A DNA stretch of 64,000 bases from Acidobacteriota bacterium (lineage in GTDB: Bacteria; Acidobacteriota; Blastocatellia; Pyrinomonadales; Pyrinomonadaceae), in NCBI GenBank assembly GCA_019639155.1, contig JAHBSJ010000007.1:62001-126000 (forward strand), written 5' to 3'. The first letter of the stretch is position 1. Each line of letters begins with the position of its first letter. Shown here one piece after another: positions 1-64,000 of this stretch. The translations under genes and the position numbers were made by a program. The notes beneath the pieces are model-generated. The model saw only the letters and a program-made list of their open reading frames with translations. It was not told where the DNA came from and made no database searches.

Positions 1-1205
1 GCTATGTCGTTGGCGTATGCCGTGTTGTAACGCACGGTCTGGAATGCAAGGGCCGCACAGATCGCGATGCCGGCGGCCAGAATGAATTTCTGCTCCGTCA
101 GCTTGAAAGCAAGCGGGACGACGAGCATCAGCGCTCCCAACAGCGGCAGATAAAGATAGCGGTCGTGGACGATCTGGTCGGCGGGAAACGCCGTCGCGTT
201 CAATGCAAGCAGGAGCGGAAATGCGAACAGTGCAAGTGCGAGGCGTTCGCGCATGCCGCGTTTTACGAGCACGTAAATTCCGGCTGCGACCGCGATGCAG
301 ACCGCGGCGGGAATGATGAAATTCGTCAGGCCGATGGTTTCGACAGGCTGCAGGTCATAGTTGATGCCGAGCCAATACGGGAAGAACATCTGCCGCAGAT
401 AGAATGCTGCCATCGACGGAACACTTAGGATCGCGTTTCCAATAGGCACAGGATCGAGCGGCCGAGCGCCAAGCTCACCCAAAACTGCCCAGCGGCCCGC
501 GAAATATGCGACCGCGAGAACGCCGTGGACAATGAGGAAGATCCGCGTGTCGGCCTTCGGTTTTTTCTTTTCATTTTCGCGGCCTAGGTATAAGAACAAA
601 ACATAATATATCGGCAGACAAAGCAGCCCGATCTCTTTTGAACCGAGAACCAGCGCATAAAGAATGGCGGAAATGATCAGGTTGTTCGTCGAACCTGTTT
701 TGTAGAATGAGGTCGCGAACCACAGAGACGCCAGAAAAAAGACGGTAAGCAAAACATCGGGAACGCCCGCGATCCACGTTACGGATTCTACGTGAACGGG
801 ATGCACGGCAAAGATCAGCGTGATCAAAAACGCCGCGGGTGCCGAAAATTCCCAACGCCGCAGCAGCGCAAATGCGAGAAAACAAGCCAGAGCATGCAGG
901 GCGATATTGCCGACGTGCCAGCCCGCGGGCGACATTCCGAAAAGCTGAAAATTCACTATCTGCCACAGCGTGAATGTAGGCCGCCAATAGCTGCTGCCGG
1001 CGATCGAACCGTCGCCCTTGAACGCCCAAACGTCGCTCGTTATCGCCTTCCATGTATTGCCGACGTCCTGAATTAGCGGGTTTCGGACGATCTGCCGCAT
1101 GTCGTCGTAAATGAACTCGCCGCCGATGCCGTTAGCGAAAACAAGCACCGCGGCAAGTACGACAGGCAGATACCACTTTGCGTCTTTTCGGAGATAGAAG
1201 GTCAT
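1..1205 (-). CDS. GT-C fold membrane protein, TMTC/PMT-like (N-terminal 401 residues; runs off the window)
   Basis: The reading frame starts at the ATG at 1203-1205 and stays open to the window edge, so only the N-terminal part is present. The translation has many hydrophobic segments. Its first periplasmic loop has an acidic pair (EFIYDDMRQIV) followed by SYWRPTF, then HVGNIALHAL and HPVHVESVTWIAG, and later DRYLYLP. These motifs are typical of the TMTC/DUF1736-type GT-C glycosyltransferases, which usually carry C-terminal TPR repeats; that part would lie outside the window. The inferred role is transfer of a sugar from a lipid carrier to a protein or lipid on the outer face of the inner membrane. 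The family call is fairly sure; substrate and acceptor are unknown. It is divergent from the nucleoside permease gene. Confidence 0.75.
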   Translation of the reverse strand, partial: MTFYLRKDAKWYLPVVLAAVLVFANGIGGEFIYDDMRQIVRNPLIQDVGNTWKAITSDVWAFKGDGSIAGSSYWRPTFTLWQIVNFQLFGMSPAGWHVGNIALHALACFLAFALLRRWEFSAPAAFLITLIFAVHPVHVESVTWIAGVPDVLLTVFFLASLWFATSFYKTGSTNNLIISAILYALVLGSKEIGLLCLPIYYVLFLYLGRENEKKKPKADTRIFLIVHGVLAVAYFAGRWAVLGELGARPLDPVPIGNAILSVPSMAAFYLRQMFFPYWLGINYDLQPVETIGLTNFIIPAAVCIAVAAGIYVLVKRGMRERLALALFAFPLLLALNATAFPADQIVHDRYLYLPLLGALMLVVPLAFKLTEQKFILAAGIAICAALAFQTVRYNTAYANDI

Positions 1206-1542
1206 CTGTTATTTGGTTCGGTTAGATTAGCATAGTCCGGTTCTATTGGCAGAAAGACCCGGAAATCGTAGTGTCGGTGAATATGTCCGAGAAACTTTGC
1301 GGGAGGCCGAGTGTTTGCATTTGATACTAGGATGACTACGCGGACGTTTCCCGCAAAGACGCCAAGGCCGCAATTCAAATACTACAAACACCAAAAACCG
1401 CTTTGGGCCGACGATGCGGCTCGATGTTCAAAGATGACACGGCCATAATTGTTATGTATATTGTATTTCGCACGTTTCCTTTAGTTTCAATGAAGACAGC
1501 CATTTGCTCGCAGGCGAAAAGCTCAGGGCCGTCAAACCGGGA
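1206..1542. other. Intergenic region between divergent genes, with one lone repeat arm
   Basis: No gene is supported in these 337 bases, although a TTG at 1504 is in frame with the downstream permease. They contain a CCGCAAAGACGCCAAGGCCG repeat at about 1347-1371, the same family as the array at 32589-32622. Promoters for the divergent genes are expected here, but I could not pick a convincing -35/-10 pair. Confidence 0.4.
1347..1371. repeat. Single copy of CGCAAAGACGC-type repeat
   Basis: The core CCCGCAAAGACGCCAAGG matches the longer tandem array at 32589-32622, which has CCCGCAAAGACGCAAAGACG. No inverted partner is visible nearby. It may be an orphan arm of the cassette-type repeats described for this window. 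Confidence 0.45.
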
Positions 1543-2622
1543 ATGAAGATCCTCCGCGAAATACTCTGGCCGCTGACCGCAGTCTTTGCGGCGTTCGTCG
1601 TTGGCGGCATTATCGTTGTGGCCATCGGCGACAATCCGTTTCAGACGTATTACCAATTGATCGGGAATTCGTTCGGCTCGATGAACGACACCGGCTACAC
1701 GCTATTCCTAGCGACACCGCTGATATTCACCGGGCTGGCGGTCGCGGTGGCGTTCCGCTGCGGGCTACTGAATATCGGAGCCGAAGGCCAGCTATATGTT
1801 GCGGCGTTCGCGACTGCGTGGGTAGGCATCAAGTTCGGCGGTGCGATGGTAACGGTCTTCGGCAAGGAAGAGAACTGGTCCTGGTTCAGCTTGCCTGCCG
1901 TTCTGCTGGTCGGGCTTTGCGTCTTGACGGCGGTCGCTGCCGGGGCATTTTGGGGTGCGATACCGGGCCTGCTGAAAGCGAAATTCGGCTCGCATGAGGT
2001 GATAAACACCATCATGCTCAATTTCGTCGCGATCGCCCTCGTCAGCTATTTTACGCAATATTATCTCAAGATCCCCGGCGACCCGATCATGCAAACCGCC
2101 GAGATCGGCAAGGCCGCACAGATACCGCGCATCAGCCAATACGTTCCGGGTATGCCGGATTTCGTCCCGCTCAGCGTCGCTTTTCTGCTGGCGATATTGA
2201 TGTGCGTGCTGGTTTATATCTTTCTGTGGAAGACAAAATGGGGCTATGAACTGCGGGCAGTCGGTGAAAATCCGACCGCGGCGGAATACGGCGGCATCTC
2301 GCCGAAAAAGCAGATCGTGATAGCAATGACCATTTCGGGCGGGCTGGCCGGCATGGTCGCCATCGGTGAGGTGCTCGGCTATCGCTATCGCTATTACGAC
2401 GGATTTTCGGACGGCTGGGGCTTTCTCGGCATCGCCGTCGCACTGCTCGGCAGGAATCACCCTCTCGGCATCTTTGTCGCGGCACTCTTTTTCGCTGTGC
2501 TGAAACGCGGCGAGATCTTTGTTGATATCGAGACCAAGTACGTCTCAAAAGATCTGGTCGAGGTACTGCAGGCGATCATCATCATTTTCGTCGCATCACT
2601 GCAGAGGTTCAGCAAGCGGTGA
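1543..2622 (+). CDS. nupP: Nucleoside ABC transporter permease (NupP/YufP-like)
   Basis: This is a 359-residue multi-span inner-membrane protein of the BPD_transp_2 family. The conserved loop FRCGLLNIGAEGQ and the later RAVGENPTAAEYGG are hallmarks of permeases that pair with BMP (Med/BmpA) lipoproteins to import nucleosides. The ATG at 1543 (MKILREILW) is chosen over the TTG at 1504 because it starts just before the first hydrophobic segment. Its partner permease is at 3062; between them sits a repeat-flanked four-helix-bundle gene. The stop codon (2620-2622) lies inside the left repeat array of that cassette. Neither the ATPase nor the binding lipoprotein is in the window. Salvage enzymes downstream (PNP, udk, cdd) support nucleosides as substrate. 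Confidence 0.85.
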   Translation: MKILREILWPLTAVFAAFVVGGIIVVAIGDNPFQTYYQLIGNSFGSMNDTGYTLFLATPLIFTGLAVAVAFRCGLLNIGAEGQLYVAAFATAWVGIKFGGAMVTVFGKEENWSWFSLPAVLLVGLCVLTAVAAGAFWGAIPGLLKAKFGSHEVINTIMLNFVAIALVSYFTQYYLKIPGDPIMQTAEIGKAAQIPRISQYVPGMPDFVPLSVAFLLAILMCVLVYIFLWKTKWGYELRAVGENPTAAEYGGISPKKQIVIAMTISGGLAGMVAIGEVLGYRYRYYDGFSDGWGFLGIAVALLGRNHPLGIFVAALFFAVLKRGEIFVDIETKYVSKDLVEVLQAIIIIFVASLQRFSKR

Positions 2623-3060
2623 AAAGTGAAACGGTGAAAAGGTGAAAAAGGTGGTCGAGCATTTTGAGGACCTGATCATTTGGCAAAAGGCCGTAGAGTT
2701 TGCGAAAGAGATAAATTTGATAACCGAAAATGGCGCAATGAGGACGGATTATGCCTTGAAAAACCAGATGCGAGATGCTGCAGTTTCAATTTCGAGCAAC
2801 ATCGCTGAGGGTTTTGAAAGAAGGTCGCGAAAGGAGTATTTGAATTTTCTCAATATCGCTAAAGCATCTGCCGGAGAAGCGAGGAGCCAGCTATTCGTGG
2901 CATGCGAGGTCGGATATTTATCAAAGGAGGAGCATCAACGGCTGAGGGAAATGGCGAGATTTTTGAGCGGTTCGATCGCGAATCATATGATCTCGATCCA
3001 ACGTTCGGAATCGAAACGCCGGTTCTGACTTTTTCACTCTTTCGCTTTTTCACTTTTCGA
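2618..3060 (+). mobile_element. Repeat-flanked cassette 1 carrying a four-helix-bundle gene
   Basis: The left arm (2618-2650) is a run of GTGAAAAG-type units; the right arm (3029-3060) has the inverse TTTTTCAC units. Aligned as an inverted repeat, 25 of 30 central positions are complementary, and 28 of 30 if G-U pairs count. The left arm contains the stop codon of the upstream permease and the GTG start of the cargo gene. The right arm begins directly after the cargo stop and ends one base before the ATG of the next permease. The cargo points the same way as the operon. That this is a mobile unit is inference from its similarity to the cassettes at 5447 and 23924; no transposase is present. 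Confidence 0.6.
2642..3028 (+). CDS. Four helix bundle protein (23S rRNA intervening-sequence protein family), copy 1
   Basis: A 128-residue helical protein with the family's core pattern: FEDLIIWQKAVEFAKEI, then LKNQMRDAAVSISSNIAEGF, ERRSRKEYLNFLNIAKASAGE and ARSQLFVACEVGYLS. Length is normal for the family. Members were first noticed as ORFs inside intervening sequences of 23S rRNA genes and share a fold with the Avd accessory protein of diversity-generating retroelements; the biochemical function is not established. The start is a GTG formed by the GTGAAAAAG repeat itself, so the repeat supplies the start codon. It splits two permease genes that would normally be adjacent. A second, clearly different paralogue is at 5506. 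Confidence 0.85.
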   Translation: MKKVVEHFEDLIIWQKAVEFAKEINLITENGAMRTDYALKNQMRDAAVSISSNIAEGFERRSRKEYLNFLNIAKASAGEARSQLFVACEVGYLSKEEHQRLREMARFLSGSIANHMISIQRSESKRRF

Positions 3061-3061
3061 T

Positions 3062-3982
3062 ATGTCTGATGTATTGACACCAACATTCCTCCTGATCCTG
3101 ATTTTTTCCACCATCCGCGGAGCGACGCCGCTTATCTTTGCGGCGCTCGGCGGGATGTTTTCGGAACGCGCGGGCGTGATCAACATCGCGCTTGAGGGAC
3201 TGATGCTCGCGGGTGCATTTACGGCGGCGGTCGTCACGTATGAGCTGCAGAATCCGTACATCGGTTTTGTCGCGGGAATGGCGGTCGGTGCGGTCGTGGC
3301 GCTGGTGTTTGCGGTCGCCGTTATCAAGTTCGAGGCGGATCAGGTCGTTACGGGATTCGCGATAAGTTTGCTGATGCTGGGGCTGCCGGCAGTGGTCTCC
3401 AGCCGTATCTATGATTCGGCGGGTTCGACGCAGCAGATCGCGAAAGAGTTCCTCCTGCCCGAATTTTGGAACCGATTGCCGCTCGCAGCGATACTGGCAT
3501 TCGCGCTCGTTCCCATCTGTTGGTACGTGCTTTACAAGACGCCGTTCGGATTGCGAATTCGTGCGGTAGGCGAAAACCCCGAGGCCGCCGACGCTGCGGG
3601 CGTCAATGTCATTAAGCTGCGTTATTCGGCCGTCATCATCTCGGGAATACTCGCCGCTGCGGGCGGTGCGTATCTTTCGATCGGCCAGTCGTCGCTTTTC
3701 ACACGCGGCATGACGGCGGGCCGCGGCTATATCGCACTTGCGGCGCTGATACTCGCAAAATGGCGTCCTTTCCCTGTACTCTTTGCGTGTCTTTTCTTCG
3801 GATTTACAGAAGCTCTCGCAACCAACCTGCAGGGAGTTTACAAATTGCCGTCGGGCGAGGACGTGCCCGTGCAATTCATCCAAATGATCCCGTACGTGCT
3901 GACGATAATCGTGCTCGCCGGCTTTATCGGCCTCAGCCGCGCACCGAAAGCACTCGGCACGCCGTATCGTAAGGAAAGCTGA
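3062..3982 (+). CDS. nupQ: Nucleoside ABC transporter permease (NupQ/YufQ-like)
   Basis: A 306-residue multi-span permease and second half of the nucleoside importer. It has GVINIALEGLMLAGAF near the N terminus, the family's counterpart of the 'NIGAEGQ' loop, and RAVGENPEAADAAGVNV in the cytoplasmic coupling loop. The ATG at 3062 directly abuts the right repeat arm of cassette 1, so the normal leader of this gene has been replaced by repeat sequence and no clear Shine-Dalgarno is visible. With the permease at 1543 it should form the membrane channel; ATPase and lipoprotein components must be encoded elsewhere. Confidence 0.85.
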   Translation: MSDVLTPTFLLILIFSTIRGATPLIFAALGGMFSERAGVINIALEGLMLAGAFTAAVVTYELQNPYIGFVAGMAVGAVVALVFAVAVIKFEADQVVTGFAISLLMLGLPAVVSSRIYDSAGSTQQIAKEFLLPEFWNRLPLAAILAFALVPICWYVLYKTPFGLRIRAVGENPEAADAAGVNVIKLRYSAVIISGILAAAGGAYLSIGQSSLFTRGMTAGRGYIALAALILAKWRPFPVLFACLFFGFTEALATNLQGVYKLPSGEDVPVQFIQMIPYVLTIIVLAGFIGLSRAPKALGTPYRKES

Positions 3983-4024
3983 CATTTCTGTCGGCGATCC
4001 ATCGAATTGATGTAGAATTGAGCT

Positions 4025-4261
4025 ATGCTTACGTCGCTTGAAACCACAGCTACCGTCGGACCGAACAGGCAGCTTTTGCTTGATGATGACCTGCCGGCGG
4101 ACGTTTCGAAAAAGGTGCGCGTCATTGTGATGTTTGACGAGGATATTGACGAGAGAAAATGGCTTGCGTCCGCGCGAGACAACGATGCGTTTGAGTTTCT
4201 CAACGATGACGCAGAGGATATTTATACGCTTAACGACGGAAAGCCGATAGATGAAGCATAA
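4025..4261 (+). CDS. Putative antitoxin of a MazF/PemK-type pair
   Basis: A small acidic 78-residue protein (MLTSLETTATVGPNRQLLLD at the N terminus) directly upstream of, and overlapping by 11 nt with, a PemK/MazF-like gene. The N terminus resembles prevent-host-death or AbrB-like small antitoxins only loosely, so the antitoxin call rests mainly on the overlap and gene order. A TAGAAT hexamer ends six bases before the ATG, which would give a nearly leaderless transcript if it is a -10 box. It lies between nupQ and the purine nucleoside phosphorylase gene, inside the salvage operon. Confidence 0.6.
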   Translation: MLTSLETTATVGPNRQLLLDDDLPADVSKKVRVIVMFDEDIDERKWLASARDNDAFEFLNDDAEDIYTLNDGKPIDEA

Positions 4262-4589
4262 GATCGTTTTGGTCCCGTTCCCGTTTGACGATCTTTCAAC
4301 GGCTAAAGTTCGTCCCGCCGTTTGCATTACGAACGAGATCGAGCCTTACGGACATATCGTCGTCGCATTCATAACAAGCCGCGTCTCCGGCGAGCCTTCC
4401 GCGACCGACCTGAATATCGAGACAACTGATCCGCATTTCGAGGAAACAGGGCTAAAAGTGTCGTCAGCTGTAAGGCTGCACAGGCTGATGACGATCTCCA
4501 GAAGTTTGATAAAGCGGGAACTTGGCAAACTTGCCGATCCTCACATCGTTGCGGTCGAGGAGCGGCTGCGGAAACTATTCGAGATCTGA
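4251..4589 (+). CDS. MazF/PemK-family endoribonuclease toxin
   Basis: A 112-residue protein with the MazF/PemK signature at the N terminus, IVLVPFPFDDLSTAKVRPAV, followed by FITSRVSGEPSATDL and later SSAVRLHRLMTISRSLI. Known relatives are sequence-specific mRNA interferases neutralised by the upstream gene product. Length and domain are intact, so it is probably functional. The start overlaps the end of the antitoxin-like gene by 11 nt, suggesting translational coupling, and it ends 5 nt before the PNP start, so it is likely read as part of the nucleoside operon. The specific RNA target cannot be told from sequence. Confidence 0.8.
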   Translation: MKHKIVLVPFPFDDLSTAKVRPAVCITNEIEPYGHIVVAFITSRVSGEPSATDLNIETTDPHFEETGLKVSSAVRLHRLMTISRSLIKRELGKLADPHIVAVEERLRKLFEI

Positions 4590-4594
4590 TAGAG

Positions 4595-5449
4595 ATGTCA
4601 TACGAAAATGCGGCGCGTGCCGCTGATTACATAAGAAGCAAATACGCGGGCGATGTCGAAACGGCGGTCGTGCTCGGCAGTGGACTCGGTGCGTTTGCCG
4701 AGACGGTGGAGAACCCCGTGCGGATACCGTACGAAGATATTCCGGGTTTTGCGCGTTCGACCGTCCATGGCCATGCCGGGCAGCTTGTGCTGGGCGTGAT
4801 CGGCGGTGTCGGCGTCGCGGTGCAGCAGGGGCGATTTCATTATTACGAAGGCTGCGAGATGCAGCAGGTAATGCTGCCTGTCCGCACATTCGGCGTGCTC
4901 GGCGCGAAACGCATAATTCTGACCAACGCCGCCGGCAGCCTGAACACGGATATGCCGCCGGGCTCGCTGATGCTCATTACGGATCATCTGAACATGATGG
5001 GTGTGAATCCGCTTCGCGGACCGAATGACGACCGTCTGGGGCCGCGATTTCCGGATATGACGGAGGTTTACGACCGCGAGATGCAGTCCGCGGCGGAAAA
5101 AGCCGCTACTGATATATCGCGTGAACGTCACGAGAGCGGCCGCGACGCGGAATTACAGGATATCCTGCATCGCGGCACCTATTGCGCACTTTCGGGCCCG
5201 ACGTATGAAACGCCCGCTGAGATACGGCTTTATCGCAAGCTCGGTGCCGATGCCGTCGGTATGTCCACCGTACCCGAGGCAATAGCCGCACGCCACATGG
5301 GCCTGCGAGTGCTCGGCATCTCGTGCATTACGAATTTCGGCGCAGGAATGAGCGGACAAAATATCGACCACGAAGAGGTGATGGAAACCGGCGCACGGGT
5401 CGCGGAGTTTTTCGGCGAGCTGCTGCTGCGAATCATTACAAATAGCTAG
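4595..5449 (+). CDS. punA: Purine nucleoside phosphorylase
   Basis: A 284-residue member of the trimeric PNP/MTAP family. VVLGSGLGAFAE (phosphate loop), STVHGHAGQLVLG (catalytic-site His), HYYEGCEMQQV, ILTNAAGSLN, ALSGPTYETPAEI and VGMSTVPEAIAARHMGL are all present and in order. It splits inosine or guanosine with phosphate into base and ribose-1-phosphate in the cytoplasm. The Asn in ISCITNFGAG favours 6-oxopurine specificity over MTA. The ATG is 5 nt after the toxin stop. The stop codon TAG runs straight into the left repeat array of cassette 2. It works downstream of the nucleoside permeases and beside uridine kinase and cytidine deaminase. Confidence 0.9.
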   Translation: MSYENAARAADYIRSKYAGDVETAVVLGSGLGAFAETVENPVRIPYEDIPGFARSTVHGHAGQLVLGVIGGVGVAVQQGRFHYYEGCEMQQVMLPVRTFGVLGAKRIILTNAAGSLNTDMPPGSLMLITDHLNMMGVNPLRGPNDDRLGPRFPDMTEVYDREMQSAAEKAATDISRERHESGRDAELQDILHRGTYCALSGPTYETPAEIRLYRKLGADAVGMSTVPEAIAARHMGLRVLGISCITNFGAGMSGQNIDHEEVMETGARVAEFFGELLLRIITNS

Positions 5450-5929
5450 TCATTTGTCATTGGTCATTTGTCATTTGGGTCCAGGCATCCGATCTATTCA
5501 AAAGTATGGCAAGGACACGGTTCGAAAGTTTGCGAGTTTACCGGCTATCTGAGGAACTTTCCGACGCGCTATGGGAGATCGTTGGTAAATGGGACAGTTT
5601 TTCAAAAGACACTTTGGGTAAGCAGATCGTTCGTTCCGCAGATTCTATTGGTGCAAATTTAGCTGAGGGCGAAGGAAGGGGAAGTTATCAGGACAATCGC
5701 CGGTTCATAAAAATTGCGCGAGGCTCCCTGCAGGAAACCCAACACTGGTTGCGGCGGGCTTATAAACGTAACCTACTAAAACAGGAACAGGTTGAAAAGA
5801 TCAAGCCGTTAATTGACACTCTTGCTCCGACATTGAATGCTTATTTACGATCAATCGGAACAAGAAAGAGCGATCAGCGGAACGGCGATCAGCTAACAAA
5901 GGACTAGAGACCAAAGACCAAGGACCAAA
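5447..5929 (+). mobile_element. Repeat-flanked cassette 2 carrying a four-helix-bundle gene
   Basis: The left arm (about 5447-5478) is four heptamers of the GTCATTT type, starting in the PNP stop codon. The right arm (about 5896-5929) has the inverse form, AAAGACCAAGGACCAAA, and ends 5 nt before the udk ATG. Read as an inverted repeat, the heptamer registers align and about two thirds of positions pair. The repeat sequence is unrelated to that of cassettes 1 and 3, but the architecture is the same. The cargo is again co-directional with the operon. Confidence 0.55.
5506..5907 (+). CDS. Four helix bundle protein (23S rRNA intervening-sequence protein family), copy 2
   Basis: A 133-residue helical protein with the family pattern FESLRVYRLSEELSDALW, LGKQIVRSADSIGANLAEGE, GRGSYQDNRRFIKIARGSL and QETQHWLRRAYKRNLL. 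It belongs to the same family as the protein at 2642 but to a different subgroup, so the two were probably acquired separately rather than copied within this operon. The stop codon sits inside the right repeat arm, and the last residues (GDQLTKD) are encoded at the edge of the repeat. Function is not established for the family. It lies between punA and udk in the salvage operon. Confidence 0.85.
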   Translation: MARTRFESLRVYRLSEELSDALWEIVGKWDSFSKDTLGKQIVRSADSIGANLAEGEGRGSYQDNRRFIKIARGSLQETQHWLRRAYKRNLLKQEQVEKIKPLIDTLAPTLNAYLRSIGTRKSDQRNGDQLTKD

Positions 5930-5934
5930 TTTTA

Positions 5935-6567
5935 ATGTTCATAGGCATTTGCGGCGGGACAGGATCAGGAAAGACGACCATTGCGCGAAAGCTGGTCGAA
6001 TCGGTCGGCGCGGAAAACGTCGTGCTGGTCGAGCAGGATTCGTATTATCGAAATCTCGCTGACATGCCGCTCGACGAACGCCACCGTGCGAATTTCGACC
6101 ATCCGGACGCCATCGACAGCGACATGCTGGTCAATCATTTGCTGCGTTTGAAGCAGGGTCTGGTCGTCGAGATGCCGCTCTACGATTTCAAAACGCACAC
6201 CCGCAGCGACCGCATAGAGATCATCGAACCGAAACAGGTCGTCATCGTCGAAGGGATCTTGATATTTGCTGAAGCTCGTGTGCTCGACCTGCTGGACGTC
6301 CGCGTATTTGTGGATACGCCGGACGACATTCGATTCATACGCCGCCTGCGTCGAGATATAGCCGAACGCGGCCGTACAACGGAATCCGTGATCGAACAGT
6401 ATTTCGCGTCGGTTCGCCCGATGCATTTCGAATTCGTCGAACCGTCGAAACGCCACGCCGACATCATCATTCCCGAAGGCTCGCAGACCGGCGTGACCGT
6501 TGAACTGCTCTGCGGCCTGGTCCGCGAACGGCTGGCGGCACAGACAGCCGCAGGAGCATCTGAATAG
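5935..6567 (+). CDS. udk: Uridine kinase
   Basis: A 210-residue P-loop kinase. The Walker A motif GGTGSGKTT is at residues 7-15; EQDSYYRNLADMPLDERHRANFDHPDAID and MPLYDFKTHTR are typical uridine/cytidine-binding segments; VVIVEGILIF and FVDTPDDIRFIRRLRRDIAERGR complete the family pattern. It phosphorylates uridine and cytidine to UMP and CMP with ATP or GTP. Length is normal. The ATG lies 5 nt after the right repeat array of cassette 2, whose AAGGA may serve as the ribosome binding site. It is followed 8 nt later by cytidine deaminase. Confidence 0.93.
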   Translation: MFIGICGGTGSGKTTIARKLVESVGAENVVLVEQDSYYRNLADMPLDERHRANFDHPDAIDSDMLVNHLLRLKQGLVVEMPLYDFKTHTRSDRIEIIEPKQVVIVEGILIFAEARVLDLLDVRVFVDTPDDIRFIRRLRRDIAERGRTTESVIEQYFASVRPMHFEFVEPSKRHADIIIPEGSQTGVTVELLCGLVRERLAAQTAAGASE

Positions 6568-6575
6568 TTTTACAA

Positions 6576-6974
6576 ATGCATCACACTGAAGAAGAACTGA
6601 TCAAGGCCGCAGCGGACGCACGCGAACGCGCGTATGCGCCGTATTCCAATTTTCGTGTCGGTGCCGCCGTCGAGGCAGAGAACGGCGATATCTATATCGG
6701 CTGCAATGTCGAATCCGCCAGCTACGGCCTGACCGTCTGCGCCGAACGTGTCGCCATCTGGAAAGGCATCTCTTGCGGCGAAAAACGCTTTACACGCATC
6801 GCCGTCGTCGTCGATACCGAAGAACTCACACCGCCATGCGGCGTCTGCCGCCAGATCATCTGGGAATTCTGCGGCGACGTGCCGGTCATACTCTCAAACC
6901 TCCACGGCAAGACCGAAACCATCCAAATGAGTGAACTCCTACCGCGTGCATTCGATTCTAAGTTTTTGAAGTAA
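6576..6974 (+). CDS. cdd: Cytidine deaminase
   Basis: A 132-residue homotetrameric-type cytidine deaminase. Zinc-site residues are C55 and the catalytic E57 in TVCAERVAIW and C88/C91 in PPCGVCRQIIWEF. YAPYSNFRVGAAV and GCNVESASYGLTVC bind the nucleoside. It deaminates cytidine and deoxycytidine to uridine forms, feeding the same pool that udk phosphorylates. Start 8 nt after udk; the two are almost certainly co-transcribed. No anomalies seen. Confidence 0.95.
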   Translation: MHHTEEELIKAAADARERAYAPYSNFRVGAAVEAENGDIYIGCNVESASYGLTVCAERVAIWKGISCGEKRFTRIAVVVDTEELTPPCGVCRQIIWEFCGDVPVILSNLHGKTETIQMSELLPRAFDSKFLK

Positions 6975-6983
6975 AATAGAAGC

Positions 6984-7902
6984 ATGGCTCTTCCGACTTA
7001 CCAAACAGCAATGCTTCCTTTACTTAGGTTTGCATCTGATGGACAGGAACACTCGTTACGAGAGGCGACCTCAGCTGTAGCAGATGCCTTCCATCTCACT
7101 GAGGAAGAAAGATCACAATTGCTCCCAAGCGGCCGAAAACCTGTAATTGATGATCGTGTCGCTTGGGCTCGCGTGTATATGGGGCAAGCGGGTCTGCTTG
7201 AATCAACTCGCCGGGGGGTTCTTCCGAATATCGCCACGCGGATTGGATCTGCTTGCGTCGAACCCACAGACGGTGAACGATGAAACTTTGAAACAGTATC
7301 CCGAGTTTGTCGATTTCATCTCTAGAAAAGCGAAAAAGAAGATTCAAGAGAACCCAGAAACTGAAATCCCTTCTCAAGTCGACAGCACGCCGGAAGAGTC
7401 TCTGGAGGATTCATATAGATCAATTCGAAATCGGCTTGCTGTCGAGTTATTGGAACAAATAAAAAGTTGTTCGCCGGCATTCTTTGAACGGTTAGTTGTC
7501 CAGTTGCTCGTAGCGATGGGATATGGGGGCACACGGGAAGACGCTGGAGAGGCAATTGGCAAAAGCGGCGATGGTGGGATCGACGGAATAATCAAAGAAG
7601 ATCGGCTTGGTCTTGATGTGATCTACCTGCAGGCTAAAAGATGGGAAGGAAATGTAAGCCGACCTGAGATTCAGAAGTTTGCCGGGGCTCTGCAAGGACG
7701 AAGGGCGAAAAAAGGCGTGTTCATTACCACGTCCGAGTTCAGTAAAGAGGCCCGAGAGTTTGCCTCGGCCATCGACAACAAGATCATACTAATCGATGGG
7801 AATGAGCTTGCTGAATACATGATAGATTTCAATGTAGGAGTCGCCGTCGAATCGGTTTATGAGATAAAACGTATTGATTCTGATTATTTCATCGAAGAAT
7901 GA
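6984..7902 (+). pseudogene. mrr: Mrr-type restriction endonuclease, frameshifted at a G6 tract
   Basis: Two overlapping frames make one protein. The first (6984 on) encodes the Mrr N-terminal winged-helix domain: QTAMLPLLRFASDGQEHSLR, LTEEERSQLLPSGRKPVIDD and AGLLESTRRG. The second (to 7902) continues with FFRISPRGLDLLA and the catalytic domain, GKSGDGGIDGII and LDVIYLQAKRW, holding the D...QxK nuclease residues, then GVFITTSEFSKEA. The shift falls at six G residues (7213-7218); five would restore one frame reading RRGFFRISPRG. Relatives cut methylated DNA. It may be a true pseudogene, a phase-variable gene or a homopolymer sequencing error. A TAAAAT box ends six bases before the ATG, suggesting its own near-leaderless promoter. 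Confidence 0.8.
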
Positions 7903-8089
7903 GTGAAAGAAAAGACATACCCGAACTTAGGATTGACTAATCTCAACGCAAAGGCAGAGCTTTTCCGCAAATAGAGCGGTGCCGTCGTGAGAGACGCCAA
8001 TCAACTTGCTCTTTTGATCCAACATCCTTAGAGAACTTATTGTCATTTGCTAAATTCACCTAATCATTATTAGGCTGACCGGAGCGAAA

Positions 8090-8308
8090 ATGGAAAAACG
8101 AGAAAACCCTTTCGCGCACGTCACTGATCCGGAATCTCTTTCCGAGGAGGAGCGAAGACGTTACCAAGATTATTGGGCATCGCGGACGCCAGGTGAACGT
8201 TTGGGTGAGATGATGCGTCTGAATCGTTTGAAGTGGGGCGACGAGGTTTTTGAACGCGGAATGGACAAGACGCGGTTCGAGGTCATAGACCTGAGCAAAT
8301 ACGATTGA
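8090..8308 (+). CDS. Small conserved-looking protein, orphan antitoxin-like
   Basis: A 72-residue, highly charged protein with LSEEERRRYQDYWASRTPGE and RLGEMMRLNRLKWGDEVF. I associate the 'YWxSRTPxERLxExxRLxR' pattern with small genes often found next to nucleotidyltransferase or HEPN genes in environmental bacteria, but that is recollection and not a database match. No partner is adjacent here: an Mrr gene is upstream and an amidohydrolase downstream. GGAGCG lies about 5 nt upstream of the ATG. The 187 nt before it (7903-8089) contain no gene I can support. Confidence 0.5.
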   Translation: MEKRENPFAHVTDPESLSEEERRRYQDYWASRTPGERLGEMMRLNRLKWGDEVFERGMDKTRFEVIDLSKYD

Positions 8309-8354
8309 ATTCCACTCGTTTCTCTGCTCGCAAAGATTTGCTATAACTTCAGCT

Positions 8355-9764
8355 ATGAACAAGCTGAACGTTCTCCTCGCATCATTCCTTTGCTTCTCAT
8401 TAACCATCGCAGTGTCAGCTCAAGGCACGCGGTCGAGGGTTGCCGTTGTCGATACGGTCATACTCGGCGGGACGGTCGTTACGATGGACGGCGGGCGGCG
8501 TGTCATTGAGGACGGTGCGGTTGCGATAAAGGGCGGCGTGATCGAGGCGGTCGGGACAAGGAAAGAGATAACGGCGGGTTTTCGCGGGCGTCGTGTGATA
8601 AACGCGGCGGGCAAGGCTGTCGTGCCGGGGCTGATAAATACGCATACGCATATTCCGATGACGCTGTTTCGCGGCATCTCGGATGACCTGGACCTGAACG
8701 ACTGGCTGACGCAGTTCATCTTTCCGGCAGAGGCGAAAAATGTTGACGAGGCTTTCGTGCGTGCCGGGACGCGGCTCGGCCTGGCGGAGATGATACGCGG
8801 CGGGACGACGACCTACTGCGACATGTATTATTTCGAGGACGCCATCGCCGAAGAGACGAAAAAAGCGGGCGTCCGCGGCGTGCTGGGGCAGACGATAATT
8901 CAGTTTCCGGTCGCCGATGCGAAAACTCCCGAAGATGCGCTTGTCCTGACCGAGCGTTTCATCAAACGCTGGCAGAACGATACGCTTATCACGCCCGCGG
9001 CGGCTCCGCACGCGCCATACACGCTATCGACCGATCATCTGAAAGCGATAAAAGCGCAGTCCGACCGCCTGAATTCAACGGTCGTCATACACGTCGCCGA
9101 AACGAAAAAAGAACGCGACGACATCCTCACGCAATACGGCAAAACGCCCGTCGAATATCTGGACAGCATCGGTTTTCTGTCGAATCGCACCATCGCGGCG
9201 CACAGCGTTTGGCTGACCGATAACGAGATCGCCATTTACAAACGCCGCGGCGTCGGCTCGGCGCATTGTCCGCAATCGAACATGAAACTCGCGTCCGGCA
9301 CGGCACGAATTCCGGAGATGCTGGCCGCGGACGTCGCGGTCGGCATCGGCACGGACGGCCCGGCTTCGAACAACGACCTCGATATGTGGGACGAGATGGA
9401 CACGGTCGCAAAATTGCACAAACACGCCACCGGCGACCCGAAAGCCGTGCCTGCCGAGGCCGCTTTTGAGATGGCGACGATCCGCGGTGCGCGTGCGCTG
9501 AACCTAGGCAACGTCACAGGCTCGCTTGAGGGCGGCAAGGCAGCCGACATCGTCATTCTCGACCTCGACGGCGTGCATCAGCTTCCGATGTACAACATCT
9601 ATTCGCACCTCGTTTACACGACAAAAGCGTCGGACGTCCGCACCGTTCTGATCGCGGGCCGCGTCGTCATGCAGGACCGACGTTTGATGACGCTGAACGA
9701 AAATGCTATAAAAATAGATGCACGCCGCTATCGAGATAAGATATTGAATAGTTTGAAAAACTAA
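8355..9764 (+). CDS. Exported amidohydrolase, MTA/SAH deaminase family
   Basis: A 469-residue metal-dependent hydrolase. The composite-domain start (VVDTVILGGTVVTMDGG), NTHTHIPMTLFRG (HxH metal ligands), HAPYTLS, HVAETKKERDDI, AHSVWLTDNEI, SAHCPQSNMKLASG and GIGTDGPASNNDLDMWDEM match the MtaD/SsnA group of S-adenosylhomocysteine, 5'-methylthioadenosine and guanine deaminases. Unusually it begins with a signal peptide (MNKLNVLLASFLCFSLTIAVSAQG), so it probably acts in the periplasm on adenosine-like nucleosides or a related substrate. That fits the nucleoside import genes upstream. TATAAC at 8342-8347 ends seven bases before the ATG. Exact substrate is unknown. Confidence 0.8.
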   Translation: MNKLNVLLASFLCFSLTIAVSAQGTRSRVAVVDTVILGGTVVTMDGGRRVIEDGAVAIKGGVIEAVGTRKEITAGFRGRRVINAAGKAVVPGLINTHTHIPMTLFRGISDDLDLNDWLTQFIFPAEAKNVDEAFVRAGTRLGLAEMIRGGTTTYCDMYYFEDAIAEETKKAGVRGVLGQTIIQFPVADAKTPEDALVLTERFIKRWQNDTLITPAAAPHAPYTLSTDHLKAIKAQSDRLNSTVVIHVAETKKERDDILTQYGKTPVEYLDSIGFLSNRTIAAHSVWLTDNEIAIYKRRGVGSAHCPQSNMKLASGTARIPEMLAADVAVGIGTDGPASNNDLDMWDEMDTVAKLHKHATGDPKAVPAEAAFEMATIRGARALNLGNVTGSLEGGKAADIVILDLDGVHQLPMYNIYSHLVYTTKASDVRTVLIAGRVVMQDRRLMTLNENAIKIDARRYRDKILNSLKN

Positions 9765-9766
9765 AA

Positions 9767-9800
9767 TTGGCGGGCATTACCAATGCTCGCCAAAGCTTTT
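9767..9800 (+). terminator. Rho-independent terminator after the amidohydrolase
   Basis: TTGGCGGGCATT (9767-9778) pairs with AATGCTCGCCAA (9782-9793), followed by AGCTTTTATTT. It lies directly after the stop codon. Confidence 0.75.
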
Positions 9801-9902
9801 ATTTGGCGGCTGCAATGAATTATTAGGTCGTCAGAGTGAGCCTTCTATAGGTGAGTTCGCTTGGCCTTTACGGAAAATTCAACCCACGAGAGGAGGAAGA
9901 AG

Positions 9903-11141
9903 ATGCCGTTAAAGATCAGAAGGTTTTACGCTTCGATTTTACTGGTTTTATTTACAATTGCTGCGGTTTCCCACGCGCAGACCACCGATCCCGTTCCCGT
10001 TCAGAACGCCGCTCCGCCCACCTCGGGCGACGTGATGCGCGACCGCATCTCAAAGGCAAAAGCTTTCATCGCCGTCAGAAATTACAACGCCGCCATTTTC
10101 GAACTGGAGAATATCCGACGCGAATCCGGCGACCCTGCGGTGCGTTCGGTCGTCAACACTCTGCTGATGACGAGCTTTGTCGAACAGGGCGATTACAAAC
10201 GCGCGCAGGATCTGTTGACAGAGTTTTTCACCAGCGAGCAAAAGAACGGTGCGTCGCGTCCGCTGAACGGCTATATGGCCGTCGCGGGACAGGTCGTCCG
10301 CAGTGCACGCAGCCGTTCGGAAAGGTATCGGGCACTTGGGCTGACGGTCAATGACCGTGCATTGCCGCTCGAGGCGGTGACCGATCTGGAAAAGATGCGC
10401 GAAACGCTCGAAATGGTCATCGACCAATCGCGTGAGCTCGGCAAAGACAACGCCAAGACCGCCGACGCGATGGCGATGATGGAAGAGGCAGTGGCCGCAC
10501 GCGGCGCACTCGCACGCGACAGTTTTGATACACGGCGTTGGCAGGACAAGCTCTCGGACACGCGCGAGCAGATGGCGAATTCGCGCAGCACCGTGCTGAA
10601 CGCCATCAACGACGGCACGACGGAAGCTCCAAAGACGGAATCCGTGGCTGCCGCACCGGCGAACGCAGCGGCACCGGCGGTAACGCAGCCTGTTTCTCAG
10701 AAAGAAAGTAATGCCGTCGCGGCCGCAAAACCCGCCGAACAAAAGCCCGCTGCGACCCAGAATGAGCGTCCGGTCGTTGTTGTTGGAAAGTCTGCACCTG
10801 AAACGGTTGCGAAAAAGGAAACCCCGCCGCCTGCTTCCGAAAAGTCAGAAACCTCGAACGAAGGCCCGCTTGAGGTCGGTTCTCTCACCGGTTATGCGAC
10901 GAGCCAAACGCGGCCGGTTTATCCGCCGGCGGCCCGTACGGTCAGAGCGACCGGGGTCGTCCGCGTTGAACTGATGGTCGATGAAAATGGCGATGTCGCC
11001 GAGATACAGAGCGTCAGCGGCCCCGTCATTCTGCAGGCCGCCGCTAAAGATGCGGTCAGGAAATGGCGTTTTCGCCCGTTCACACGCGACGGCCAGCCCG
11101 TACGTGCGACAGGGTTTGTCAGTTTCAATTTCGCGCTTTAG
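9903..11141 (+). CDS. Secreted protein with C-terminal TonB domain
   Basis: A 412-residue protein. The ATG at 9903 is preferred over 9861 because GAGGAGGAAG lies just upstream and it starts a clean signal peptide (MPLKIRRFYASILLVLFTIA...SHAQ). A helical, perhaps TPR-like region follows (residues ~40-200), then a long Ala/Pro/Lys/Glu-rich linker (~205-320), then a TonB C-terminal domain (~335-412) with YPPAARTVRATGVVRVELMV and AVRKWRFRPFTRDGQPV. The linker and domain resemble energy-transducing TonB proteins, but the N terminus looks like a cleavable signal rather than a permanent anchor. Role is therefore open: TonB-like coupling or a periplasmic protein that reuses the domain. Confidence 0.75.
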   Translation: MPLKIRRFYASILLVLFTIAAVSHAQTTDPVPVQNAAPPTSGDVMRDRISKAKAFIAVRNYNAAIFELENIRRESGDPAVRSVVNTLLMTSFVEQGDYKRAQDLLTEFFTSEQKNGASRPLNGYMAVAGQVVRSARSRSERYRALGLTVNDRALPLEAVTDLEKMRETLEMVIDQSRELGKDNAKTADAMAMMEEAVAARGALARDSFDTRRWQDKLSDTREQMANSRSTVLNAINDGTTEAPKTESVAAAPANAAAPAVTQPVSQKESNAVAAAKPAEQKPAATQNERPVVVVGKSAPETVAKKETPPPASEKSETSNEGPLEVGSLTGYATSQTRPVYPPAARTVRATGVVRVELMVDENGDVAEIQSVSGPVILQAAAKDAVRKWRFRPFTRDGQPVRATGFVSFNFAL

Positions 11142-11168
11142 GCATCAGAGCCTATTGATCGGTACCGC

Positions 11169-11207
11169 GGCGGCAACCTTTTCGTGAGGTTTGCCGCCTA
11201 AGTTTTT
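11169..11207 (+). terminator. Rho-independent terminator after the TonB-domain gene
   Basis: GGCGGCAACCT near 11170-11180 pairs with AGGTTTGCCGCC ending at about 11199, followed by TAAGTTTTT. Confidence 0.7.
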
Positions 11208-11216
11208 AGGAATCGG

Positions 11217-11356
11217 AATTCACCACAGAGGACACAGAGAGCACAGAGAATTGTGAAAACGGGTCGGGTGCACCGTGAAGACGGTAAGCTATTCAGCCTC
11301 TGATCCTTACTAAAAAACTTACCTCCGTGTTCTCTGTGCCCTCTGTGGTTAACCAT
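11217..11356. repeat. CACAGAG-type inverted repeat pair without cargo
   Basis: The left arm (about 11217-11250) carries ACCACAGAGGACACAGAGAG; the right arm (about 11323-11356) carries the inverse, TTCTCTGTGCCCTCTGTGGT. More than 20 of 24 positions are complementary. The 72 nt between hold no ORF. The same repeat bounds the GxxExxY cassette at 23924-24361. The right arm ends 6 nt before the ATG of the M1 aminopeptidase and creates a spurious in-frame GTG at 11327. Confidence 0.7.
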
Positions 11357-11362
11357 CTGCTT

Positions 11363-14300
11363 ATGGCCTTACGACTGTTGATCTTAGTATTGCTGCTTGC
11401 CGGTATGACACATTCTCAAACGCCGCCGATCGAGCCCGGGGTTTCGCTTGAGCTCGCTAAATGGCGAGCCGCGCATTACAGCGACATCCGCTACAAACTG
11501 AACCTGACGCTGGAAAAAATGTCGCCGGTGCTAAAGGGGACGATCGAGATACGGGTCAAAGTGTCAGAACCGCCTGCGTCAGCGGGCGGCCAGAAAGCCG
11601 GCGGCCCCGTCCCGCCGATCATACTGGACTGGCGTCGCATTAAGGGGCATGAGGAAAAGTCAACGATCTCTAACGTCAGCTTGAACGGCGTTGCGTTGAG
11701 TGTATCGCCCTTGCTTACGCGCGGGCTTCCGCAACCTGCTGCTCAAGTTGAAGACCAAGATGCAGAAGCCCGCGCGTCAGCAAGGGCGATAGCGGACCGC
11801 AGCTATGAGGAATACAACGAGCACCTCATATTCACCGACGGCGTCGTCCAGGGCGAGAATGTGATCCGGATGGATTTCACGTCGCCAATACTCACCAGCG
11901 GTTCGGCGATCACGCGGTATATCGACAAAGAGGACGGTTCGGAATACATCTACTCGCTCTTCGTCCCGTCCGACGCCAGCACGGCGTTCCCGGTATTTGA
12001 CCAGCCGGATCTGAAGGCGAGGTTTCTTCTGAATATCAGGAGACCTGCATCGTGGAAGAAATGCGTAGCCATCTCGAATGCTCCCGCTCTCGCAGTAAAT
12101 TTCACCGACGGTTGGGAAGCAACTGAGTTTGTGGAAACTAAACCAATCAGTTCTTACGTTTTCGCATTTGCTGTGGGCGATTTTGCGCAGTTTCGCCAAC
12201 TTGAATCCGGAGAAGCCATTTACTATGACGAGGTCGTAGCAAAGACTTTCAACGGGCGAGAGTATTTTATTGGTGATGAAGTTGAAAAGCGGCTTGGTAC
12301 GCTCCGGCGGGATAGAGTCTACGTCCGCCGCTCTCAGGCACGGAAGTTCCAACCCCACGCGGCGGAGGTGTTTCGGCTTAACCGCGAGGCCATCAAGTAT
12401 TTCGAGGAGTATTTCAATTACAAGTTCCCGTTCCCGAAGTACGATCTGGTTTTGATCCCCGAGTTTCCGTTTGGCGGGATGGAGCATGCCGGGGCGACGT
12501 TCCTGCGGGAATCGGCGATCATCTTTCCGCAGGAGCCGACGAGGAACGACCATATTTCGCGGGCTCTGCTGATCTTTCACGAGGCGTCGCACCAATGGTT
12601 CGGCGACACGGTGACGATGCGTTGGTTCGACGACCTGTGGCTAAAGGAAGGCTTTGCGACCTTTACGGCGTACAAGGCGATGGAGCGGATCATGCCGGAG
12701 ATGATGGCGTGGAAGGTCTTCTACGAACGCGTCAAACAGGCCGCTTATCAGACCGATTCGACCAAAGGCACAACGCCGATCTATCAGGAGATACCGAACC
12801 TATCCGCCGCAAAATCCGCCTACGGCAACATCGTCTATAACAAAGCCCCCGCGTTCCTCCGCCAAGCAGAGTTTTATTTAGGCGAGGACAAATTCCAAAC
12901 CGCCGTCCGCGCGTTTTTGAAGAAGCATGAGTTTGGGAATGCGGGCTGGGAAGATCTGGTTGCAGAGTTTGAGGCAGCGAGTGAAGAACGGCTAAAGTCT
13001 TGGGCAGAAGTCTGGATCAATCAGAAAGGCGTACCCCTTTATCAAACCAAGGTCGACACGACGGGTCGCCTCGTCAGCGCACTTATCGAGCAGACACAGG
13101 TTCCCGATCAATCCTATTGGTTGCAGCGGGTAGAAGTTCTGGGATTAGGCAACGTACAGGGTAAACCCGGCAGACATAAAGTGCTCGACCTGTTGAGGAG
13201 TCCGCCGGTCGGATCAGAATTCAAAGTGCTTCCCACATTTCAGTTTTCGGCAACGGATTTCGTATTCCCCAACTCCGGCGACTACGGCTACGGCATTTTC
13301 CTTCTCGACGACAAGAGCCGCGACTATGTTCTCAAGAACATCCAGAACGAAAAGGACCCGTTCTTGCGGTCGATGATGTGGGGAGCCTTGTGGGACAGCG
13401 TCCGCGAGGGCGAGCTCGACCCGCGGGAGTTTGTTGAGTTGGCGATAAAGCAGCTCGGCGGTTCAGGTTCAGAGTTGCGGCTTCAGCCGCGAGAAAACCT
13501 CACGCCTAAAGGCGTAACTCTGAACGGGAACGAAACCGACGAGACCATCGTCGCCCTGCTCGTCAGCCGAGTATCGACGGCGTTGAATTACTACATGTCA
13601 GAACCGCCTGCGGTAGCGGGCGGTTTAACGCGGAGTACCAATAACTCAGCGGAACCGCAGCAGGCATCGACTAATCGCACCTTGTCCAAGGCGAACGGTC
13701 AACCACCCGCTACCGCAGGTGGTTCTGACCTGCGTTCGCGGTTTGAGGCGGTTTTGCTCGACCGTATGCGAAATGCAACGACAGCGGGCGAGCGGATCAC
13801 GTTCTATCGAGCGTTCCTGAACAACGCTTCGAGCGAGAACGCTAGGAATGTGCTAAAAACGATGCTGTCAGAACCGCCTGCGTCAGCTGGCGGCAAAGGC
13901 GAAAAGACATCGCCAACGTCGAATTCTGCTCCGACGCGGTCGAATTCCGCGGCCTCATTGCCCGCCGCTGACGCAGCGGGTTCTGACAGGGCCCGCATCG
14001 ACCTGCCGCTGCGAACGAAGGACAAATTCGACATCATCACACGCCTGCTCATATTGGGCGACGCGGACGCGCCGAGGCTGTTAGCAGAATTGGAAAGGAC
14101 CGAGACGAGCGACGATGCGAAGCGCTACGCTTACGCGGCTCGGGCCGGGATCGCGACCGCCGAGAACAAGGTGAAGTATTGGAAGGATTTTACGGAGAAC
14201 AAAGAAATATCGGAAAGCTGGATACAGGCGGCGTTCGGGCCGTTCAATTCCATCAGGCATTCGGAGCTGACGCTGCCTTATCTCGAACGCGCGCTAAAAG

Positions 14301-14524
14301 AACTGCCAAATCACAAACGCGACCGCAAGATCTTTTTCGTCAACGGCTGGCTCGGTGCATTCATCGGGGGACAACGCAGCGAAGAGTCGTTGAACGTCAT
14401 CAACAAATTCCTCGCCGATAACCCGACGCTCGATCGCGACCTGCGGCTAAAGATATTGGAAAACGCCGACATCATCGAACGCGCCGTCCGCATCCGCGGA
14501 AAGTACTCAAAGCCGCGGTCATAG
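11363..14524 (+). CDS. M1-family metallo-aminopeptidase, with in-frame palindromic insertions
   Basis: A 1053-residue secreted zinc peptidase. The ATG at 11363 begins a signal peptide (MALRLLILVLLLAGMTHSQ); earlier in-frame codons are repeat sequence. The catalytic core is FGGMEHAGATF (exopeptidase loop; GxMEN has become GGMEH) and HEASHQW with H406, E407, H410, and E429 in WLKEGFATF, the exact HExxH-x18-E spacing. The N-terminal and C-terminal parts contain several linkers encoded by palindromic repeats: SEPPASAGGQKAGG (~residue 68), SELRLQPRENLTPKGVTLN (~703), SEPPAVAGG with QPPATAGGSD (~746-789) and SEPPASAGG with ADAAGSD (~836-875). These sit in loops or low-complexity stretches. The frame is intact throughout, so the enzyme may be functional. 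Confidence 0.85.
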   Translation: MALRLLILVLLLAGMTHSQTPPIEPGVSLELAKWRAAHYSDIRYKLNLTLEKMSPVLKGTIEIRVKVSEPPASAGGQKAGGPVPPIILDWRRIKGHEEKSTISNVSLNGVALSVSPLLTRGLPQPAAQVEDQDAEARASARAIADRSYEEYNEHLIFTDGVVQGENVIRMDFTSPILTSGSAITRYIDKEDGSEYIYSLFVPSDASTAFPVFDQPDLKARFLLNIRRPASWKKCVAISNAPALAVNFTDGWEATEFVETKPISSYVFAFAVGDFAQFRQLESGEAIYYDEVVAKTFNGREYFIGDEVEKRLGTLRRDRVYVRRSQARKFQPHAAEVFRLNREAIKYFEEYFNYKFPFPKYDLVLIPEFPFGGMEHAGATFLRESAIIFPQEPTRNDHISRALLIFHEASHQWFGDTVTMRWFDDLWLKEGFATFTAYKAMERIMPEMMAWKVFYERVKQAAYQTDSTKGTTPIYQEIPNLSAAKSAYGNIVYNKAPAFLRQAEFYLGEDKFQTAVRAFLKKHEFGNAGWEDLVAEFEAASEERLKSWAEVWINQKGVPLYQTKVDTTGRLVSALIEQTQVPDQSYWLQRVEVLGLGNVQGKPGRHKVLDLLRSPPVGSEFKVLPTFQFSATDFVFPNSGDYGYGIFLLDDKSRDYVLKNIQNEKDPFLRSMMWGALWDSVREGELDPREFVELAIKQLGGSGSELRLQPRENLTPKGVTLNGNETDETIVALLVSRVSTALNYYMSEPPAVAGGLTRSTNNSAEPQQASTNRTLSKANGQPPATAGGSDLRSRFEAVLLDRMRNATTAGERITFYRAFLNNASSENARNVLKTMLSEPPASAGGKGEKTSPTSNSAPTRSNSAASLPAADAAGSDRARIDLPLRTKDKFDIITRLLILGDADAPRLLAELERTETSDDAKRYAYAARAGIATAENKVKYWKDFTENKEISESWIQAAFGPFNSIRHSELTLPYLERALKELPNHKRDRKIFFVNGWLGAFIGGQRSEESLNVINKFLADNPTLDRDLRLKILENADIIERAVRIRGKYSKPRS
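11563..11590. repeat. REP-like half element inside the M1 gene
   Basis: TCAGAACCGCCTGCGTCAGC followed by GGGCGGC; encodes SEPPASAGG in frame. Same family as the elements at 13598-13628 and 13868-13894. Confidence 0.7.
11706..11790. repeat. Long inverted repeat inside the M1 gene
   Basis: CGCCCTTGCTTACGCGCGGG (from 11706) is mirrored by CCCGCGCGTCAGCAAGGGCG (to about 11788) around a 28-35 nt loop. It is translated in frame as PLLTRGLPQPAAQVEDQDAE and following residues. It looks like a two-armed palindromic element. Confidence 0.65.
13469..13525. repeat. 'SELRLQPRENLTPKGVTLN' palindromic element, copy 1 (intragenic)
   Basis: Begins TCAGAGTTGCGGCTTCAGCC and ends GGCGTAACTCTGAAC, so the ends are inverted (CAGAGTT/AACTCTG) with two inner hairpins. 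A second copy at 16876-16949 is nearly identical but intergenic. Confidence 0.8.
13598..13728. repeat. REP-like inverted pair inside the M1 gene
   Basis: TCAGAACCGCCTGCGGTAGC GGGCGG (13598-13623) is mirrored by AACCACCCGCTACCGCAGGT GGTTCTGA (13701-13728). The 75 nt between encode a low-complexity linker in frame. Confidence 0.8.
13868..13987. repeat. Second REP-like inverted pair inside the M1 gene
   Basis: TCAGAACCGCCTGCGTCAGC TGGCGGC (13868-13894) is mirrored by CCCGCCGCTGACGCAGCGGG TTCTGAC (13961-13987), again with an in-frame low-complexity linker between. Confidence 0.8.
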
Positions 14525-14588
14525 AGCCTCGACGCGGGGAGTTAAATTGCTTAACAAACGAACTGAAATCTGATATTGTCCGCTTATT

Positions 14589-16223
14589 ATGTTCCATTCG
14601 CTTAGAGGAAAGGCCGGCGCAGCGGTGCTGCTGACGGCATTGTGTTTTGCGGCGTTCACGCCTGTATTTGCTCAGTTTGGGGCACCGAACAGCGAGCTGA
14701 TCGTCGCCCGCATCACTGTCAAGACCGATGCCGACATGCGTAGAGTGATGGGCCTCGGGCTTGACCTGATGGAATATCGTGAGGGCGACGACCTGATATT
14801 TATCACCACCGCGGCAGAGATCGACAGGCTCTTAAAGTCGGGTTTTGACGTCCGGCTTGATGAGAAACTGACCGCCGAACTTCCCCGTAACGGCGTCGAG
14901 ACCTTCAACGGAGGCTACCGCACCGTCGAAGAAACCTACGCTTTCCTCAACCAGATGCAGGCAGCCTACCCAAACCTTGCCCGCGTTTTCACCTATGGGC
15001 AAAGCTGGCTCAAGGTGCAAAATCCCGCGAACGGCTACGACCTGATGGGCATCACGCTAACCAGCCAGAGTTCCGATCGCAGGCCAAAGCCGACATTCCT
15101 GCTGCAGGCCGGGCTTCACGCCCGCGAACTCGTCCCGCCCGAGATCGCGACGCGGTTCATCTCGTATCTGCTGACCAATTACGGCATCGATGCCGACGCT
15201 ACCTGGCTGCTCGATGAACACAGGATCGTAGTCATCCCGATCATGAATCCCGACGGCCGAAAGATCGCCGAAACCGGTGCGTTGAAGCGAAAGAACATGA
15301 ACAACCTCTTGGGCGGGTGCACGACCGTGAACAGCGGCATCGACCTTAACCGCAATTATTCGTTTCGTTGGGGGCTCGTCAATCCGTCCACACAGCCGTG
15401 CGGCGAGACATATCCCGGAGTTTCTGCCGCATCCGAACCTGAGATCGCATATCAAGAGGCTCTGATCGCGACGCTATTCCCCGACCAGCGAGGCGCTCCG
15501 CGGAACGAACCCGCACCGATCGACGCAACGGGTGCTGTCCTCGATATGCACTCGACCGGCAATCTAATACTTTATCCGTGGGGCGAAGATAACGTGCCGC
15601 CGCCAAACCCGCAGATCGTAACACTTGCAAATAAAATGGCTGCTTACAACGGCTATAACCCGATACAGGGCGTCAATCTGTATCCGACCAGCGGTTCGGC
15701 GAAAGATTATGCGTACGGCGAACTGGGTGCCGTTTCGATGACGATGGAGATCGGCAACGGCTCCGGTACGTGCGGCGGATTTATGCCTGCCTATACGTGC
15801 ATCGAAGGCGGCGGCTCCGTCGGGAACTTTTGGAGCAAGAATTTGCCCGTTCTGCTCTACATGGCAAAGACCGCACGAACGCCGTACATGACGGCCGAAG
15901 GGCCGACCGCAGAAACACTGACGATCACAGCGCTTTCTACAGCGTCATTCAGGTTTCGGGCGCAGTTCAGCGACGAATTCAACGGCGGGCAGCCGATCGC
16001 CGCCGCCGAGGTGTACCTGAATACGCCGCCGTGGCGCGGCGGTACGCCTATACCAATGACGCCTGAGGACGGCAGTTTTGACAGCATGAACGAATATGCT
16101 CTCGCCACGTTCAACATCCGCAGCGGGACGCATACAATCTATGCCCGGGCACGCGACACGGCCGGCAATTGGGGTTCCGTCAAGGCCGTCTTTAAGACGG
16201 ATGGTTTATGGCCGGCAAACTAG
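14589..16223 (+). CDS. Secreted M14-family zinc carboxypeptidase
   Basis: A 544-residue protein with a signal peptide (about residues 1-29, ending FAQ). After a prodomain-like region (about 35-100), the M14 domain has LLQAGLHARELVPPE (zinc ligands H177 and E180), MNPDGRK, GIDLNRNYSFRWG, VLDMHSTGN (third zinc ligand) and SMTMEIGNG, whose Glu is the catalytic residue. Gly-rich loops and Cys residues around CGGFMPAYTC may form disulfides. The C-terminal ~100 residues (from about 445) form a beta-rich domain. It should trim C-terminal residues from peptides outside the cytoplasm, and pairs logically with the M1 aminopeptidase upstream. A terminator follows. Confidence 0.88.
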   Translation: MFHSLRGKAGAAVLLTALCFAAFTPVFAQFGAPNSELIVARITVKTDADMRRVMGLGLDLMEYREGDDLIFITTAAEIDRLLKSGFDVRLDEKLTAELPRNGVETFNGGYRTVEETYAFLNQMQAAYPNLARVFTYGQSWLKVQNPANGYDLMGITLTSQSSDRRPKPTFLLQAGLHARELVPPEIATRFISYLLTNYGIDADATWLLDEHRIVVIPIMNPDGRKIAETGALKRKNMNNLLGGCTTVNSGIDLNRNYSFRWGLVNPSTQPCGETYPGVSAASEPEIAYQEALIATLFPDQRGAPRNEPAPIDATGAVLDMHSTGNLILYPWGEDNVPPPNPQIVTLANKMAAYNGYNPIQGVNLYPTSGSAKDYAYGELGAVSMTMEIGNGSGTCGGFMPAYTCIEGGGSVGNFWSKNLPVLLYMAKTARTPYMTAEGPTAETLTITALSTASFRFRAQFSDEFNGGQPIAAAEVYLNTPPWRGGTPIPMTPEDGSFDSMNEYALATFNIRSGTHTIYARARDTAGNWGSVKAVFKTDGLWPAN

Positions 16224-16257
16224 GTTTGCGAAGAAGGTAGTTCGTTCTATTAATTGA

Positions 16258-16290
16258 GGCGGCGGGTAAGCTTACCGGCCGCCTTTTATT
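16258..16290 (+). terminator. Rho-independent terminator after the M14 gene
   Basis: GGCGGCGGGTAAG pairs with CTTACCGGCCGCC (one mismatch), immediately followed by TTTTATT. It separates the M14 gene from the SUF operon. Confidence 0.8.
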
Positions 16291-16317
16291 GACCGCGAGT
16301 TCCGCCTGCACACAATC

Positions 16318-16346
16318 TTGACAAAAAAATAATGTTTTGAGATTAT
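16318..16346 (+). promoter_or_regulatory. Sigma-70-type promoter and candidate Rrf2 operator of the SUF operon
   Basis: TTGACA (16318-16323), a 17-nt spacer, and GATTAT (16341-16346) precede the rrf2 ATG by about 45 nt. The stretch TTGACAAAAAAATAATGTTT is shared (19 of 22 positions) with the region upstream of nfu at 44514, pointing to a common regulator site overlapping the promoter. The operator role is inference. Confidence 0.65.
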
Positions 16347-16391
16347 TTGGTTTATGGTTCGCAAGGTCAAAGTATTGATGCGTGGTGTTTT

Positions 16392-16871
16392 ATGAAGATC
16401 TCGGCTCAGGAAGAATACGGGCTTCGGTGCCTGGTACAGTTGGCAAATCTGCAGGAAGGCGAATCGCTGACGCTGCCGCAGATAGCGGAGCGCGAAGGCA
16501 TCTCGACGGCGAACGCAGGCAAGCTGATGTGGCTGCTGAACAAGGCGGGTTTTGTCAATTCGACACGCGGAACGAAGGGCGGATATTTCCTCGCACGCCC
16601 TGCGGGTGAAATATATCTGAACGAGATCATAAAAGTTCTGGACGAGGACGTTCTAAGCTCGCATTGTGACGGCTACACGGGCGTGCTCGATACGTGTGTG
16701 CATACGGGCGATTGCGGCATAAGGCCCGTCATCGTCGGCCTGCACGAGATCGTCGAGAACGCGCTTTCGCGGATAACGCTTTCGCAATTGGTTGGCTCTG
16801 AGAAATCGGTTGATGCGATGTTCCATCAAATACAAGGCATTCATCGCACCATCGAGCCGCAGAGGTTGTGA
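16392..16871 (+). CDS. Rrf2-family regulator, probably Fe-S sensing SUF repressor
   Basis: A 159-residue protein. The ATG at 16392 (MKISAQEEYGLRCLVQLAN) gives the standard Rrf2 N terminus; the earlier in-frame start at 16347 is not conserved-looking. The winged helix (about 1-70) contains LTLPQIAEREGISTANAGKL and the TRGTKGGYFLARP wing. Three cysteines, C92, C102 and C108, match the cluster-binding cysteines of IscR/SufR-type members, although the first gap is longer than in IscR. It heads the SUF operon, so it probably senses Fe-S status and controls its own promoter. The site shared with nfu suggests nfu is also in the regulon. Confidence 0.85.
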   Translation: MKISAQEEYGLRCLVQLANLQEGESLTLPQIAEREGISTANAGKLMWLLNKAGFVNSTRGTKGGYFLARPAGEIYLNEIIKVLDEDVLSSHCDGYTGVLDTCVHTGDCGIRPVIVGLHEIVENALSRITLSQLVGSEKSVDAMFHQIQGIHRTIEPQRL

Positions 16872-16875
16872 TCGG

Positions 16876-16949
16876 CTCAGAGTTGCGGCTTCAGCCGCGA
16901 GAAAACCTCACGCCTAAAGGCGTAACTCTGAACGGCGTAACTCTGAACG
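16876..16949. repeat. 'SELRLQPRENLTPKGVTLN' palindromic element, copy 2 (intergenic)
   Basis: Nearly identical to 13469-13525, but with the terminal GGCGTAACTCTGAAC duplicated in tandem. It begins 5 nt after the rrf2 stop and lies upstream of the next gene's ATG. Confidence 0.8.
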
Positions 16950-16981
16950 GGGAATTTTTTATTTCAATGGGGAGTACAGGT

Positions 16982-17476
16982 ATGAAAAAGAATATTGCAG
17001 TTATCTTATCAGTGATGATCTTGGCGATGGGCGGTTTTGCCCAGGCATCGGCCGAAAATGCCGCATTGGAAGCGGAGATGAAAAAGTTCATTGGGTCGAT
17101 TGAGAAGGGAGATACTGCCGTTTTCATGAGCTACATCTCGCCCGACAAAGGCCTGACGATCATGAACACCATCGATCAGGGCGAAGAAGGCAACATGGAC
17201 AAGCCGATGCTTGATTCGACTCTGACGCATAAAGAACTTGCCGCGGATCTAAAGGCGAAAGGCGAGCTTTACCGGAGCATTTTTAAGCCGTCGGAAGACA
17301 GTCCGAATTTTCACGATGCCTTTGCCAATCGCGAGGAAAAATGGATGCTCGTCGCGGGCAACAAATTTCAACTCATTGACGCCGAGACCGGCAAGCCCAG
17401 CAACGCTTTCTATGTGAAATGGGAAAAGCACGGCGAAAACTGGTATGTGACAGAGGTCGGCCGACTGATCTCGTAG
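16982..17476 (+). CDS. Small secreted protein of unknown function in the SUF operon
   Basis: A 164-residue protein. The ATG at 16982 starts a signal peptide ([24 protein letters not shown]), preceded by GGGGAG; upstream in-frame codons are REP sequence and are not taken as coding. The mature part begins with an acidic helix ([18 protein letters not shown]) and continues with mixed alpha/beta sequence ending [20 protein letters not shown], which recalls NTF2/SnoaL-like small domains. I cannot name the family firmly. It sits between rrf2 and sufB and is probably transcribed with them, though a periplasmic protein has no obvious role in Fe-S assembly. Confidence 0.7.
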
Positions 17477-17504
17477 AACGGGACAGCCGGAATCAAACAT
17501 CATT

Positions 17505-18944
17505 ATGTCGACAGCAGCAGAATTATTACAGAATCGCGAGTATAAATACGGATTCGTTACCGATATCGAAACGGACATCATCCCTAAAGGATTGTCCGAG
17601 GACACGGTCCGTCTTATTTCGTCGAAAAAGAATGAGCCCGAGTGGATGCTTGAGTTTCGGCTAAAGGCATATCGCCAATGGCTGAAGATGGAGCAGCCCA
17701 AGAATTGGCCGAACTTCGAATATCCTGAGATCGATTTTCAGAATATCTCGTACTACGCCGCACCGCGTCAGAAACCGAAAAAGGCGTCGATGGACGAGGT
17801 CGATCCTGAGCTGATCAGGACGTTCGAAAAGCTCGGCATCCCATTGTCTGAGCAAAAACTGCTGGCAAATGTGGCTGTCGATGCTGTGTTCGATTCGGTC
17901 TCTGTCGCGACGACATACAAGGAAAAGCTGAAAGAAGCGGGCGTGATATTTTGCTCGTTCACCGAGGCGGTCGAGGAATATCCCGAGCTGATCCAGAAAT
18001 ATCTCGGCTCGGTCGTGCCCGTAGGGGACAACTATTATGCCGCCCTGAATTCGGCTGTTTTCTCCGACGGTTCGTTCGTCTTTATCCCGAAAGGCGTCCG
18101 CTGCCCGATGGAGCTTTCGACGTATTTCCGCATCAACACGCAGGAATCGGGACAGTTCGAGCGAACTCTAATTGTTGCAGAAGAAGGCGGTTACGTTGCC
18201 TATAACGAGGGCTGCACGGCACCGCAGTTCGACACGAATCAGCTGCACGCGGCGGTGGTCGAGCTCGTAGCTTTGGACGATGCCGAGATCAAATACTCGA
18301 CCGTTCAGAACTGGTACGCCGGTGACGAGACGGGCAAGGGCGGAATTTATAACTTTGTTACGAAACGCGGAGCGTGCCGCGGCGTGAATTCGAAAATTTC
18401 GTGGACGCAGGTCGAGACCGGTTCGGCGATCACTTGGAAATATCCGAGCGTGATCTTGCAGGGCGACAATTCCATCGGCGAATTCTACTCGGTCGCGCTA
18501 ACCAACAACGCTCAGATCGCCGACACGGGTACGAAGATGATCCATTTGGGCAAGAACACCAAATCGACGATCGTCTCGAAGGGAATTTCTGCGGGTAGGT
18601 CGAATAACTCGTATCGCGGCTTGGTCAAGGTGATGCCGAAAGCTGAAGGTGCGCGCAACTATACACAGTGCGATTCGATGCTGATCGGCGGCCGGTGCGA
18701 GGCGAACACGTTCCCCTATATCGAGGTGATGAACAACACCGCCCGCGTCGAGCACGAAGCCACGACTTCGAAGATCAGCGAAGATCAGCTCTTCTATTTG
18801 CAGCAACGCGGAATCTCGCAAGAAGACGCCGTCTCGCTGATAATCAACGGCTTCTGCAAAGAGGTATTCCGCGAGCTCCCGATGGAGTATGCGGTAGAGG
18901 CTCAGAAGCTGTTGGGATTGAAGCTGGAAGGAAGCGTGGGGTAA
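17505..18944 (+). CDS. sufB: Fe-S cluster assembly scaffold SufB
   Basis: A 479-residue cytoplasmic protein of the SufB/SufD family. It starts with [19 protein letters not shown] and contains [68 protein letters not shown] and [18 protein letters not shown], all characteristic of SufB. With SufC and SufD it forms the SufBC2D complex that builds Fe-S clusters from sulfur delivered by SufS-SufU. Length is normal. The next genes, mntA-hepT, begin 2 nt after its stop and separate it from sufC. Confidence 0.95.
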
Positions 18945-18946
18945 TT

Positions 18947-19267
18947 ATGTTCCTGAGCGAATCGGAAAAAGAGAAGATCATAGAGATCTGCAAGAGAAAC
19001 GACGTGGAGTATTGTGCCGTGTTTGGCTCATTCGCGCGTGGCGACGCAACGGCAGAAAGCGATGTTGACCTGCTGGTGCGGTTCTCGAATCCGGTCGGCT
19101 ATCGATTCTTTGACGTTGCTCTCGAACTGGAAGCCTCTCTCGGCAAAGAAGTTGACATGGCGACCGACAAAATGATCGGACCATATATCCGTGAAAGCGT
19201 GATGCGCGATATCAAGACCATCTATGAAAAAACCGAACGACCCGCTCAGGCTCCGGCATATTCTTGA
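18947..19267 (+). CDS. mntA: MntA-like nucleotidyltransferase antitoxin
   Basis: A 106-residue minimal nucleotidyltransferase. GSFARGDATAESDVD has the motif GS-x10-DxD with G27, S28, D39 and D41. Known MntA proteins neutralise the partner HEPN toxin HepT by adding AMP to a tyrosine. The ATG lies 2 nt after the sufB stop, so it is read with the SUF operon. It overlaps the HepT-like gene by 44 nt, which suggests coupled translation. A larger frame reaching back to 18668 is open but overlaps sufB and is not used. Confidence 0.85.
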   Translation: MFLSESEKEKIIEICKRNDVEYCAVFGSFARGDATAESDVDLLVRFSNPVGYRFFDVALELEASLGKEVDMATDKMIGPYIRESVMRDIKTIYEKTERPAQAPAYS

Positions 19268-19568
19268 TGCGATCGGAAGGATCGGCAGCCATCTGGAAGG
19301 GTTTGAGATCGGCAGTTTTCAGATCGATCTAAAAACCCAGGACGCCGTAGTGCGGCAATTGGAAATTATCGGAGAAGCTGCGACGAATCTTACTGCGGAA
19401 TTGCGCGAAGCAAATCCCCAAGTTGCCTGGCGTTCGGCGACCGCGGCAAGGAATCGGCTGATCCATGGTTATTTTGACGTTGATCCGGAATTGGTGTGGC
19501 AGATCGTAGAAAACGATCTGCCCATTCTCAGGTCGCAGGTAGAGGCGATCTTGAAAGAGCTGGCGTGA
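19224..19568 (+). CDS. hepT: HepT-like HEPN ribonuclease toxin (DUF86)
   Basis: A 114-residue all-helical HEPN protein. The catalytic R-x4-HxY motif is intact as R76-NRLI-H81-G-Y83 within ARNRLIHGYFDVDPELVW, and the N terminus DPLRLRHILDAIGRI is typical. HepT toxins cleave RNA (in the best-known case the 3' end of tRNA) and are silenced by MntA. Y83 is the expected AMPylation site. The pair splits sufB from sufC, which are usually adjacent. About 77 nt separate it from sufC, with no inverted repeat arms visible around the pair. Confidence 0.88.
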   Translation: MKKPNDPLRLRHILDAIGRIGSHLEGFEIGSFQIDLKTQDAVVRQLEIIGEAATNLTAELREANPQVAWRSATAARNRLIHGYFDVDPELVWQIVENDLPILRSQVEAILKELA

Positions 19569-19645
19569 TATTTCAGAGATCCAGCAAGTTAATAAAGGGC
19601 ACGAAATTCACGTTACTTGGTGGTTTCGGTGGCAAAAAATAATTT

Positions 19646-20398
19646 ATGTTGCTTGAAGTAAAAGACCTGCATGCAGGCATTGACGGCAAAGAGATATTGA
19701 AAGGCCTGAATCTGCATGTGCAGAAGGGCGAGGTTCACGCGATCATGGGGCCGAACGGCTCCGGCAAATCGACGTTGTCAAAGGTGCTCGCCGGGCATCC
19801 TTCGTATGAAGTGATGTCGGGCGAGGTCATCTATGAGGGCAAGGATCTGCTCGAGATGGAGCCGGACGAGCGCGCACGCGACGGCGTTTTTATGGCGTTC
19901 CAGTATCCGGTCGAGGTGCCGGGCGTTTCGAATTCGCAGTTCCTGCGGCTCGCCTACAACGAGAAGATGAAGCACACGGGCGGCGAAGAGCTCGACCCGC
20001 TGGAATTCAACGACTATCTGAAAGAAAAGGCGAAGATCGTCGAAATGGACCCGCAATTTTTCAAGCGTTCGGTGAACGAAGGCTTTTCGGGCGGCGAGAA
20101 AAAGCGCAACGAGATACTGCAGATGGCAGTGCTCGAGCCGAAGCTCGCGATCCTGGACGAGACCGATTCGGGCCTCGACATCGACGCTCTTCGCATCGTC
20201 GCCGAGGGCGTCAACAAGCTCCGTTCTGCGGACAACGCCATCATCCTCGTTACGCATTACCAGCGTCTGCTCAATTACATCCAGCCTGATTTCGTCCACG
20301 TTCTCGCAAACGGCAAGATCGTCAAAGAAGGCGGCAAAGAGCTTGCCCTCGAACTCGAAGAAAAGGGTTACGACTGGGTCAAAGGAGCGGCAGTTTAG
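19646..20398 (+). CDS. sufC: SUF complex ATPase SufC
   Basis: A 250-residue ABC-type ATPase with Walker [17 protein letters not shown] (about 36-51), the Q-loop near [13 protein letters not shown], the signature [11 protein letters not shown], Walker [19 protein letters not shown] and the switch His in [10 protein letters not shown]. The FSGGEKKR signature and DSGLD box are specific for SufC. It supplies ATP hydrolysis for the SufBC2D scaffold. Length is normal. The 250 nt downstream are a palindromic repeat array, and a membrane protein gene comes before sufD. Confidence 0.96.
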
Positions 20399-20400
20399 GT

Positions 20401-20645
20401 ATATCCGGAAGGTCTTGTCGCCAACGGCGACAAATTCTAAAGCCTAGGGTGGAGCCAATTTTTGGCGGAACCCTAGGTCTAGAAGACACCCCGAATTTCC
20501 GCTCCCTGAAGGGGAGTAGTCTTTTCGGCATTGGGTTGTTCGTCGCCTTCAGCGACAGGCCATTTGATACTGAACTTTCCTAGGGTTTCGTTCGCAATGC
20601 CTCACTACACCCTAGGCTTTAATATTCGTCGCCGTTGGCGACCAG
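20401..20645. repeat. Composite palindromic (REP/BIME-like) array
   Basis: Several inverted units lie in tandem: TTGTCGCCAACGGCGACAA near 20415-20433, AAGCCTAGGGT mirrored by ACCCTAGGT, TCGTCGCCTTCAGCGACA, then CCTAGGGTTTCG mirrored by ACACCCTAGGCTT, and a closing GTCGCCGTTGGCGAC. Outer and inner units are inversions of each other, as in bacterial interspersed mosaic elements. No ORF is present. It fills the gap between sufC and the next gene. Confidence 0.75.
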
Positions 20646-20648
20646 AAC

Positions 20649-22778
20649 ATGGCAGAGGTGACAAAAACAAATAGCAGAAACGCTGCCTTTCTGGTAGCGA
20701 TCTGGGCTGCGGTAATGGCGACTATCTTCGTCGCATTTCGCAGCACAGACCTCCTGCGTTTGCCGTCGCTCGTCGGCAATCTCGGCGGCGGGCCGCTGTT
20801 CGGCAGCGGTATCGCGGATCCATTTGCAGCGGTAATCACGGCGCTTGTTATCGGTTTTTCATGGTTTTGTCTCGGCAGTTTCATCTTTAGTTTTCTTCCA
20901 GCTTCTGATGAACGGGCCTCATCGTTCGAGGTCGATATCGCTAATAAGGCCGCTCTCGGAGCCGCCGCATATTCGCTTGGTTGGTGCATTTTAGGACTTG
21001 CAGGTCTTTACAACAGCATCGCGGCATCGTTCAGCGTTCTGTTGGGAATTCTTGCCGGCGTTTATGCTTTCACGCGAAAAAATGGAGCGAAAGCATCTTT
21101 GCAAGATGACGGCAAACGCACGCCGTTCAACGTAGTTCTGAAGGTTCTGATAGCGGTGCCGCTGCTTCTTTCCCTGATCTCGTCACTCGCTCCGCCGACC
21201 GCAAAGGACACGCTGCTTTATCATTTCTCGGTCCCGAAACAGTTCATCGCACAGGGCGGCAATGCGTTCATCAAGGGCAATATTGCGAGCTATCTTGCGT
21301 TGGGAACCGAGATGCAGGTCGTTTGGGCTCGTCTGCTCGGCGGCTTCATTAGCGAACGTGCGGCTGAGGCAGCGGGCGGTGCGGTGGTGTGGCTTTTCTT
21401 TCCGCTGCTTCTGGCGGCGGTTTACGGGTGGGCACGCGAAGAGGGTATTTCGCGAATGTGGGCACTTATCGCGACGGTGCTGGTCTCGTGTATTCCGACC
21501 GCATATCACGTAGCGGCTAGCGGTTACGTCGATCTGGCGTTGTCGCTGTTCGTCGTGCTGGCGGCGCATTCGCTGCTGAAATGGCTGCGGACAGGAAACA
21601 CAAGATCGGCGATATTGCTGGGAATTTTCCTCGGTGCGGCGTTGTCGATCAAGCTGACGACGGTGTTCGTGATCGCGGCGTTCGTGCTCGTGGTGCTGCT
21701 GTGGGCTAGAAACCCGGTCGCTACCGCTCCCGGTTCCGACACGCGGCCAGCCGGAAACGTGTTGGCGCGGTCCGGCGTGATGGCGTTGGTGTTGGCGGGC
21801 GTGATCGCGTCGCCGTGGTATCTGCGTACATGGGCCGAGACGGGCTCGCCTGTGTTTCCTTTTTATATGAGCATCTGGCCGGGCAAGGCTCCGGGCTGGG
21901 ACGTCGAGCGGTCGAATCTTTTTCAGGGAATGAATTCGCAATACGGCGGCGTCCAAACTCATCCGGAAAACTATCTGATCGCACCGCTTCGCATTTCGCT
22001 CGCTGCACAGCCTGAGGACGCGAATCTGTACGACGGCGTGATCGGTGCGATGTTCATCATCGGGCTGCCGCTGGTGCTGTGGGCCGCGTGGCGACGCGAG
22101 CTTGCGGACGGCGTCGGATCGCTGCTTGTCGTCGCGGGCGTTGTATATCTTTTCTGGCTGTTCTCAAGCCAGCAGCTGCGTTATTTGCTGCCGATAATGC
22201 CGCTGCTTGCGATAGCGACAGCGTCGGCTGCGGACAAATTGAAAGATGGTGCAATGCGCAACGCGTGGAAATATTCACTGACGGCGGCTTCTTTCATTGC
22301 CGTGCTGACCGCGTTCGCGTGGTTCTCGATGAAGGCACCGCTGCGTGTGGCGTTAGGCGGCGAGACGCGTGACGAATATCTGACGCGAAATCTAGACTAT
22401 TACCCGTCTTACGCATGGCTGAACAGCGAGAGCAAGCCCGACGAAAAGACGTGGCTCATCAACATGCGCCGCGACACGTATCACATCGATAGGCCGGTGT
22501 TTTCGGATTATATATTCGAGGATTGGACGCTGAGGAAGATGGTCTGGGAAGCACGTTCGGCGGACGAGCTTCGCCAAAGGACGCGAGAGATGGGCGTAAA
22601 TTACGTTCTGACGAGGCATGATTTTTTGTTCAACTACGACCGCACAACGCTCGTTGACGACCGGAAACCTCGGTCCGAGAACGAAGCGAAATTGAAGATA
22701 GCTAAGGAATTTTTGCTGGACCCGGCGCGCACCGTGCGCTCAGACGAAAAGTTCAGCCTGATAAGGATCGATAAGTAA
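20649..22778 (+). CDS. Large polytopic membrane protein, GT-C glycosyltransferase-like
   Basis: A 709-residue protein with about a dozen hydrophobic segments. Family clues are the acidic/aromatic loop APPTAKDTLLYHFSVPKQFI after the early transmembrane part, IKLTTVFVIAAFV, SPWYLRTWAETGSPVFPFYM and the C-terminal soluble region from about 580 (DEYLTRNLDYYPSYAWLNSE, YVLTRHDFLF). This layout fits GT-C/PMT-like transferases of unknown substrate. A REP-like element at 21711-21740 is translated in frame as NPVATAPGSD. It lies between sufC and sufD, ending 1 nt before sufD, so it must be co-transcribed with sufD. I see no mechanistic link to Fe-S assembly. Confidence 0.7.
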   Translation: MAEVTKTNSRNAAFLVAIWAAVMATIFVAFRSTDLLRLPSLVGNLGGGPLFGSGIADPFAAVITALVIGFSWFCLGSFIFSFLPASDERASSFEVDIANKAALGAAAYSLGWCILGLAGLYNSIAASFSVLLGILAGVYAFTRKNGAKASLQDDGKRTPFNVVLKVLIAVPLLLSLISSLAPPTAKDTLLYHFSVPKQFIAQGGNAFIKGNIASYLALGTEMQVVWARLLGGFISERAAEAAGGAVVWLFFPLLLAAVYGWAREEGISRMWALIATVLVSCIPTAYHVAASGYVDLALSLFVVLAAHSLLKWLRTGNTRSAILLGIFLGAALSIKLTTVFVIAAFVLVVLLWARNPVATAPGSDTRPAGNVLARSGVMALVLAGVIASPWYLRTWAETGSPVFPFYMSIWPGKAPGWDVERSNLFQGMNSQYGGVQTHPENYLIAPLRISLAAQPEDANLYDGVIGAMFIIGLPLVLWAAWRRELADGVGSLLVVAGVVYLFWLFSSQQLRYLLPIMPLLAIATASAADKLKDGAMRNAWKYSLTAASFIAVLTAFAWFSMKAPLRVALGGETRDEYLTRNLDYYPSYAWLNSESKPDEKTWLINMRRDTYHIDRPVFSDYIFEDWTLRKMVWEARSADELRQRTREMGVNYVLTRHDFLFNYDRTTLVDDRKPRSENEAKLKIAKEFLLDPARTVRSDEKFSLIRIDK
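21711..21740. repeat. In-frame REP-like hairpin in the membrane protein gene
   Basis: On the minus strand GTCGGAACCGGGAGCGGTAG CGACCGGGTT aligns with the M1-gene element GTCAGAACCGCCTGCGGTAG CGGGCGGTT. The loop GCGGTAGCG is kept and the stem bases differ. Confidence 0.5.
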
Positions 22779-22779
22779 G

Positions 22780-23925
22780 ATGACATCAGCAACGATGGAA
22801 ACCCTTTTTGGACAATGTTTTAGGGACAGTATCGTGTCGGAAACGGACGCGATGGTAAAGGCTCTGCGAGAGGAAGCGTTCTCGTATTACGCGGCGACCG
22901 GTTTTCCGACCGTAAGGGACGAGGACTGGAAATATACCAACGTCGCCGAGATCGCCAAGGGCGAGTGGCCGTGCACGCAGATGCGCACAAGCCTGCCGGA
23001 CGATGATCCGCGGCCGCGTGTGATGCTGGAGAATTTCCGTTTCGGGCGAAACGGTTTTACGGCGCTGAATCTGGCGTTCGCCGATATTTCGGTCGTCGTC
23101 ATTCCGCGCGAGACGAGCGTCGCGGAGCCGATCGAACTCGACCTTTCGGCCGCAGAGGGCGAGATGGCGTCGCCGCATGTGATCGTCATAGCCGAAGCGG
23201 GCAGCAAAGCAACGATCGTCGAAACATACAGAAGCGGCGGCCGCGGGCTGATGAATTCGGCGGTGCAGATCGTCGTTGAGGAGAACGCGAATCTAACGCA
23301 TTACCGAGTGCAAAGGGACGCGGCCGACGCCTATAACTACGGCGTGACGGAAGTAACGGTCGGCCCGGCGGCGCGTTATGACCTGACGAGCGTCAATCTC
23401 GGCGGGGCCATTTCGCGGCACGACATCGACGCAAAGCTCATCGCAGAGGGCGGCGAAATTTGGGTGGACGGGCTATATATGCTGTCCGGCTCGCAGCATC
23501 ACGATACGCATTCCAGCATCGACCACACAGTGCCAAACTGTAATTCGCATCAGACATACAAAGGCGTGCTGAACGATAGCTCGCGGGGCGTTTTCAACGG
23601 AAAGGTCTTTGTCCGCGAAAACGCCAGCGGCACTGACGCTCAACAGCAGAACAAGAACCTACTGCTGTCGAACGATGCCCGCGTCGATACGAAACCTCAG
23701 CTTGAGATCTTCAACGACGACGTAAAATGCTCGCACGGAGCGACCGTAGGCCAGCTCGAGGACGAGGAACTATTCTATCTGCTAACCCGCGGCCTGCCCG
23801 AGACGCTCGCCCGCAATCTGCTGACGTACGGCTTTGCCGAAGAGATCATCAACAAGATCGAGATCGAGTCGATCAAGAGCGAATTAGATTCGATGGTGCT
23901 GAACCGGCTGGGGACGGAAATTTAA
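22780..23925 (+). CDS. sufD: Fe-S cluster assembly protein SufD
   Basis: A 381-residue SufB/SufD family protein. TGFPTVRDEDWKYTNVAEIA is the typical SufD N-terminal motif, and the C-terminal part has GLYMLSGSQHHDTHSSIDHT, SHQTYKGVLNDSSRGVFNGK, DTKPQLEIFNDDVKCSHGAT and EELFYLLTRGLP, the characteristic SufD core, including the conserved His and Cys that face SufB. It completes the SufBC2D scaffold. Its TAA stop runs directly into the left CACAGAG repeat arm of the GxxExxY cassette. Confidence 0.95.
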   Translation: MTSATMETLFGQCFRDSIVSETDAMVKALREEAFSYYAATGFPTVRDEDWKYTNVAEIAKGEWPCTQMRTSLPDDDPRPRVMLENFRFGRNGFTALNLAFADISVVVIPRETSVAEPIELDLSAAEGEMASPHVIVIAEAGSKATIVETYRSGGRGLMNSAVQIVVEENANLTHYRVQRDAADAYNYGVTEVTVGPAARYDLTSVNLGGAISRHDIDAKLIAEGGEIWVDGLYMLSGSQHHDTHSSIDHTVPNCNSHQTYKGVLNDSSRGVFNGKVFVRENASGTDAQQQNKNLLLSNDARVDTKPQLEIFNDDVKCSHGATVGQLEDEELFYLLTRGLPETLARNLLTYGFAEEIINKIEIESIKSELDSMVLNRLGTEI

Positions 23926-24361
23926 CCACAGAGGACACAGAGAGCACAGAGGGTAGGAAATGGAGTTGAACTCAGTTACCGAAGCGATTATCGGCGCGGC
24001 GATCGAGGTTCACAAAGCACTTGGCCCCGGACTCCTTGAAAGTACTTATGAGGTTTGTTTGCTGCACGAACTTGGAAAACGAGGCCTGAAAGTCGAAAAG
24101 CAGGTGCCCATTCCTGTTGTGTACGACACGGTCACGCTGGATGCAGGATACCGAATAGACTTCTTGTAGAGGATGAGGTGATCGTAGAGCTGAAGGCGGT
24201 CGATACGCTGCATCCGATCCATGAGGCGCAGCTGATCTCTTATTTGAAATTGAGCGATAAAACTGTCGGTTTGCTCATAAATTTTAACGTTAGGCTTCTA
24301 AAGAACGGCATCAAGAGGATCGCTAATTGAAACCCTCTGTGTGCTCTGTGCCCTCTGTGGT
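23924..24361 (+). mobile_element. Repeat-flanked cassette 3 carrying a GxxExxY gene
   Basis: The left arm (23924-23954), core CCACAGAGGACACAGAGAGC, begins in the sufD stop codon. The right arm (24332-24361), core CTCTGTGCCCTCTGTGG, begins just after the cargo stop and ends 11 nt before the sufS ATG. About 28 of 31 positions are complementary, the best pairing of the three cassettes. The same repeat family forms the cargo-less pair at 11217-11356. The cargo is co-directional with the SUF operon. Confidence 0.7.
23960..24330 (+). pseudogene. GxxExxY protein (PD-(D/E)XK nuclease-like), frameshifted
   Basis: Two frames together encode a full-length protein of about 122 residues: [40 protein letters not shown] (the GxxExxY motif), [17 protein letters not shown], then in the second frame [20 protein letters not shown] and AQLISYLKLSDKTVGLLINF. 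The D...ExK pattern (RIDFL ... VELKA) is the nuclease-like core. The first frame stops at TAG 24167-24169; loss of one base near 24163-24166 explains it. Family members have no settled function. It may be a recent pseudogene or an assembly error; a -1 ribosomal shift at TTCTTG is possible but the site is not a classical slippery heptamer. Confidence 0.8.
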
Positions 24362-24372
24362 GAACAAATTTT

Positions 24373-25593
24373 ATGACTTGGAATGTAGAAAAAATAAGGC
24401 GCGATTTTCCGGTGCTGTCGCGTGAGGTGAACGGCAAGCCGCTGGTTTATTTGGACAACGCGGCTTCGTCGCAGGTGCCGCAGATCGTGATCGACCGCGG
24501 TTCGAAATATCTTGAAGAGGAACATTCGAACGTGCATCGCGGCGTGCATTATCTATCGCAGCACGCGACGAATGCATTCGAGGCGGCGCGTGAAAAGGTA
24601 AAGCGTTTCATCAATGCACGCGAGGCGGCCGAGTGCATTTTCGTCCGCGGCTGTACGGAGGGCGTCAACCTGGTCGCCCATTCATACAGTAAAGTCTTCG
24701 TCAACGAAGGCGACGAGATCCTCGTTTCGCAGATGGAGCATCATTCGAACATCGTTCCGTGGCAGGTGGCGGCAGCCGAACGCGGTGCCCGTGTGCGTGT
24801 GATACCGATGAATTCGAGCGGGGAGCTTGTGATCGAGGAATACGAGGCGATGCTGAACGAGCGGACAAAGATGGTCGCCGTTTCGCACGTTTCAAACAGT
24901 CTCGGCACGGTCAATCCTGTCAAGGAAATGATCGCGACGGCGCATAAATTCGGCGTGCCGGTGTGCGTTGACGCGGCACAGAGCGTGCCGCATTTTCCCG
25001 TCGATGTGCAGGATCTGGATGCGGATTTCTTCGTGTTTTCCGGGCACAAGATGTTCGCACCGACCGGCAGCGGCGTCGCCTACGGCAAACGCGAATGGCT
25101 GGACAAGATGCCGCCGTATCAGACGGGCGGCGGCATGATACGCACCGTCAGTTTTGACGGTACGACCTATGCGCCGATACCGGAAAAATTTGAGGCAGGA
25201 ACGCCCGCCATCGCCGCGGCTATCGGCCTGGGTGCCGCGATCGACTATCTGAACGCACTTGATTTCGAGGCCGCCGCTGCATACGAACACGAACTTCTCG
25301 AATACGCTACGTCGCGGCTCGCTGACATTGAGGAAGTCACGATCATCGGCACGGCCGCTGAAAAAGCGAGCGTGCTGTCGTTCACCATCGACGGCATTCA
25401 TCCGCACGACATCGGCACAATTCTGGACCAACAGGGCATCGCGATACGCGCCGGACATCACTGTGCACAGCCGGTGATGAACTTTTTCGACGTGCCTGCG
25501 ACGGCACGCGCGTCGTTCGCTTTCTATAACACGCGCGAAGAGATCGATAAACTTGCCGACGCCATTCAAAAGGTCATCGAAGTTTTTGCATAA
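24373..25593 (+). CDS. sufS: Cysteine desulfurase SufS
   Basis: A 406-residue PLP enzyme of the group II (SufS/CsdA) desulfurases. The PLP lysine is K226 in FVFSGHKMFAPTGSG, the active-site cysteine C364 in IRAGHHCAQPVM, and the cofactor-binding His sits in SQMEHHSNIVPWQ. FPVLSREVNGKPLVYLDNAA is the usual N terminus. It takes sulfur from cysteine as a persulfide and passes it to SufU, encoded 2.4 kb downstream. The ATG is 11 nt after the right arm of cassette 3, with only a weak ribosome binding site. Confidence 0.96.
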   Translation: MTWNVEKIRRDFPVLSREVNGKPLVYLDNAASSQVPQIVIDRGSKYLEEEHSNVHRGVHYLSQHATNAFEAAREKVKRFINAREAAECIFVRGCTEGVNLVAHSYSKVFVNEGDEILVSQMEHHSNIVPWQVAAAERGARVRVIPMNSSGELVIEEYEAMLNERTKMVAVSHVSNSLGTVNPVKEMIATAHKFGVPVCVDAAQSVPHFPVDVQDLDADFFVFSGHKMFAPTGSGVAYGKREWLDKMPPYQTGGGMIRTVSFDGTTYAPIPEKFEAGTPAIAAAIGLGAAIDYLNALDFEAAAAYEHELLEYATSRLADIEEVTIIGTAAEKASVLSFTIDGIHPHDIGTILDQQGIAIRAGHHCAQPVMNFFDVPATARASFAFYNTREEIDKLADAIQKVIEVFA

Positions 25594-25672
25594 CAGGCGG
25601 CCGCGGCGAACTTGGTGTAATATGTGAGTGAGATCACACCATGCAGGTCGGCTTGGATAGGATAATTGCCTT

Positions 25673-27373
25673 ATGAAAACAGACCTAGAGATCGCCCAGA
25701 GTGCAAAACTTCGCCCAGTTGTCGAGATAGCCGAACAGCTCGGCCTCGGTCCTGACGATATAGACCTTTACGGCAGCCCGTATATCGGAAAGGTGCGGCT
25801 GGACGTACTGGAAAAGTTCAAAGACCGCCCGAACGCCAAATACATCGACATCTCTGCCATCACGCCGACACCGCTCGGCGAAGGAAAATCGACCACATTG
25901 ATCGGGCTCGGCCAGGCGATGAAGCACCTGGGCAAGCGTTCCGTGATAACGCTGCGGCAGCCTTCGCAGGGGCCGACATTCGGGATCAAGGGCGGCGCCG
26001 CCGGCGGCGGCATGGCGCAGGTCGTGCCGATGGAGACGTTCAACCTGAACCTGACCGGCGACATTCACGCCGTAACGGCCGCGAACAATCTGCTCGCCGC
26101 GATGATCGACAATCGCCTTCTCCGCGGCAATCCGCTGAACATAAATCCGCACAGCATCACGTGGAAACGCGTCGTAGATACGAACGACCGTGCTCTGCGT
26201 AAGATCATCGTTGGCCTCGGCGGCCGTATGGAAGGCGGAATTCCGCGGGAGACGGGTTTTGATATCACCGTCGCTTCTGAAGTGATGGCGATACTTGCGC
26301 TGACGACGTCGCTGCAGGATATGCGAAAGCGTTTCGGCCGCATCGTCGTCGGCATGACGCACGACAAAACGCCTGTTACTGCTGAAGAGATCGGCGCCGC
26401 CGGTGCAATGACCGTGCTGATGCGCGACGCCATTCGCCCGACGATAATGCAGACGCTCGAGAACACGCCGGCGCTCGTGCACGCGGGGCCTTTTGCGAAC
26501 GTCGCACACGGCAACAGCAGTATCCTCGCCGATATGATCGGCGTCAAGACGGCCGATTATCTGATGACGGAATCGGGTTTCGGCGCGGACATCGGCGCAG
26601 AGAAATTCTTCAATATTAAATGCCGTTATTCGGGCCTCAAGCCCGACGCCTGCGTGATCGTAGCGACCATCAGAGCGCTGAAATCGCACAGCGGCAAATT
26701 CAAGATCGTCGCGGGCAAGCCCTTACCGCCCGAGATGCTCGAATGCAACGTTGGCGACGTCGAGGCGGGCGCGACCAACCTCCGCAAACAGATCGAGAAC
26801 GTCCGTCTGCACGGCGTGACGCCCGTTGTCGCGATCAACGCTTTCGAATCGGACCACGCTGAAGAGATCGAGGCCGTCAAACGCATCGCGGTCGAGGCCG
26901 GCGCGCTCGGAGCCGCCGTTTCGACGCATTGGGCCGACGGCGGCAAAGGCGCCATCGAACTCGCGGAAATGGTCATCGCCGCGGCGGACGAGCCGAACGA
27001 ATTCAAATTTCTCTACGACCTCGACCAGCCGATCAAGTCAAAGATCGAGACCATCGCCACCAAGATCTACGGTGCGGCGGACGTGCGTTTCGAGCCATTT
27101 GCCGAACAGCAGATCGCGTCGTACGAAGCGAACGGATTCGGAAACCTGCCGATCTGTATGGCGAAAACGCACCTCAGCCTGAGCCACGATCCGACGCTGA
27201 AAGGTGCTCCGACGGGCTTTACATTGCCCGTCCGCGAAGTGCGTGCGAGCGTAGGTGCGGGCTTTATTTATCCTATCTGCGGCGATATGCGGACAATGCC
27301 CGCTCTGCCCGAACATCCCGCGGCCGAACGCGTGGATATCGACGAGAACGGGAACGTGGTTGGGCTGTTTTAA
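25673..27373 (+). CDS. fhs: Formate--tetrahydrofolate ligase
   Basis: A 566-residue enzyme. The ATP-binding loop ITPTPLGEGKSTTLIGLGQA is at about residues 63-82, followed by ITLRQPSQGPTFGIKGGAAG and GGYAQV-equivalent GGGMAQVVPMETFNLNLTGD. VVATIRALKSHSGKF, NLRKQIENVRLHGVTPVVAI and the C-terminal LSLSHDPTLKGAPTGF also match. It makes 10-formyl-THF from formate, THF and ATP, supplying one-carbon units. Length is normal. It sits between sufS and sufU, 79 nt after sufS, where it may share the SUF transcript. Functional linkage with Fe-S assembly is not known. Confidence 0.95.
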   Translation: MKTDLEIAQSAKLRPVVEIAEQLGLGPDDIDLYGSPYIGKVRLDVLEKFKDRPNAKYIDISAITPTPLGEGKSTTLIGLGQAMKHLGKRSVITLRQPSQGPTFGIKGGAAGGGMAQVVPMETFNLNLTGDIHAVTAANNLLAAMIDNRLLRGNPLNINPHSITWKRVVDTNDRALRKIIVGLGGRMEGGIPRETGFDITVASEVMAILALTTSLQDMRKRFGRIVVGMTHDKTPVTAEEIGAAGAMTVLMRDAIRPTIMQTLENTPALVHAGPFANVAHGNSSILADMIGVKTADYLMTESGFGADIGAEKFFNIKCRYSGLKPDACVIVATIRALKSHSGKFKIVAGKPLPPEMLECNVGDVEAGATNLRKQIENVRLHGVTPVVAINAFESDHAEEIEAVKRIAVEAGALGAAVSTHWADGGKGAIELAEMVIAAADEPNEFKFLYDLDQPIKSKIETIATKIYGAADVRFEPFAEQQIASYEANGFGNLPICMAKTHLSLSHDPTLKGAPTGFTLPVREVRASVGAGFIYPICGDMRTMPALPEHPAAERVDIDENGNVVGLF

Positions 27374-27435
27374 GCTATTATGCCCGCAGATGCAGGTTTA
27401 TACTCTTTGTTGGACATCGTTTCTGAAAGTGAAAT

Positions 27436-27648
27436 ATGAAGACGAAACGCAAAATCACTGAATGGTACGGCAAACTGGAGGATGCCGAAAAATATCCGGA
27501 TGTTAAATATTGGCGATCACTCCCTCATGAGGTCGTCTTTGATACAGTTTGGCAGATGGTCGTAGATGCACATGCGATGAAGGGAGAGGATCTGAGTGAA
27601 TCAAGACTTCAAAGATCTATTGGCGGCCTTCATAAAGGAAGGGGTTAG
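27436..27648 (+). CDS. Small protein paired with a nucleotidyltransferase
   Basis: A 70-residue basic protein (MKTKRKITEWYGKLEDAEKY; RSLPHEVVFDTVWQMVVDAH). Its end overlaps the start of the nucleotidyltransferase gene by 53 nt. Similar two-gene sets, a short helical protein and a DUF6036/AbiEii-like nucleotidyltransferase, are common in environmental genomes and are often suspected toxin-antitoxin modules. I cannot assign a tested function. The pair interrupts the fhs-sufU junction. Confidence 0.6.
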   Translation: MKTKRKITEWYGKLEDAEKYPDVKYWRSLPHEVVFDTVWQMVVDAHAMKGEDLSESRLQRSIGGLHKGRG

Positions 27649-28045
27649 GTTTCTGATCGTTGGCGGCTATGCCGTGATCTGGCACACAGAACCTCGCTAC
27701 ACGAAAGACCTTGACCTTTGGGTTGCATCGGATAGCGAAAACGCTGAGCGCGTTTATAGAGCGCTAAAGAATTTTGGTGCACCTCTGAAAGGATTGACTC
27801 CGTCTGATTTTACGCATCCGGGTCATTTCTACACGCTTGGCCGTGCTCCCGGAAGGATCGATATTCTCTTAGATATTGAGATGTTGGATTTTGAGGACTG
27901 TTGGACAAGGCGCGACACAGTAACGCTAGGGGAGATGGAGATCAATTATATTTCGCGACCTGATCTGATCGTTAACAAAGAGGCGGTTGGCCGGCTGCAA
28001 GACCTTGCTGATGCTGAGAAACTTCGCGAAACGGAAAATTTGTAG
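27596..28045 (+). CDS. Nucleotidyltransferase-fold protein (DUF6036/AbiEii-like)
   Basis: A 149-residue protein from a GTG start. FLIVGGYAVIWHTEPRYTKD followed by LDLWVASDSENAERVYRAL has the nucleotidyltransferase GG...D-x-D arrangement (TKDLDLWV), and GRAPGRIDILLDIEMLDFED gives a further acidic strand. It overlaps the small gene upstream by 53 nt and stops exactly where the sufU ATG begins, so it is translationally tied to the operon. Probable toxin-antitoxin or nucleotide-transfer module by analogy; the target is unknown. Confidence 0.75.
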   Translation: MNQDFKDLLAAFIKEGVRFLIVGGYAVIWHTEPRYTKDLDLWVASDSENAERVYRALKNFGAPLKGLTPSDFTHPGHFYTLGRAPGRIDILLDIEMLDFEDCWTRRDTVTLGEMEINYISRPDLIVNKEAVGRLQDLADAEKLRETENL

Positions 28046-28495
28046 ATGTCAGAACTGAACGAGCTTTATCAGGAGACGATCCTGGAACACAACAAGAATC
28101 CGCGGAATTTCCGCAAGATCGAGGATGCCGACAAGACCGCGTTGGGCAACAATCCGCTGTGCGGCGACGCGTTGCAGGTCTATTTGAAAATGGACGGCGA
28201 TACGGTCGCTGACGTGGCGTTCAAAGGCTCGGGCTGTGCCATTTCAAAAGCCTCTGCGTCAATGATGACTCAGGCCGTCAAAGGCAAGACCCGCGAAGAA
28301 GCCGACAAGCTCTTTGACGAATTTCACCGTATGGTCACGGGCGATCTTGATATCGAAACTGACGAGAACCACCTCGGCAGCCTACGCGCATTCGCCGGCG
28401 TGCTCGAATTTCCTGCGCGCGTAAAATGCGCATCGCTCAGCTGGCACACTCTCACCGCCGCCCTGCATGATTCCGGCGAGGCCTCGACAGAATAA
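28046..28495 (+). CDS. sufU: Fe-S assembly sulfurtransferase SufU
   Basis: A 149-residue SufU/IscU-fold protein. Zinc and sulfur-transfer residues are C39 and D41 (NPLCGDAL), C64 (GSGCAISKASASMM) and C128 (RVKCASLSWHTL). The insert between the second and third ligands (VTGDLDIETDENHLG region) marks SufU rather than IscU. It accepts the persulfide from SufS C364 and passes sulfur to SufBC2D. It starts directly at the end of the nucleotidyltransferase gene, and its TAA overlaps the globin ATG (TAATG). Confidence 0.95.
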   Translation: MSELNELYQETILEHNKNPRNFRKIEDADKTALGNNPLCGDALQVYLKMDGDTVADVAFKGSGCAISKASASMMTQAVKGKTREEADKLFDEFHRMVTGDLDIETDENHLGSLRAFAGVLEFPARVKCASLSWHTLTAALHDSGEASTE

Positions 28496-28899
28496 TGTTG
28501 CGCAATATCGAAACACGCGATGATATCGAGCGGCTAATGCGTGAATTCTACTCGGTGGCGATGACCGACGCCGATATCGGACATCATTTCGTCGAGCTCG
28601 ATCTGGAAGAACATCTGCCAAAGATCGTCGATTTCTGGGAAAAAGCCCTATTCGGCCGGCCCGTTTATTTCAATAATCCGCTTGCCATTCATCAGAAACT
28701 GCACGAAAAGATCCCGATGACGACCGAACATTTCCGCCGCTGGGTCGAGATCTTCGTCGAAAAGGTCGAGCTGTTGTTTGTAGGAGAGGTCGCAGAGGCC
28801 GCCAAATTCAAGGCCCGCATGGTCGCGGACAGCTTTGATCAGCGGCTCAATCTCGATTCGCGTTTCCATCAGGTAGATATTTCGCGACAGACGCGCTGA
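28495..28899 (+). CDS. Group III truncated hemoglobin
   Basis: A 134-residue globin. IERLMREFYSVAMTDADIGH, LPKIVDFWEKALFGRPVYFN, NPLAIHQKLHEKIPMTTEHF and RRWVEIFVEKVEL follow the trHbC (group III) pattern; the proximal His is probably in the HQKLHEK segment. Group III members bind O2 or NO, and in-cell roles are poorly known. Translational overlap with sufU (TAATG) places it in the SUF operon, where protection of Fe-S assembly from O2 or NO is a reasonable inference. Its last 53 nt overlap the convergent glpD gene. Confidence 0.85.
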   Translation: MLRNIETRDDIERLMREFYSVAMTDADIGHHFVELDLEEHLPKIVDFWEKALFGRPVYFNNPLAIHQKLHEKIPMTTEHFRRWVEIFVEKVELLFVGEVAEAAKFKARMVADSFDQRLNLDSRFHQVDISRQTR

Positions 28900-30346
28900 A
28901 GCTTTCCATTTGGCCGGCTTCCCACGCCGCGTCCCTTCCCAACTCTCTTCCCAAAATATCCGCGGTCATTTGACTAAGGCCGACAACAGCAGATGCATCC
29001 ACAGGCAGGAGCCGTGTTCGGCGGGCAAGTACGTCTTCGACGGTGCGAGCCATTTCGTCGCGGACGGCGCGTTCGATGTCGGCTGTGGTGTAGGGAAGAT
29101 CGGGATGCAGCGGCTCGCCGGCAATGATCGAAGGCGGCGGGATCGCGAGGTCTTTAGTAACGCATTTTCTTCTTTCCAGACCGCCAATGTCGGCAGCCTT
29201 GTTGACCGCGTCCTCAGCCATGCGGCGATAGGTCGTCCATTTTCCGCCGGTGATCGTTACGAGTCCGTTCGGGTCGATGAATAATGCATGTCCGCGGGAA
29301 AGCTTTGATGCTGCCACGTTTGGATGAGTTCTTATCAGCGGCCTGATTCCTGCCCAAGACGACAGAATGTCGGCACGCGTCGGCTTTTCGGCGAGATATT
29401 TGCCGGCAGTCTCGAGCACAAAATCGATCTCATTGTCCGTCGGCTGCGGCTCGAATGACGGCGAATCTACCGGTGTGTCGGTCGTGCCGACAAGCGTGTG
29501 TCCGAGCCACGGAATGCAGAAAAGCACTCGGCCATCGGCGGTTTTCGGGATCATTATCGCGGCGTCCGTCGGCAGAAATCGTCTATCGAGAACGATGTGA
29601 ATTCCCTGCGAATATGTTGTCGTTTGCTCGGCATTATTGTTGGCGATGCCGCGAATTTCATCGCAGAAGATGCCGGCTGCGTTGATGACAGAATGAGCTT
29701 TGACGGTGTATTCGGCGTTCGTTTCCGAATCGCAAAAGGAGACCTCAAAGCCGCTTTCTTTTGATCCGGCGATGCTTTCGACCGATGCATAGTTCACGAT
29801 GCACGCACCTCGCCGCGACGCCTCGCAAGCCATATCGATAAGCAGCCGAGCGTCGTCAAACTGCCCGTCGGTGTAAACCACGCCGCCCGAAAGTCCATCC
29901 TGAACAACGGTCGGCAAACGCTTGATGGTCTCGGCTCGCGAGATGATCTTGGAGCCGCCGATACCGTGAAATCCGGCGAGCAGATCATAGACCTTCAGCC
30001 CGATGCCGTAAAAAAGCTCGTCGCGAAGGCCGTAGCACGGAATAATGAATTCGAGTTTGCGGGCGGCGTGCGGAGCGTTCTTTAGAATGATCGAGCGCTC
30101 TCGAAGTGCCTCGCGGACGAGCGAGATGTCGCCCTCCCGAAGGTAGCGGACGCCGCCGTGGATCAGCTTTGTCGAACGGCTCGACGTGCCGCTGCCGAGG
30201 TCGAATATCTCCAACAAAAGAACTTTGTAGCCACGCGATGCCGCGTCCAGAGCGCAGCCAACGCCCGTCGCACCGCCGCCGATGACGACTATGTCCCAGG
30301 GCTCTTCACGGCTAGCGATGCGTGTAAAATTTTTCTCGCGGTTCAT
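28847..30346 (-). CDS. glpD: Glycerol-3-phosphate dehydrogenase (FAD)
   Basis: A 499-residue flavoprotein. The FAD-binding motif WDIVVIGGGATGVGCALDAA is at about residues 17-36; SSRSTKLIHGGVRYL, VVYTDGQFDDARLLIDMA and VTITGGKWTTYRRMAEDAV are diagnostic for GlpA/GlpD. It oxidises glycerol-3-phosphate to dihydroxyacetone phosphate at the inner membrane and feeds electrons to quinone. Length is normal. It converges on the globin gene with a 53-nt overlap at the 3' ends. No glpF or glpK is in the window. Confidence 0.94.
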   Translation of the reverse strand: MNREKNFTRIASREEPWDIVVIGGGATGVGCALDAASRGYKVLLLEIFDLGSGTSSRSTKLIHGGVRYLREGDISLVREALRERSIILKNAPHAARKLEFIIPCYGLRDELFYGIGLKVYDLLAGFHGIGGSKIISRAETIKRLPTVVQDGLSGGVVYTDGQFDDARLLIDMACEASRRGACIVNYASVESIAGSKESGFEVSFCDSETNAEYTVKAHSVINAAGIFCDEIRGIANNNAEQTTTYSQGIHIVLDRRFLPTDAAIMIPKTADGRVLFCIPWLGHTLVGTTDTPVDSPSFEPQPTDNEIDFVLETAGKYLAEKPTRADILSSWAGIRPLIRTHPNVAASKLSRGHALFIDPNGLVTITGGKWTTYRRMAEDAVNKAADIGGLERRKCVTKDLAIPPPSIIAGEPLHPDLPYTTADIERAVRDEMARTVEDVLARRTRLLPVDASAVVGLSQMTADILGRELGRDAAWEAGQMESFSASVAKYLPDGNANRD

Positions 30347-30438
30347 TCGTTCCGGTCTTGATTCTGCACTAAACGAGCGGCTCCGGGCAATGGCGGTTCT
30401 TGAACTCTACCGCTGTTAAGACGATAATCAGCGACGAA

Positions 30439-31038
30439 ATGAGCGAAACACAGGAGAACAAGAAAGGATTCTTTTCTGAGGTCGGGCATATTCCGATCGT
30501 GGCGACCATCGTAATATTTATCGCAACGGGTATAACGCTCGCAGTGATGGGCCGCGTGATCTGGTGCAAAGAGGGCGACCTCATGCCATGGTCGTGGGAC
30601 ATCTGGACGACGCACAATTCGCAGCACCTCGTCGATCCGTATGCGTTCACACACGTCCTGCACGGCATCCTCGAATTCTGGCTCATCGGCCTCGTCTTCT
30701 ATTTTCTGCCGCTCGGCTGGCGTTTTTCGCTCGCCATTCTGATCGAAAGCATTTGGGAGGTCGCCGAAAATTCGCCTGCGATCATCGAGCGATACCGCAC
30801 CGTTACGCTGTCGCTCGACTATTTCGGAGATTCGGTAGCGAATTCGCTTGCCGACATTGTCGCCTGCGCGCTCGGGTTTTGGATCGCTTTCAAGATAGGT
30901 TTCGTCCGCTCGCTTTTGCTTTTCCTCGCAACCGAAGCTTTCCTGATCGCGTGGATCCGCGACAGCCTGATCCTCAATATAATTATGCTGCTATATCCGC
31001 TGGAAGCGATAAAAGCGTGGCAGATGAGCGGACAGTGA
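30439..31038 (+). CDS. DUF2585 (UPF0314-like) membrane protein
   Basis: A 199-residue protein with about four to five transmembrane segments. GRVIWCKEGDLMPWSWDIWT, THNSQHLVDPYAFTHVLHGI, LPLGWRFSLAILIESIWEVA, ENSPAIIERYRTVTLSLDYF and GDSVANSLADIVACALGFW match the DUF2585/UPF0314 family closely. The ATG at 30439 is preferred over the frame's earlier start because it leads into the first cytoplasmic segment. Function of the family is unknown; the conserved His, Asp and Glu residues facing the loops suggest a membrane enzyme. It is divergent from glpD. Confidence 0.8.
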   Translation: MSETQENKKGFFSEVGHIPIVATIVIFIATGITLAVMGRVIWCKEGDLMPWSWDIWTTHNSQHLVDPYAFTHVLHGILEFWLIGLVFYFLPLGWRFSLAILIESIWEVAENSPAIIERYRTVTLSLDYFGDSVANSLADIVACALGFWIAFKIGFVRSLLLFLATEAFLIAWIRDSLILNIIMLLYPLEAIKAWQMSGQ

Positions 31039-31040
31039 TT

Positions 31041-31174
31041 CCCGCTAAACACGCGAAAAACACGAAGGAGTAGCGTGAATAATTAGCCGGATCCGATCGG
31101 AGTTCAAAACAAGCAAAAAAGGCACGAGCAGAGAAGCGGTCTCTTTTCGTGCCTTTCGCTTGTTTCGCGGGAAT
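31041..31174. repeat. Nested inverted repeats between convergent genes (terminator-like)
   Basis: An outer pair, TTCCCGCTAAACACGCGAAA (about 31041) against TTGTTTCGCGGGAA (to 31174), surrounds a strong hairpin. In it AAGGCACGAGCAGAGA (about 31118-31133) pairs with TCTCTTTTCGTGCCTT (about 31141-31156) and the stem extends through AAACAAGC/GCTTGTTT. It lies between the DUF2585 gene and the convergent GrdB-like gene, so it could terminate both. The outer repeat resembles the cassette arms but holds no gene. Confidence 0.65.
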
Positions 31175-31177
31175 ATT

Positions 31178-31969
31178 TTATCGTTCACCGCGGGCGGCTT
31201 CGACCTGTGACTGCAGATCGACGGCCAATTTTCGCGATGCGGGCTGATCGAACGTTTCGGTCCAGCGGAGGGCTTCGTCGAGGATGCGGAGTTGATATTC
31301 GCGCCAGTCCGGCTTGCCCGCAACCGAACCTATATCGCCTTTGTAATACGCAGTACGCGGCGGGCGGATCATGTCGGTCACAGATGTATCGACCGACAGC
31401 ATCATCGTCGGAATGCCGGAGGCTTCAATAACCCGTGCGACGATGCCGAGCGTCTGATGGCACAGCCGTGATGCGGGGATCAGCAGTGCGGCCTGTGTGT
31501 TGTAGCGGTGCAGGCGGTCGGCGATGCGCGGGCCGATATCATTAGCGACGGCCGCGGCGTTCGGAATCCAAGGGCTGAGGCTCCACCAAACCTGATTCAG
31601 CGATCCGATAACAGAATTTTCCTGATATTCCAACAGGCGTTCGATCGGTATCTGTACGTTGCGGTCCGTCATCACCGCCGCGGGATCGTATCCTTTTGCG
31701 GCGTAGCGCAGGTCGGCCGCTTCGACCTCGACAGGTATCTCGCGGAAATTCAGATCACCATCCCGCGATGCGAGGTCAAACGCGTCGGTCCCATCAATGT
31801 ACGCACCCGCGGACGAAATAAGCGCCAAATTCAGCATCGGCAGAGCACGGCGGACGGGAGTGAACGGAGCACGCACATTTTCCACGAACGGATATCCGCG
31901 AAGCTCTTCGTTCGCATTCCAATTGGCAAAACGCCTCTCAAATTCTTCGAGTTTTTCGATGACGTCCAT
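31178..31969 (-). CDS. Glycine/sarcosine/betaine reductase component B-like protein
   Basis: A 263-residue protein. The ATG at 31969 is chosen because it lies 4 nt after the upstream stop and has AAGGTCTGAAAAT before it; the frame is open further upstream but overlaps that gene. LNLALISSAGAYIDGTDAFD, ASRDGDLNFREIPVEVEAAD, DRNVQIPIERLLEY and LLIPASRLCHQTLGIVARVI match the GrdB/PrdB selenoprotein B family in order. The family's redox position is a Cys here (RLCHQT), not selenocysteine. In non-fermenting bacteria the role of such homologues is unknown. It is probably an operon with the DUF4149 gene. Confidence 0.7.
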   Translation of the reverse strand: MDVIEKLEEFERRFANWNANEELRGYPFVENVRAPFTPVRRALPMLNLALISSAGAYIDGTDAFDLASRDGDLNFREIPVEVEAADLRYAAKGYDPAAVMTDRNVQIPIERLLEYQENSVIGSLNQVWWSLSPWIPNAAAVANDIGPRIADRLHRYNTQAALLIPASRLCHQTLGIVARVIEASGIPTMMLSVDTSVTDMIRPPRTAYYKGDIGSVAGKPDWREYQLRILDEALRWTETFDQPASRKLAVDLQSQVEAARGER

Positions 31970-31973
31970 ATTT

Positions 31974-32498
31974 TCAGACCTTGAATTCCTTTGAAAAATC
32001 GTAAACATCGCCAGTGTTTTCGGGTTTTCCGAAACGCCGGTTCGAGATAATGAAAAATGTTACCAATGCCGCCGCCATTCCCGCAAAGAGCACCCAGACC
32101 GAATATTCGTGCAGCATATTGAACTCAACACGGAGCGGATCATCGACAGCAAGATCATCGATCGGGCCGTTCATTTGCGAGCGGATCGATGACAGCCAAA
32201 AACCGATGACAAAATGCCCGATGGCACATGCGCCGAACAGAAGCATCAACAGGATCCTTTCTGCCCACACCCACAGCGGCCTGACGCCGGACATGCCGAA
32301 CAGCGTCGTCAAAAGCAGCAGCCCCGATATCACAATGCCGCCGTAATTCAGGACCGCGAGAGTGCTGTTGACAACCGATCCGGCGAGTTCACGCTGCGGC
32401 AGCACGGCGAACGCACTTTGCGCGACGGCAATGAAAAATACTGCCGCACCGAGCCAGATCCCCAGCAAAAGAAGCCGAATATCCGAAAAAAACTTCAT
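31974..32498 (-). CDS. DUF4149-type membrane protein
   Basis: A 174-residue protein with four hydrophobic segments (about 7-28, 45-67, 80-101 and 136-158). The N terminus LLLLGIWLGAAVFFIAVAQS and the EYSVWVLFAGMAAAL segment fit DUF4149. The extramembrane loop at residues 100-130 carries several Asp and Arg. Function is unknown. It ends 4 nt before the GrdB-like gene on the same strand. Confidence 0.65.
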   Translation of the reverse strand: MKFFSDIRLLLLGIWLGAAVFFIAVAQSAFAVLPQRELAGSVVNSTLAVLNYGGIVISGLLLLTTLFGMSGVRPLWVWAERILLMLLFGACAIGHFVIGFWLSSIRSQMNGPIDDLAVDDPLRVEFNMLHEYSVWVLFAGMAAALVTFFIISNRRFGKPENTGDVYDFSKEFKV

Positions 32499-32588
32499 CG
32501 AAAATAGCTCCGCTGCAAGGCTTGATTATCCTGCTTTTTTTGCTAAAGGGCAAAGAGAACGGATCGCGAGCAACCGCGGCAGAATATT

Positions 32589-32622
32589 TCCCGCAAAGAC
32601 GCAAAGACGCAAAGACGGCAAG
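32589..32622. repeat. CGCAAAGACGC tandem array, single arm
   Basis: CCCGCAAAGACGCAAAGACG repeated on through GCAAAGACGGCAAGG. No inverted partner is seen within 200 nt. It lies in the 205-nt gap between the divergent DUF4149 and prmC genes, otherwise free of supported features. Confidence 0.6.
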
Positions 32623-32703
32623 GGCCGCACAGCCCCGAACATTTGCAACACCGTGCCCCCGTTTATTCACAGGGAGATTTCGGTGATAATAAGCGAAGAG
32701 AAT

Positions 32704-33690
32704 ATGAACGTTGCAGAAGGACTCGAGCTGGCTACACAAATACTCGCGGCCGCGGGCGTAGCGAATGAGCGCCGAGAGGCGGTCTCGCTGATGATGCACG
32801 CCTTAGGCAAGGACCGTACTTTTCTGTATGCGCATCGTGAATACGAGCTATCGACGGAAGAAGAGAAGCGTTTTCGCGGATCTCTCGAACGACGAGCGAA
32901 CCGCGAGCCGCTGCAGTACATTACCGGCGTTCAGGAGTTTTACGGGCTTGAGTTCGAGGTAACGCCAGACGTGCTCATACCGCGGCCCGAGACAGAGCTG
33001 CTGGCCGAACACGGCATAGTCTGCATGAAGGTGCACGACCATAAGAGGTTTCTGGAGATCGGCGTCGGATCGGGCTGTATCAGCGTTTCAATTCTGAAAA
33101 ACGTCCCTGAGGCCCGCGGCGTCGCGGTCGATATCTCGCCCGCCGCGATCGCGGTCGCCGAGCGCAACGCCGTTCGACACGGCGTTCGCGACCGCATCGA
33201 ATTCATTTGCGGCGATGTTTACGACGGCGTCGAGGGCAAATTCAGCCTTGTCGTCTCGAATCCGCCGTATATTCCCGACGACGAGGTCGCCGATCTGATG
33301 AAAGAGGTCCGCGGATTCGAGCCGCCGCCCGCATTGGCCGGCGGCAGCGACGGGTTGAAAATACTGCGGCGGATAATCGACGAAGCTCCCTGTTATCTCG
33401 AGGATGCCGGCGTTATTCTGCTTGAGGTCGGAGCAGGACAGGCCGAGTCGGTCTATTGTCTGCTCGATTACGAAATATTCACAATGCGGCAAATAACCAA
33501 AGATCTGGCGGGCATCGGCAGGATGGTATCTGCCTGGAAAAAACGACCGAGCAAGAACCCCGGAACGGCCCTCGGTGGCATCAGGGCCACATCTTCCGCC
33601 GGGCCTCAAATGACCTTATTCTCCGTTGAGGAATGCCAAAGGATAGTGGTGGACGCGGACACAGAATTTACATCCGGAAACCGTGATTAA
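32704..33690 (+). CDS. prmC: Release factor glutamine methyltransferase
   Basis: A 328-residue SAM-dependent methyltransferase. ATG 32704 (MNVAEGLELATQILAAAGV) gives the usual helical N-terminal domain; LQYITGVQEFYGLEFEVTPD, VLIPRPETELL, FLEIGVGSGCISVSIL and LVVSNPPYIPDDEVADL (NPPY catalytic motif) are all present, then FEPPPALAGGSDGL. It methylates the GGQ glutamine of RF1 and RF2. The protein is about 40-50 residues longer than usual: after RMVSAWKKR there is a tail rich in Gly, Thr and Ser that contains QMTLFSVEECQRIV, of unknown role. prfA is not adjacent. Confidence 0.9.
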   Translation: MNVAEGLELATQILAAAGVANERREAVSLMMHALGKDRTFLYAHREYELSTEEEKRFRGSLERRANREPLQYITGVQEFYGLEFEVTPDVLIPRPETELLAEHGIVCMKVHDHKRFLEIGVGSGCISVSILKNVPEARGVAVDISPAAIAVAERNAVRHGVRDRIEFICGDVYDGVEGKFSLVVSNPPYIPDDEVADLMKEVRGFEPPPALAGGSDGLKILRRIIDEAPCYLEDAGVILLEVGAGQAESVYCLLDYEIFTMRQITKDLAGIGRMVSAWKKRPSKNPGTALGGIRATSSAGPQMTLFSVEECQRIVVDADTEFTSGNRD

Positions 33691-33848
33691 AATCCTTGCT
33701 TTTAGAACTAAAATGGGGTTACTATCGTCTTACAAATAGCTGTAGTAATTTGAAAACACCGTGGTGGTCGCAAGTAGGCACTTGGGAATAGATTTCAGGT
33801 TGAAAAGCCCGCTAAAGGGCGAGGCAAGTTAGGATCGGAGGTGATTTT

Positions 33849-34046
33849 GTGAAGGACATGCTTTATGCCATTTTGGCATTGGTTTCGGCGGTTCTCGCCG
33901 TCGTGATATTTCTTCAATATCGGGCCAGCGGAGAGCTTTGGCAGTTCGTGGTATTTATTGTTTTCCTTTTGGCGACGATCGGACTCGGCGGGCTTTTCCT
34001 GTCGGGCAGGGTGAACAAGACGGAGGACATCCATATCACGGAATAG
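33849..34046 (+). CDS. Small two-span membrane protein
   Basis: A 65-residue protein with two predicted transmembrane helices (about residues 4-23 and 30-50) and a short polar tail. GGAGGTGA lies about 6 nt upstream of the GTG start at 33849, a strong ribosome binding site that fixes the start. No family recognised. About 160 nt of non-coding sequence precede it after prmC. Confidence 0.6.
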   Translation: MKDMLYAILALVSAVLAVVIFLQYRASGELWQFVVFIVFLLATIGLGGLFLSGRVNKTEDIHITE

Positions 34047-34102
34047 CGGCCGAGCCGTATTCCCGATGGGTGAGCAATTTTGGACGGAAAGTTTCGGGAA
34101 AA

Positions 34103-34642
34103 TTACCCGATGAACAGTTCGTCTTCTACGTAAACCCGATCGATCTGTTTAGGGGCAGGGGCAAAAAGGACCTCGAGCCCCTTTTTCACACCCGCCATAA
34201 TTGCAGCGATCTCGCGTGCCGGGACCACGATCTTTTGGTTCACGAATTCAGTGGTGTCCAGGACCTTGGCATGAGTTTGGTCTATAGACCGGCTGACCAT
34301 GCCGACCTTGTCCTTTGCGGTGACGGCGGTTTCGCTGACCAGCATTTTCAGCTCGGCGACCTCATCTTTTATCAGCTCAGTAGATTCGGCTAGGTGCTTG
34401 GTGGCTATCGAAAGATTGCTGGAGACCTCAGTAAAATGCACGGATATCTCGCGCCCTTGGGCGCTGATGGCATCTACTTTGATAATGAGCGGATCGACGC
34501 GCGCCTCGATGTTGCGCACCGTCGCTATCACCTTTCTCACCGTGACGGCGATGGCGATCAAAGCCGCCGCCATCACGATGAAACATACCGCTATGATGAT
34601 CGACGAGACCATCATCCAAAACTGAGGATCACCAGCGTTCAT
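34103..34642 (-). CDS. DUF948-like membrane-anchored coiled-coil protein
   Basis: A 179-residue protein with one N-terminal transmembrane segment (about 9-33) followed by a long amphipathic helix from RKVIATVRNIEARVDPLIIK to about residue 155, with the heptad pattern of DUF948/YtxG-like proteins. The C terminus (QIDRVYVEDELFIG) is acidic. It is 9 nt downstream of the YtxH-like gene on the same strand; YtxG/YtxH-type pairs are common, for example as general-stress genes in Bacillus. Function is not established. Confidence 0.7.
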   Translation of the reverse strand: MNAGDPQFWMMVSSIIIAVCFIVMAAALIAIAVTVRKVIATVRNIEARVDPLIIKVDAISAQGREISVHFTEVSSNLSIATKHLAESTELIKDEVAELKMLVSETAVTAKDKVGMVSRSIDQTHAKVLDTTEFVNQKIVVPAREIAAIMAGVKKGLEVLFAPAPKQIDRVYVEDELFIG

Positions 34643-34651
34643 ATCTCGAAT

Positions 34652-35086
34652 TTACTTTCCGTCGTCCTCTACGCTGTAGGTCGGACGGCCTTCTGCAATT
34701 GATTTCGGCTCGTTCTTACGCTTTTCGGCAGTATATGCGTCTTTGCCGGCCTCGATGGCCGCTGCGAAAGGATTCGCCGTACGGGCGGCCGCCGATTTCG
34801 CTTTCTCAGCGAATTCTTCAGCCTTTTCCGAAGCGGTCTCTAGGATATCCTCGGCCTTTTCCTTGGTAACTTCGTAATATTCACCTGCTTTTTCCTGCAG
34901 ATGATGAGCCGCCTCTTTGCTTTTCTCGAGTCCTTTGCGAGAGGCTTCGGCAATGTCATGACGAAGCTCTTCACCGGACTTCGGAGCAAAAAGCAGTGCC
35001 AAAATAGCACCGATGCCGCCGCCGACCAGCAAATACGTCAGTTTTGTCGCCGCGCTTGTTTCGTCCCTATTAAATTCGTTTCCCAT
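34652..35086 (-). CDS. YtxH domain protein
   Basis: A 144-residue protein. The ATG at 35086 has AGGAGG 7 nt upstream and starts MGNEFNRDE, so the longer open frame upstream is rejected. LTYLLVGGGIGAILALLFAP KSGEELR is the YtxH signature (one transmembrane segment, then the 'APKSGxELR' motif). The rest is a Lys/Glu/Ala-rich helix (about 50-125) like LEA or apolipophorin-type repeats. It is the first gene of a two-gene unit with the DUF948-like gene. Confidence 0.82.
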   Translation of the reverse strand: MGNEFNRDETSAATKLTYLLVGGGIGAILALLFAPKSGEELRHDIAEASRKGLEKSKEAAHHLQEKAGEYYEVTKEKAEDILETASEKAEEFAEKAKSAAARTANPFAAAIEAGKDAYTAEKRKNEPKSIAEGRPTYSVEDDGK

Positions 35087-35242
35087 AATGATTCCTCCTG
35101 TGCCTTTGCGGCACAACTTATTACCATGTCTTATACGAACACTATAACAAAATCTGCCTGAAAGGGGCAATGAATTATTTCCCGCGATGCGGAAAATGCG
35201 AGCGCATATGCGATTTGCTACAATTCTCGTTTGACCTTTGTT

Positions 35243-37045
35243 ATGGACCGAGAGCTGATACGCAACTTTTCGATCATTGCCCATATCGACCACGGCAAAT
35301 CGACCCTCGCCGACCGACTGCTGCAGTTGACGGGCGCGGTCGCCGAACGCGATATGGAAGCGCAGCTGCTCGACGATATGGACCTGGAACGCGAGCGCGG
35401 CATCACCATTAAAGCGCATGCCGTCCGGCTCGATTACAAGGCGAAGGACGGAAAACAATACGTACTCAATCTCATCGACACGCCTGGCCACGTCGATTTT
35501 TCTTACGAGGTCTCGCGCTCATTGTCAGCCTGCGAAGGAGCGCTGCTTGTGGTCGACGCTTCGCAGGGCGTCGAAGCTCAGACATTGGCAAATACATACC
35601 TTGCCATCGAGAACGACCTCGAACTCATTCCCGTGCTGAACAAGATCGATCTGCCGTCGGCAGAACCCGACCGTATAAAGGAACAGATCGAGAGCATCGT
35701 CGGCCTGGACGCGAGCGAGGCGGTTCTGACGTCGGCAAAGACAGGCGTGGGCGTCGATGAGGTTCTCGAAGCCATCATCGAGAAGATACCGCCGCCAAAA
35801 GGCGATCGAAACGCACCGCTGAAGGCTCTGATCTTCGACAGTTGGTATGACAGCTACCGCGGCGTGATCGTGCTTTTTCGCGTGATCGACGGCACGCTGA
35901 AAAAGGGAACAAAGATACAGTTTTTTAACACAGGCCGCGAGTATCTTGTTGAAATGGTGGGAGTTAACCGTCCGAAAGCAACGCCGATCGACGTTCTCGG
36001 CCCCGGCGAGGTCGGCTTTATGACGGCCTCGATCAAGACGGTCGCCGATGTGCAGATCGGCGACACCATCACTGAAGCGGCAAGGCCAACCAAGGAACCC
36101 TTCCCCGGATTTCAGGAAGTAAAGCCGATGGTCTTTGCGGGGCTTTACCCGACGGATTCGGCGCAATACGAAGACCTCAGAGACGCGATGGAAAAGCTGC
36201 GGCTGAATGATGCGTCGTTCTTTTTCGAACCGGAAAGTTCGACCGCTCTCGGCTTCGGTTTTCGCTGCGGATTTCTGGGCCTGCTTCACATGGAGATCGT
36301 TCAGGAGCGGCTCGAGCGGGAGTTCAATCTGGAACTCATCACCACGGCGCCGGGCGTGCGCTATCGCGTGACGACGACCGACGGAGCGGTGCACGAGGTC
36401 GATTCGCCGTCGCAGCTGCCCGATCCGGCACGTATCGCAAAATTTGAAGAGCCTTTTATCGAAGCGACCATACTTACAAATGAGGCGTTTCTCGGCGGCA
36501 TTTTGCCGCTGCTCGATGAAAAACGCGGCATCCAAAAGCGTTTTGAATACGTGACGAAAGACCGCGTGATGCTGGTTTACGAGCTCCCGCTAAACGAGAT
36601 CGTGCTTGATTTTTACGATCGGCTGAAGAGCGTGTCGCGCGGTTACGCGTCGCTGGATTATCACCTGTCGGGCTATAAGGAAAGCAAACTCGTGAAGCTC
36701 GACATTCTCGTTTCCGGCGAGCCTGTCGATGCCCTTTCGCTGATCATGCACTCCGACACCGCCCAAGCGAAAGGCCGCCTGCTGACCGCGAAAATGAAAG
36801 AGCTGATCCCGCGGCAGCTTTTCGAAGTGCCTATTCAAGCGGCTATCGGCAATAAGGTGATCGCACGCGAGACCGTAAAGGCTATGGGCAAGAACGTTAT
36901 CGCAAAATGCTACGGCGGCGACATCTCGCGAAAACGCAAGCTGCTGGAAAAGCAAAAAGAGGGCAAACGGCGTATGAAAAAGGTTGGCCGTGTCGAGATA
37001 CCGCAGGAAGCGTTCCTCGCTGTGCTCAAGGTAAACCAAGGCTAG
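35243..37045 (+). CDS. lepA: Elongation factor 4 (LepA)
   Basis: A 600-residue translational GTPase. The G1 motif [36 protein letters not shown] (G2), [20 protein letters not shown] (G3) and LNKIDLPSA (G4) are complete, as is the LepA-specific C-terminal domain ending [20 protein letters not shown]. It remodels stalled ribosomes. The ATG at 35243 ([11 protein letters not shown]) is the usual start; an in-frame TTG at 35231 lies six bases after a TACAAT box, so initiation there cannot be ruled out. A palindrome, TTTCCCGCGATGCGGAAA, lies about 50 nt upstream. Confidence 0.95.
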
Positions 37046-37090
37046 GCCGCAGATCGCCCGAATAAAACCTATTTGCATTTTCGCTCTTCC

Positions 37091-37099
37091 TGTTATAAT
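37091..37099 (+). promoter_or_regulatory. Extended -10 promoter before the TPR gene
   Basis: TGTTATAAT is a perfect extended -10 element (TGnTATAAT). A possible -35, ATTTGC at 37071-37076, is 17 nt upstream. It lies between lepA and the TPR protein gene and indicates independent transcription. Confidence 0.6.
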
Positions 37100-37149
37100 T
37101 GCCGCATAATGACAAGGCGCTCAAACCTGTCTTGGAGGCAATTGTTAAA

Positions 37150-38190
37150 ATGGCGGTATTACGACGCTTAACCTTTCTATTTCTTGTTCTCTCCTTTACT
37201 CCTATTTATGCGGCAGCTGCGGATAATACCGCAGATGAGGCCGTACTGAGCACGCTGACCGGCCGAGTTTACGACCGGCAGCGAAATCCGCTGCCCGACG
37301 TTGACGTCGAGCTGCTCGACGATCTTTACCGCGTGATGATGAACGGCCGGACAAAGACCGACAGCTCCGGGCGGTATCAGTTCAACGGCCTGTCGAACGG
37401 CAACTATACCATCCGCGTCTTCGCGTTTCGGTACGATCTGGAAGACCAGTCGATACCATTTGAGATAAACACTCAAAATATCCGCGGCGGCGAGGGAAGC
37501 GGTTATTTCACTCAGGATTTCTTTCTTTCGCCAAAACGCGGCAGCCTTGCGGCGGCAGAGACGGGAACTGTCTTTGCACAAGAAGTACCCGATGAGGCAA
37601 AGCGTCTTTATGGCGAGGCATTGAAGGAGTTCGAAGAAAAGCGGCAGATCGAAGGCGTGAACACTCTCAACCGCGCCCTCAACCTTTTCCCGAAATATTA
37701 CGATGCCCTTTATCGAGCCGGCAGAGAGATGTACATTCTCGGGCGTTATCGCGAGGCGGTCCCGTATTTTCTACGTGCGATCGAGGTTAATGAAAAGAGT
37801 GCCTACACGCTCTATTACTTGGGCAATTGTTTCTATTTCATGGGCAAGGATTTCTACAAAGCTTCGCAGACGGCACTTGCACAGTCGGCCATACTTGCTC
37901 CCGGATCGGCACAGGTCTTTTATTCGCTGGGCCGGACGCAGCGGGCGATGGGAAATTTTGCCGACGCGGAAAAGAATCTGCAAAATGCGAAACGCAATTC
38001 GAAACTGCCGGTCGCTGAGATACAGCGTGAGCTTTCGCAGCTTTATGCGAACGACATGAAGAAATTTGGCGAAGCGGCGGACGAACTCGAGCTTTACTTA
38101 AAAGCTTCTGGATTTGTTGGAAAGGAAGCCGAAGATATAAAGATCAAGATAGCGGACCTTAGGAAAAAGGCCGGTAAGAAGACCGAATAG
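37150..38190 (+). CDS. Secreted carboxypeptidase-regulatory-like plus TPR protein
   Basis: A 346-residue protein. GGAGG about 12 nt upstream and a signal peptide (MAVLRRLTFLFLVLSFTPIY AAAA) support the ATG at 37150. Residues ~35-105 form a CarboxypepD_reg-like beta domain (LTGRVYDRQRNPLPDVDVEL, TKTDSSGRYQFNGLSNGNYT). Residues ~165-335 are TPR repeats (AKRLYGEALKEFEEKRQIEG, YYDALYRAGREMYILGRYRE, SAYTLYYLGNCFYFMGKDFY). This combination is frequent in acidobacterial envelope proteins; it probably acts in periplasmic protein interactions. A terminator follows. Confidence 0.75.
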   Translation: MAVLRRLTFLFLVLSFTPIYAAAADNTADEAVLSTLTGRVYDRQRNPLPDVDVELLDDLYRVMMNGRTKTDSSGRYQFNGLSNGNYTIRVFAFRYDLEDQSIPFEINTQNIRGGEGSGYFTQDFFLSPKRGSLAAAETGTVFAQEVPDEAKRLYGEALKEFEEKRQIEGVNTLNRALNLFPKYYDALYRAGREMYILGRYREAVPYFLRAIEVNEKSAYTLYYLGNCFYFMGKDFYKASQTALAQSAILAPGSAQVFYSLGRTQRAMGNFADAEKNLQNAKRNSKLPVAEIQRELSQLYANDMKKFGEAADELELYLKASGFVGKEAEDIKIKIADLRKKAGKKTE

Positions 38191-38216
38191 GCTTTCTACT
38201 TTATATATAGTTATCG

Positions 38217-38242
38217 GGCCGCCGTGAAGGCGGCCTTTTTTT
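38217..38242 (+). terminator. Rho-independent terminator after the TPR gene
   Basis: GGCCGCC (38217-38223) pairs with GGCGGCC (38229-38235), then seven T. Confidence 0.9.
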
Positions 38243-38246
38243 GCGC

Positions 38247-38276
38247 AAAAAAGGCCCGCCTCCGAGGAAGCGGGCC
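38247..38276 (-). terminator. Rho-independent terminator of the Oar-like receptor gene
   Basis: On the minus strand GGCCCGC (38276-38270) pairs with GCGGGCC across a 10-nt loop, followed by TTTTTT. It lies just past the receptor stop codon. Confidence 0.85.
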
Positions 38277-38301
38277 AAAGAGTGTACCGTTTCTATTTCA
38301 A

Positions 38302-41300
38302 TTAGAAGTAGAAGCGGAAACCGAAGCGAACATCACGCGGTCCCTGGAATTCATTTGCCAGGCCATACGTGTTGAGCGTGCGGCTAGCCAACGGCGTAGA
38401 AGCACTGTTCAGGTAGTTGTTGACGAACTGACGGATACCGACACCATTGAAGATGGTCTGGAATACCGCAGCTTCCTGCTGCGAAGCAGGTGTTCCTGCC
38501 ACGCCGCAGGTGGTGCAGCCGCCCGTGCGGAGCGTTGCAGCCGAGAAGTTCGTCGAACTGATGTTCGTCTGAACACCCGTCACGTTGCTTTCGTCGAAAA
38601 GGTTGCGAATATCGACGAATGCTTCGATGGTGTAGCGTGCGTCACGGCCAAATTTGTAACGGTGATTGATCGAAAGATCGGTCTCCGTGAACGTTTCCGT
38701 ACGGCCGAGGTCGCCGCGTCCGTTAAGGATCGTGGTGCCGAGGCTGTACAGGTTGTAGATGGTCGTGAGCGGCGTACCCGACTGAATTGTCGTGAAGGCC
38801 GAAACTGACGTCCTGTTGATGTTGTTGTTCTTCCAGTCGAACGTGTAGCCGCCGTATGCCTTGAAGACATGCGGGCGATCCGTAGCGAGAAGTCCGTTGT
38901 CAGGATCTCCGTCCGCGGTAAAGCCGAGGGGCGGAAGGTCGAAGAAACGGTTCACGTTCGGGCTCGTACGTCCGGCTTCATCAGAGCTGGCCAGACCGGA
39001 GTAGTTTCCGAAGAGACGGCTCCAGGTGTAGCTGCCGCTGAAGAAGTATTTCGTAGCACGCCTGTCGAGGCGAACCTCGACCGCTTTGTAATCACGCTCT
39101 GCTTTCGGGCAGGGCAGATTTGCGGTACGCGAAACTTCGCAAACGAGGCCGAAACCGGGGTTGCCGATGATGTAGGCTTCCGATCCCTGATCGTTGAAAA
39201 CGCCTACGTCCTCGATAGCACGGTCGATCTTCTTGTGCGTATAGCGGCCTGCGAGCACCGTCTGGTTGCCGAGAGCACGCTCGACGCCGATGGTGTATTC
39301 GCTCTGGCGGGCTGCCTTGAGGTTCGGATCGATAGCACCCGTCTCAAAGATGTTCGCGCCCGCGAGGTTGGTCGCGATACGGAAGTCGAACTGGCAGCGC
39401 GAAAGACCCGTCGGTGCAACGATCGGGCACTGTCCGCCGATAGGATCGGTGAACGAACCAAGGATGTTTGCACGCGTGTAGTTCGTGTAGGTCAAGCCTG
39501 TACCGTGTCCGGTACCGACCGGGAAGATCTCAAAGAAATCACGACGGAAGAAATCACCGCCGAACGAACCGCGGGGCAGTTCATATTTGAAGCGGTCATA
39601 GAACCAGCCGTAGTTACCGAAGACCTTCGTCTTGCCGTCGCCGGTAAGGTCGAACGCAACGCCGATACGCGGGCTGATCTTGTCACCCCAGCCGAACTCG
39701 ATCGCCTGCGAACCGGTGGTACCGAAGTTCGGGACGACCTCTTTCTCAATGCGGAGGCCCGGATTGATGGTGAGGCGGTTCGCGATGGTCCAGCTGTCCT
39801 GAACGAACAGTGCCTGGCTGTCGCTGCTGGCTTCGCCGACAGTACCGAAACGGGTCATGAGGCCCGAACCGGCGTTGCCCGGAGTTACAGGCAGGTCGGC
39901 ACCGCTGAGTGCGACGATGTTGCGGTCATAGAAGAGCTGGATGATACCCAGTCCGACATAGCCGCGGTCAACCGTATTGAAGAGGCGGTTCATCTGATAA
40001 CCAAATTTGAAGTTATGGCGACCGCCAAAGTTGATACCAACGGCACTTGCGTCGATATCGTAGGTTTCACGCGTCGAAACGTCGTAGTTGACCTGCGAGT
40101 TGCTGGCTACGTTCTGGAAGCCCTGGGTGCAGCCTGCCTGAGCGGGCGTGATCGGACCGAGAGCACTACAGATGTAGCGGGTAACGCGAGGAATGAAATA
40201 CGAGCTGAGCTTCTCGTTTAGGAAGCTGCGGCCGACGCGTCCGTTGATGATCCAGTTGTTCGTGGGGTTCCACGTTCCCTGGAAGTTGAACGCGTTAGCA
40301 TTCTGGCGTCCGCCCTGACGGCTCAGAAGTTCCGGGCCGGTAAGCGTGCCGATGCTGCCGCCGAAGTTAACCGACTGTGCTGCACCGCCGTAGCCTTCAG
40401 TGGTTCCCGGAAGAAGGCCTTTCTGATAGACCGGATTCCAGAGGAACGTTCCGAAGAAACGGAGACGCTGCGTCGGCTGTGCATCGACGCGGACAAAGAA
40501 GTCTTCCTGAACGACCTTGTTGCTGTAGGTAAGCGTATCGATCACCGCACGGCCGCTCGGGTTCGCTGTGGAGTTGCCCGAAATGGTGTTCGTGTAGTAG
40601 TCGATCGTCCTCGTGGTCTCAAAGATCTGCGGTGTGTAAGCAGCCGAGAACCACATTTTGTCCTTAAAGATCGGTCCGCTGAAGCGGGCGACCGGGAACC
40701 AATCAACGCCGCCGTCATTCGGGAGCGTCAGATAGGTGGTGTTGCCCGGCGTGTTCGAAACGCCGCCGGCTGTGAACGCGGAAAGTGCCGGCCTGCGGTC
40801 TGCCTGGAGCTTGCCCGGGCGGAACGACATTCCGAAATTTCCCTGCCACTGGTTGTTGCCGCCGGCTGTTACGACGTTGATGACGCCGCCTGTGGCGCCG
40901 CCGTACTCAGCTTCGTAACCGGTGGATTTCACCTGTACTTCCTGGATGATCTCGAAAGGAAGGTTGAAGTTCGTGTCGAGAACACCAGTACGGAAGTTGG
41001 TCACTTCCTGTCCGTCGATAATGAAAACGTTCTCAGAACCCGATGCACCGTCGATCTGGAAACCGCCGCCGCGGGGTTCCGGGCGGACGTTCGGAGCAAC
41101 CTTGAGAAGCGATGCGAAGGTAACGCCTGACGGCAGGTCTTCGAAAAGCTTTTTACCAATGTTGCTGTCGATCTTGGTGTCTGTCGGGTCGACCGTCACG
41201 TTGCTGTCGGCAATGACGTCAACGACGGTCTCGCCGCCGCCGACCGCCAGCTGAAAGTTAGCAGCGATGGTCGAGTCGATCGAGACGGCAACGTCACGCT

Positions 41301-41580
41301 TTGCACCGGCAAAACCTGAAGCGGCCACCGTGACCGAATAGGTGCCCGGAGGCACTTGGCCAAACTGAAAGTATCCGTTTCCGTCCGTTGTGGTGGTGCG
41401 GCTGAAGCCGGCGGTAGTACCGGTGCTCTTCGCCGTGACGGTAGCTCCCGTCACAACCGCGCCATTCGGGTCGGTAATGGTACCTTCAATGTTTCCGGAG
41501 GTCCTCTGGCCAAATGCAAATGCCGCAAAGCAAAGCATGAGCGAGAGAGCCCCGGTCATAAATTTGAAGTTTTTAGTCAT
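38302..41580 (-). CDS. Oar-like TonB-dependent outer-membrane receptor
   Basis: A 1092-residue outer-membrane protein. The ATG at 41580 has AGGAGAT about 8 nt upstream and starts a signal peptide (MTKNFKFMTGALSLMLCFAA FAFG). A CarboxypepD_reg-like domain follows (residues ~25-110: GNIEGTITDPNGAVVTGATV, TDGNGYFQFGQVPPGTYSVT), then a plug domain (VVDVIADSNVTVDPTDTKID, FIIDGQEVTNFRTG, YEAEYGGATGGVINVVTAGG) and a long beta barrel ending in the aromatic C terminus GFRFYF. This is the Oar/TonB receptor type abundant in Acidobacteria; substrates may include peptides or polysaccharide fragments. It has its own terminator. Confidence 0.9.
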   Translation of the reverse strand: MTKNFKFMTGALSLMLCFAAFAFGQRTSGNIEGTITDPNGAVVTGATVTAKSTGTTAGFSRTTTTDGNGYFQFGQVPPGTYSVTVAASGFAGAKRDVAVSIDSTIAANFQLAVGGGETVVDVIADSNVTVDPTDTKIDSNIGKKLFEDLPSGVTFASLLKVAPNVRPEPRGGGFQIDGASGSENVFIIDGQEVTNFRTGVLDTNFNLPFEIIQEVQVKSTGYEAEYGGATGGVINVVTAGGNNQWQGNFGMSFRPGKLQADRRPALSAFTAGGVSNTPGNTTYLTLPNDGGVDWFPVARFSGPIFKDKMWFSAAYTPQIFETTRTIDYYTNTISGNSTANPSGRAVIDTLTYSNKVVQEDFFVRVDAQPTQRLRFFGTFLWNPVYQKGLLPGTTEGYGGAAQSVNFGGSIGTLTGPELLSRQGGRQNANAFNFQGTWNPTNNWIINGRVGRSFLNEKLSSYFIPRVTRYICSALGPITPAQAGCTQGFQNVASNSQVNYDVSTRETYDIDASAVGINFGGRHNFKFGYQMNRLFNTVDRGYVGLGIIQLFYDRNIVALSGADLPVTPGNAGSGLMTRFGTVGEASSDSQALFVQDSWTIANRLTINPGLRIEKEVVPNFGTTGSQAIEFGWGDKISPRIGVAFDLTGDGKTKVFGNYGWFYDRFKYELPRGSFGGDFFRRDFFEIFPVGTGHGTGLTYTNYTRANILGSFTDPIGGQCPIVAPTGLSRCQFDFRIATNLAGANIFETGAIDPNLKAARQSEYTIGVERALGNQTVLAGRYTHKKIDRAIEDVGVFNDQGSEAYIIGNPGFGLVCEVSRTANLPCPKAERDYKAVEVRLDRRATKYFFSGSYTWSRLFGNYSGLASSDEAGRTSPNVNRFFDLPPLGFTADGDPDNGLLATDRPHVFKAYGGYTFDWKNNNINRTSVSAFTTIQSGTPLTTIYNLYSLGTTILNGRGDLGRTETFTETDLSINHRYKFGRDARYTIEAFVDIRNLFDESNVTGVQTNISSTNFSAATLRTGGCTTCGVAGTPASQQEAAVFQTIFNGVGIRQFVNNYLNSASTPLASRTLNTYGLANEFQGPRDVRFGFRFYF

Positions 41581-41855
41581 TCTTTTATCTCCTAAAAGAG
41601 TGTAAGTCCTAACAATTTGTCGCCGCTTACGATGTCTCGTGACAGTGGGCGAACAGCGCAAAAGATTGCAAACATATTTCTGCAAATATCGAGCCACAAG
41701 ATGCCGATATTCACATGCGTCTGCAAAGTGTTGAAAATACGTGATTTAGGGGGAGCGGGAGAGCTTAACTAGATGTTAGCACTTAGCGACGGAAAGGCAA
41801 AATAGGCTGAATATTTGGAATTTATTCATATATCTGAATTTTGCCCAGCCGTAAG
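41581..41855. other. Intergenic leader of the Oar-like receptor gene
   Basis: No gene is supported in these 275 nt. The receptor's ribosome binding site is at its edge, and the AT-rich part around 41740-41840 is likely to hold its promoter, but no strong -35/-10 pair stands out. An upstream in-frame extension of the receptor reaches 41697; it lacks a signal peptide and is not used. Confidence 0.4.
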
Positions 41856-42524
41856 TTAGAGCAGGGAAAACAGGTGCCCCATCTTTTCTTTCTTTGTTTT
41901 CAAATAGTTAACCGCGGGTTCCTTTGCCTCGATCTCGATCGGAACACGTTCGACCACGTTCAGACCGGCGGCCTCGAGAGCGGCAATTTTGTCGGGGTTG
42001 TTCGAGATCATGCGGACCTTGCACAGGCCGAGGTCATAGAGAATTTCGGCACATTCGCGGTATTCGCGGGCGTCCGCCTTGAAGCCGAGCCGTTCATTCG
42101 CCTCGATGGTGTCAGCACCTTCATCCTGCAGTGCATACGCGCGTATCTTGTTGATTATGCCGATGCCGCGGCCTTCCTGCTGCTGATAGACGACGGCTCC
42201 GCGGCCTTCTTCCTCGATCATTTCCATAGTTCGGCGAAGCTGCGGCCCGCAGTCGCACTTGATCGAGCCGAAAACGTCGCCGGTCAGGCACTGCGAGTGG
42301 ATGCGGACTAGCGTCGGCGTCTCGCGGTCGAGATTGCCTTTGTACAAAACGACATATTCCTCACCGCTGATGGTGGATCTGTAGCCGGCAATGCGAAATT
42401 CACCGATCTGCGTCGGCAGGCTGGCATCGGCGACCCGCTCGACCGTGGTCGGGCGTTTGTCTCCGTCAAGGTCATCGACGGTGTGGGTTGTGGTCGAAGC
42501 GTCTGTCATCAAAAGGTCGAACAT
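41856..42524 (-). CDS. ribA: GTP cyclohydrolase II
   Basis: A 222-residue enzyme. Zinc ligands are C79, C90 and C92 in [40 protein letters not shown] and the [20 protein letters not shown] segment are also typical. It opens GTP to 2,5-diamino-6-ribosylamino-pyrimidinone phosphate, the first step of riboflavin synthesis. It is the stand-alone form, without a RibB domain. About 30 unusual N-terminal residues ([19 protein letters not shown]) precede the conserved part. TTATAC lies just ahead of the start, consistent with a short or absent leader. Confidence 0.93.
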
Positions 42525-42622
42525 AAAAGTATAACTCTACCGTTGCAAAATTAGAACCATCTATTTATTCGCCGGCTTCCAATCAACGGATTTAGACGCG
42601 GCAGTAAAATTTCAATACGAAT

Positions 42623-44467
42623 TTATGCGGCCGCCGGTTCGAGCGGTGAGGTTCCGGCCGTGTTGCCGCCATTTTCGGAATATTGCAGTTGATAAAGCCG
42701 CCAGTAGAGGCCGCGTTCGCGGAGAAGTTCGGCGTGGGTTCCCATTTCGCGGATCTCGCCGTGATGCAGGACGATGATGCGGGAGCATTTTTGAATGGTG
42801 GAAAGACGATGTGCGACGACGAGCGACGTGCGTTCGGCCATCACGCGGGCGACCGCCTGCTGAATGAGCTGTTCCGTCTCAGTGTCGATGGAGCTTGTCG
42901 CCTCGTCTAAGATAAGAATTCGCGGATCGAATGCGAGTGCGCGTGCGAAAGAAACAAGCTGTTTCTGGCCGACGGAAAGCCCTGCCCCGCGTTCGCGCAC
43001 AACCGCCGAGTAGCCGCCTTCGAGACGGTTGATGAATTCATCGGCTCGGACCTCGCGGGCCGCCCAGCGGACGCGCTCGTCGGCGATGTCCCAATTCCCG
43101 AGCCGAATGTTGTCGTCGATCGACCCGCTGAAAAGAAAAACGTCCTGCAGCACGACGGCGAAATTCGACCGCAGCGATGCGAGGTCCCATTCGCGTATAT
43201 CGACGCCGTCGATCAGGATATTTCCCTTTTGTATGTCGTAGAGCCGCATTAACAGATTTGTAACGGTCGTTTTACCCGAGCCTGTATGCCCGACCAGTGC
43301 GATGCTCTCGCCCGGTTCGACTTTAAAAGATACGTCGCGAAGTATCCAATCCTCGTCCTTGTATGCGAACCAGACGTTGCGAAATTCGATCCTGCCCGCA
43401 GTTCTGCCGCTGATGCGTGCAGTTTCGGGCGGCGTGATCAGAACTTCCCGGTCGAGCAGCTGAAATATTCTGTGAGCGGCCACGATCGCCGCCTGCAGCA
43501 CGTTGAACTTGTCCGAGAGGTCGCGTATCGGCTGAAAAAGCTGCAACGAATATTGTATGAATGCCGCCAATATGCCGACCGTCAGACCGCTGCCGGCGGC
43601 CGAAATGCCGGCGACGTGATCGAAACCGTATGCGAAAATGATGGCAGCGATGCCGATCGCGCTGATCAGATCGACCAGCGGAAAAAAGACCGCGTAGTAA
43701 AAGATGGTCTCGATATTTGCGTTGCGGTAATCGTCATTGATAGCCCTGAACCGTCCGCGGGCACGGCCTTCAGCATTAAATAGCTGAACGGTCTGAGCGC
43801 CGGAAATGTATTCCTGCAGAAAAGCGTTCAGACGCGCGTTTCGCGTACGAACGCGGTCAAATCCGCGTCGAGCGTGCTTGCGAAACCAATTCGTCGCGGC
43901 GAAGAGCAGCGGCACCGTCACTAGCGAAACGAGAGCGAGCCGCCAGTCGAGCCAGAACATTATCCCGACGATGGCGAAAATGATGACGAGATCGCCGAGG
44001 ACGTCTATTACGCCGGAGGTAAAAAGCTCGTTCAGAGAATCGACGTCGCTGGTCAGGCGCGTGATGATGCGGCCGACCGGATTGCTGTCGAAATACGCGA
44101 GTTCCTGGCGCTGGAGCTTTTCAAATATCTCGGAGCGAATGTCCAACATCACACGCTGGCCGACGGCATTGAGCAGGACCTCCTGAACGTAAGAGAAAAT
44201 GAACCGAAGCAGAAAGACGCCGAAAAACGCCAGAGCGAAAAACCAGATACCGTCCGTAACCCGCGGTGTGATGTAATCATCGACCGCCATTTTGGTGAAA
44301 TACGGCTGCGTACTTATAAGGACATTCGTCAGGAATGTAAGCACCAACGCAATGACCGCAGTGGGCCAATAACGCAGCAAATATTTCAGCAGCCGGCCCG
44401 CGATCCGCAGATCGTACGTCTTGCCGATGGCTTCTTCTTCGTGATAACCGGTTACCGCGTCTGACAT
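42623..44467 (-). CDS. ABC exporter, fused permease-ATPase (MsbA/YheH type)
   Basis: A 614-residue half-transporter. Six transmembrane helices (about residues 35-320) include [20 protein letters not shown] and [19 protein letters not shown], the usual coupling helices. The ATPase domain has Walker [20 protein letters not shown], the Q-loop [20 protein letters not shown], the signature [16 protein letters not shown], Walker [13 protein letters not shown] and the His switch VVAHRLSTI. It should act as a homodimer or with a partner to export lipids, drugs or peptides. The start is ATG 44467 or TTG 44476; neither has a strong Shine-Dalgarno. It is divergent from nfu. Confidence 0.9.
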
Positions 44468-44513
44468 CGTGAACAAAAGAGAATTCTAGACCTCACAAGT
44501 CCGAGCGGCAATG

Positions 44514-44535
44514 TTGACAAAAATGTAATGATTTG
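44514..44535 (+). promoter_or_regulatory. Candidate Rrf2 operator upstream of nfu
   Basis: TTGACAAAAATGTAATGATT followed by TG matches the promoter region of rrf2 at 16318-16339 at 19 of 22 positions. It lies 63 nt before the nfu ATG, similar to the 74 nt at rrf2. A matching -10 box at the normal spacing is not clear. Shared control by the SUF regulator is inference. Confidence 0.5.
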
Positions 44536-44576
44536 GTCTTCTAGTATTTCGCCCAATTTTGCGGGCAGGTAAAACG

Positions 44577-45149
44577 ATGCCGAAGATCGCGGACATACAG
44601 GAAACGCCGAATCCGAATGCGGTTAAATTCATTCTGAAGGAACCCGTTTCATACGGCACATCGCATTCATTCAAAACGGCCGAATCTGCCAAAGAAGATA
44701 AGTTCGCGAACTCGATATTTGAGGTCGGCAACGTCGTGTCGGTCTTTTACATGGACAAAATGGTCACCGTGGAGAAGACCGACGACGCCGAGTGGGACGA
44801 GATACTGCCGGAGCTTGCGGTTCCCATCCGGGCCGCTGAGGCCGTAGCGTCTTCGAACGGAACCCGTGCGGCGGCGGCCGCGGTCGGCGGTGCAATAGCC
44901 GCTGCGGCGTCCGACGACCCTGTTCTTGCGGAGATCAACGAACTGCTCGATGACCGCATTCGCCCGTATCTGGCGAGCGACGGCGGTTGGCTGGAAATAG
45001 TCGGGCTCGACGAGAATACGAATACACTCAGCATCCGCTACGAAGGCGCATGCGGCAGCTGCCCCAGCTCGCTGACGGGAACGCTGATGGCGATCGAGAA
45101 CATGATCCGCGAAGAGATTCACCCCGACATCACCGTCATCGCCGTATAG
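44577..45149 (+). CDS. nfu: Nfu-type Fe-S carrier protein
   Basis: A 190-residue protein. The ATG at 44577 starts [20 protein letters not shown], the Nfu N-terminal scaffold domain (residues ~3-88, 'TPNPNAxKF' motif). An Ala-rich linker (~98-115) follows, then the NifU C-terminal domain (~120-190) with [20 protein letters not shown] and the cluster-binding CGSCPSS pair. It carries [4Fe-4S] clusters from the SufBC2D scaffold to client enzymes. The putative operator shared with rrf2 ties it to the SUF system 28 kb away. Confidence 0.92.
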
Positions 45150-45204
45150 GCGCTTTTCCTCACCGCGTTCAACAAATTTTATTTTGTTGATTCTCAAGTA
45201 TTTC

Positions 45205-45234
45205 TTGACATTTCGAGACGTTATTACCGATAAT
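45205..45234 (+). promoter_or_regulatory. Sigma-70-type promoter for the GAF-domain gene
   Basis: TTGACA (45205-45210), 18 nt, GATAAT (45229-45234). The predicted start of transcription is about 120 nt before the GTG start at 45363. Confidence 0.65.
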
Positions 45235-45362
45235 GAGGTTTGATGGCGCGGTGTGCCGATCGCAGCCATATCCACCGGGAATATTCCTACAACGGATCCG
45301 CCGCCACCATTTCTTTCCGACTTTTGTATTTTTGTCTCTAAATTTTACGGAGGACTTACTGA

Positions 45363-47081
45363 GTGAATAGCGAAGAACTCGAATTAAGCCTGAGGACGGA
45401 GTTTGAGAACTACCTTAAGGGCGTCCTGAATGAAATGAAGCAGGAAGCCCGGGAATTTCAGTCCAAGATCGAGGCTGAATTTGATAAACACCGTGCTCAG
45501 ATCGACGAAGCTTTTGTCGCATTCTCTGCCCGAATGGACAGCGAAAGCCAGTTTGACGAAGCATTTATCGGCTCGGTCAGCGAACACCTGCGGCTTGCAC
45601 GCGACGAAGGTGCAAAGATAACCGCGACCGCTTTTGCTGAAGCTGAAAAGCTGCAGGAAGAGACCGCGTCGGCCACCAGCTTTGAGAATCTCCGTGATGC
45701 AATAGTCGATATCAGCACAAAAGATTCCCAGTCCTCCATTCTGAAAGCCCTGATAGACCACGCCGCACAATTTGCTCCCCGCGGTGCGTTCTTTATCGTC
45801 AAGAATGAGCATTTCGTCGGATGGAAGGTCTTTGGTGCGGATGCTGATTCAGCAGAGGGATCGGTTCGCGAGATACATTTCCCGATAGCGGCGGATTCCG
45901 TCTTGGGCGAAGCAATACGCCTGGGCACGACGGTTGACAGTGCCGCAGGAGCTCATCCCAGCGATGCAGCATTTCTGGATCCGCTCGAATACGGTCGTCC
46001 GGACCGCATGTACGCGATCCCATTGGTTGCGAAAGGCAAAGGTGTCGCAGTTCTGTATGCAGATTACGGGCAGGAAGGAGCTTTCCTAAATCGCGAGGCG
46101 CTCGAAACACTTGTGCGCATCGCGGGCATGACCGTAGAACTCATTGCCGCGAACACAGCCGTTCAGCCTGCGTTTGAGCCTCAGGCGGACCTGGATTCGT
46201 CTGCGCCGCGGTATGAGCCTCAATTTGCAGGCGGCCAGACGCACGAGGCCGAAAGCGCCGGCGAGTCGGAGCCTTCATATTCCGGTTTTGACGGGTCGTC
46301 CCAGGTTGAAACTGTTTACGAAGAACCTGCTCCCGCACCGTCGTATTCGGAAGATGCTGCGGAAAGCCCGTTCGGGGTTGCTCAAGAGGAAACTCCTTTC
46401 ACCGCCAGATCCGCACCGGATCAGGAATATGAACCGCCAAATGCTGCTCAGCCCTTCGTTGATACTTCGACGTCGTCGGCCGGTTTTGACTCGCATCAGA
46501 TCGAAGGCGGAGCGGACGAACCGGCAGCGGAAAGATCACCGTCTTCTGAAGCGGCCATAGTTTACGATGCTTCGGCACCTTTCGAGCCTTCGGCTCCTAT
46601 AGGATCGCCGTTCGAAGCGCCGGCGGACGAGTATGTTCCCGAACCCGGGCCGCAGCCCGAACCGGCACCTGTTCACGACGCAGCTCCCGCATATCAAACG
46701 ATGGGCGAACCTGCGGTCGAGACGGTCGCTCCGGGTGTTTCGTCAGTTCCGCGGTCGCGGCTTAGCGATCGTCACGTTGATCTACCGATAGAGGTTCCCG
46801 AAGAAGAACGACGCCTGCACAACGACGCACGCCGTTTTGCAAGGCTGCTGGTTTCGGAAATAAAACTCTATAACGAAAAGAAGGTTCTAGAAGGCCGCGA
46901 TGCCAATGATCTTTATGACCGTCTGAGAGAGGCTATCGACCGTTCACGCGAGATGTACGACAAACGCGTTCAGCCGCCGGTCGCAGCGAAGTTCGACTAC
47001 TTCCATTACGAATTGGTCAATTCGCTTGCCGACGGCGATCAGGGACGGCTCGGCGGATCATATCCGGGCGGAAGGTCGTAG
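45363..47081 (+). CDS. GAF-domain protein with long disordered linker
   Basis: A 572-residue protein from a GTG start preceded by ACGGAGGAC. Residues 1-115 form a charged coiled coil (ELELSLRTEFENYLKGVLNE, LRLARDEGAKITATAFAEAE). Residues ~120-265 are a GAF domain (ILKALIDHAAQFAPRGAFFI, YAIPLVAKGKGVAVLYADYG). Residues ~270-475 are a Pro/Ala/Glu/Ser-rich, probably disordered stretch. The last ~95 residues are a well-ordered helical domain (LHNDARRFARLLVSEIKLYN, ANDLYDRLREAIDRSREMYD, KFDYFHYELVNSL) that I believe recurs in acidobacterial and myxobacterial regulators. No enzymatic output domain; likely a scaffold or sensor. Ligand unknown. Confidence 0.7.
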   Translation: MNSEELELSLRTEFENYLKGVLNEMKQEAREFQSKIEAEFDKHRAQIDEAFVAFSARMDSESQFDEAFIGSVSEHLRLARDEGAKITATAFAEAEKLQEETASATSFENLRDAIVDISTKDSQSSILKALIDHAAQFAPRGAFFIVKNEHFVGWKVFGADADSAEGSVREIHFPIAADSVLGEAIRLGTTVDSAAGAHPSDAAFLDPLEYGRPDRMYAIPLVAKGKGVAVLYADYGQEGAFLNREALETLVRIAGMTVELIAANTAVQPAFEPQADLDSSAPRYEPQFAGGQTHEAESAGESEPSYSGFDGSSQVETVYEEPAPAPSYSEDAAESPFGVAQEETPFTARSAPDQEYEPPNAAQPFVDTSTSSAGFDSHQIEGGADEPAAERSPSSEAAIVYDASAPFEPSAPIGSPFEAPADEYVPEPGPQPEPAPVHDAAPAYQTMGEPAVETVAPGVSSVPRSRLSDRHVDLPIEVPEEERRLHNDARRFARLLVSEIKLYNEKKVLEGRDANDLYDRLREAIDRSREMYDKRVQPPVAAKFDYFHYELVNSLADGDQGRLGGSYPGGRS

Positions 47082-47152
47082 TCTTTCTCGCCGACCTTTT
47101 TGATGAGGGTGTATGAGTAGTGTGTGTCACTATTCGGCACCCTCAGCTTTTT

Positions 47153-47218
47153 CTCTGCGTTGATGCATTGCAAACGCAGAGTATGCCGAGATCTACGCAG
47201 AGAACGCCGAGCAAAAGG
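47153..47218. repeat. ACGCAGAG-type repeat hairpin
   Basis: CTCTGCGTTGATGCATTGCA with AACGCAGAG forms a hairpin (47153-47181), followed by ACGCAGAGAACGCCGAG (47195-47211). It lies between the convergent GAF and NTF2-like genes and resembles the cassette arms. No cargo. Confidence 0.55.
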
Positions 47219-47224
47219 GCGCGA

Positions 47225-47734
47225 TCAATTCTCGCGTTCCGATGGGAAAACAGGCCGCGAAGGGTCGGGCCGGTCCGGCGATGTGTGCCGGTGTGTGACC
47301 TTCCATTCCTTGCCTACGAGCTTGTAAACAAGCGTCATGCGGCCGGCGGCCGATTCCGGCTTGCCGTCATTTTCCTGCTGCTGCGTCCATTTGCAGGATA
47401 CGTAGGCGAAATTCTTGCCCAGCATTTCGACCCGAACTCCGGTCACCTCGAGCGTTACGTTAGTTATCTTTGCATAGGACGACTCGACGTTGCTGCGGAC
47501 GTTCTCCCAACCGATGGTCGCCGTACCGTTGTTGTTGAAAATAAGCAGGCGGTCGCTCTTTTCGTACGAGGACATCACCTTTTCAGCATCAACCTGGCGA
47601 ATGCCTTCGATCAGGCGGTCGAACGCCTCGCGTACCTGTTTCGCCGGGTCAGGAGTGCTGCCGCCGGCACGCTGGCCGTAGGACGAGAATGAAAGAGCAA
47701 ACACCGCAAAAATAATAGCTGTTATCTTGACCAT
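47225..47734 (-). CDS. Secreted NTF2/SnoaL-like (DUF4440-type) protein
   Basis: A 169-residue protein with a signal peptide (MVKITAIIFAVFALSFSSYG Q). The mature part follows the cone-shaped NTF2-like pattern: VREAFDRLIEGIRQVDAEKV, MSSYEKSDRLLIFNNNGTAT, IGWENVRSNVESSY and MTLVYKLVGKEWKVTHRHTS. DUF4440-type domains often bind small molecules or carry stress-related activity; no catalytic set is evident. It is a single gene, convergent with the GAF gene. Confidence 0.75.
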   Translation of the reverse strand: MVKITAIIFAVFALSFSSYGQRAGGSTPDPAKQVREAFDRLIEGIRQVDAEKVMSSYEKSDRLLIFNNNGTATIGWENVRSNVESSYAKITNVTLEVTGVRVEMLGKNFAYVSCKWTQQQENDGKPESAAGRMTLVYKLVGKEWKVTHRHTSPDRPDPSRPVFPSEREN

Positions 47735-48024
47735 AAAATTCCTCTGAGCGATTTCACGCGCTTCACATTTCTTGTTTCCTAATCTATCAAATTTCGGCCT
47801 TTTTCGGCGCGCACTATTTGGTGTTCGCTAAAGCCTGCGAGTATACGATTTAGGCTATAAAAATTGAAGGAAAGCAAGCAAAACACAATATTTCGCCGAT
47901 TTTGATCATCAAATAATGCGGTACGGCATTTGCACTAAGACGGTTGGAATTGCCGGTCTGCGAAAAGTTGCCCTTTCGGCCGGAACCGGCGGACAACGAA
48001 AAATCGGTAAGGCGAGGTTCGAAA
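47735..48024. other. Divergent intergenic region, no feature resolved
   Basis: These 290 nt separate the NTF2-like and FecR-domain genes. I see AT-rich stretches (for example around 47835-47900) likely to hold promoters but no clear consensus pair, ORF or repeat. Confidence 0.3.
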
Positions 48025-50013
48025 ATGACGAAATTCAGAATATATTTTTTGATCACAGCCGCGGTCATTCTCGCGGCAGCGGGAGTGCGGGCCGAGGTTT
48101 ACGGGCCCCTTGTTGACGATTACAAGCCGGATGTTGATGCAAAGGTTGCCAGGGCAAGTTTCATTAGCGGCGAGGCAAAGCTGAAGCGTGCGGAAAGCGA
48201 CGTCTGGGAAGAGGTGACGCTGAATCTGCCGATCGTCGAGGGCGACGAGATCGCAACATCTCACGGCACACGGCTGGAGATACAGTTTGACAACGAACGG
48301 CATATGCGGCTCGGCGAGAACTCGCTTGCGACCATAATGACGTTCCGCGAAGACGGCGTAGCGATCAGCCTGCTGCAGGGTTCGATGAACCTGCGGATCG
48401 CTCGTTTTGAGAACGAAGGGCCGTATTTTGAGGTTGACGCACCGCGGACGACCGTAGCTGTCCGTTCGGCAGGCAGCTATCGCATCGATGCATTGCCGGG
48501 CAGCAGCGAGGTGATCGTCGCGGCGACCGACGGCGGCGAGGCCCGCGTTTATTCCGAAACCGCGGGATTCATTCTCCGCGACGGACGCCGTGCACGTATC
48601 TTTCTGACAGGCTCATCCGCAGGCGAGTGGGAGACGACGGTAGCATCGCGTTTCATTGACGATCTCGACCGCTGGGCGGCGGAACGTGACCGCAATATCG
48701 CGCAGAGCCTCCGTACGGCACATTATGGACAGTATTACGACGACGACATTTACGGTGCCGACGATCTGACAAACTACGGCCAGTGGCAGAATCTTTCAGG
48801 CTACGGCTATGTCTGGCAGCCCTATTCGACCTCGGTCAGCCAATACAGCAACTGGTCGCCGTATCGTTACGGGCATTGGCGTTGGATGAATCCCTACGGT
48901 TGGGTTTGGGTGAATGACGAGCCTTGGGGCTGGGCGACCTATCATCACGGACGCTGGTTCCATCACCGAGGGCGTTGGTATTGGTCACCGTACGGCTATC
49001 ACCGTTCGGGCCGAAGCTGGTGGTATCCGGCATTGGTCGTGATGACGTATTACGGTAACAACCTTTGCTGGTATCCGCTGCCGTACCATTACTCGTTCTA
49101 TAACTACAATTACTACTTCATACGTACGGGCAGGATCCGCCACGGCGGCATCAAGAATCCGAAAGAGCCGCAGGCTCCTAACCTGCCTCCGTGGACACCG
49201 CCGGTCGCCGGAACGCTGCCGACGGACAAGGCAGGCGCCGGAATTGCCAGGAACCCGAGGACGGACGATGTCGTACCCGCAACCGGTGTCGTGACGACGA
49301 ATGCTGCATCATTCGGCATAAAACAGCCGGGCGCACAGGCTCCGCAGGATGTGGCAAGGGCCGTGCTTTCGCGGTCGCCGTCAGAGGTCGCTCCTCCGAC
49401 ACTGCCGACATTTGACGGTCAGCGTGCGGGGTTGCCGAGCAGTGTGATCAGGCCGCGTCCGCAGATCACCGATGATGTATTCACAAAGCGCACCGGAGCA
49501 GCACCGCGGACCGATATCAGGCCGCTCGATGCCGATCTGCAGAAAACGCGAATACAGGGCGGGCGTACGCCGGCACCGACCGTGCAAACGCCGGGAATAA
49601 TTCCTCCGCGGACAGGTGCGGTTGACAGGCCGCGAAATCCTTCGCCGCCGCCAACGGTAACGGCGCCGGTGAAGCAGCCGCCTGTCGTATCGCCGCCGCC
49701 GACGTCGCGGCAGCCTGTTCGGACGCCGCCGTCGGTACGCGACGATGCCCCGACGGTGAGGCCGCCCGTTCGAAGCGAGCCTCCTCCAGTTCGCACGCCG
49801 CCGCCGGCGCAGCGTGAGCAGCCGACGGTAAGGACGCCGCCGCCGGTGAGGACTCCTCCGCCGACACGGAGCGATCCGCCGCCGGTGAGGACACCGCCGC
49901 CGACGCGCAGCGATCCGCCCGCGGCCAAGGCTCCTCCGCCAAAGCCGCGTGAGGAATCAAAACCTGCACCGCCGCCGGCAAGCCGTCCTAAAGCGAAAGA
50001 GGACAGCGAGTAG
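48025..50013 (+). CDS. Secreted FecR-domain/DUF6600-like protein with aromatic and proline-rich regions
   Basis: A 662-residue protein from ATG 48025 (signal peptide MTKFRIYFLITAAVILAAAG VRA). Residues ~40-185 are a FecR-like beta domain (ISGEAKLKRAESDVWEEVTL, VEGDEIATSHGTRLEIQFDN, AISLLQGSMNLRI, FEVDAPRTTVAVRSAGSYRI). Residues ~245-375 are very rich in Tyr and Trp with WxPYxxGHW-type units (YGYVWQPYSTS, YRYGHWRWMNPYGWVWVNDE, WGWATYHHGRWF), as in DUF6600 proteins. From ~385 on the chain is Pro/Thr/Arg-rich and ends in repeats such as PPVRTPPPTRSDPP. Probably surface- or periplasm-located; function unknown. A terminator follows. Confidence 0.75.
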   Translation: MTKFRIYFLITAAVILAAAGVRAEVYGPLVDDYKPDVDAKVARASFISGEAKLKRAESDVWEEVTLNLPIVEGDEIATSHGTRLEIQFDNERHMRLGENSLATIMTFREDGVAISLLQGSMNLRIARFENEGPYFEVDAPRTTVAVRSAGSYRIDALPGSSEVIVAATDGGEARVYSETAGFILRDGRRARIFLTGSSAGEWETTVASRFIDDLDRWAAERDRNIAQSLRTAHYGQYYDDDIYGADDLTNYGQWQNLSGYGYVWQPYSTSVSQYSNWSPYRYGHWRWMNPYGWVWVNDEPWGWATYHHGRWFHHRGRWYWSPYGYHRSGRSWWYPALVVMTYYGNNLCWYPLPYHYSFYNYNYYFIRTGRIRHGGIKNPKEPQAPNLPPWTPPVAGTLPTDKAGAGIARNPRTDDVVPATGVVTTNAASFGIKQPGAQAPQDVARAVLSRSPSEVAPPTLPTFDGQRAGLPSSVIRPRPQITDDVFTKRTGAAPRTDIRPLDADLQKTRIQGGRTPAPTVQTPGIIPPRTGAVDRPRNPSPPPTVTAPVKQPPVVSPPPTSRQPVRTPPSVRDDAPTVRPPVRSEPPPVRTPPPAQREQPTVRTPPPVRTPPPTRSDPPPVRTPPPTRSDPPAAKAPPPKPREESKPAPPPASRPKAKEDSE

Positions 50014-50034
50014 TGAGGCGAAAAAATGAAAGAG

Positions 50035-50063
50035 CCGCCTGCATTTGCAGGCGGCCTTTTTTT
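50035..50063 (+). terminator. Rho-independent terminator after the FecR gene
   Basis: GCCGCCTGCA pairs with TGCAGGCGGC around a 2-nt centre, followed by seven T. Confidence 0.9.
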
Positions 50064-50071
50064 AATGGGAA

Positions 50072-51424
50072 TTACTGCCTGATGAACTTAGCCCGGTCTA
50101 TCTTTTGCGGATCGCCGACGACCATAAACCGTATATTGCGCATATATTTGCGGGCGGCGTCGCGGACCTGAACCGGCGTTACACGCTGGACGCTTTCAAC
50201 GAAATTAAATGAATTGCGCCAGCCGCCGCCGATCAGTTCATAGATGGCCAGATCTCGTGCCTGAGCAGCATTGGTTTCGCGTTCGATCAAATAGGTCGTA
50301 AGGAAATGGCCGCCGACCGCCGATATCTCCCGCGGATCGACGAGGGTAGTTTTCAGGCCTTCGATCTCGTCGAGCATCAGCGAGACAGCCTGATTCGCAT
50401 CCACTGCGGTCACGTATATCGAGCCCGTATTTGCCGCCAGGCTTCCGATGTCGGCATTGGGCGCATAAGAGAGATTACGTTTTACACGCACTTCTTCGAA
50501 CACCCGTTCGCGGAGCAGATTGATCGCGACACGCATCGCCGGATAATCCGGATCGCTGAATGACGGAGCCGAAAAGATGCCGTTCACATAGTTAGTCGGC
50601 AGGTCGCGTTTCACGACATCGAGCGTTGACCGCTCAAAATCGATCTTTGGCACCGGCGGCGTTTGAAAATTCCCCTTCGGCAATTGTCCGAATGACGCGG
50701 TGACAGCCGTCCGTATCATTTCAGCGTCGAGGTCGCCGACGAATACCAGCAGCATCCGCGACGTTTCCATCAGCTTGGCGTGATAAGCACGCAGGTCATC
50801 TGCATTGAAACGGCCGATGCTTTCGACAGTTCCGCTTGGGTCGTTGCCGTACGATGTCGGCAGCAGCAGCGTACGGTCAACCAGCATCTGCAGCTGATTG
50901 TCGGGGTCGTCCTCGCGGCCCTGCAGGCCGGTTATGATCTTTGACCGCGTGAGATCGACATCACGCATATCGAACGCGGGATTCAGTGCGACGTCAGTGA
51001 ATATGTCCCAATTCCTCTCGAAATGCTCACGCGTCGAGGCAAGCGCCATCAGGCTGAAATCGTAGTTGGAACCGCTGACTATGCTGCTGCCGGTCGATGC
51101 GAGTTCGCGGCGAAGTACGGCTCGCGGATATTTGCGGCTGCCTTCCGTGGCGACGGAAAGCATAAAACTCTCAAGCCCTGCACTGTCTTTCGGCAGTGCC
51201 CGCGTTCCGCCGCGAAAGAACAATCCGGCCGCGACGGTCATGCTGCCCGGACGGCGTTTGACGAGCACCTTCAGGCCGTTGACGTCGAATTCAGAAACGA
51301 GCGACTGCTGATCGGAAACAGCAACACTTGCGGGCTGAGCGGCAGCCAGAGATACGAGAAAAAGCAATTGGACGCCCGCCCACGCGGTGCGAAATTGAAG
51401 ACTTGAAATTGAGTTTCTTTGCAT
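50072..51424 (-). CDS. M16-family protease-like protein lacking the zinc motif
   Basis: A 450-residue secreted M16 homologue with an N-terminal signal-like segment ending LVSLAAAQ. The region that should hold HxxEH reads SAGLESFMLSVATEGSRKYP, so the metal ligands are missing. RRELASTGSSIVSGSNYDFS, LAREK-equivalent DVDLTRSKIITGLQGREDDP and the C-terminal FLTTYLIERETNAAQARDLA are otherwise typical. It starts 4 nt after the catalytic M16 gene, and the two should form a heterodimer in which this is the non-catalytic half, as in known bacterial M16B pairs. Confidence 0.85.
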   Translation of the reverse strand: MQRNSISSLQFRTAWAGVQLLFLVSLAAAQPASVAVSDQQSLVSEFDVNGLKVLVKRRPGSMTVAAGLFFRGGTRALPKDSAGLESFMLSVATEGSRKYPRAVLRRELASTGSSIVSGSNYDFSLMALASTREHFERNWDIFTDVALNPAFDMRDVDLTRSKIITGLQGREDDPDNQLQMLVDRTLLLPTSYGNDPSGTVESIGRFNADDLRAYHAKLMETSRMLLVFVGDLDAEMIRTAVTASFGQLPKGNFQTPPVPKIDFERSTLDVVKRDLPTNYVNGIFSAPSFSDPDYPAMRVAINLLRERVFEEVRVKRNLSYAPNADIGSLAANTGSIYVTAVDANQAVSLMLDEIEGLKTTLVDPREISAVGGHFLTTYLIERETNAAQARDLAIYELIGGGWRNSFNFVESVQRVTPVQVRDAARKYMRNIRFMVVGDPQKIDRAKFIRQ

Positions 51425-51428
51425 TTTC

Positions 51429-52955
51429 TTATTTTCCGATCAGGTCTGCTGCGGTCAGGTTCGTTTGTCGTTGGGCTTCAGGCGAAATGAGTGCGACGGT
51501 TATATGCGGTTTGCCCTTGATATATGTTCGGACGTAGCGGTTGATGTCGGCACGCGTGGTCGCCCGCAGCATCTGATGATAGCCGCGGAAATATTCGATG
51601 CCGGTGGAGCTCCACCAAAAGCTGAGCGTGTGTGCGTATTCGCTGAGCTTTTCGCGCTCGAAAAGGTCGCGTGATTCCAGTATGGTCTTGGCGTTAGAAA
51701 GCTCGGCGTCGGTGTAGTAGTTCGGCCTGTCAAACGCCGCAACCTCGGCATAAGCAGCTTTCAGAGCGGCCTTTGCCTTGTCCGGCGTCGTTACCAGCGT
51801 CAGGACGATCGGGCCGACATTTCGCTGTGTGTAATAGCCGATCCCAGCACCAACGGCCAGGCCTGAATCGACCATCCGCCGCTGAAATCCGGAATCCGGC
51901 TGCGTCAAAATATACGAGAATACGTCCGCGGCGTATGTCGCCTCGTCGTCCTTGCCGATCGACGGGCCGTGCCATCCGATCTGCATCAGGACGTTCTGGA
52001 CGGGCTGTTCGACGATGTAGCCCGCACTCTTTGGGATCGGCGGATGCTCGACCATCGGAAATTCGTCGAATGGATCGCGTTCCCGCCGTTTCCAATCGCC
52101 GAACATCTGATCGACCAGGCGAAAGACCTCGTCGGGCTCCGCATCGCCGGTGACAACGACAGCCGAATTGTTCGGCACGTAATAGCGTTCCTGGATCAGC
52201 CGCATCTTTTCGACCGTCGCGGCGGAGACCGTCTCGCGAGAACCGCCGGGATTCTTGCGTGTAGGGTATTTGTAGAACAATCGATCCATCAGCTCGCGGT
52301 CCAAATAAAAGAACGGATTCGATTCATTGCGGTCTATCTCTCCGATGACGACCTCTTTCTCGCGGGCAAGTTCCTCTTCGTCAAACACGGGGAACCGTGC
52401 GCTGTCGCGCATGAATCGAAGAGCGGTCTCAAGATGTTTGCTCGAGGTCGAAAAATAGTAATAGACGACCTCTTCACGCGTCGTACCGTTGTACGAGATG
52501 CCTAGCTGGCCGATGGTGTCCAGATAGCTGACGTCGCCGATAGCGTTTCGCATTTCAAAGATCGGATTGCATATCCGACGTCCGTAATCCGACAGCGGGC
52601 CTTCGCGTGCTGACATCTGACAGCGGACGAGCAGGCCGGCGGCGTTCGGCTTGAAGATCATGTGCTCGTAAAGGTGCGAAAGCCCGTTCAGCTCCGGCGG
52701 CTCCGTGAAAGAGCCGTTGCGGACGGCGAGTTCGACCGTTACCAGCGGTACGCCTTTGTCCGGATAAACGATGACCTCGAGGCCGTTCGCCAGCTTTTTG
52801 TTGACAAAAGGGACCTTGAAAGCCTGCTGCGGTGCCGTCGCCGCTGCCGTTTGCGTTACGGGACGCGCCGGCCGCGTCGTTCGCTGTGCCTGCACGTCGA
52901 GCGTGCCGACGGCGAGCACCGCCGTCATTATTAGATAGATGATGGATCTTTTCAC
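51429..52955 (-). CDS. M16-family zinc protease, catalytic subunit, with an inserted segment
   Basis: A 508-residue secreted metallopeptidase (signal peptide to about residue 24). The inverted zinc motif HLYEH is at H94-H98 with E97 as base; the distal Glu is in REKEVVIGEIDRNESNP. LGISYNGTTREEVVYYYFST and SAATVEKMRLIQERYYVPNN SAVV are typical. Residues ~106-137 (AGLLVRCQMSAREGPLSDYG RRICNPIFEMRN) are not expected in the family and are encoded by a palindromic insert; without them FKPNA joins AIGDVSYLDTIGQLG smoothly. The insertion follows the active-site helix closely, so an effect on activity is possible. Confidence 0.88.
   Translation of the reverse strand: MKRSIIYLIMTAVLAVGTLDVQAQRTTRPARPVTQTAAATAPQQAFKVPFVNKKLANGLEVIVYPDKGVPLVTVELAVRNGSFTEPPELNGLSHLYEHMIFKPNAAGLLVRCQMSAREGPLSDYGRRICNPIFEMRNAIGDVSYLDTIGQLGISYNGTTREEVVYYYFSTSSKHLETALRFMRDSARFPVFDEEELAREKEVVIGEIDRNESNPFFYLDRELMDRLFYKYPTRKNPGGSRETVSAATVEKMRLIQERYYVPNNSAVVVTGDAEPDEVFRLVDQMFGDWKRRERDPFDEFPMVEHPPIPKSAGYIVEQPVQNVLMQIGWHGPSIGKDDEATYAADVFSYILTQPDSGFQRRMVDSGLAVGAGIGYYTQRNVGPIVLTLVTTPDKAKAALKAAYAEVAAFDRPNYYTDAELSNAKTILESRDLFEREKLSEYAHTLSFWWSSTGIEYFRGYHQMLRATTRADINRYVRTYIKGKPHITVALISPEAQRQTNLTAADLIGK
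52545..52640. repeat. In-frame palindromic insertion in the M16 protease gene
   Basis: About 96 nt (32 codons) interrupt the conserved sequence. It contains ATCGGATTGCATATCCGACG and TCCGTAATCCGAC, a palindrome with outer TCGGATT/AATCCGA ends. AACGC-like sequence lies at both ends, which could be a short target duplication. The sequence differs from the REP-like elements in the M1 gene. Confidence 0.6.
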
Positions 52956-53041
52956 TTAAATTAACTCCAGTCGCTGTGATCCGGTGGGCATTTGGCGAGC
53001 CGAGCGGATAAAATAATCTAACATACGGAGGCCATAAAACA

Positions 53042-53269
53042 ATGGAACGAGACAATTTGATGCACGGCGCACGCACAGCGTTGAATCGAGATATGGAAAT
53101 TCGCGAATGGGCGGAAAATTATCTGAAGGAAAAAACGCGAGCCGAAATGCCGGAAAAGACCGGCGAGGAGTTCGAGACCTACTGGAAATACCACAAACCG
53201 GAGATCATGCACGCCGGCGCCGCCGAGGCGATGGCGGCATACCGCGAGTCACGCAAAGTGCAAGAGTGA
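53042..53269 (+). CDS. Small charged protein of unknown function
   Basis: A 75-residue, highly charged protein (MERDNLMHGARTALNRDMEI; EWAENYLKEKTRAEMPEKTG; EEFETYWKYHKPEIMHAGAA). ACGGAGG lies about 16 nt upstream of the ATG. No family recognised. Its TGA stop lies in the left arm of a GTGAAAAAG repeat hairpin. It is divergent from the M16 genes and stands alone. Confidence 0.5.
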   Translation: MERDNLMHGARTALNRDMEIREWAENYLKEKTRAEMPEKTGEEFETYWKYHKPEIMHAGAAEAMAAYRESRKVQE

Positions 53270-53328
53270 AAAAGTGAAAAGGTGAAAGAGTGAAATAGCA
53301 TGAAGCTCCGCATTTTCACCCTTTCACC
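53265..53328. repeat. GTGAAAAAG-type inverted repeat without cargo
   Basis: The left arm (53265-53298) is made of GTGAAAAAGTGAAAAGGTGA units; the right arm (about 53311-53328) has CATTTTCACCCTTTCACC. About 15 of 18 positions pair, with a 13-nt loop. It is the same repeat family as cassette 1 (2618-3060), here without a gene between the arms. Confidence 0.7.
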
Positions 53329-53350
53329 AAGATCCAAATTTACCGGACAT

Positions 53351-55021
53351 TTACACGCCGGGCATTGCTTTCTTTAGCGGTCTGATTATCACGAATAGTA
53401 CAACCGCCATGAACAAAGCCATGAGTCCAAGTATCAAGAAGAAGTTGGACTGATACCAGATACTCCAATAAATACCGATCGCGGTCAACTTGTTCCCGAT
53501 CGCGGTAGCCACGAACCAGCCGCCCATCAAAAGGCCCCGCATTCTTATCGGAGCGACCTTCGATACCAACGAAAGCCCCATCGGTGACAGCATAAGCTCA
53601 CCAAGTGAAATGATCGCATACGCCAAAAGCAGCCAAAACGGCGATACGGTGAACAAGAAGGCATGTTTGAGAAAAAGGTCACGATACTTTGAGCCGTCGC
53701 CGGGCGATACCTTGTCGATCGCGGCGATCAGACGGTCGCTCCCCTCCATTTTTTGACCGGTTGCCTTATCCGTATCCGGCGAGAATTTCACGTCATCGAT
53801 GAGGTTCTTTCCATCATCAGCTTTAGCGGATATTAGTTTGTCGAGCAAGGCCTGCGGCACACCGTCAGCGGCGAGGTTCGTCATTACACGCTCGTTTATC
53901 CTAAATGAACCGCCCCGCATTTCCTCTGCCGTATAGACCTTACCTTCGCCGATCACTGCGGCATACCAAAGAACAAAGAACGACAACCCCGTTAACGTCA
54001 TTCCGAAGGCCATCTTAACCGGTGTGGAAGGTTCCTTGCCTTTCTTATCAAGCCAGCCCCAGAACCAAACGAGCGGGAAGGTCAGGACGATGATCCAGAA
54101 AGGATTGATAGCATTGGAGATCGTCCCTGATACATTCCATGCTGTATTGTCATCTGCCCAATAAGTAATCGTAGAACCGTTCTGATGGAATACCATCCAA
54201 AAGACAATGACAATAAGAAAGATGACAATAAGGGCCGTAACGCGCTTCCAATCAGGAACCGCATCCATTAAAGAGGCCTTCTGCGAGGCAGTGGTCTCGT
54301 TGTTGCCACCCTCATCCTGGCTGCTGACGCCGTGAGGCGGAGCGTCAACAGAAACCGCTGCGGTATCAGCTGCCTCGGAAGCGCCGGCAATACGTTGCTT
54401 GAGAGCATCCGGATCCTCGACCAAATTCTTCCATCGCCAAAGGATCGCGACTGAGATGACCATTCCAAATGCCGCCACAGCAAATGCAGCATGGAAGCCA
54501 AAATACGCCTTGACGATCTCCATTACGATCGGTGCCAGCAAAGCTCCGACGTTAATGCCCATGTAGAAAATATTGTAGGCACGGTCTTTCAGGTGGCTGC
54601 CTTCGGGATAAAGGTTGCCGACCATGGTCGAGACGTTAGGTTTGAAGAAGCCGTTGCCGATGACCAGGCATGTTAATGCGGCATATACGGCCCAGATCTG
54701 CGGGATTGACAGCAGGCCGTGTCCGGCCATGAAAAAGAAACCGCCTATCATCACGGCCTTGCGATAGCCGGTTATCTTGTCAGCGATCAAACCGCCGATC
54801 AGCGGGCTCGCGTAGACGAACATCAGATAGTTCGCATAAAGTGAAGTTGCCTCGGCGGCTGTCCAGCCAAAGCCTTCGACAGGATCCCGAAGGTAGAGCG
54901 TAAATAACGCCAGCATCGAGTAGAAGCTGAACCTTTCCCACATCTCAGTGCCGAAAAGCACATACAGACCTCTCGGGTGTTCATGAACATCACCGTTGGT
55001 CAATGTTGCCGCATTTGCCAT
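53351..55021 (-). CDS. Proton-coupled oligopeptide transporter (POT/PTR family)
   Basis: A 556-residue major-facilitator-type transporter with about 12-14 transmembrane helices. The POT signature LFGTEMWERFSFYSMLALFT (ExxERFxYY type) is at about residues 22-41; PLIGGLIADKITGYRKAVMI and GNGFFKPNVSTMVGNLYPEG are the other conserved family motifs. It imports di- and tripeptides with protons. A periplasmic or cytoplasmic loop of about 100 residues near 355-445 is longer than in E. coli homologues. It fits with the secreted M1, M14 and M16 peptidases in the window as a peptide-use set. Confidence 0.93.
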   Translation of the reverse strand: MANAATLTNGDVHEHPRGLYVLFGTEMWERFSFYSMLALFTLYLRDPVEGFGWTAAEATSLYANYLMFVYASPLIGGLIADKITGYRKAVMIGGFFFMAGHGLLSIPQIWAVYAALTCLVIGNGFFKPNVSTMVGNLYPEGSHLKDRAYNIFYMGINVGALLAPIVMEIVKAYFGFHAAFAVAAFGMVISVAILWRWKNLVEDPDALKQRIAGASEAADTAAVSVDAPPHGVSSQDEGGNNETTASQKASLMDAVPDWKRVTALIVIFLIVIVFWMVFHQNGSTITYWADDNTAWNVSGTISNAINPFWIIVLTFPLVWFWGWLDKKGKEPSTPVKMAFGMTLTGLSFFVLWYAAVIGEGKVYTAEEMRGGSFRINERVMTNLAADGVPQALLDKLISAKADDGKNLIDDVKFSPDTDKATGQKMEGSDRLIAAIDKVSPGDGSKYRDLFLKHAFLFTVSPFWLLLAYAIISLGELMLSPMGLSLVSKVAPIRMRGLLMGGWFVATAIGNKLTAIGIYWSIWYQSNFFLILGLMALFMAVVLFVIIRPLKKAMPGV

Positions 55022-55107
55022 GGAATTTATTCCTATCCTTTTTTTGTTATTAGAAGAGAGTCAGGCAAAATATAGCAGATAAAAGCATTTATCGACAAAG
55101 AGAGAAT

Positions 55108-55578
55108 ATGCGCAAGATAAGCATTTTATTTGGAGCGGCGGTCATCTTCTTCGCGGTTTCAGCTGATACTGCGGCCCAGCGGGCGAGCGTTTCGGGAAAA
55201 GAAGTGACCGGAACCTATAAAATGAATTTCCGCGGCAAGTTCGCCAAAATGGCCAACGACATGAAGATACAGGCCCTCGGCGGCGGCAAGCTCCGCGTTG
55301 CATTTGACCTCATTTATCCCTATACGCTGAGGAATGGCGAAACGACCGTCAACATGGGCTTTATGGACACAGAGGCGTCGATTGTAGGCGACACTGCGGT
55401 CATCGAAGCGGAAGAATTCGGCACTTGCCGTATTACAATAAAATTCGTACGCCCCGGAACGGTGCGCGTAACTCAGGAAGGCTCGTCGCCCGACTGCGGT
55501 TTCGGGCATAACGTGACCGCGGACGGCACTTACCGCAAGATCAGCTCGAAGCGGCCGAAATTTGAAGAGCCGCTGTAA
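55108..55578 (+). CDS. Small secreted protein of unknown function
   Basis: A 156-residue protein with a signal peptide (MRKISILFGAAVIFFAVSAD TAAQ) and a beta-rich mature part (GKEVTGTYKMNFRGKFAKMA, GGKLRVAFDLIYPYTLRNGE, CRITIKFVRPGTVRVTQEGS) that contains a Cys pair (C about 116 and 137) and looks like a small barrel or lipocalin-like fold. Not assigned to a family. It ends 4 nt before the next gene, so the two are probably co-transcribed. Confidence 0.65.
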   Translation: MRKISILFGAAVIFFAVSADTAAQRASVSGKEVTGTYKMNFRGKFAKMANDMKIQALGGGKLRVAFDLIYPYTLRNGETTVNMGFMDTEASIVGDTAVIEAEEFGTCRITIKFVRPGTVRVTQEGSSPDCGFGHNVTADGTYRKISSKRPKFEEPL

Positions 55579-55582
55579 GAAA

Positions 55583-56818
55583 ATGGACATTATAAAACAG
55601 CTCGGCGAAGAGGTGGAGAGACGTTGGAAGGCCGAGAACTACAACGAGGACAAGCTGCCCGAGATAGCTGCGGACGCTCTGCGAAATGCACGTGCGCATG
55701 AACACATAACAGCGTGGCAAGTAGCTGAATGGTCATTGGGGCAGACGGAGCTTCCGGTCCAGCGCGATCTGGCGGGGCGTTTCGGCGATCCGCCGATCAC
55801 GCTGTATTCCGCACCGCGTTTTCATATCGACGTCTATTTCTGGTTCGAGGGCACGACCGCAATTCACCAGCATTCATTCTGCGGTGCCTTTCAGGTTCTG
55901 CTCGGCTCGAGCATTCACAGTTGGTATGAATTTGAACCCGACCGTCACGTAAATGTGTTTTACGAGACGGGCGAGATGAAGCTGAAGGTGTGCCAACTGC
56001 TCGAGGTCGGCGCAGTACAGGAGATCTGGCACGGCCGCCGCTACATCCATTCGCTGTTCCATCTCGATCAGCCTTCGGCAACACTAATTATCAGGACAGA
56101 CCGGTCGCCGCTCGAGCAGCCGCAGTACTCCTATCACAAGCCAGGACTCGCGATCGATCCGTTTTTCGAGCAACCGACCACAGTGAAGCAGGCTCAGGTG
56201 CTCGCTGCGTTCGTCCGTGCCGGACGAGAGGAAGCTGATACAATGATCAATAAGTATCTGGCTGACGCTGACATCCAGACGACCTTTAATCTGTTAGTGC
56301 ATCTACGCGGCTTTCTAAGGACCGACCGGATCGGGAGCTTTTTTCTGCCGCAGGACAAATCCGCGCGTTTCAATGCGATGCTCGACGCGGTCGAAGAACG
56401 CCACGGCGGCGACGCCGCAATGATACGCCGCGTGTTTGCACATTACGACGTTATTGACGAGATACTCGTCCGCCGCGGCTATGTGACACAGCCGGAATTG
56501 CGCTTCTTTCTGGCGCTGCTGATGAACCTGGACGGCCGCGATTCGATCTTCGCGTTGATCCGGGAACGTTTTCCGGACACCGACCCCATCGAAAAAGCAC
56601 TTGATTGGACGTTCGACCTTGCCCAGACACGCATTTTCGGCGTCGAAGGCGCGAACGCCGTCGGCATCGCTGACTTTGGCGATGCGGAGCTGACAGTGCT
56701 CGAAGAGATGCTGCGGGGACGTCCCGACGACGAGATCATCGCGGAAAACTCGGCAAACGCCGCCGCCATTGAAAAGATACGCGGCTCTGCGATATTTCGC
56801 CCGCTGATGACGCCTTGA
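55583..56818 (+). CDS. Conserved-looking protein with cupin-type HxH motif, function unknown
   Basis: A 411-residue cytoplasmic protein; ATG 55583 lies 4 nt after the upstream stop. Residues ~70-190 contain FHIDVYFWFEGTTAIHQHSF, CGAFQVLLGSSIHSWYEF and IWHGRRYIHSLFHLDQPSAT, which resemble a cupin barrel with His ligands. The C-terminal half (about 200-411) is helical (NKYLADADIQTTFNLLVHLR, VRRGYVTQPELRFFLALLMN) and ends with a small domain. I do not recognise a named family. A tRNA gene follows 46 nt downstream. Confidence 0.6.
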   Translation: MDIIKQLGEEVERRWKAENYNEDKLPEIAADALRNARAHEHITAWQVAEWSLGQTELPVQRDLAGRFGDPPITLYSAPRFHIDVYFWFEGTTAIHQHSFCGAFQVLLGSSIHSWYEFEPDRHVNVFYETGEMKLKVCQLLEVGAVQEIWHGRRYIHSLFHLDQPSATLIIRTDRSPLEQPQYSYHKPGLAIDPFFEQPTTVKQAQVLAAFVRAGREEADTMINKYLADADIQTTFNLLVHLRGFLRTDRIGSFFLPQDKSARFNAMLDAVEERHGGDAAMIRRVFAHYDVIDEILVRRGYVTQPELRFFLALLMNLDGRDSIFALIRERFPDTDPIEKALDWTFDLAQTRIFGVEGANAVGIADFGDAELTVLEEMLRGRPDDEIIAENSANAAAIEKIRGSAIFRPLMTP

Positions 56819-56824
56819 CGGCGT

Positions 56825-56853
56825 TTGCGGTAACGGTTTCGTTGCAATAGAAT
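56825..56853 (+). promoter_or_regulatory. Promoter of the tRNA gene
   Basis: TTGCGG (56825-56830), 17-nt spacer, TAGAAT (56848-56853), 11 nt before the tRNA 5' end. It overlaps the region just after the upstream stop codon. Confidence 0.55.
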
Positions 56854-56864
56854 CTTACAAGTAT

Positions 56865-56937
<73 letters not shown>

Positions 56938-57048
56938 TACCCCAACACACCTGATCGTTGTCGTAAGTTATTCGCTTGTAGATACTTGGCTGTTCAGTGA
57001 AGAACGGCCCTTGCTGCGGCATTCTCTCTCGGTCGCGGCACCGGCGCA

Positions 57049-57819
57049 ATGAAATTAAAGGGCCGCAATCATTACATACGCAAAACACACCGCTATTTGG
57101 GCGTATTCATCGGCGTTCAATTCCTGCTCTGGACGCTCGGCGGACTTTATTTCAGCTGGACGCAGATCGAGGCCATACGCGGTGACCATCTGCATCATCC
57201 GTCCGCGATCGAGCTCGACGGTCAAATGGTCTCCGTCAGCGATGCGTTGGATGGAAAGCTCGCCGAAGGTGAAAAGGCCGACCTCTCAAGACTGCGCATC
57301 GTCAAGGTCCTCGGCAAGACATTTTATTCCGTCGTCTATAAAGATCGCGGCCTTAACGAACGCCGAATGCTCATCGAGGCGTCGAACGGTGTACGTCGCA
57401 CTCCGGTCTCAGGAGATGAGGCCAGACAGATCGCCCTCACGTCCATTCACGAACCGGCTGAGGCTGTATCCATCGAATTTATTACGGAGGACATGATCAC
57501 CGGCCATCACGAATATCGTGAAAAGCCGCTGCCGGTGTGGGCCGTCGGCCTGAACCTTGGAGATGGTGTGACAGTATATGTCGGAGCGGATGACGGACAG
57601 GTTCACGCGGTGCGGACCAACAGTTGGCGTGCATTCGACTTTCTGTGGATGCTGCACACAATGGATTTCGCCGGACGCGACAATATCAATAACTACGTGC
57701 TTCGCGCTTTCTCGATCCTAGGGCTGGTTACCGTGATGTCCGGTTTCCTCTTATTTTTTGTCAGTTCAAGAAATCTCCGCCGGCTCACGCGATACTTTTC
57801 CCGCAAACACCGGGAATAA
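57049..57819 (+). CDS. PepSY-associated membrane protein
   Basis: A 256-residue protein with an N-terminal transmembrane segment (YLGVFIGVQFLLWTLGGLYF, about residues 16-36), a periplasmic part with PepSY-like sequences (SVSDALDGKLAEGEKADLSR; ISGDEARQIAL-type VSGDEARQIALTSIHEPAEA) and a C-terminal membrane hairpin with LWMLHTMDFAGRDNINNY and FSILGLVTVMSGFLLFF. The His in RKTHRYLG and in MLHTMDF match the PepSY_TM pattern often seen in ferric reductase-like proteins next to TonB receptors. It may support metal reduction or uptake with the neighbouring genes. Start before the first TM segment. Confidence 0.78.
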   Translation: MKLKGRNHYIRKTHRYLGVFIGVQFLLWTLGGLYFSWTQIEAIRGDHLHHPSAIELDGQMVSVSDALDGKLAEGEKADLSRLRIVKVLGKTFYSVVYKDRGLNERRMLIEASNGVRRTPVSGDEARQIALTSIHEPAEAVSIEFITEDMITGHHEYREKPLPVWAVGLNLGDGVTVYVGADDGQVHAVRTNSWRAFDFLWMLHTMDFAGRDNINNYVLRAFSILGLVTVMSGFLLFFVSSRNLRRLTRYFSRKHRE

Positions 57820-57822
57820 GAA

Positions 57823-57860
57823 AACCGGACGCAGTGTCAGGCACGGCGTCCGGTTCGTGT
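57823..57860. terminator. Bidirectional terminator between PepSY and CPMK-protein genes
   Basis: AACCGGACGC (57823-57832) pairs with GCGTCCGGTT (57846-57855), with A-rich sequence on the left and TCGTGTTTTG on the right, so it can serve both convergent genes. Confidence 0.75.
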
Positions 57861-57882
57861 TTTGATATGGAAAGTTAATGGA

Positions 57883-58329
57883 TCAGACGGCAGTGTCTGC
57901 TTCTTTCTTTTCTTTGCCGCAATGTCCGCAGCCCGTGCAGTTATCGCAGCAATCGCAGCACTTTTCTCCGCCCGCTGCCATCTTGTCGCCCTTGCCGTTC
58001 TTCATCGGGCAGGACCCTTTGTCGCCTTGCATTGATTCCGTTGCGGCGGCGTCCATTTTCTTTTTCATCGGGCAATTTTCGCCTGACATTTTGTGGCCTT
58101 CACCGTCTGCCTTCTTGTAGTCGGCATGGTTCATTTTGTGGCCTTCGCCGTTCTTCATCGGGCAGGACTCTTTGTCGCCTTTACAGCAATCGTGCGCAGG
58201 CTTGCCCTCGGCACTGACCATCATCGACTTGATCGGACATGATTCGCCGCCGATATTAAATGCATATGCGGCTATGCCGATGCTCAATGCCAAAATCGCT
58301 CCGATCACAAAAAGTGCTTTTAGTTTCAT
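57883..58329 (-). CDS. Cys/Met/His-rich exported protein, putative metal binding
   Basis: A 148-residue protein; ATG 58329 follows AGGAG by about 9 nt. One N-terminal hydrophobic segment (LKALFVIGAILALSIGIAAY) acts as signal or anchor. The rest has four CP(M/I)K units (ESCPIKSMM, ESCPMKNGEGHKMNH, ENCPMKKKMD, GSCPMKNGKGDKM), a DCC motif and a C-terminal cluster CCDCCDNCTGCGHCGK. Cys, Met and His spacing suggests binding of copper or another soft metal outside the cytoplasm. I know no named family. It lies between a PepSY protein and a TonB receptor, which supports a metal role. Confidence 0.75.
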   Translation of the reverse strand: MKLKALFVIGAILALSIGIAAYAFNIGGESCPIKSMMVSAEGKPAHDCCKGDKESCPMKNGEGHKMNHADYKKADGEGHKMSGENCPMKKKMDAAATESMQGDKGSCPMKNGKGDKMAAGGEKCCDCCDNCTGCGHCGKEKKEADTAV

Positions 58330-58460
58330 CTCAAGATACTCCTGGACTGCAAAGATAAAAGACAAATTCTAACATTGATAGGCTACCACAAGACGTCGAA
58401 ACTTCCACGTGATGCAGGTCACAAAGGTCTGTCGAAATCGCCGCCGGAGGTGCAAAAATG

Positions 58461-60662
58461 TCAAAACCTGATCTTGATGCCGCCGTTGAATACCCGGCCC
58501 TCGAGGTGTGTATAGACCTCGGAAAACGTCGGCGCCGTCAACGGCGGAAACACGACCTGCCCATATCGGCTTTGCCTGACGTCGGTAATGTTCTCGGCGT
58601 TGATGAAAAGGCTGAATTTCTTGAACATCTTTTCGCCGAAGATGCCGACAACCGTATATGATCGTGCCGATGTGCGGTCAGAAAGAGTTTGGCGGCCGGT
58701 GAAATGAGCTTCGATGCCCGCCTTGAAGTTGTCGTGTTCCTCGAGGATCAGTGAGGAGTTTATCTTGTTCCTAGGCGTAAGGGGCAAAACGCGAGTGTCG
58801 GACAGATAGCCGGCTTTTGCATTTGTGTAGGTGTATCCAAGAAACAACTTCGCGATCTTGTAATCTGCTCGAATGTTCGTTTCAAAACCTCGACTGATGA
58901 CCGAACTGTCTGCGTTTCCGAATGCGAAGCGTCCGTTGGGGCGATCCTCCAACACGATCGGGTCCGTGATCTGCGTGTAAAAGAACATCTGATTGATCGA
59001 CACGCCGATCTTTTCAGCTATTTCGGCCCGATAGTTTATGTCGAAGGTCCCGCCGCGGCTGCGCTCTGCTTTCGTTCCGTCCTCGATCGGCAAAACGCCC
59101 CGGAACAGAATCGTCTCTGAATCCTCGTTAAAAATCGTCGGCGTCTTGTAGCCCAAGCCAAAACCGATACGCGTCGTCAGATCGTCGGTAAATCGATAAA
59201 GCAGCGAAACACGCGGCAACGCAAAAGTGCCGTATTTTCGCGTGCCGTCAACACGCAGCCCCGTTTCGAGCGAAAGCCGGTCAGAGATGTCCACAGTGTC
59301 CTGAATGAACGCACCGAAAGACGCCCGCGATTCATCGCGTTCGACCTCGCCCGGGGCCGCATCGGTTTCGTTGAAACGATCGAATGCCGCCGTAAAACCG
59401 ACTATGACGGCATGGTTCTTTATTGGAGCAACAAGCGACAGATCGGTGTATGAATTGAACTGCCGGCCGGCGAAACGGTGGTCCGGCGTGGTCAGCTCAC
59501 GGTCAAAGAATGCCACGCTCTGCTTCGCCGTAAATCGCCGATTGCCGGAAAGGTCGCGGCTGAAGTTTACCGTGGTGATGTTGCGGACCGACCTGTTCTT
59601 TTCGAAATAGCGATTTTGCGGGCCGGTCGTTCCTCGGATCACCTTCATGTCGCCGCCGTTCCGGTTTTGATATGTGGTCGAGTTACCAATGGTCAGCCGC
59701 GTGGCATCATCAATATAAAAGAACGCCCTCGGCGTGACCGCGAACGAGTATGTGCGCGGCAGATCGCTGAAGCCGTCGTCGTCTGCGTCATACTCGTTCT
59801 GATAATTGAATTGCCCGAGAAATGTATGCCCGAAACGGCCCGCCCTGCGTGTATTGAAAAATGACAGATCGGTCCCGAGAGCAGAGGTTTGGTTGAGCAG
59901 CAGGATCGATTCCGACTCTTCGCCGGGCACTTTACTGATGAAATTAACGACTCCGGCGATGGCACCTTCGCCATAGAATGTAGCTGCCGGGCCTTTGATG
60001 ATCTCCACCTGTCTCAGGTCTATCGGCGGTATCTCAAGCAGTGATTGGCTGCCGGCAAATCCGCCATACGAGGGAAAACCGTCCTTCAGGATCTGAGTGT
60101 AACGGCCGTCGAGGCCCTGTATCCTAATGCTCTGAGTGGCCGATGTCGCAGAGGTCTGCTGCACCTTTATGCCTGTGCTCTCATTGAGGACCATCGAAAC
60201 ATTGGCCGGCCGCATGTTGATCTTTTCTTCGACCTCTTCCTCATCGATCGCCTCGACGCGCGTCGGCTCTGCCTCTATGGTTCGGCCGGTGCGTGTCGAT
60301 TCGATGGTAACCGAGGCAAGTTCTGAGAGCGGATCCAGCTCGATCTCCTGCTCGTCATCATTGCTGAGCGGAAAAACGATCTTGACCTCTTTCGTCTGAT
60401 ATCCCGCAGAGCTGACCACGACCATGTGTTCTCCGGTAGGTATGTTTGGCAGGGTCGCTCGGCCGTCGGCCGCGGTCGTAGCGGAAATGTCGGTGCCTTT
60501 GACGGAAACGGCGGCATTCGCCATGGGCGCGCCGGAATCATGAACAACGACCTTCACGCGAAGAACCTGGACATCCTGCGCAGCCGCGGCCAATGAAATA
60601 AACAGAAGGACCAAGGAAAACGAAAATAAACGGAGCATCGTTATTTGTTTGCGCTTAAACAT
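58461..60662 (-). CDS. TonB-dependent receptor with N-terminal carboxypeptidase-like domain
   Basis: A 733-residue outer-membrane receptor (724 if starting at ATG 60638). Signal peptide (FSFSLVLLFISLAAAAQ), a CarboxypepD_reg-like domain (about residues 30-105: SGAPMANAAVSVKGTDI, DGRATLPNIPTGEHMVVVS), plug domain (NMRPANVSMVLNESTGIKV, IRIQGLDGRYTQILKDGFP, IEIIKGPAATFYGEGAIAG) and a 22-strand-type barrel ending GRVFNGGIKIRF. The plug style resembles siderophore, heme or copper receptors. The first ATG overlaps the ychF stop (ATGTTTAA), suggesting coupling. Neighbouring Cys-rich and PepSY genes point to a metal substrate. Confidence 0.88.
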   Translation of the reverse strand: MFKRKQITMLRLFSFSLVLLFISLAAAAQDVQVLRVKVVVHDSGAPMANAAVSVKGTDISATTAADGRATLPNIPTGEHMVVVSSAGYQTKEVKIVFPLSNDDEQEIELDPLSELASVTIESTRTGRTIEAEPTRVEAIDEEEVEEKINMRPANVSMVLNESTGIKVQQTSATSATQSIRIQGLDGRYTQILKDGFPSYGGFAGSQSLLEIPPIDLRQVEIIKGPAATFYGEGAIAGVVNFISKVPGEESESILLLNQTSALGTDLSFFNTRRAGRFGHTFLGQFNYQNEYDADDDGFSDLPRTYSFAVTPRAFFYIDDATRLTIGNSTTYQNRNGGDMKVIRGTTGPQNRYFEKNRSVRNITTVNFSRDLSGNRRFTAKQSVAFFDRELTTPDHRFAGRQFNSYTDLSLVAPIKNHAVIVGFTAAFDRFNETDAAPGEVERDESRASFGAFIQDTVDISDRLSLETGLRVDGTRKYGTFALPRVSLLYRFTDDLTTRIGFGLGYKTPTIFNEDSETILFRGVLPIEDGTKAERSRGGTFDINYRAEIAEKIGVSINQMFFYTQITDPIVLEDRPNGRFAFGNADSSVISRGFETNIRADYKIAKLFLGYTYTNAKAGYLSDTRVLPLTPRNKINSSLILEEHDNFKAGIEAHFTGRQTLSDRTSARSYTVVGIFGEKMFKKFSLFINAENITDVRQSRYGQVVFPPLTAPTFSEVYTHLEGRVFNGGIKIRF

Positions 60663-61755
60663 TGAATCGGAAATCCACGACGTCGCCTTCCTGCATTATA
60701 TATTCTTTGCCTTCGAGCCGGGCGAGGCCTTTGTCGGCGGCGGCTTTTCGCGAGCCGCAGGCGACCAGGTCGTCGAATGAAACGATCTCAGCGCGTATGA
60801 ATCCGCGTTCGATGTCCGTATGTATCTCTCCGGCCGCCTGCGGGGCTTTTGTGCCGATAGGGATCGTCCAGGCACGCACTTCTTTTTCGCCGGCGGTCAG
60901 GAACGACATCAGCCCGAGCATGTGATAGGCCGCCTTGATCAATGCGTCAACGCCTGACCCCGTGAGGCCGAGGTCTTTCAGATAATCTGCGCGATCTGCG
61001 GGGTCGAGCGCGACGAGTTCTGCCTCGAGCTTTGCACAGATCACAACGACGTCGGAATTCTCCTTTGCCGCGAACTCTTTCACCTTTGCGACGTGCGGAT
61101 TCGAATCGGGATCGGCGAGCGACGCCTCGTCAACATTCGCCGCGTAGATGGTCGGCTTGGTCGTGAGAAAGAACCACTTTTTTACAATTTCGCGTTCGTC
61201 GTCGTCCAAACTGGCGGCGCGTGCGGGGCGGCCTTCTTCCAGGATGGGCTGAATCTTGTCGAGTATCTCAAGCTCGCGTTTTGCGTCCTTGTCGCCGGTC
61301 TTCGCGGCACGCATCGCCTTCTCGCGGCGTTTTTCGGCGGACGCAAGATCGGCAAGAGCCAGCTCGATCTGTATGGTCTCGATATCGCGGATCGGATCGA
61401 CAGAACCTTCGACGTGGACGATGTTCTCGTCCTCGAAACAACGGACGACCTGTACGACGGCGTGCGTTTCGCGGATATTTGCGAGGAACTGGTTGCCCAA
61501 TCCTTCGCCTTTTGACGCACCGCGTACAAGGCCGGCGATGTCCAAAAACTCCACGGTCGCGGGCACGACCTTTTGCGCACCGACCAGCTTTTCCAATACA
61601 CCGAGCCGCTCGTCCGGCACGGCAACGACGCCGACATTCGGTTCGATGGTCGCGAAAGGATAATTTGCCGCCAGTGCGGCCTCTTGTGCGGTGAGTGCGT
61701 TAAAAAGCGTAGATTTGCCGACGTTCGGTAATCCGACGATACCTGCCTGAAGCAT
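60655..61755 (-). CDS. ychF: Redox-regulated GTPase/ATPase YchF (Obg-like)
   Basis: A 366-residue protein. The ATG at 61755 (MLQAGIVGLPNVGKSTLFNA) is the standard start, after AAGGGAATT. G1 GLPNVGKST, NYPFATIEPNVGVVAVPDER, G3 FLDIAGLVRGASKGEGLGNQ, the coiled-coil domain (about 130-200) and the C-terminal TGS domain (AWTIPIGTKAPQAAGEIHTD, ARLEGKEYIMQEGDVVDFRF) are all normal. YchF binds ATP better than GTP and associates with ribosomes. It is followed by the TonB receptor on the same strand. Confidence 0.95.
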   Translation of the reverse strand: MLQAGIVGLPNVGKSTLFNALTAQEAALAANYPFATIEPNVGVVAVPDERLGVLEKLVGAQKVVPATVEFLDIAGLVRGASKGEGLGNQFLANIRETHAVVQVVRCFEDENIVHVEGSVDPIRDIETIQIELALADLASAEKRREKAMRAAKTGDKDAKRELEILDKIQPILEEGRPARAASLDDDEREIVKKWFFLTTKPTIYAANVDEASLADPDSNPHVAKVKEFAAKENSDVVVICAKLEAELVALDPADRADYLKDLGLTGSGVDALIKAAYHMLGLMSFLTAGEKEVRAWTIPIGTKAPQAAGEIHTDIERGFIRAEIVSFDDLVACGSRKAAADKGLARLEGKEYIMQEGDVVDFRFNV

Positions 61756-61929
61756 AATTCCCTTGTCGCCGCCGCCGAGGGCGGGCGAAACGTTAGATTC
61801 TACTAATTCCAAACAGTTGGTGAAAGCGGGGCGGAAAGTTCGACCGCGGGCAATTAATGAAAAAGCGCCGTAAATTGTGCTTTCTATACGATTTGAAGTA
61901 ATTTATCTACTGCTGCTCTTTTATTGCTG

Positions 61930-63903
61930 ATGATCTTATCTGCGCTTTTTATTGCCGTCATTGCGATCGGCGGGCTGGCGTTAAGCTACCTTATCGAGGA
62001 CGAAGAGCCCCTGATGTGGCGGATAGCTGTCGGCATCATCGCCGGGTCCGGCCTGTTCGGGCTGGCGATGTTCCTGATAGCGTACGTTGCGGGACTTTCG
62101 CCGGTCACCATCGTTGCGGCGATGATCGTGTCGATGCTGCCGGCGCTTATCTTCAGAAAAAAGGAATACAAGAATAAGCTAAAACACGATTGGAACAAGG
62201 CAAAGGGAAAGATGCAGGGCTTCGGCCTTTCGCGTTTTCTCGCTTTTACCTATTACGCGGGCTTTTTTCTGCTTTTCTGGGCTTATTTCGGCCACTCGGT
62301 ATATCAGACGGCGGAAGGCCTTTTTACAGGCGGTTCGCAGAATCTCGGCGATATGCCGTTTCACCTCGGCGTGATATACAGCTTTACCGAGGGCAACAAT
62401 TTCCCGCCCGAGAATCCGTCGTGGGCCGGTGCGAAATTCACGTATCCATTCGTCGCGGACCTAGTTTCGGCGGCTGCGGTTAAGTTGGGTTTTTCGATCT
62501 CGGCCGCGATAAACGCTCTCAATATCGCGTGGGCGTTCTCGCTGCTTGTCGTGATCGAGCGATTCGTATTTCGCCTCACCGACAGCCGCATTGCGGCCCG
62601 CATAGCACCGGCGCTGCTCATTTTCAGCGGCGGGCTTGGATTTTTGTGGTTCCTGCAGGACGTCAGCGAATCCGGCAAAGGGCTGACAGACATTTTGTGG
62701 CAGCTTCCGAGGGACTACACCATCGGCGACAAGTTCCGCTGGGGCAATTCGATGGTCGTGCTTTTCATCACGCAGCGAAGCCTGCTGCTCGGAATGCCGC
62801 TTACGGTCATCGTGCTGCAGCAGCTTTGGAAATACTTCACCGCGGCGCGCGAAGAGAAGCCTGCGGAAACCAAGCTGCTCGACCCCGCGTTGCTGCCGGC
62901 GTTTATCGTAGGCCTGGTGGCGGGATTGCTGCCGCTGATCCATCTGCACAGCCTGGTAGTTCTGTTCGTCGTTACGGGTTTTCTGTTCTTTGTCAGGCTT
63001 GACCAATGGCGGACGTGGATCGCATTCGGCATCGGCGTCAGCGTTGTCGCGGTGCCGATATTGATCTGGTCGCTGACCGGCAGCGCGACCGACAGCACGA
63101 AATTCTTCGGCTGGCATTTCGGTTGGGATAAGCGAAACGATGACGTTGTTTCGTTCTGGCTGAAAAATACAGGACTCACGATACCGCTGATACTCGCGGC
63201 TATCGGATACGTTATCTTCAGGCTTACACGCAAGCCCGATGAGGACGCAAAGAAGAACGCCGCCGATGAACGCCCGCGTCTGAGGCAGCTGCTGTTGTTC
63301 TATATTCCGTTTGCGGTACTGTTCATCATCTCCAATGTTTTCAAGCTGGCGCCGTGGGAATGGGACAACATCAAAATTCTCATATACTGGCTGGTCGGTT
63401 CGCTGCCGCTGATGGCGTATCTGATGTCGGAGATCTGGGAAAACGGAGTTCCCGGCAAGGCCGTCGCGACGGTCATTCTCGTAGGGTTGTGTGCGGCGGG
63501 AGCTCTCGACGTATGGCGAACGGCATCCGGCCAGGTGAAGATCCGCGTCTTTGAAACGGACGGCGTCCGCATCGCCGATCAAATTAAGGCAAAGACCGAG
63601 CCGAGAGCACTTTTCCTCAACGCCCCGACGTACAATTCAGCCGTTGCTCTCTCCGGCAGGCGTTCGCTGATGCGTTACAGCGGCCATTTGAGCTCGCACG
63701 GCATCAATCATTTCGAACGCGAAAATGAAGTTCGGCAAATTTATCAGGGCGGCGGAACCGCCGACATTCTGCTGCGCAAACACAATATCGAATACGTGAT
63801 GGTCGGCCCCGAAGAACGGGAGCTGAGGCCGAACGAGGATTTCTTCAAGAAATTTCCCGTCATTGCCGAAAGCGGCCAATATCGGGTCTATAAAGTGAAT
63901 TAA
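61930..63903 (+). CDS. Large polytopic membrane protein, GT-C-like
   Basis: A 657-residue protein with about a dozen transmembrane segments. The loop GGSQNLGDMPFHLGVIYSFT after the early segments has the aspartate position of GT-C transferases, followed by PENPSWAGAKFTYPFVADLV and LIHLHSLVVLFVVTGFLFFV. The C-terminal ~110 residues are soluble (VFETDGVRIADQIKAKTEPR, NIEYVMVGPEERELRPNEDF) and resemble the end of the membrane protein at 20649. The ATG at 61930 is chosen over TTG 61924. Substrate unknown. It is followed 9 nt later by a partial gene. Confidence 0.68.
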   Translation: MILSALFIAVIAIGGLALSYLIEDEEPLMWRIAVGIIAGSGLFGLAMFLIAYVAGLSPVTIVAAMIVSMLPALIFRKKEYKNKLKHDWNKAKGKMQGFGLSRFLAFTYYAGFFLLFWAYFGHSVYQTAEGLFTGGSQNLGDMPFHLGVIYSFTEGNNFPPENPSWAGAKFTYPFVADLVSAAAVKLGFSISAAINALNIAWAFSLLVVIERFVFRLTDSRIAARIAPALLIFSGGLGFLWFLQDVSESGKGLTDILWQLPRDYTIGDKFRWGNSMVVLFITQRSLLLGMPLTVIVLQQLWKYFTAAREEKPAETKLLDPALLPAFIVGLVAGLLPLIHLHSLVVLFVVTGFLFFVRLDQWRTWIAFGIGVSVVAVPILIWSLTGSATDSTKFFGWHFGWDKRNDDVVSFWLKNTGLTIPLILAAIGYVIFRLTRKPDEDAKKNAADERPRLRQLLLFYIPFAVLFIISNVFKLAPWEWDNIKILIYWLVGSLPLMAYLMSEIWENGVPGKAVATVILVGLCAAGALDVWRTASGQVKIRVFETDGVRIADQIKAKTEPRALFLNAPTYNSAVALSGRRSLMRYSGHLSSHGINHFERENEVRQIYQGGGTADILLRKHNIEYVMVGPEERELRPNEDFFKKFPVIAESGQYRVYKVN

Positions 63904-63912
63904 GAGTTACTG

Positions 63913-64000
63913 ATGGCAAAAAAGAAGAAGACACAGAAGGCTCAGCCGCAGGCGGCCGCGGTTGAAAAGAGTTCGGGCGGAGCGGCGTTGGCGTTGCCAT
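63913..64000 (+). CDS. Partial gene, Lys- and Ala-rich N terminus
   Basis: Begins MAKKKKTQKAQPQAAAVEKS and runs off the window after 29 codons. Too short to assign; the basic, low-complexity start would suit a cytoplasmic tail before a membrane or nucleic-acid-binding domain. It starts 9 nt after the GT-C-like gene, so likely the same operon. Confidence 0.5.
   Translation, partial: MAKKKKTQKAQPQAAAVEKSSGGAALALP

What the first reader, a model, noticed from the sequence alone, without database searches (positions are those of the whole stretch)
2618..3060. Four-helix-bundle cassette 1 splits the two nucleoside permease genes
The arms are GTGAAAAG arrays with 25 of 30 central positions complementary (28 with G-U). 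The permease stop codon and the cargo's GTG start are both part of the repeat, and the right arm touches the nupQ ATG. The insertion thus rebuilt both gene ends using repeat DNA. NupP and NupQ homologues are normally adjacent.
Basis: partly seen in the sequence, partly recalled or inferred. Interest (0 to 1): 0.68.

Follow-up and report, generated by a model that had tools for sequence, protein, structure and literature searches.

The report
Repeat-armed S23 gene cassette in operon
A tiny gene enclosed by two mirror-image arms of short 7-8-letter repeats has inserted between two transporter genes; it belongs to a widespread family of small mobile cassettes, until now known mainly as the 'intervening sequences' of ribosomal RNA, that settle exactly at the joints between genes of an operon.

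Summary
At 2619-3061 a PF05635/TIGR02436 gene (four-helix bundle, 'S23p' or '23S rRNA IVP') lies between inverted arms of degenerate GTGAAAAG repeats (25/30 complementary, 28 with G-U). It splits two permease genes that are adjacent or overlapping in 27 of 30 congeneric junctions.

The pattern is general. 100 of 122 such genes in the genus have paired arms (score >=28), against 0 of 93 control ORFs; 53 of 80 homologues from about 13 phyla score >=30. The repeat period is mostly 7. Each lineage has its own repeat word, which travels with the gene: the GTGAAAAAG clade occupies five different operon joints. Cassettes sit between co-directional genes, often with the upstream stop codon inside the first repeat. 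Arms co-evolve, and the protein is under strong purifying selection (dN/dS 0.06-0.1).

The anatomy is that of the Coxiella 23S IVS (S23p ORF, 28-bp terminal stem, heptameric repeats), but here in mRNA operons. PD-(D/E)XK 'GxxExxY' genes have parallel cassettes with 8-9-nt words, plus ORF-less hairpins.

Best reading: an IVS-type mobile cassette. How it moves is unknown; the genome encodes no reverse transcriptase, and REP/RAYT marks are absent.

The parts
1504..2622 (+). upstream host gene, BPD_transp_2 permease (nupP-like); its TGA stop at 2620-2622 lies in the first repeat; start codon uncertain
   Evidence: C-terminus aligns to residue 372 in relatives
2619..2650 (+). left arm: degenerate GTGAAAAG tandem array (period 8)
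2642..3028 (+). S23p / four-helix-bundle gene (PF05635 E 2.2e-32, TIGR02436 99.8 bits); GTG start at 2642 or 2651
   Evidence: PDB relatives 2gsc and 2rld
3029..3058 (+). right arm: reverse complement of the left array (CTTTTTCAC units)
3062..3982 (+). downstream host gene, BPD_transp_2 permease (nupQ-like)
5447..5477 (+). cassette 2 left arm (TAGTCATTTGTCATTGGTCATTTGTCATTTG); contains the stop codon of the purine-nucleoside phosphorylase gene (5447-5449)
5506..5907 (+). cassette 2: second S23p gene (PF05635 E 6.4e-29) between pnp and udk
5899..5930 (+). cassette 2 right arm (GGACTAGAGACCAAAGACCAAGGACCAAA), weaker match
23922..24364 (+). parallel cassette with other cargo: frameshifted GxxExxY-like gene between CACAGAG arms (23922-23954 / 24332-24364), at the joint of sufD- and sufS-like genes
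   Evidence: host and cargo genes named by inspection of the translations

Best explanation
It is a mobile cassette of the 23S-rRNA 'intervening sequence' (IVS) type, sitting in a protein operon instead of rRNA. Its unit is left array + S23p gene + right array. Shown by comparison: the arms are inverted arrays of a lineage-specific 7-8-nt word; the word is inherited with the S23p gene when the pair appears at unrelated sites; the sites are mostly tight joints between co-directional genes, with the arm starting at or in the upstream stop codon; the empty joint exists in close relatives; the two arms stay matched to each other while they drift; the protein is under strong purifying selection. 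Inferred: the cassette has no promoter of its own and is co-transcribed with the operon; the two arms pair in the RNA into a stem of about 29 bp that sets the S23p message apart and can be cut by a double-strand RNase (RNase III, as shown for rRNA IVSs), so that nupP and nupQ stay expressible; the pentameric S23p binds the arms or the stem and helps the element persist or copy itself. The enzyme that moves it is not encoded in it and is unknown.
For: Empty, occupied and ORF-less states at three joints. Own-arm pairing in 100 of 122 genus copies against 0 of 93 control ORFs and 53 of 80 loci from about 13 phyla. Arm word and protein travel together: no word match between non-homologous sites below 60% protein identity, 12% at 60-70, 35% at 70-80, 3 of 3 above 80; the GTGAAAAAG clade sits at five joints. 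Tight co-directional joints in 68 of 97, at most 20 nt of other intergenic DNA in 51 of those 68, stop codon inside the first repeat in 30. Concerted arms: own pairing beats cross-genome pairing in 17 ortholog groups against 5, p=0.0024. dN/dS 0.06-0.105. Coxiella IVS: S23p ORF, 28-bp terminal stem, tandem GACAGAT heptamers varying in number, RNase III excision (PMC4990558).
Against: No cassette was seen in rRNA here; the genome's own 23S gene is full-length. RNA processing was not observed. G-U-type mismatches are not consistently favoured over A-C-type (72:81 in the wide set, 58:34 in the genus, 33:22 for GxxExxY arms). No enzyme of movement and no target duplication were found. Long residence at orthologous joints with intact ORFs suggests slow movement or a host benefit, which a purely selfish element would not need. 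The right-neighbour and left-neighbour calls are from simple ORF rules and some are wrong.
Confidence: 0.65

Rival explanations
1. DNA-level element of a new kind: the arms are DNA ends (cruciform or single-stranded heptad arrays) recognised by S23p or a host recombinase, and RNA pairing is a by-product.
For: No consistent G-U bias in arm mismatches; the word travels with the gene; ORF-less derivatives exist.
Against: Strong sense orientation within operons and the RNase III-processed rRNA IVS precedent fit an RNA role; S23p has no known catalytic fold.
Confidence: 0.25
2. Domesticated operon regulator: an old gene with a regulatory hairpin kept for the benefit of the host operon, for example by S23p binding the stem and tuning nupQ expression; movement is rare or ancient.
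For: Strong purifying selection; long-lived ortholog groups of up to 9 members; arms kept paired.
Against: Presence is patchy even among close relatives and the host operons are unrelated in function; the same clade sits at five joints.
Confidence: 0.2
3. Movement in trans by RAYT (Y1) transposases, which occur in all 41 genomes of the genus.
For: Y1 copy number correlates with S23p copy number (Spearman 0.55, partly genome size).
Against: The Y1 genes sampled are flanked mostly by REP palindromes (GCCGTGGG..CCCACGG) and never by heptad arrays.
Confidence: 0.07
4. DGR-like or retro element (S23p is a distant relative of Avd), copied through RNA by a reverse transcriptase.
For: Weak Avd match (NF033474, E 2.9e-4, 21 of 80 cut-off bits).
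Against: No RVT_1 gene in the own genome and none in 33 of 41 congeners, all of which carry S23p genes.
Confidence: 0.03
5. Chance low-complexity sequence around an ordinary gene, or independent slippage arrays.
For: Arms are short tandem repeats whose copy number varies between orthologs.
Against: 0 of 93 control ORFs against 100 of 122 S23p genes; in-register identity 0.87 against 0.66 when slid by one period.
Confidence: 0.01

Closest known systems
23S rRNA intervening sequences (IVS) with S23p/IVP ORF (Coxiella burnetii, Leptospira; PMC4990558)
   Same: S23p (PF05635) ORF in the loop; terminal inverted repeats of about 28 bp; tandem heptameric repeats next to the ORF that vary in number; patchy, horizontally acquired
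   Different: Known ones sit in helices of 23S rRNA; these sit in joints of protein operons, many per genome, each lineage with its own repeat word; RNase III cutting is shown for rRNA IVSs only
Heptameric GGGAATC repeats of Xanthomonas (PMC4692102)
   Same: Same word class; 70-75 inverted pairs per genome were reported; S23p genes in the bacterial family of G041 (a Lysobacterales record) have GGGAATC/GGGACTC-type arms
   Different: Published as orphan G-quadruplex repeats; the passages read do not mention a gene between them
REP/RAYT elements and REPINs
   Same: Small, intergenic, inverted ends, many copies, present in the same genomes
   Different: Y1 transposase and conserved palindromes instead of S23p and free-form tandem words
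Diversity-generating retroelement Avd
   Same: Homologous four-helix-bundle fold family (weak NCBIfam match)
   Different: No reverse transcriptase or template/variable repeats here
GxxExxY / PDDEXK_3 (PF13366) cassettes, found here
   Same: Same layout: inverted arms of short repeats; ORF-less hairpins with the same words at operon joints
   Different: 8-9-nt words and a nuclease-fold protein; different word vocabulary from S23p cassettes in this sample

Membership tests
23S rRNA IVS with S23p ORF | S23p / PF05635 ORF | tested here: met
23S rRNA IVS with S23p ORF | terminal inverted repeats able to form a stem of about 28 bp | tested here: met
   arms 2620-2650/3029-3059 pair in the predicted fold
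23S rRNA IVS with S23p ORF | short tandem repeats (heptameric in Coxiella) beside the ORF | tested here: met
   period 8 in cassette 1, 7 in most others; Coxiella GACAGAT from PMC4990558
23S rRNA IVS with S23p ORF | located inside a 23S rRNA helix | tested here: not met
   lies between two protein genes; own 23S gene covers model positions 1-2925 without a large insert; so it is IVS-like, not a 23S IVS
23S rRNA IVS with S23p ORF | excision by RNase III | not testable with these tools
   needs RNA work
REP/RAYT element | Y1 transposase gene or REP palindromes at the ends | tested here: not met
   arms are tandem arrays; Y1 loci of the genus have REP-type ends
Diversity-generating retroelement (Avd) | reverse transcriptase with template and variable repeats | tested here: not met
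   no RVT_1 match in the own genome
Classical IS / MITE | conserved terminal inverted repeats with target-site duplication | tested here: inconclusive
   inverted ends present but different in each lineage; no duplication visible at nupP-nupQ, pnp-udk or dnaJ-hspR, though soft array ends could hide one

The most novel reading that the evidence does not exclude
A pan-bacterial, previously unrecognised class of minimal mobile element: one small non-enzymatic protein (pentameric S23p) between inverted arrays of a freely evolving heptad word that is kept matched in both arms, and which installs itself at translation stop/start joints of operons. rRNA IVSs, the orphan Xanthomonas heptamers and, with another cargo, GxxExxY nuclease genes and their solo hairpins would be facets of this class.
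Probability: 0.45. Interest if true: 0.85.

Novelty: new variant of a known kind. Interest (0 to 1): 0.7.

Why it matters
S23p genes occur in every one of 41 genomes of this genus and across many phyla without an assigned function, and the origin of rRNA IVSs is still described as unclear (PMC4990558). Tying both to one cassette with a readable signature (word-matched heptad arms) makes their origin, movement and function directly testable. It also offers an explanation for orphan heptameric repeats and shows a way of inserting genes into operons without breaking them.

Tried and rejected
Reverse transcriptase or DGR origin (no RT in the genome). RAYT/REP mobilisation (Y1 genes have other, mostly REP-type ends). 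Low-complexity chance (controls). G-U versus A-C mismatch test to tell RNA- from DNA-level selection: contradictory between sets, left open. Rfam search of 1400-7000: nothing. Looking for S23p loci inside 23S among the loci then held: none. First profile too diverse for the collection scan. Literature searches for S23p plus repeats outside rRNA gave nothing (only open-licence papers are held); GxxExxY is mentioned in two papers only. TAACTGA heptamers of Beggiatoaceae (PMC4679880) were considered: direct repeats, only one inverted case, no S23p mentioned, so no link is claimed.

Full report
What is there. The window holds a PF05635/TIGR02436 gene (2642-3028) between nupP-like and nupQ-like permease genes. 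Its flanks are degenerate GTGAAAAG arrays that are reverse complements of each other: 25 of 30 positions, 28 with G-U, and the RNA fold pairs 2620-2650 with 3029-3059. The nupP stop codon lies in the first repeat, and nupQ begins directly after the right arm.

It is an insertion. In 30 nupQ loci of the same genus, nupP and nupQ are adjacent or overlapping in 27. Two genomes carry the cassette (own genome and G016), and one carries an ORF-less 148-nt hairpin of a different repeat (CCGCAGAGACACCGAGACGCAGAG) at the same place. The two carriers are not sisters on the nupP-nupQ tree, so either one gain with several losses or two gains are needed; the S23p tree is too weak to decide. Two further joints tell the same story. 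pnp-udk (cassette 2 of the window) has an S23p cassette in 4 of 30, a bare 4-nt overlap in 6, and short hairpins in many of the others. dnaJ-hspR has an S23p cassette in 8 of 30, bare joints in 6, and ORF-less hairpins in others, two of them with S23p-type words.

It is general. The genome has 12 PF05635 genes over the family cut-off and one weak hit. In 10 of these 13 the left arm matches its own right arm better than any other right arm, and in one more it ranks second. In the genus 100 of 122 S23p genes have an arm score of 28 or more, against 0 of 93 control ORFs. Of 80 loci from about 13 phyla, 53 score 30 or more and 57 rank in the top 5% of 80 possible partners. The repeat period is 7 in 41 of 47 measurable arms and 8 in 4; cassette 1 is one of the period-8 cases.

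It moves as a unit. Comparing cassettes at non-homologous sites, arm words are alike only when the proteins are over 60% identical: none below, 12% at 60-70%, 35% at 70-80%, 3 of 3 above 80%. The clade of the window's gene (66-78% identical) keeps GTGAAAAAG arms at five unrelated joints: nupP-nupQ, isoaspartyl peptidase-cinA, pcm-dedA, speA-next gene, and a PH-domain gene-rfbB (gene names by inspection of translations). Other words behave alike (GGGAAGTCT, GAGACGGGAGAC, GAAATGAGAAGTGAGA, GTTGAGTTC). So the word comes with the element and is not copied from the target.

Where it goes. Of 97 cassettes with clear arms, 68 lie between two co-directional genes, by a simple ORF-based call that misjudges some cases (the window's own cassette was called wrongly). 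Of those 68, 51 have at most 20 nt of other intergenic DNA, and in 30 the upstream stop codon lies inside the first repeat. In the window such tight joints make up only about 1-2% of intergenic bases. This fits choice per joint rather than per base, by targeting or by selection; the data do not separate the two.

How arms and protein evolve. Within groups of orthologous cassettes, arms of one genome match each other better than arms of different genomes in 17 groups against 5 (p=0.0024). Matched double changes are 32 against about 4 expected (pairs are not fully independent). At one joint the word itself has drifted from AGAAGACAG to AGAATTCAG to AAAATCAAAA, both arms together. Pairing is thus actively kept or re-copied. 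Mismatch types do not settle whether this acts on RNA or DNA (72:81, 58:34, 33:22). The S23p protein is under strong purifying selection (dN/dS 0.06-0.105 in the pairs that are not saturated), so it does something for the host or for the element.

What it is related to. The Coxiella 23S IVS has the same anatomy: an S23p ORF, a 28-bp terminal stem, and three tandem GACAGAT heptamers just before the ORF that vary in number between strains; it is excised by RNase III (PMC4990558). The defining location, inside 23S rRNA, is not met here, and the genome's 23S gene is full-length. In the bacterial family of G041 (a Lysobacterales record), S23p arms are GGGAATC/GGGACTC-type heptads, the word class that PMC4692102 reported as orphan G-quadruplex repeats with 70-75 inverted pairs per Xanthomonas genome. 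Reverse transcriptases are absent from the own genome. The Y1 genes sampled are mostly flanked by REP palindromes, never by heptads. The nearest named relatives of these S23p genes are Pyrinomonadaceae (Acidobacteriota). Solved homologues are XCC0516 (2gsc) and 2rld; the former is described as a pentamer in PMC4990558.

A sister class. GxxExxY/PDDEXK_3 genes (7 in the own genome) are also flanked by inverted repeat arms, 25 of 30 tested, but with 8-9-nt words CACAGAG, CGCAGAG, CACAGAT and ACAGGAT. These are the words of most of the ORF-less hairpins seen at the three joints. One such cassette, frameshifted, lies at 23922-24364 of the window between sufD- and sufS-like genes, again with the upstream stop inside the arm.

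Verdict. An IVS-type mobile cassette in an operon joint. The unit of movement, the site preference and the concerted arms are shown by comparison; RNA processing and the role of S23p are inferred; the moving enzyme is unknown.

Noticed in passing
window 23922-24364: Frameshifted GxxExxY-like gene between CACAGAG inverted arms at the sufD-sufS joint; the upstream stop codon lies in the arm.
   Followed up: yes
window 11219-11352 and 31038-31174: ORF-less hairpins with array-like arms (CACAGAGGACACAGAG; AAACACGCGAAAAACACGAA), loops of 74 and 79 nt.
   Followed up: partly
window 13594-13732, 13865-13989, 20413-20646: REP-like paired palindromes of the kind that flank RAYT genes in this genus.
   Followed up: no
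window 4025-4589: Small gene followed by a PemK/MazF-like toxin gene (PF02452 E 2.9e-14), a likely toxin-antitoxin pair between nupQ and pnp.
   Followed up: no
L012: An S23p gene whose two matching arrays (AACTTTTAACT / AGTTAAAAGT) both lie upstream of it, possibly a rearranged or split cassette.
   Followed up: no
L374 and L379 (dnaJ-hspR joint): ORF-less hairpins with S23p-type words (GTTGCGA; AAGTCTGGG), likely deletion derivatives of S23p cassettes.
   Followed up: partly
L338-L366 (bacterial family of G041): S23p arms made of GGGAATC/GGGACTC-type heptads, the word class published as orphan G-quadruplex repeats of Xanthomonas.
   Followed up: partly
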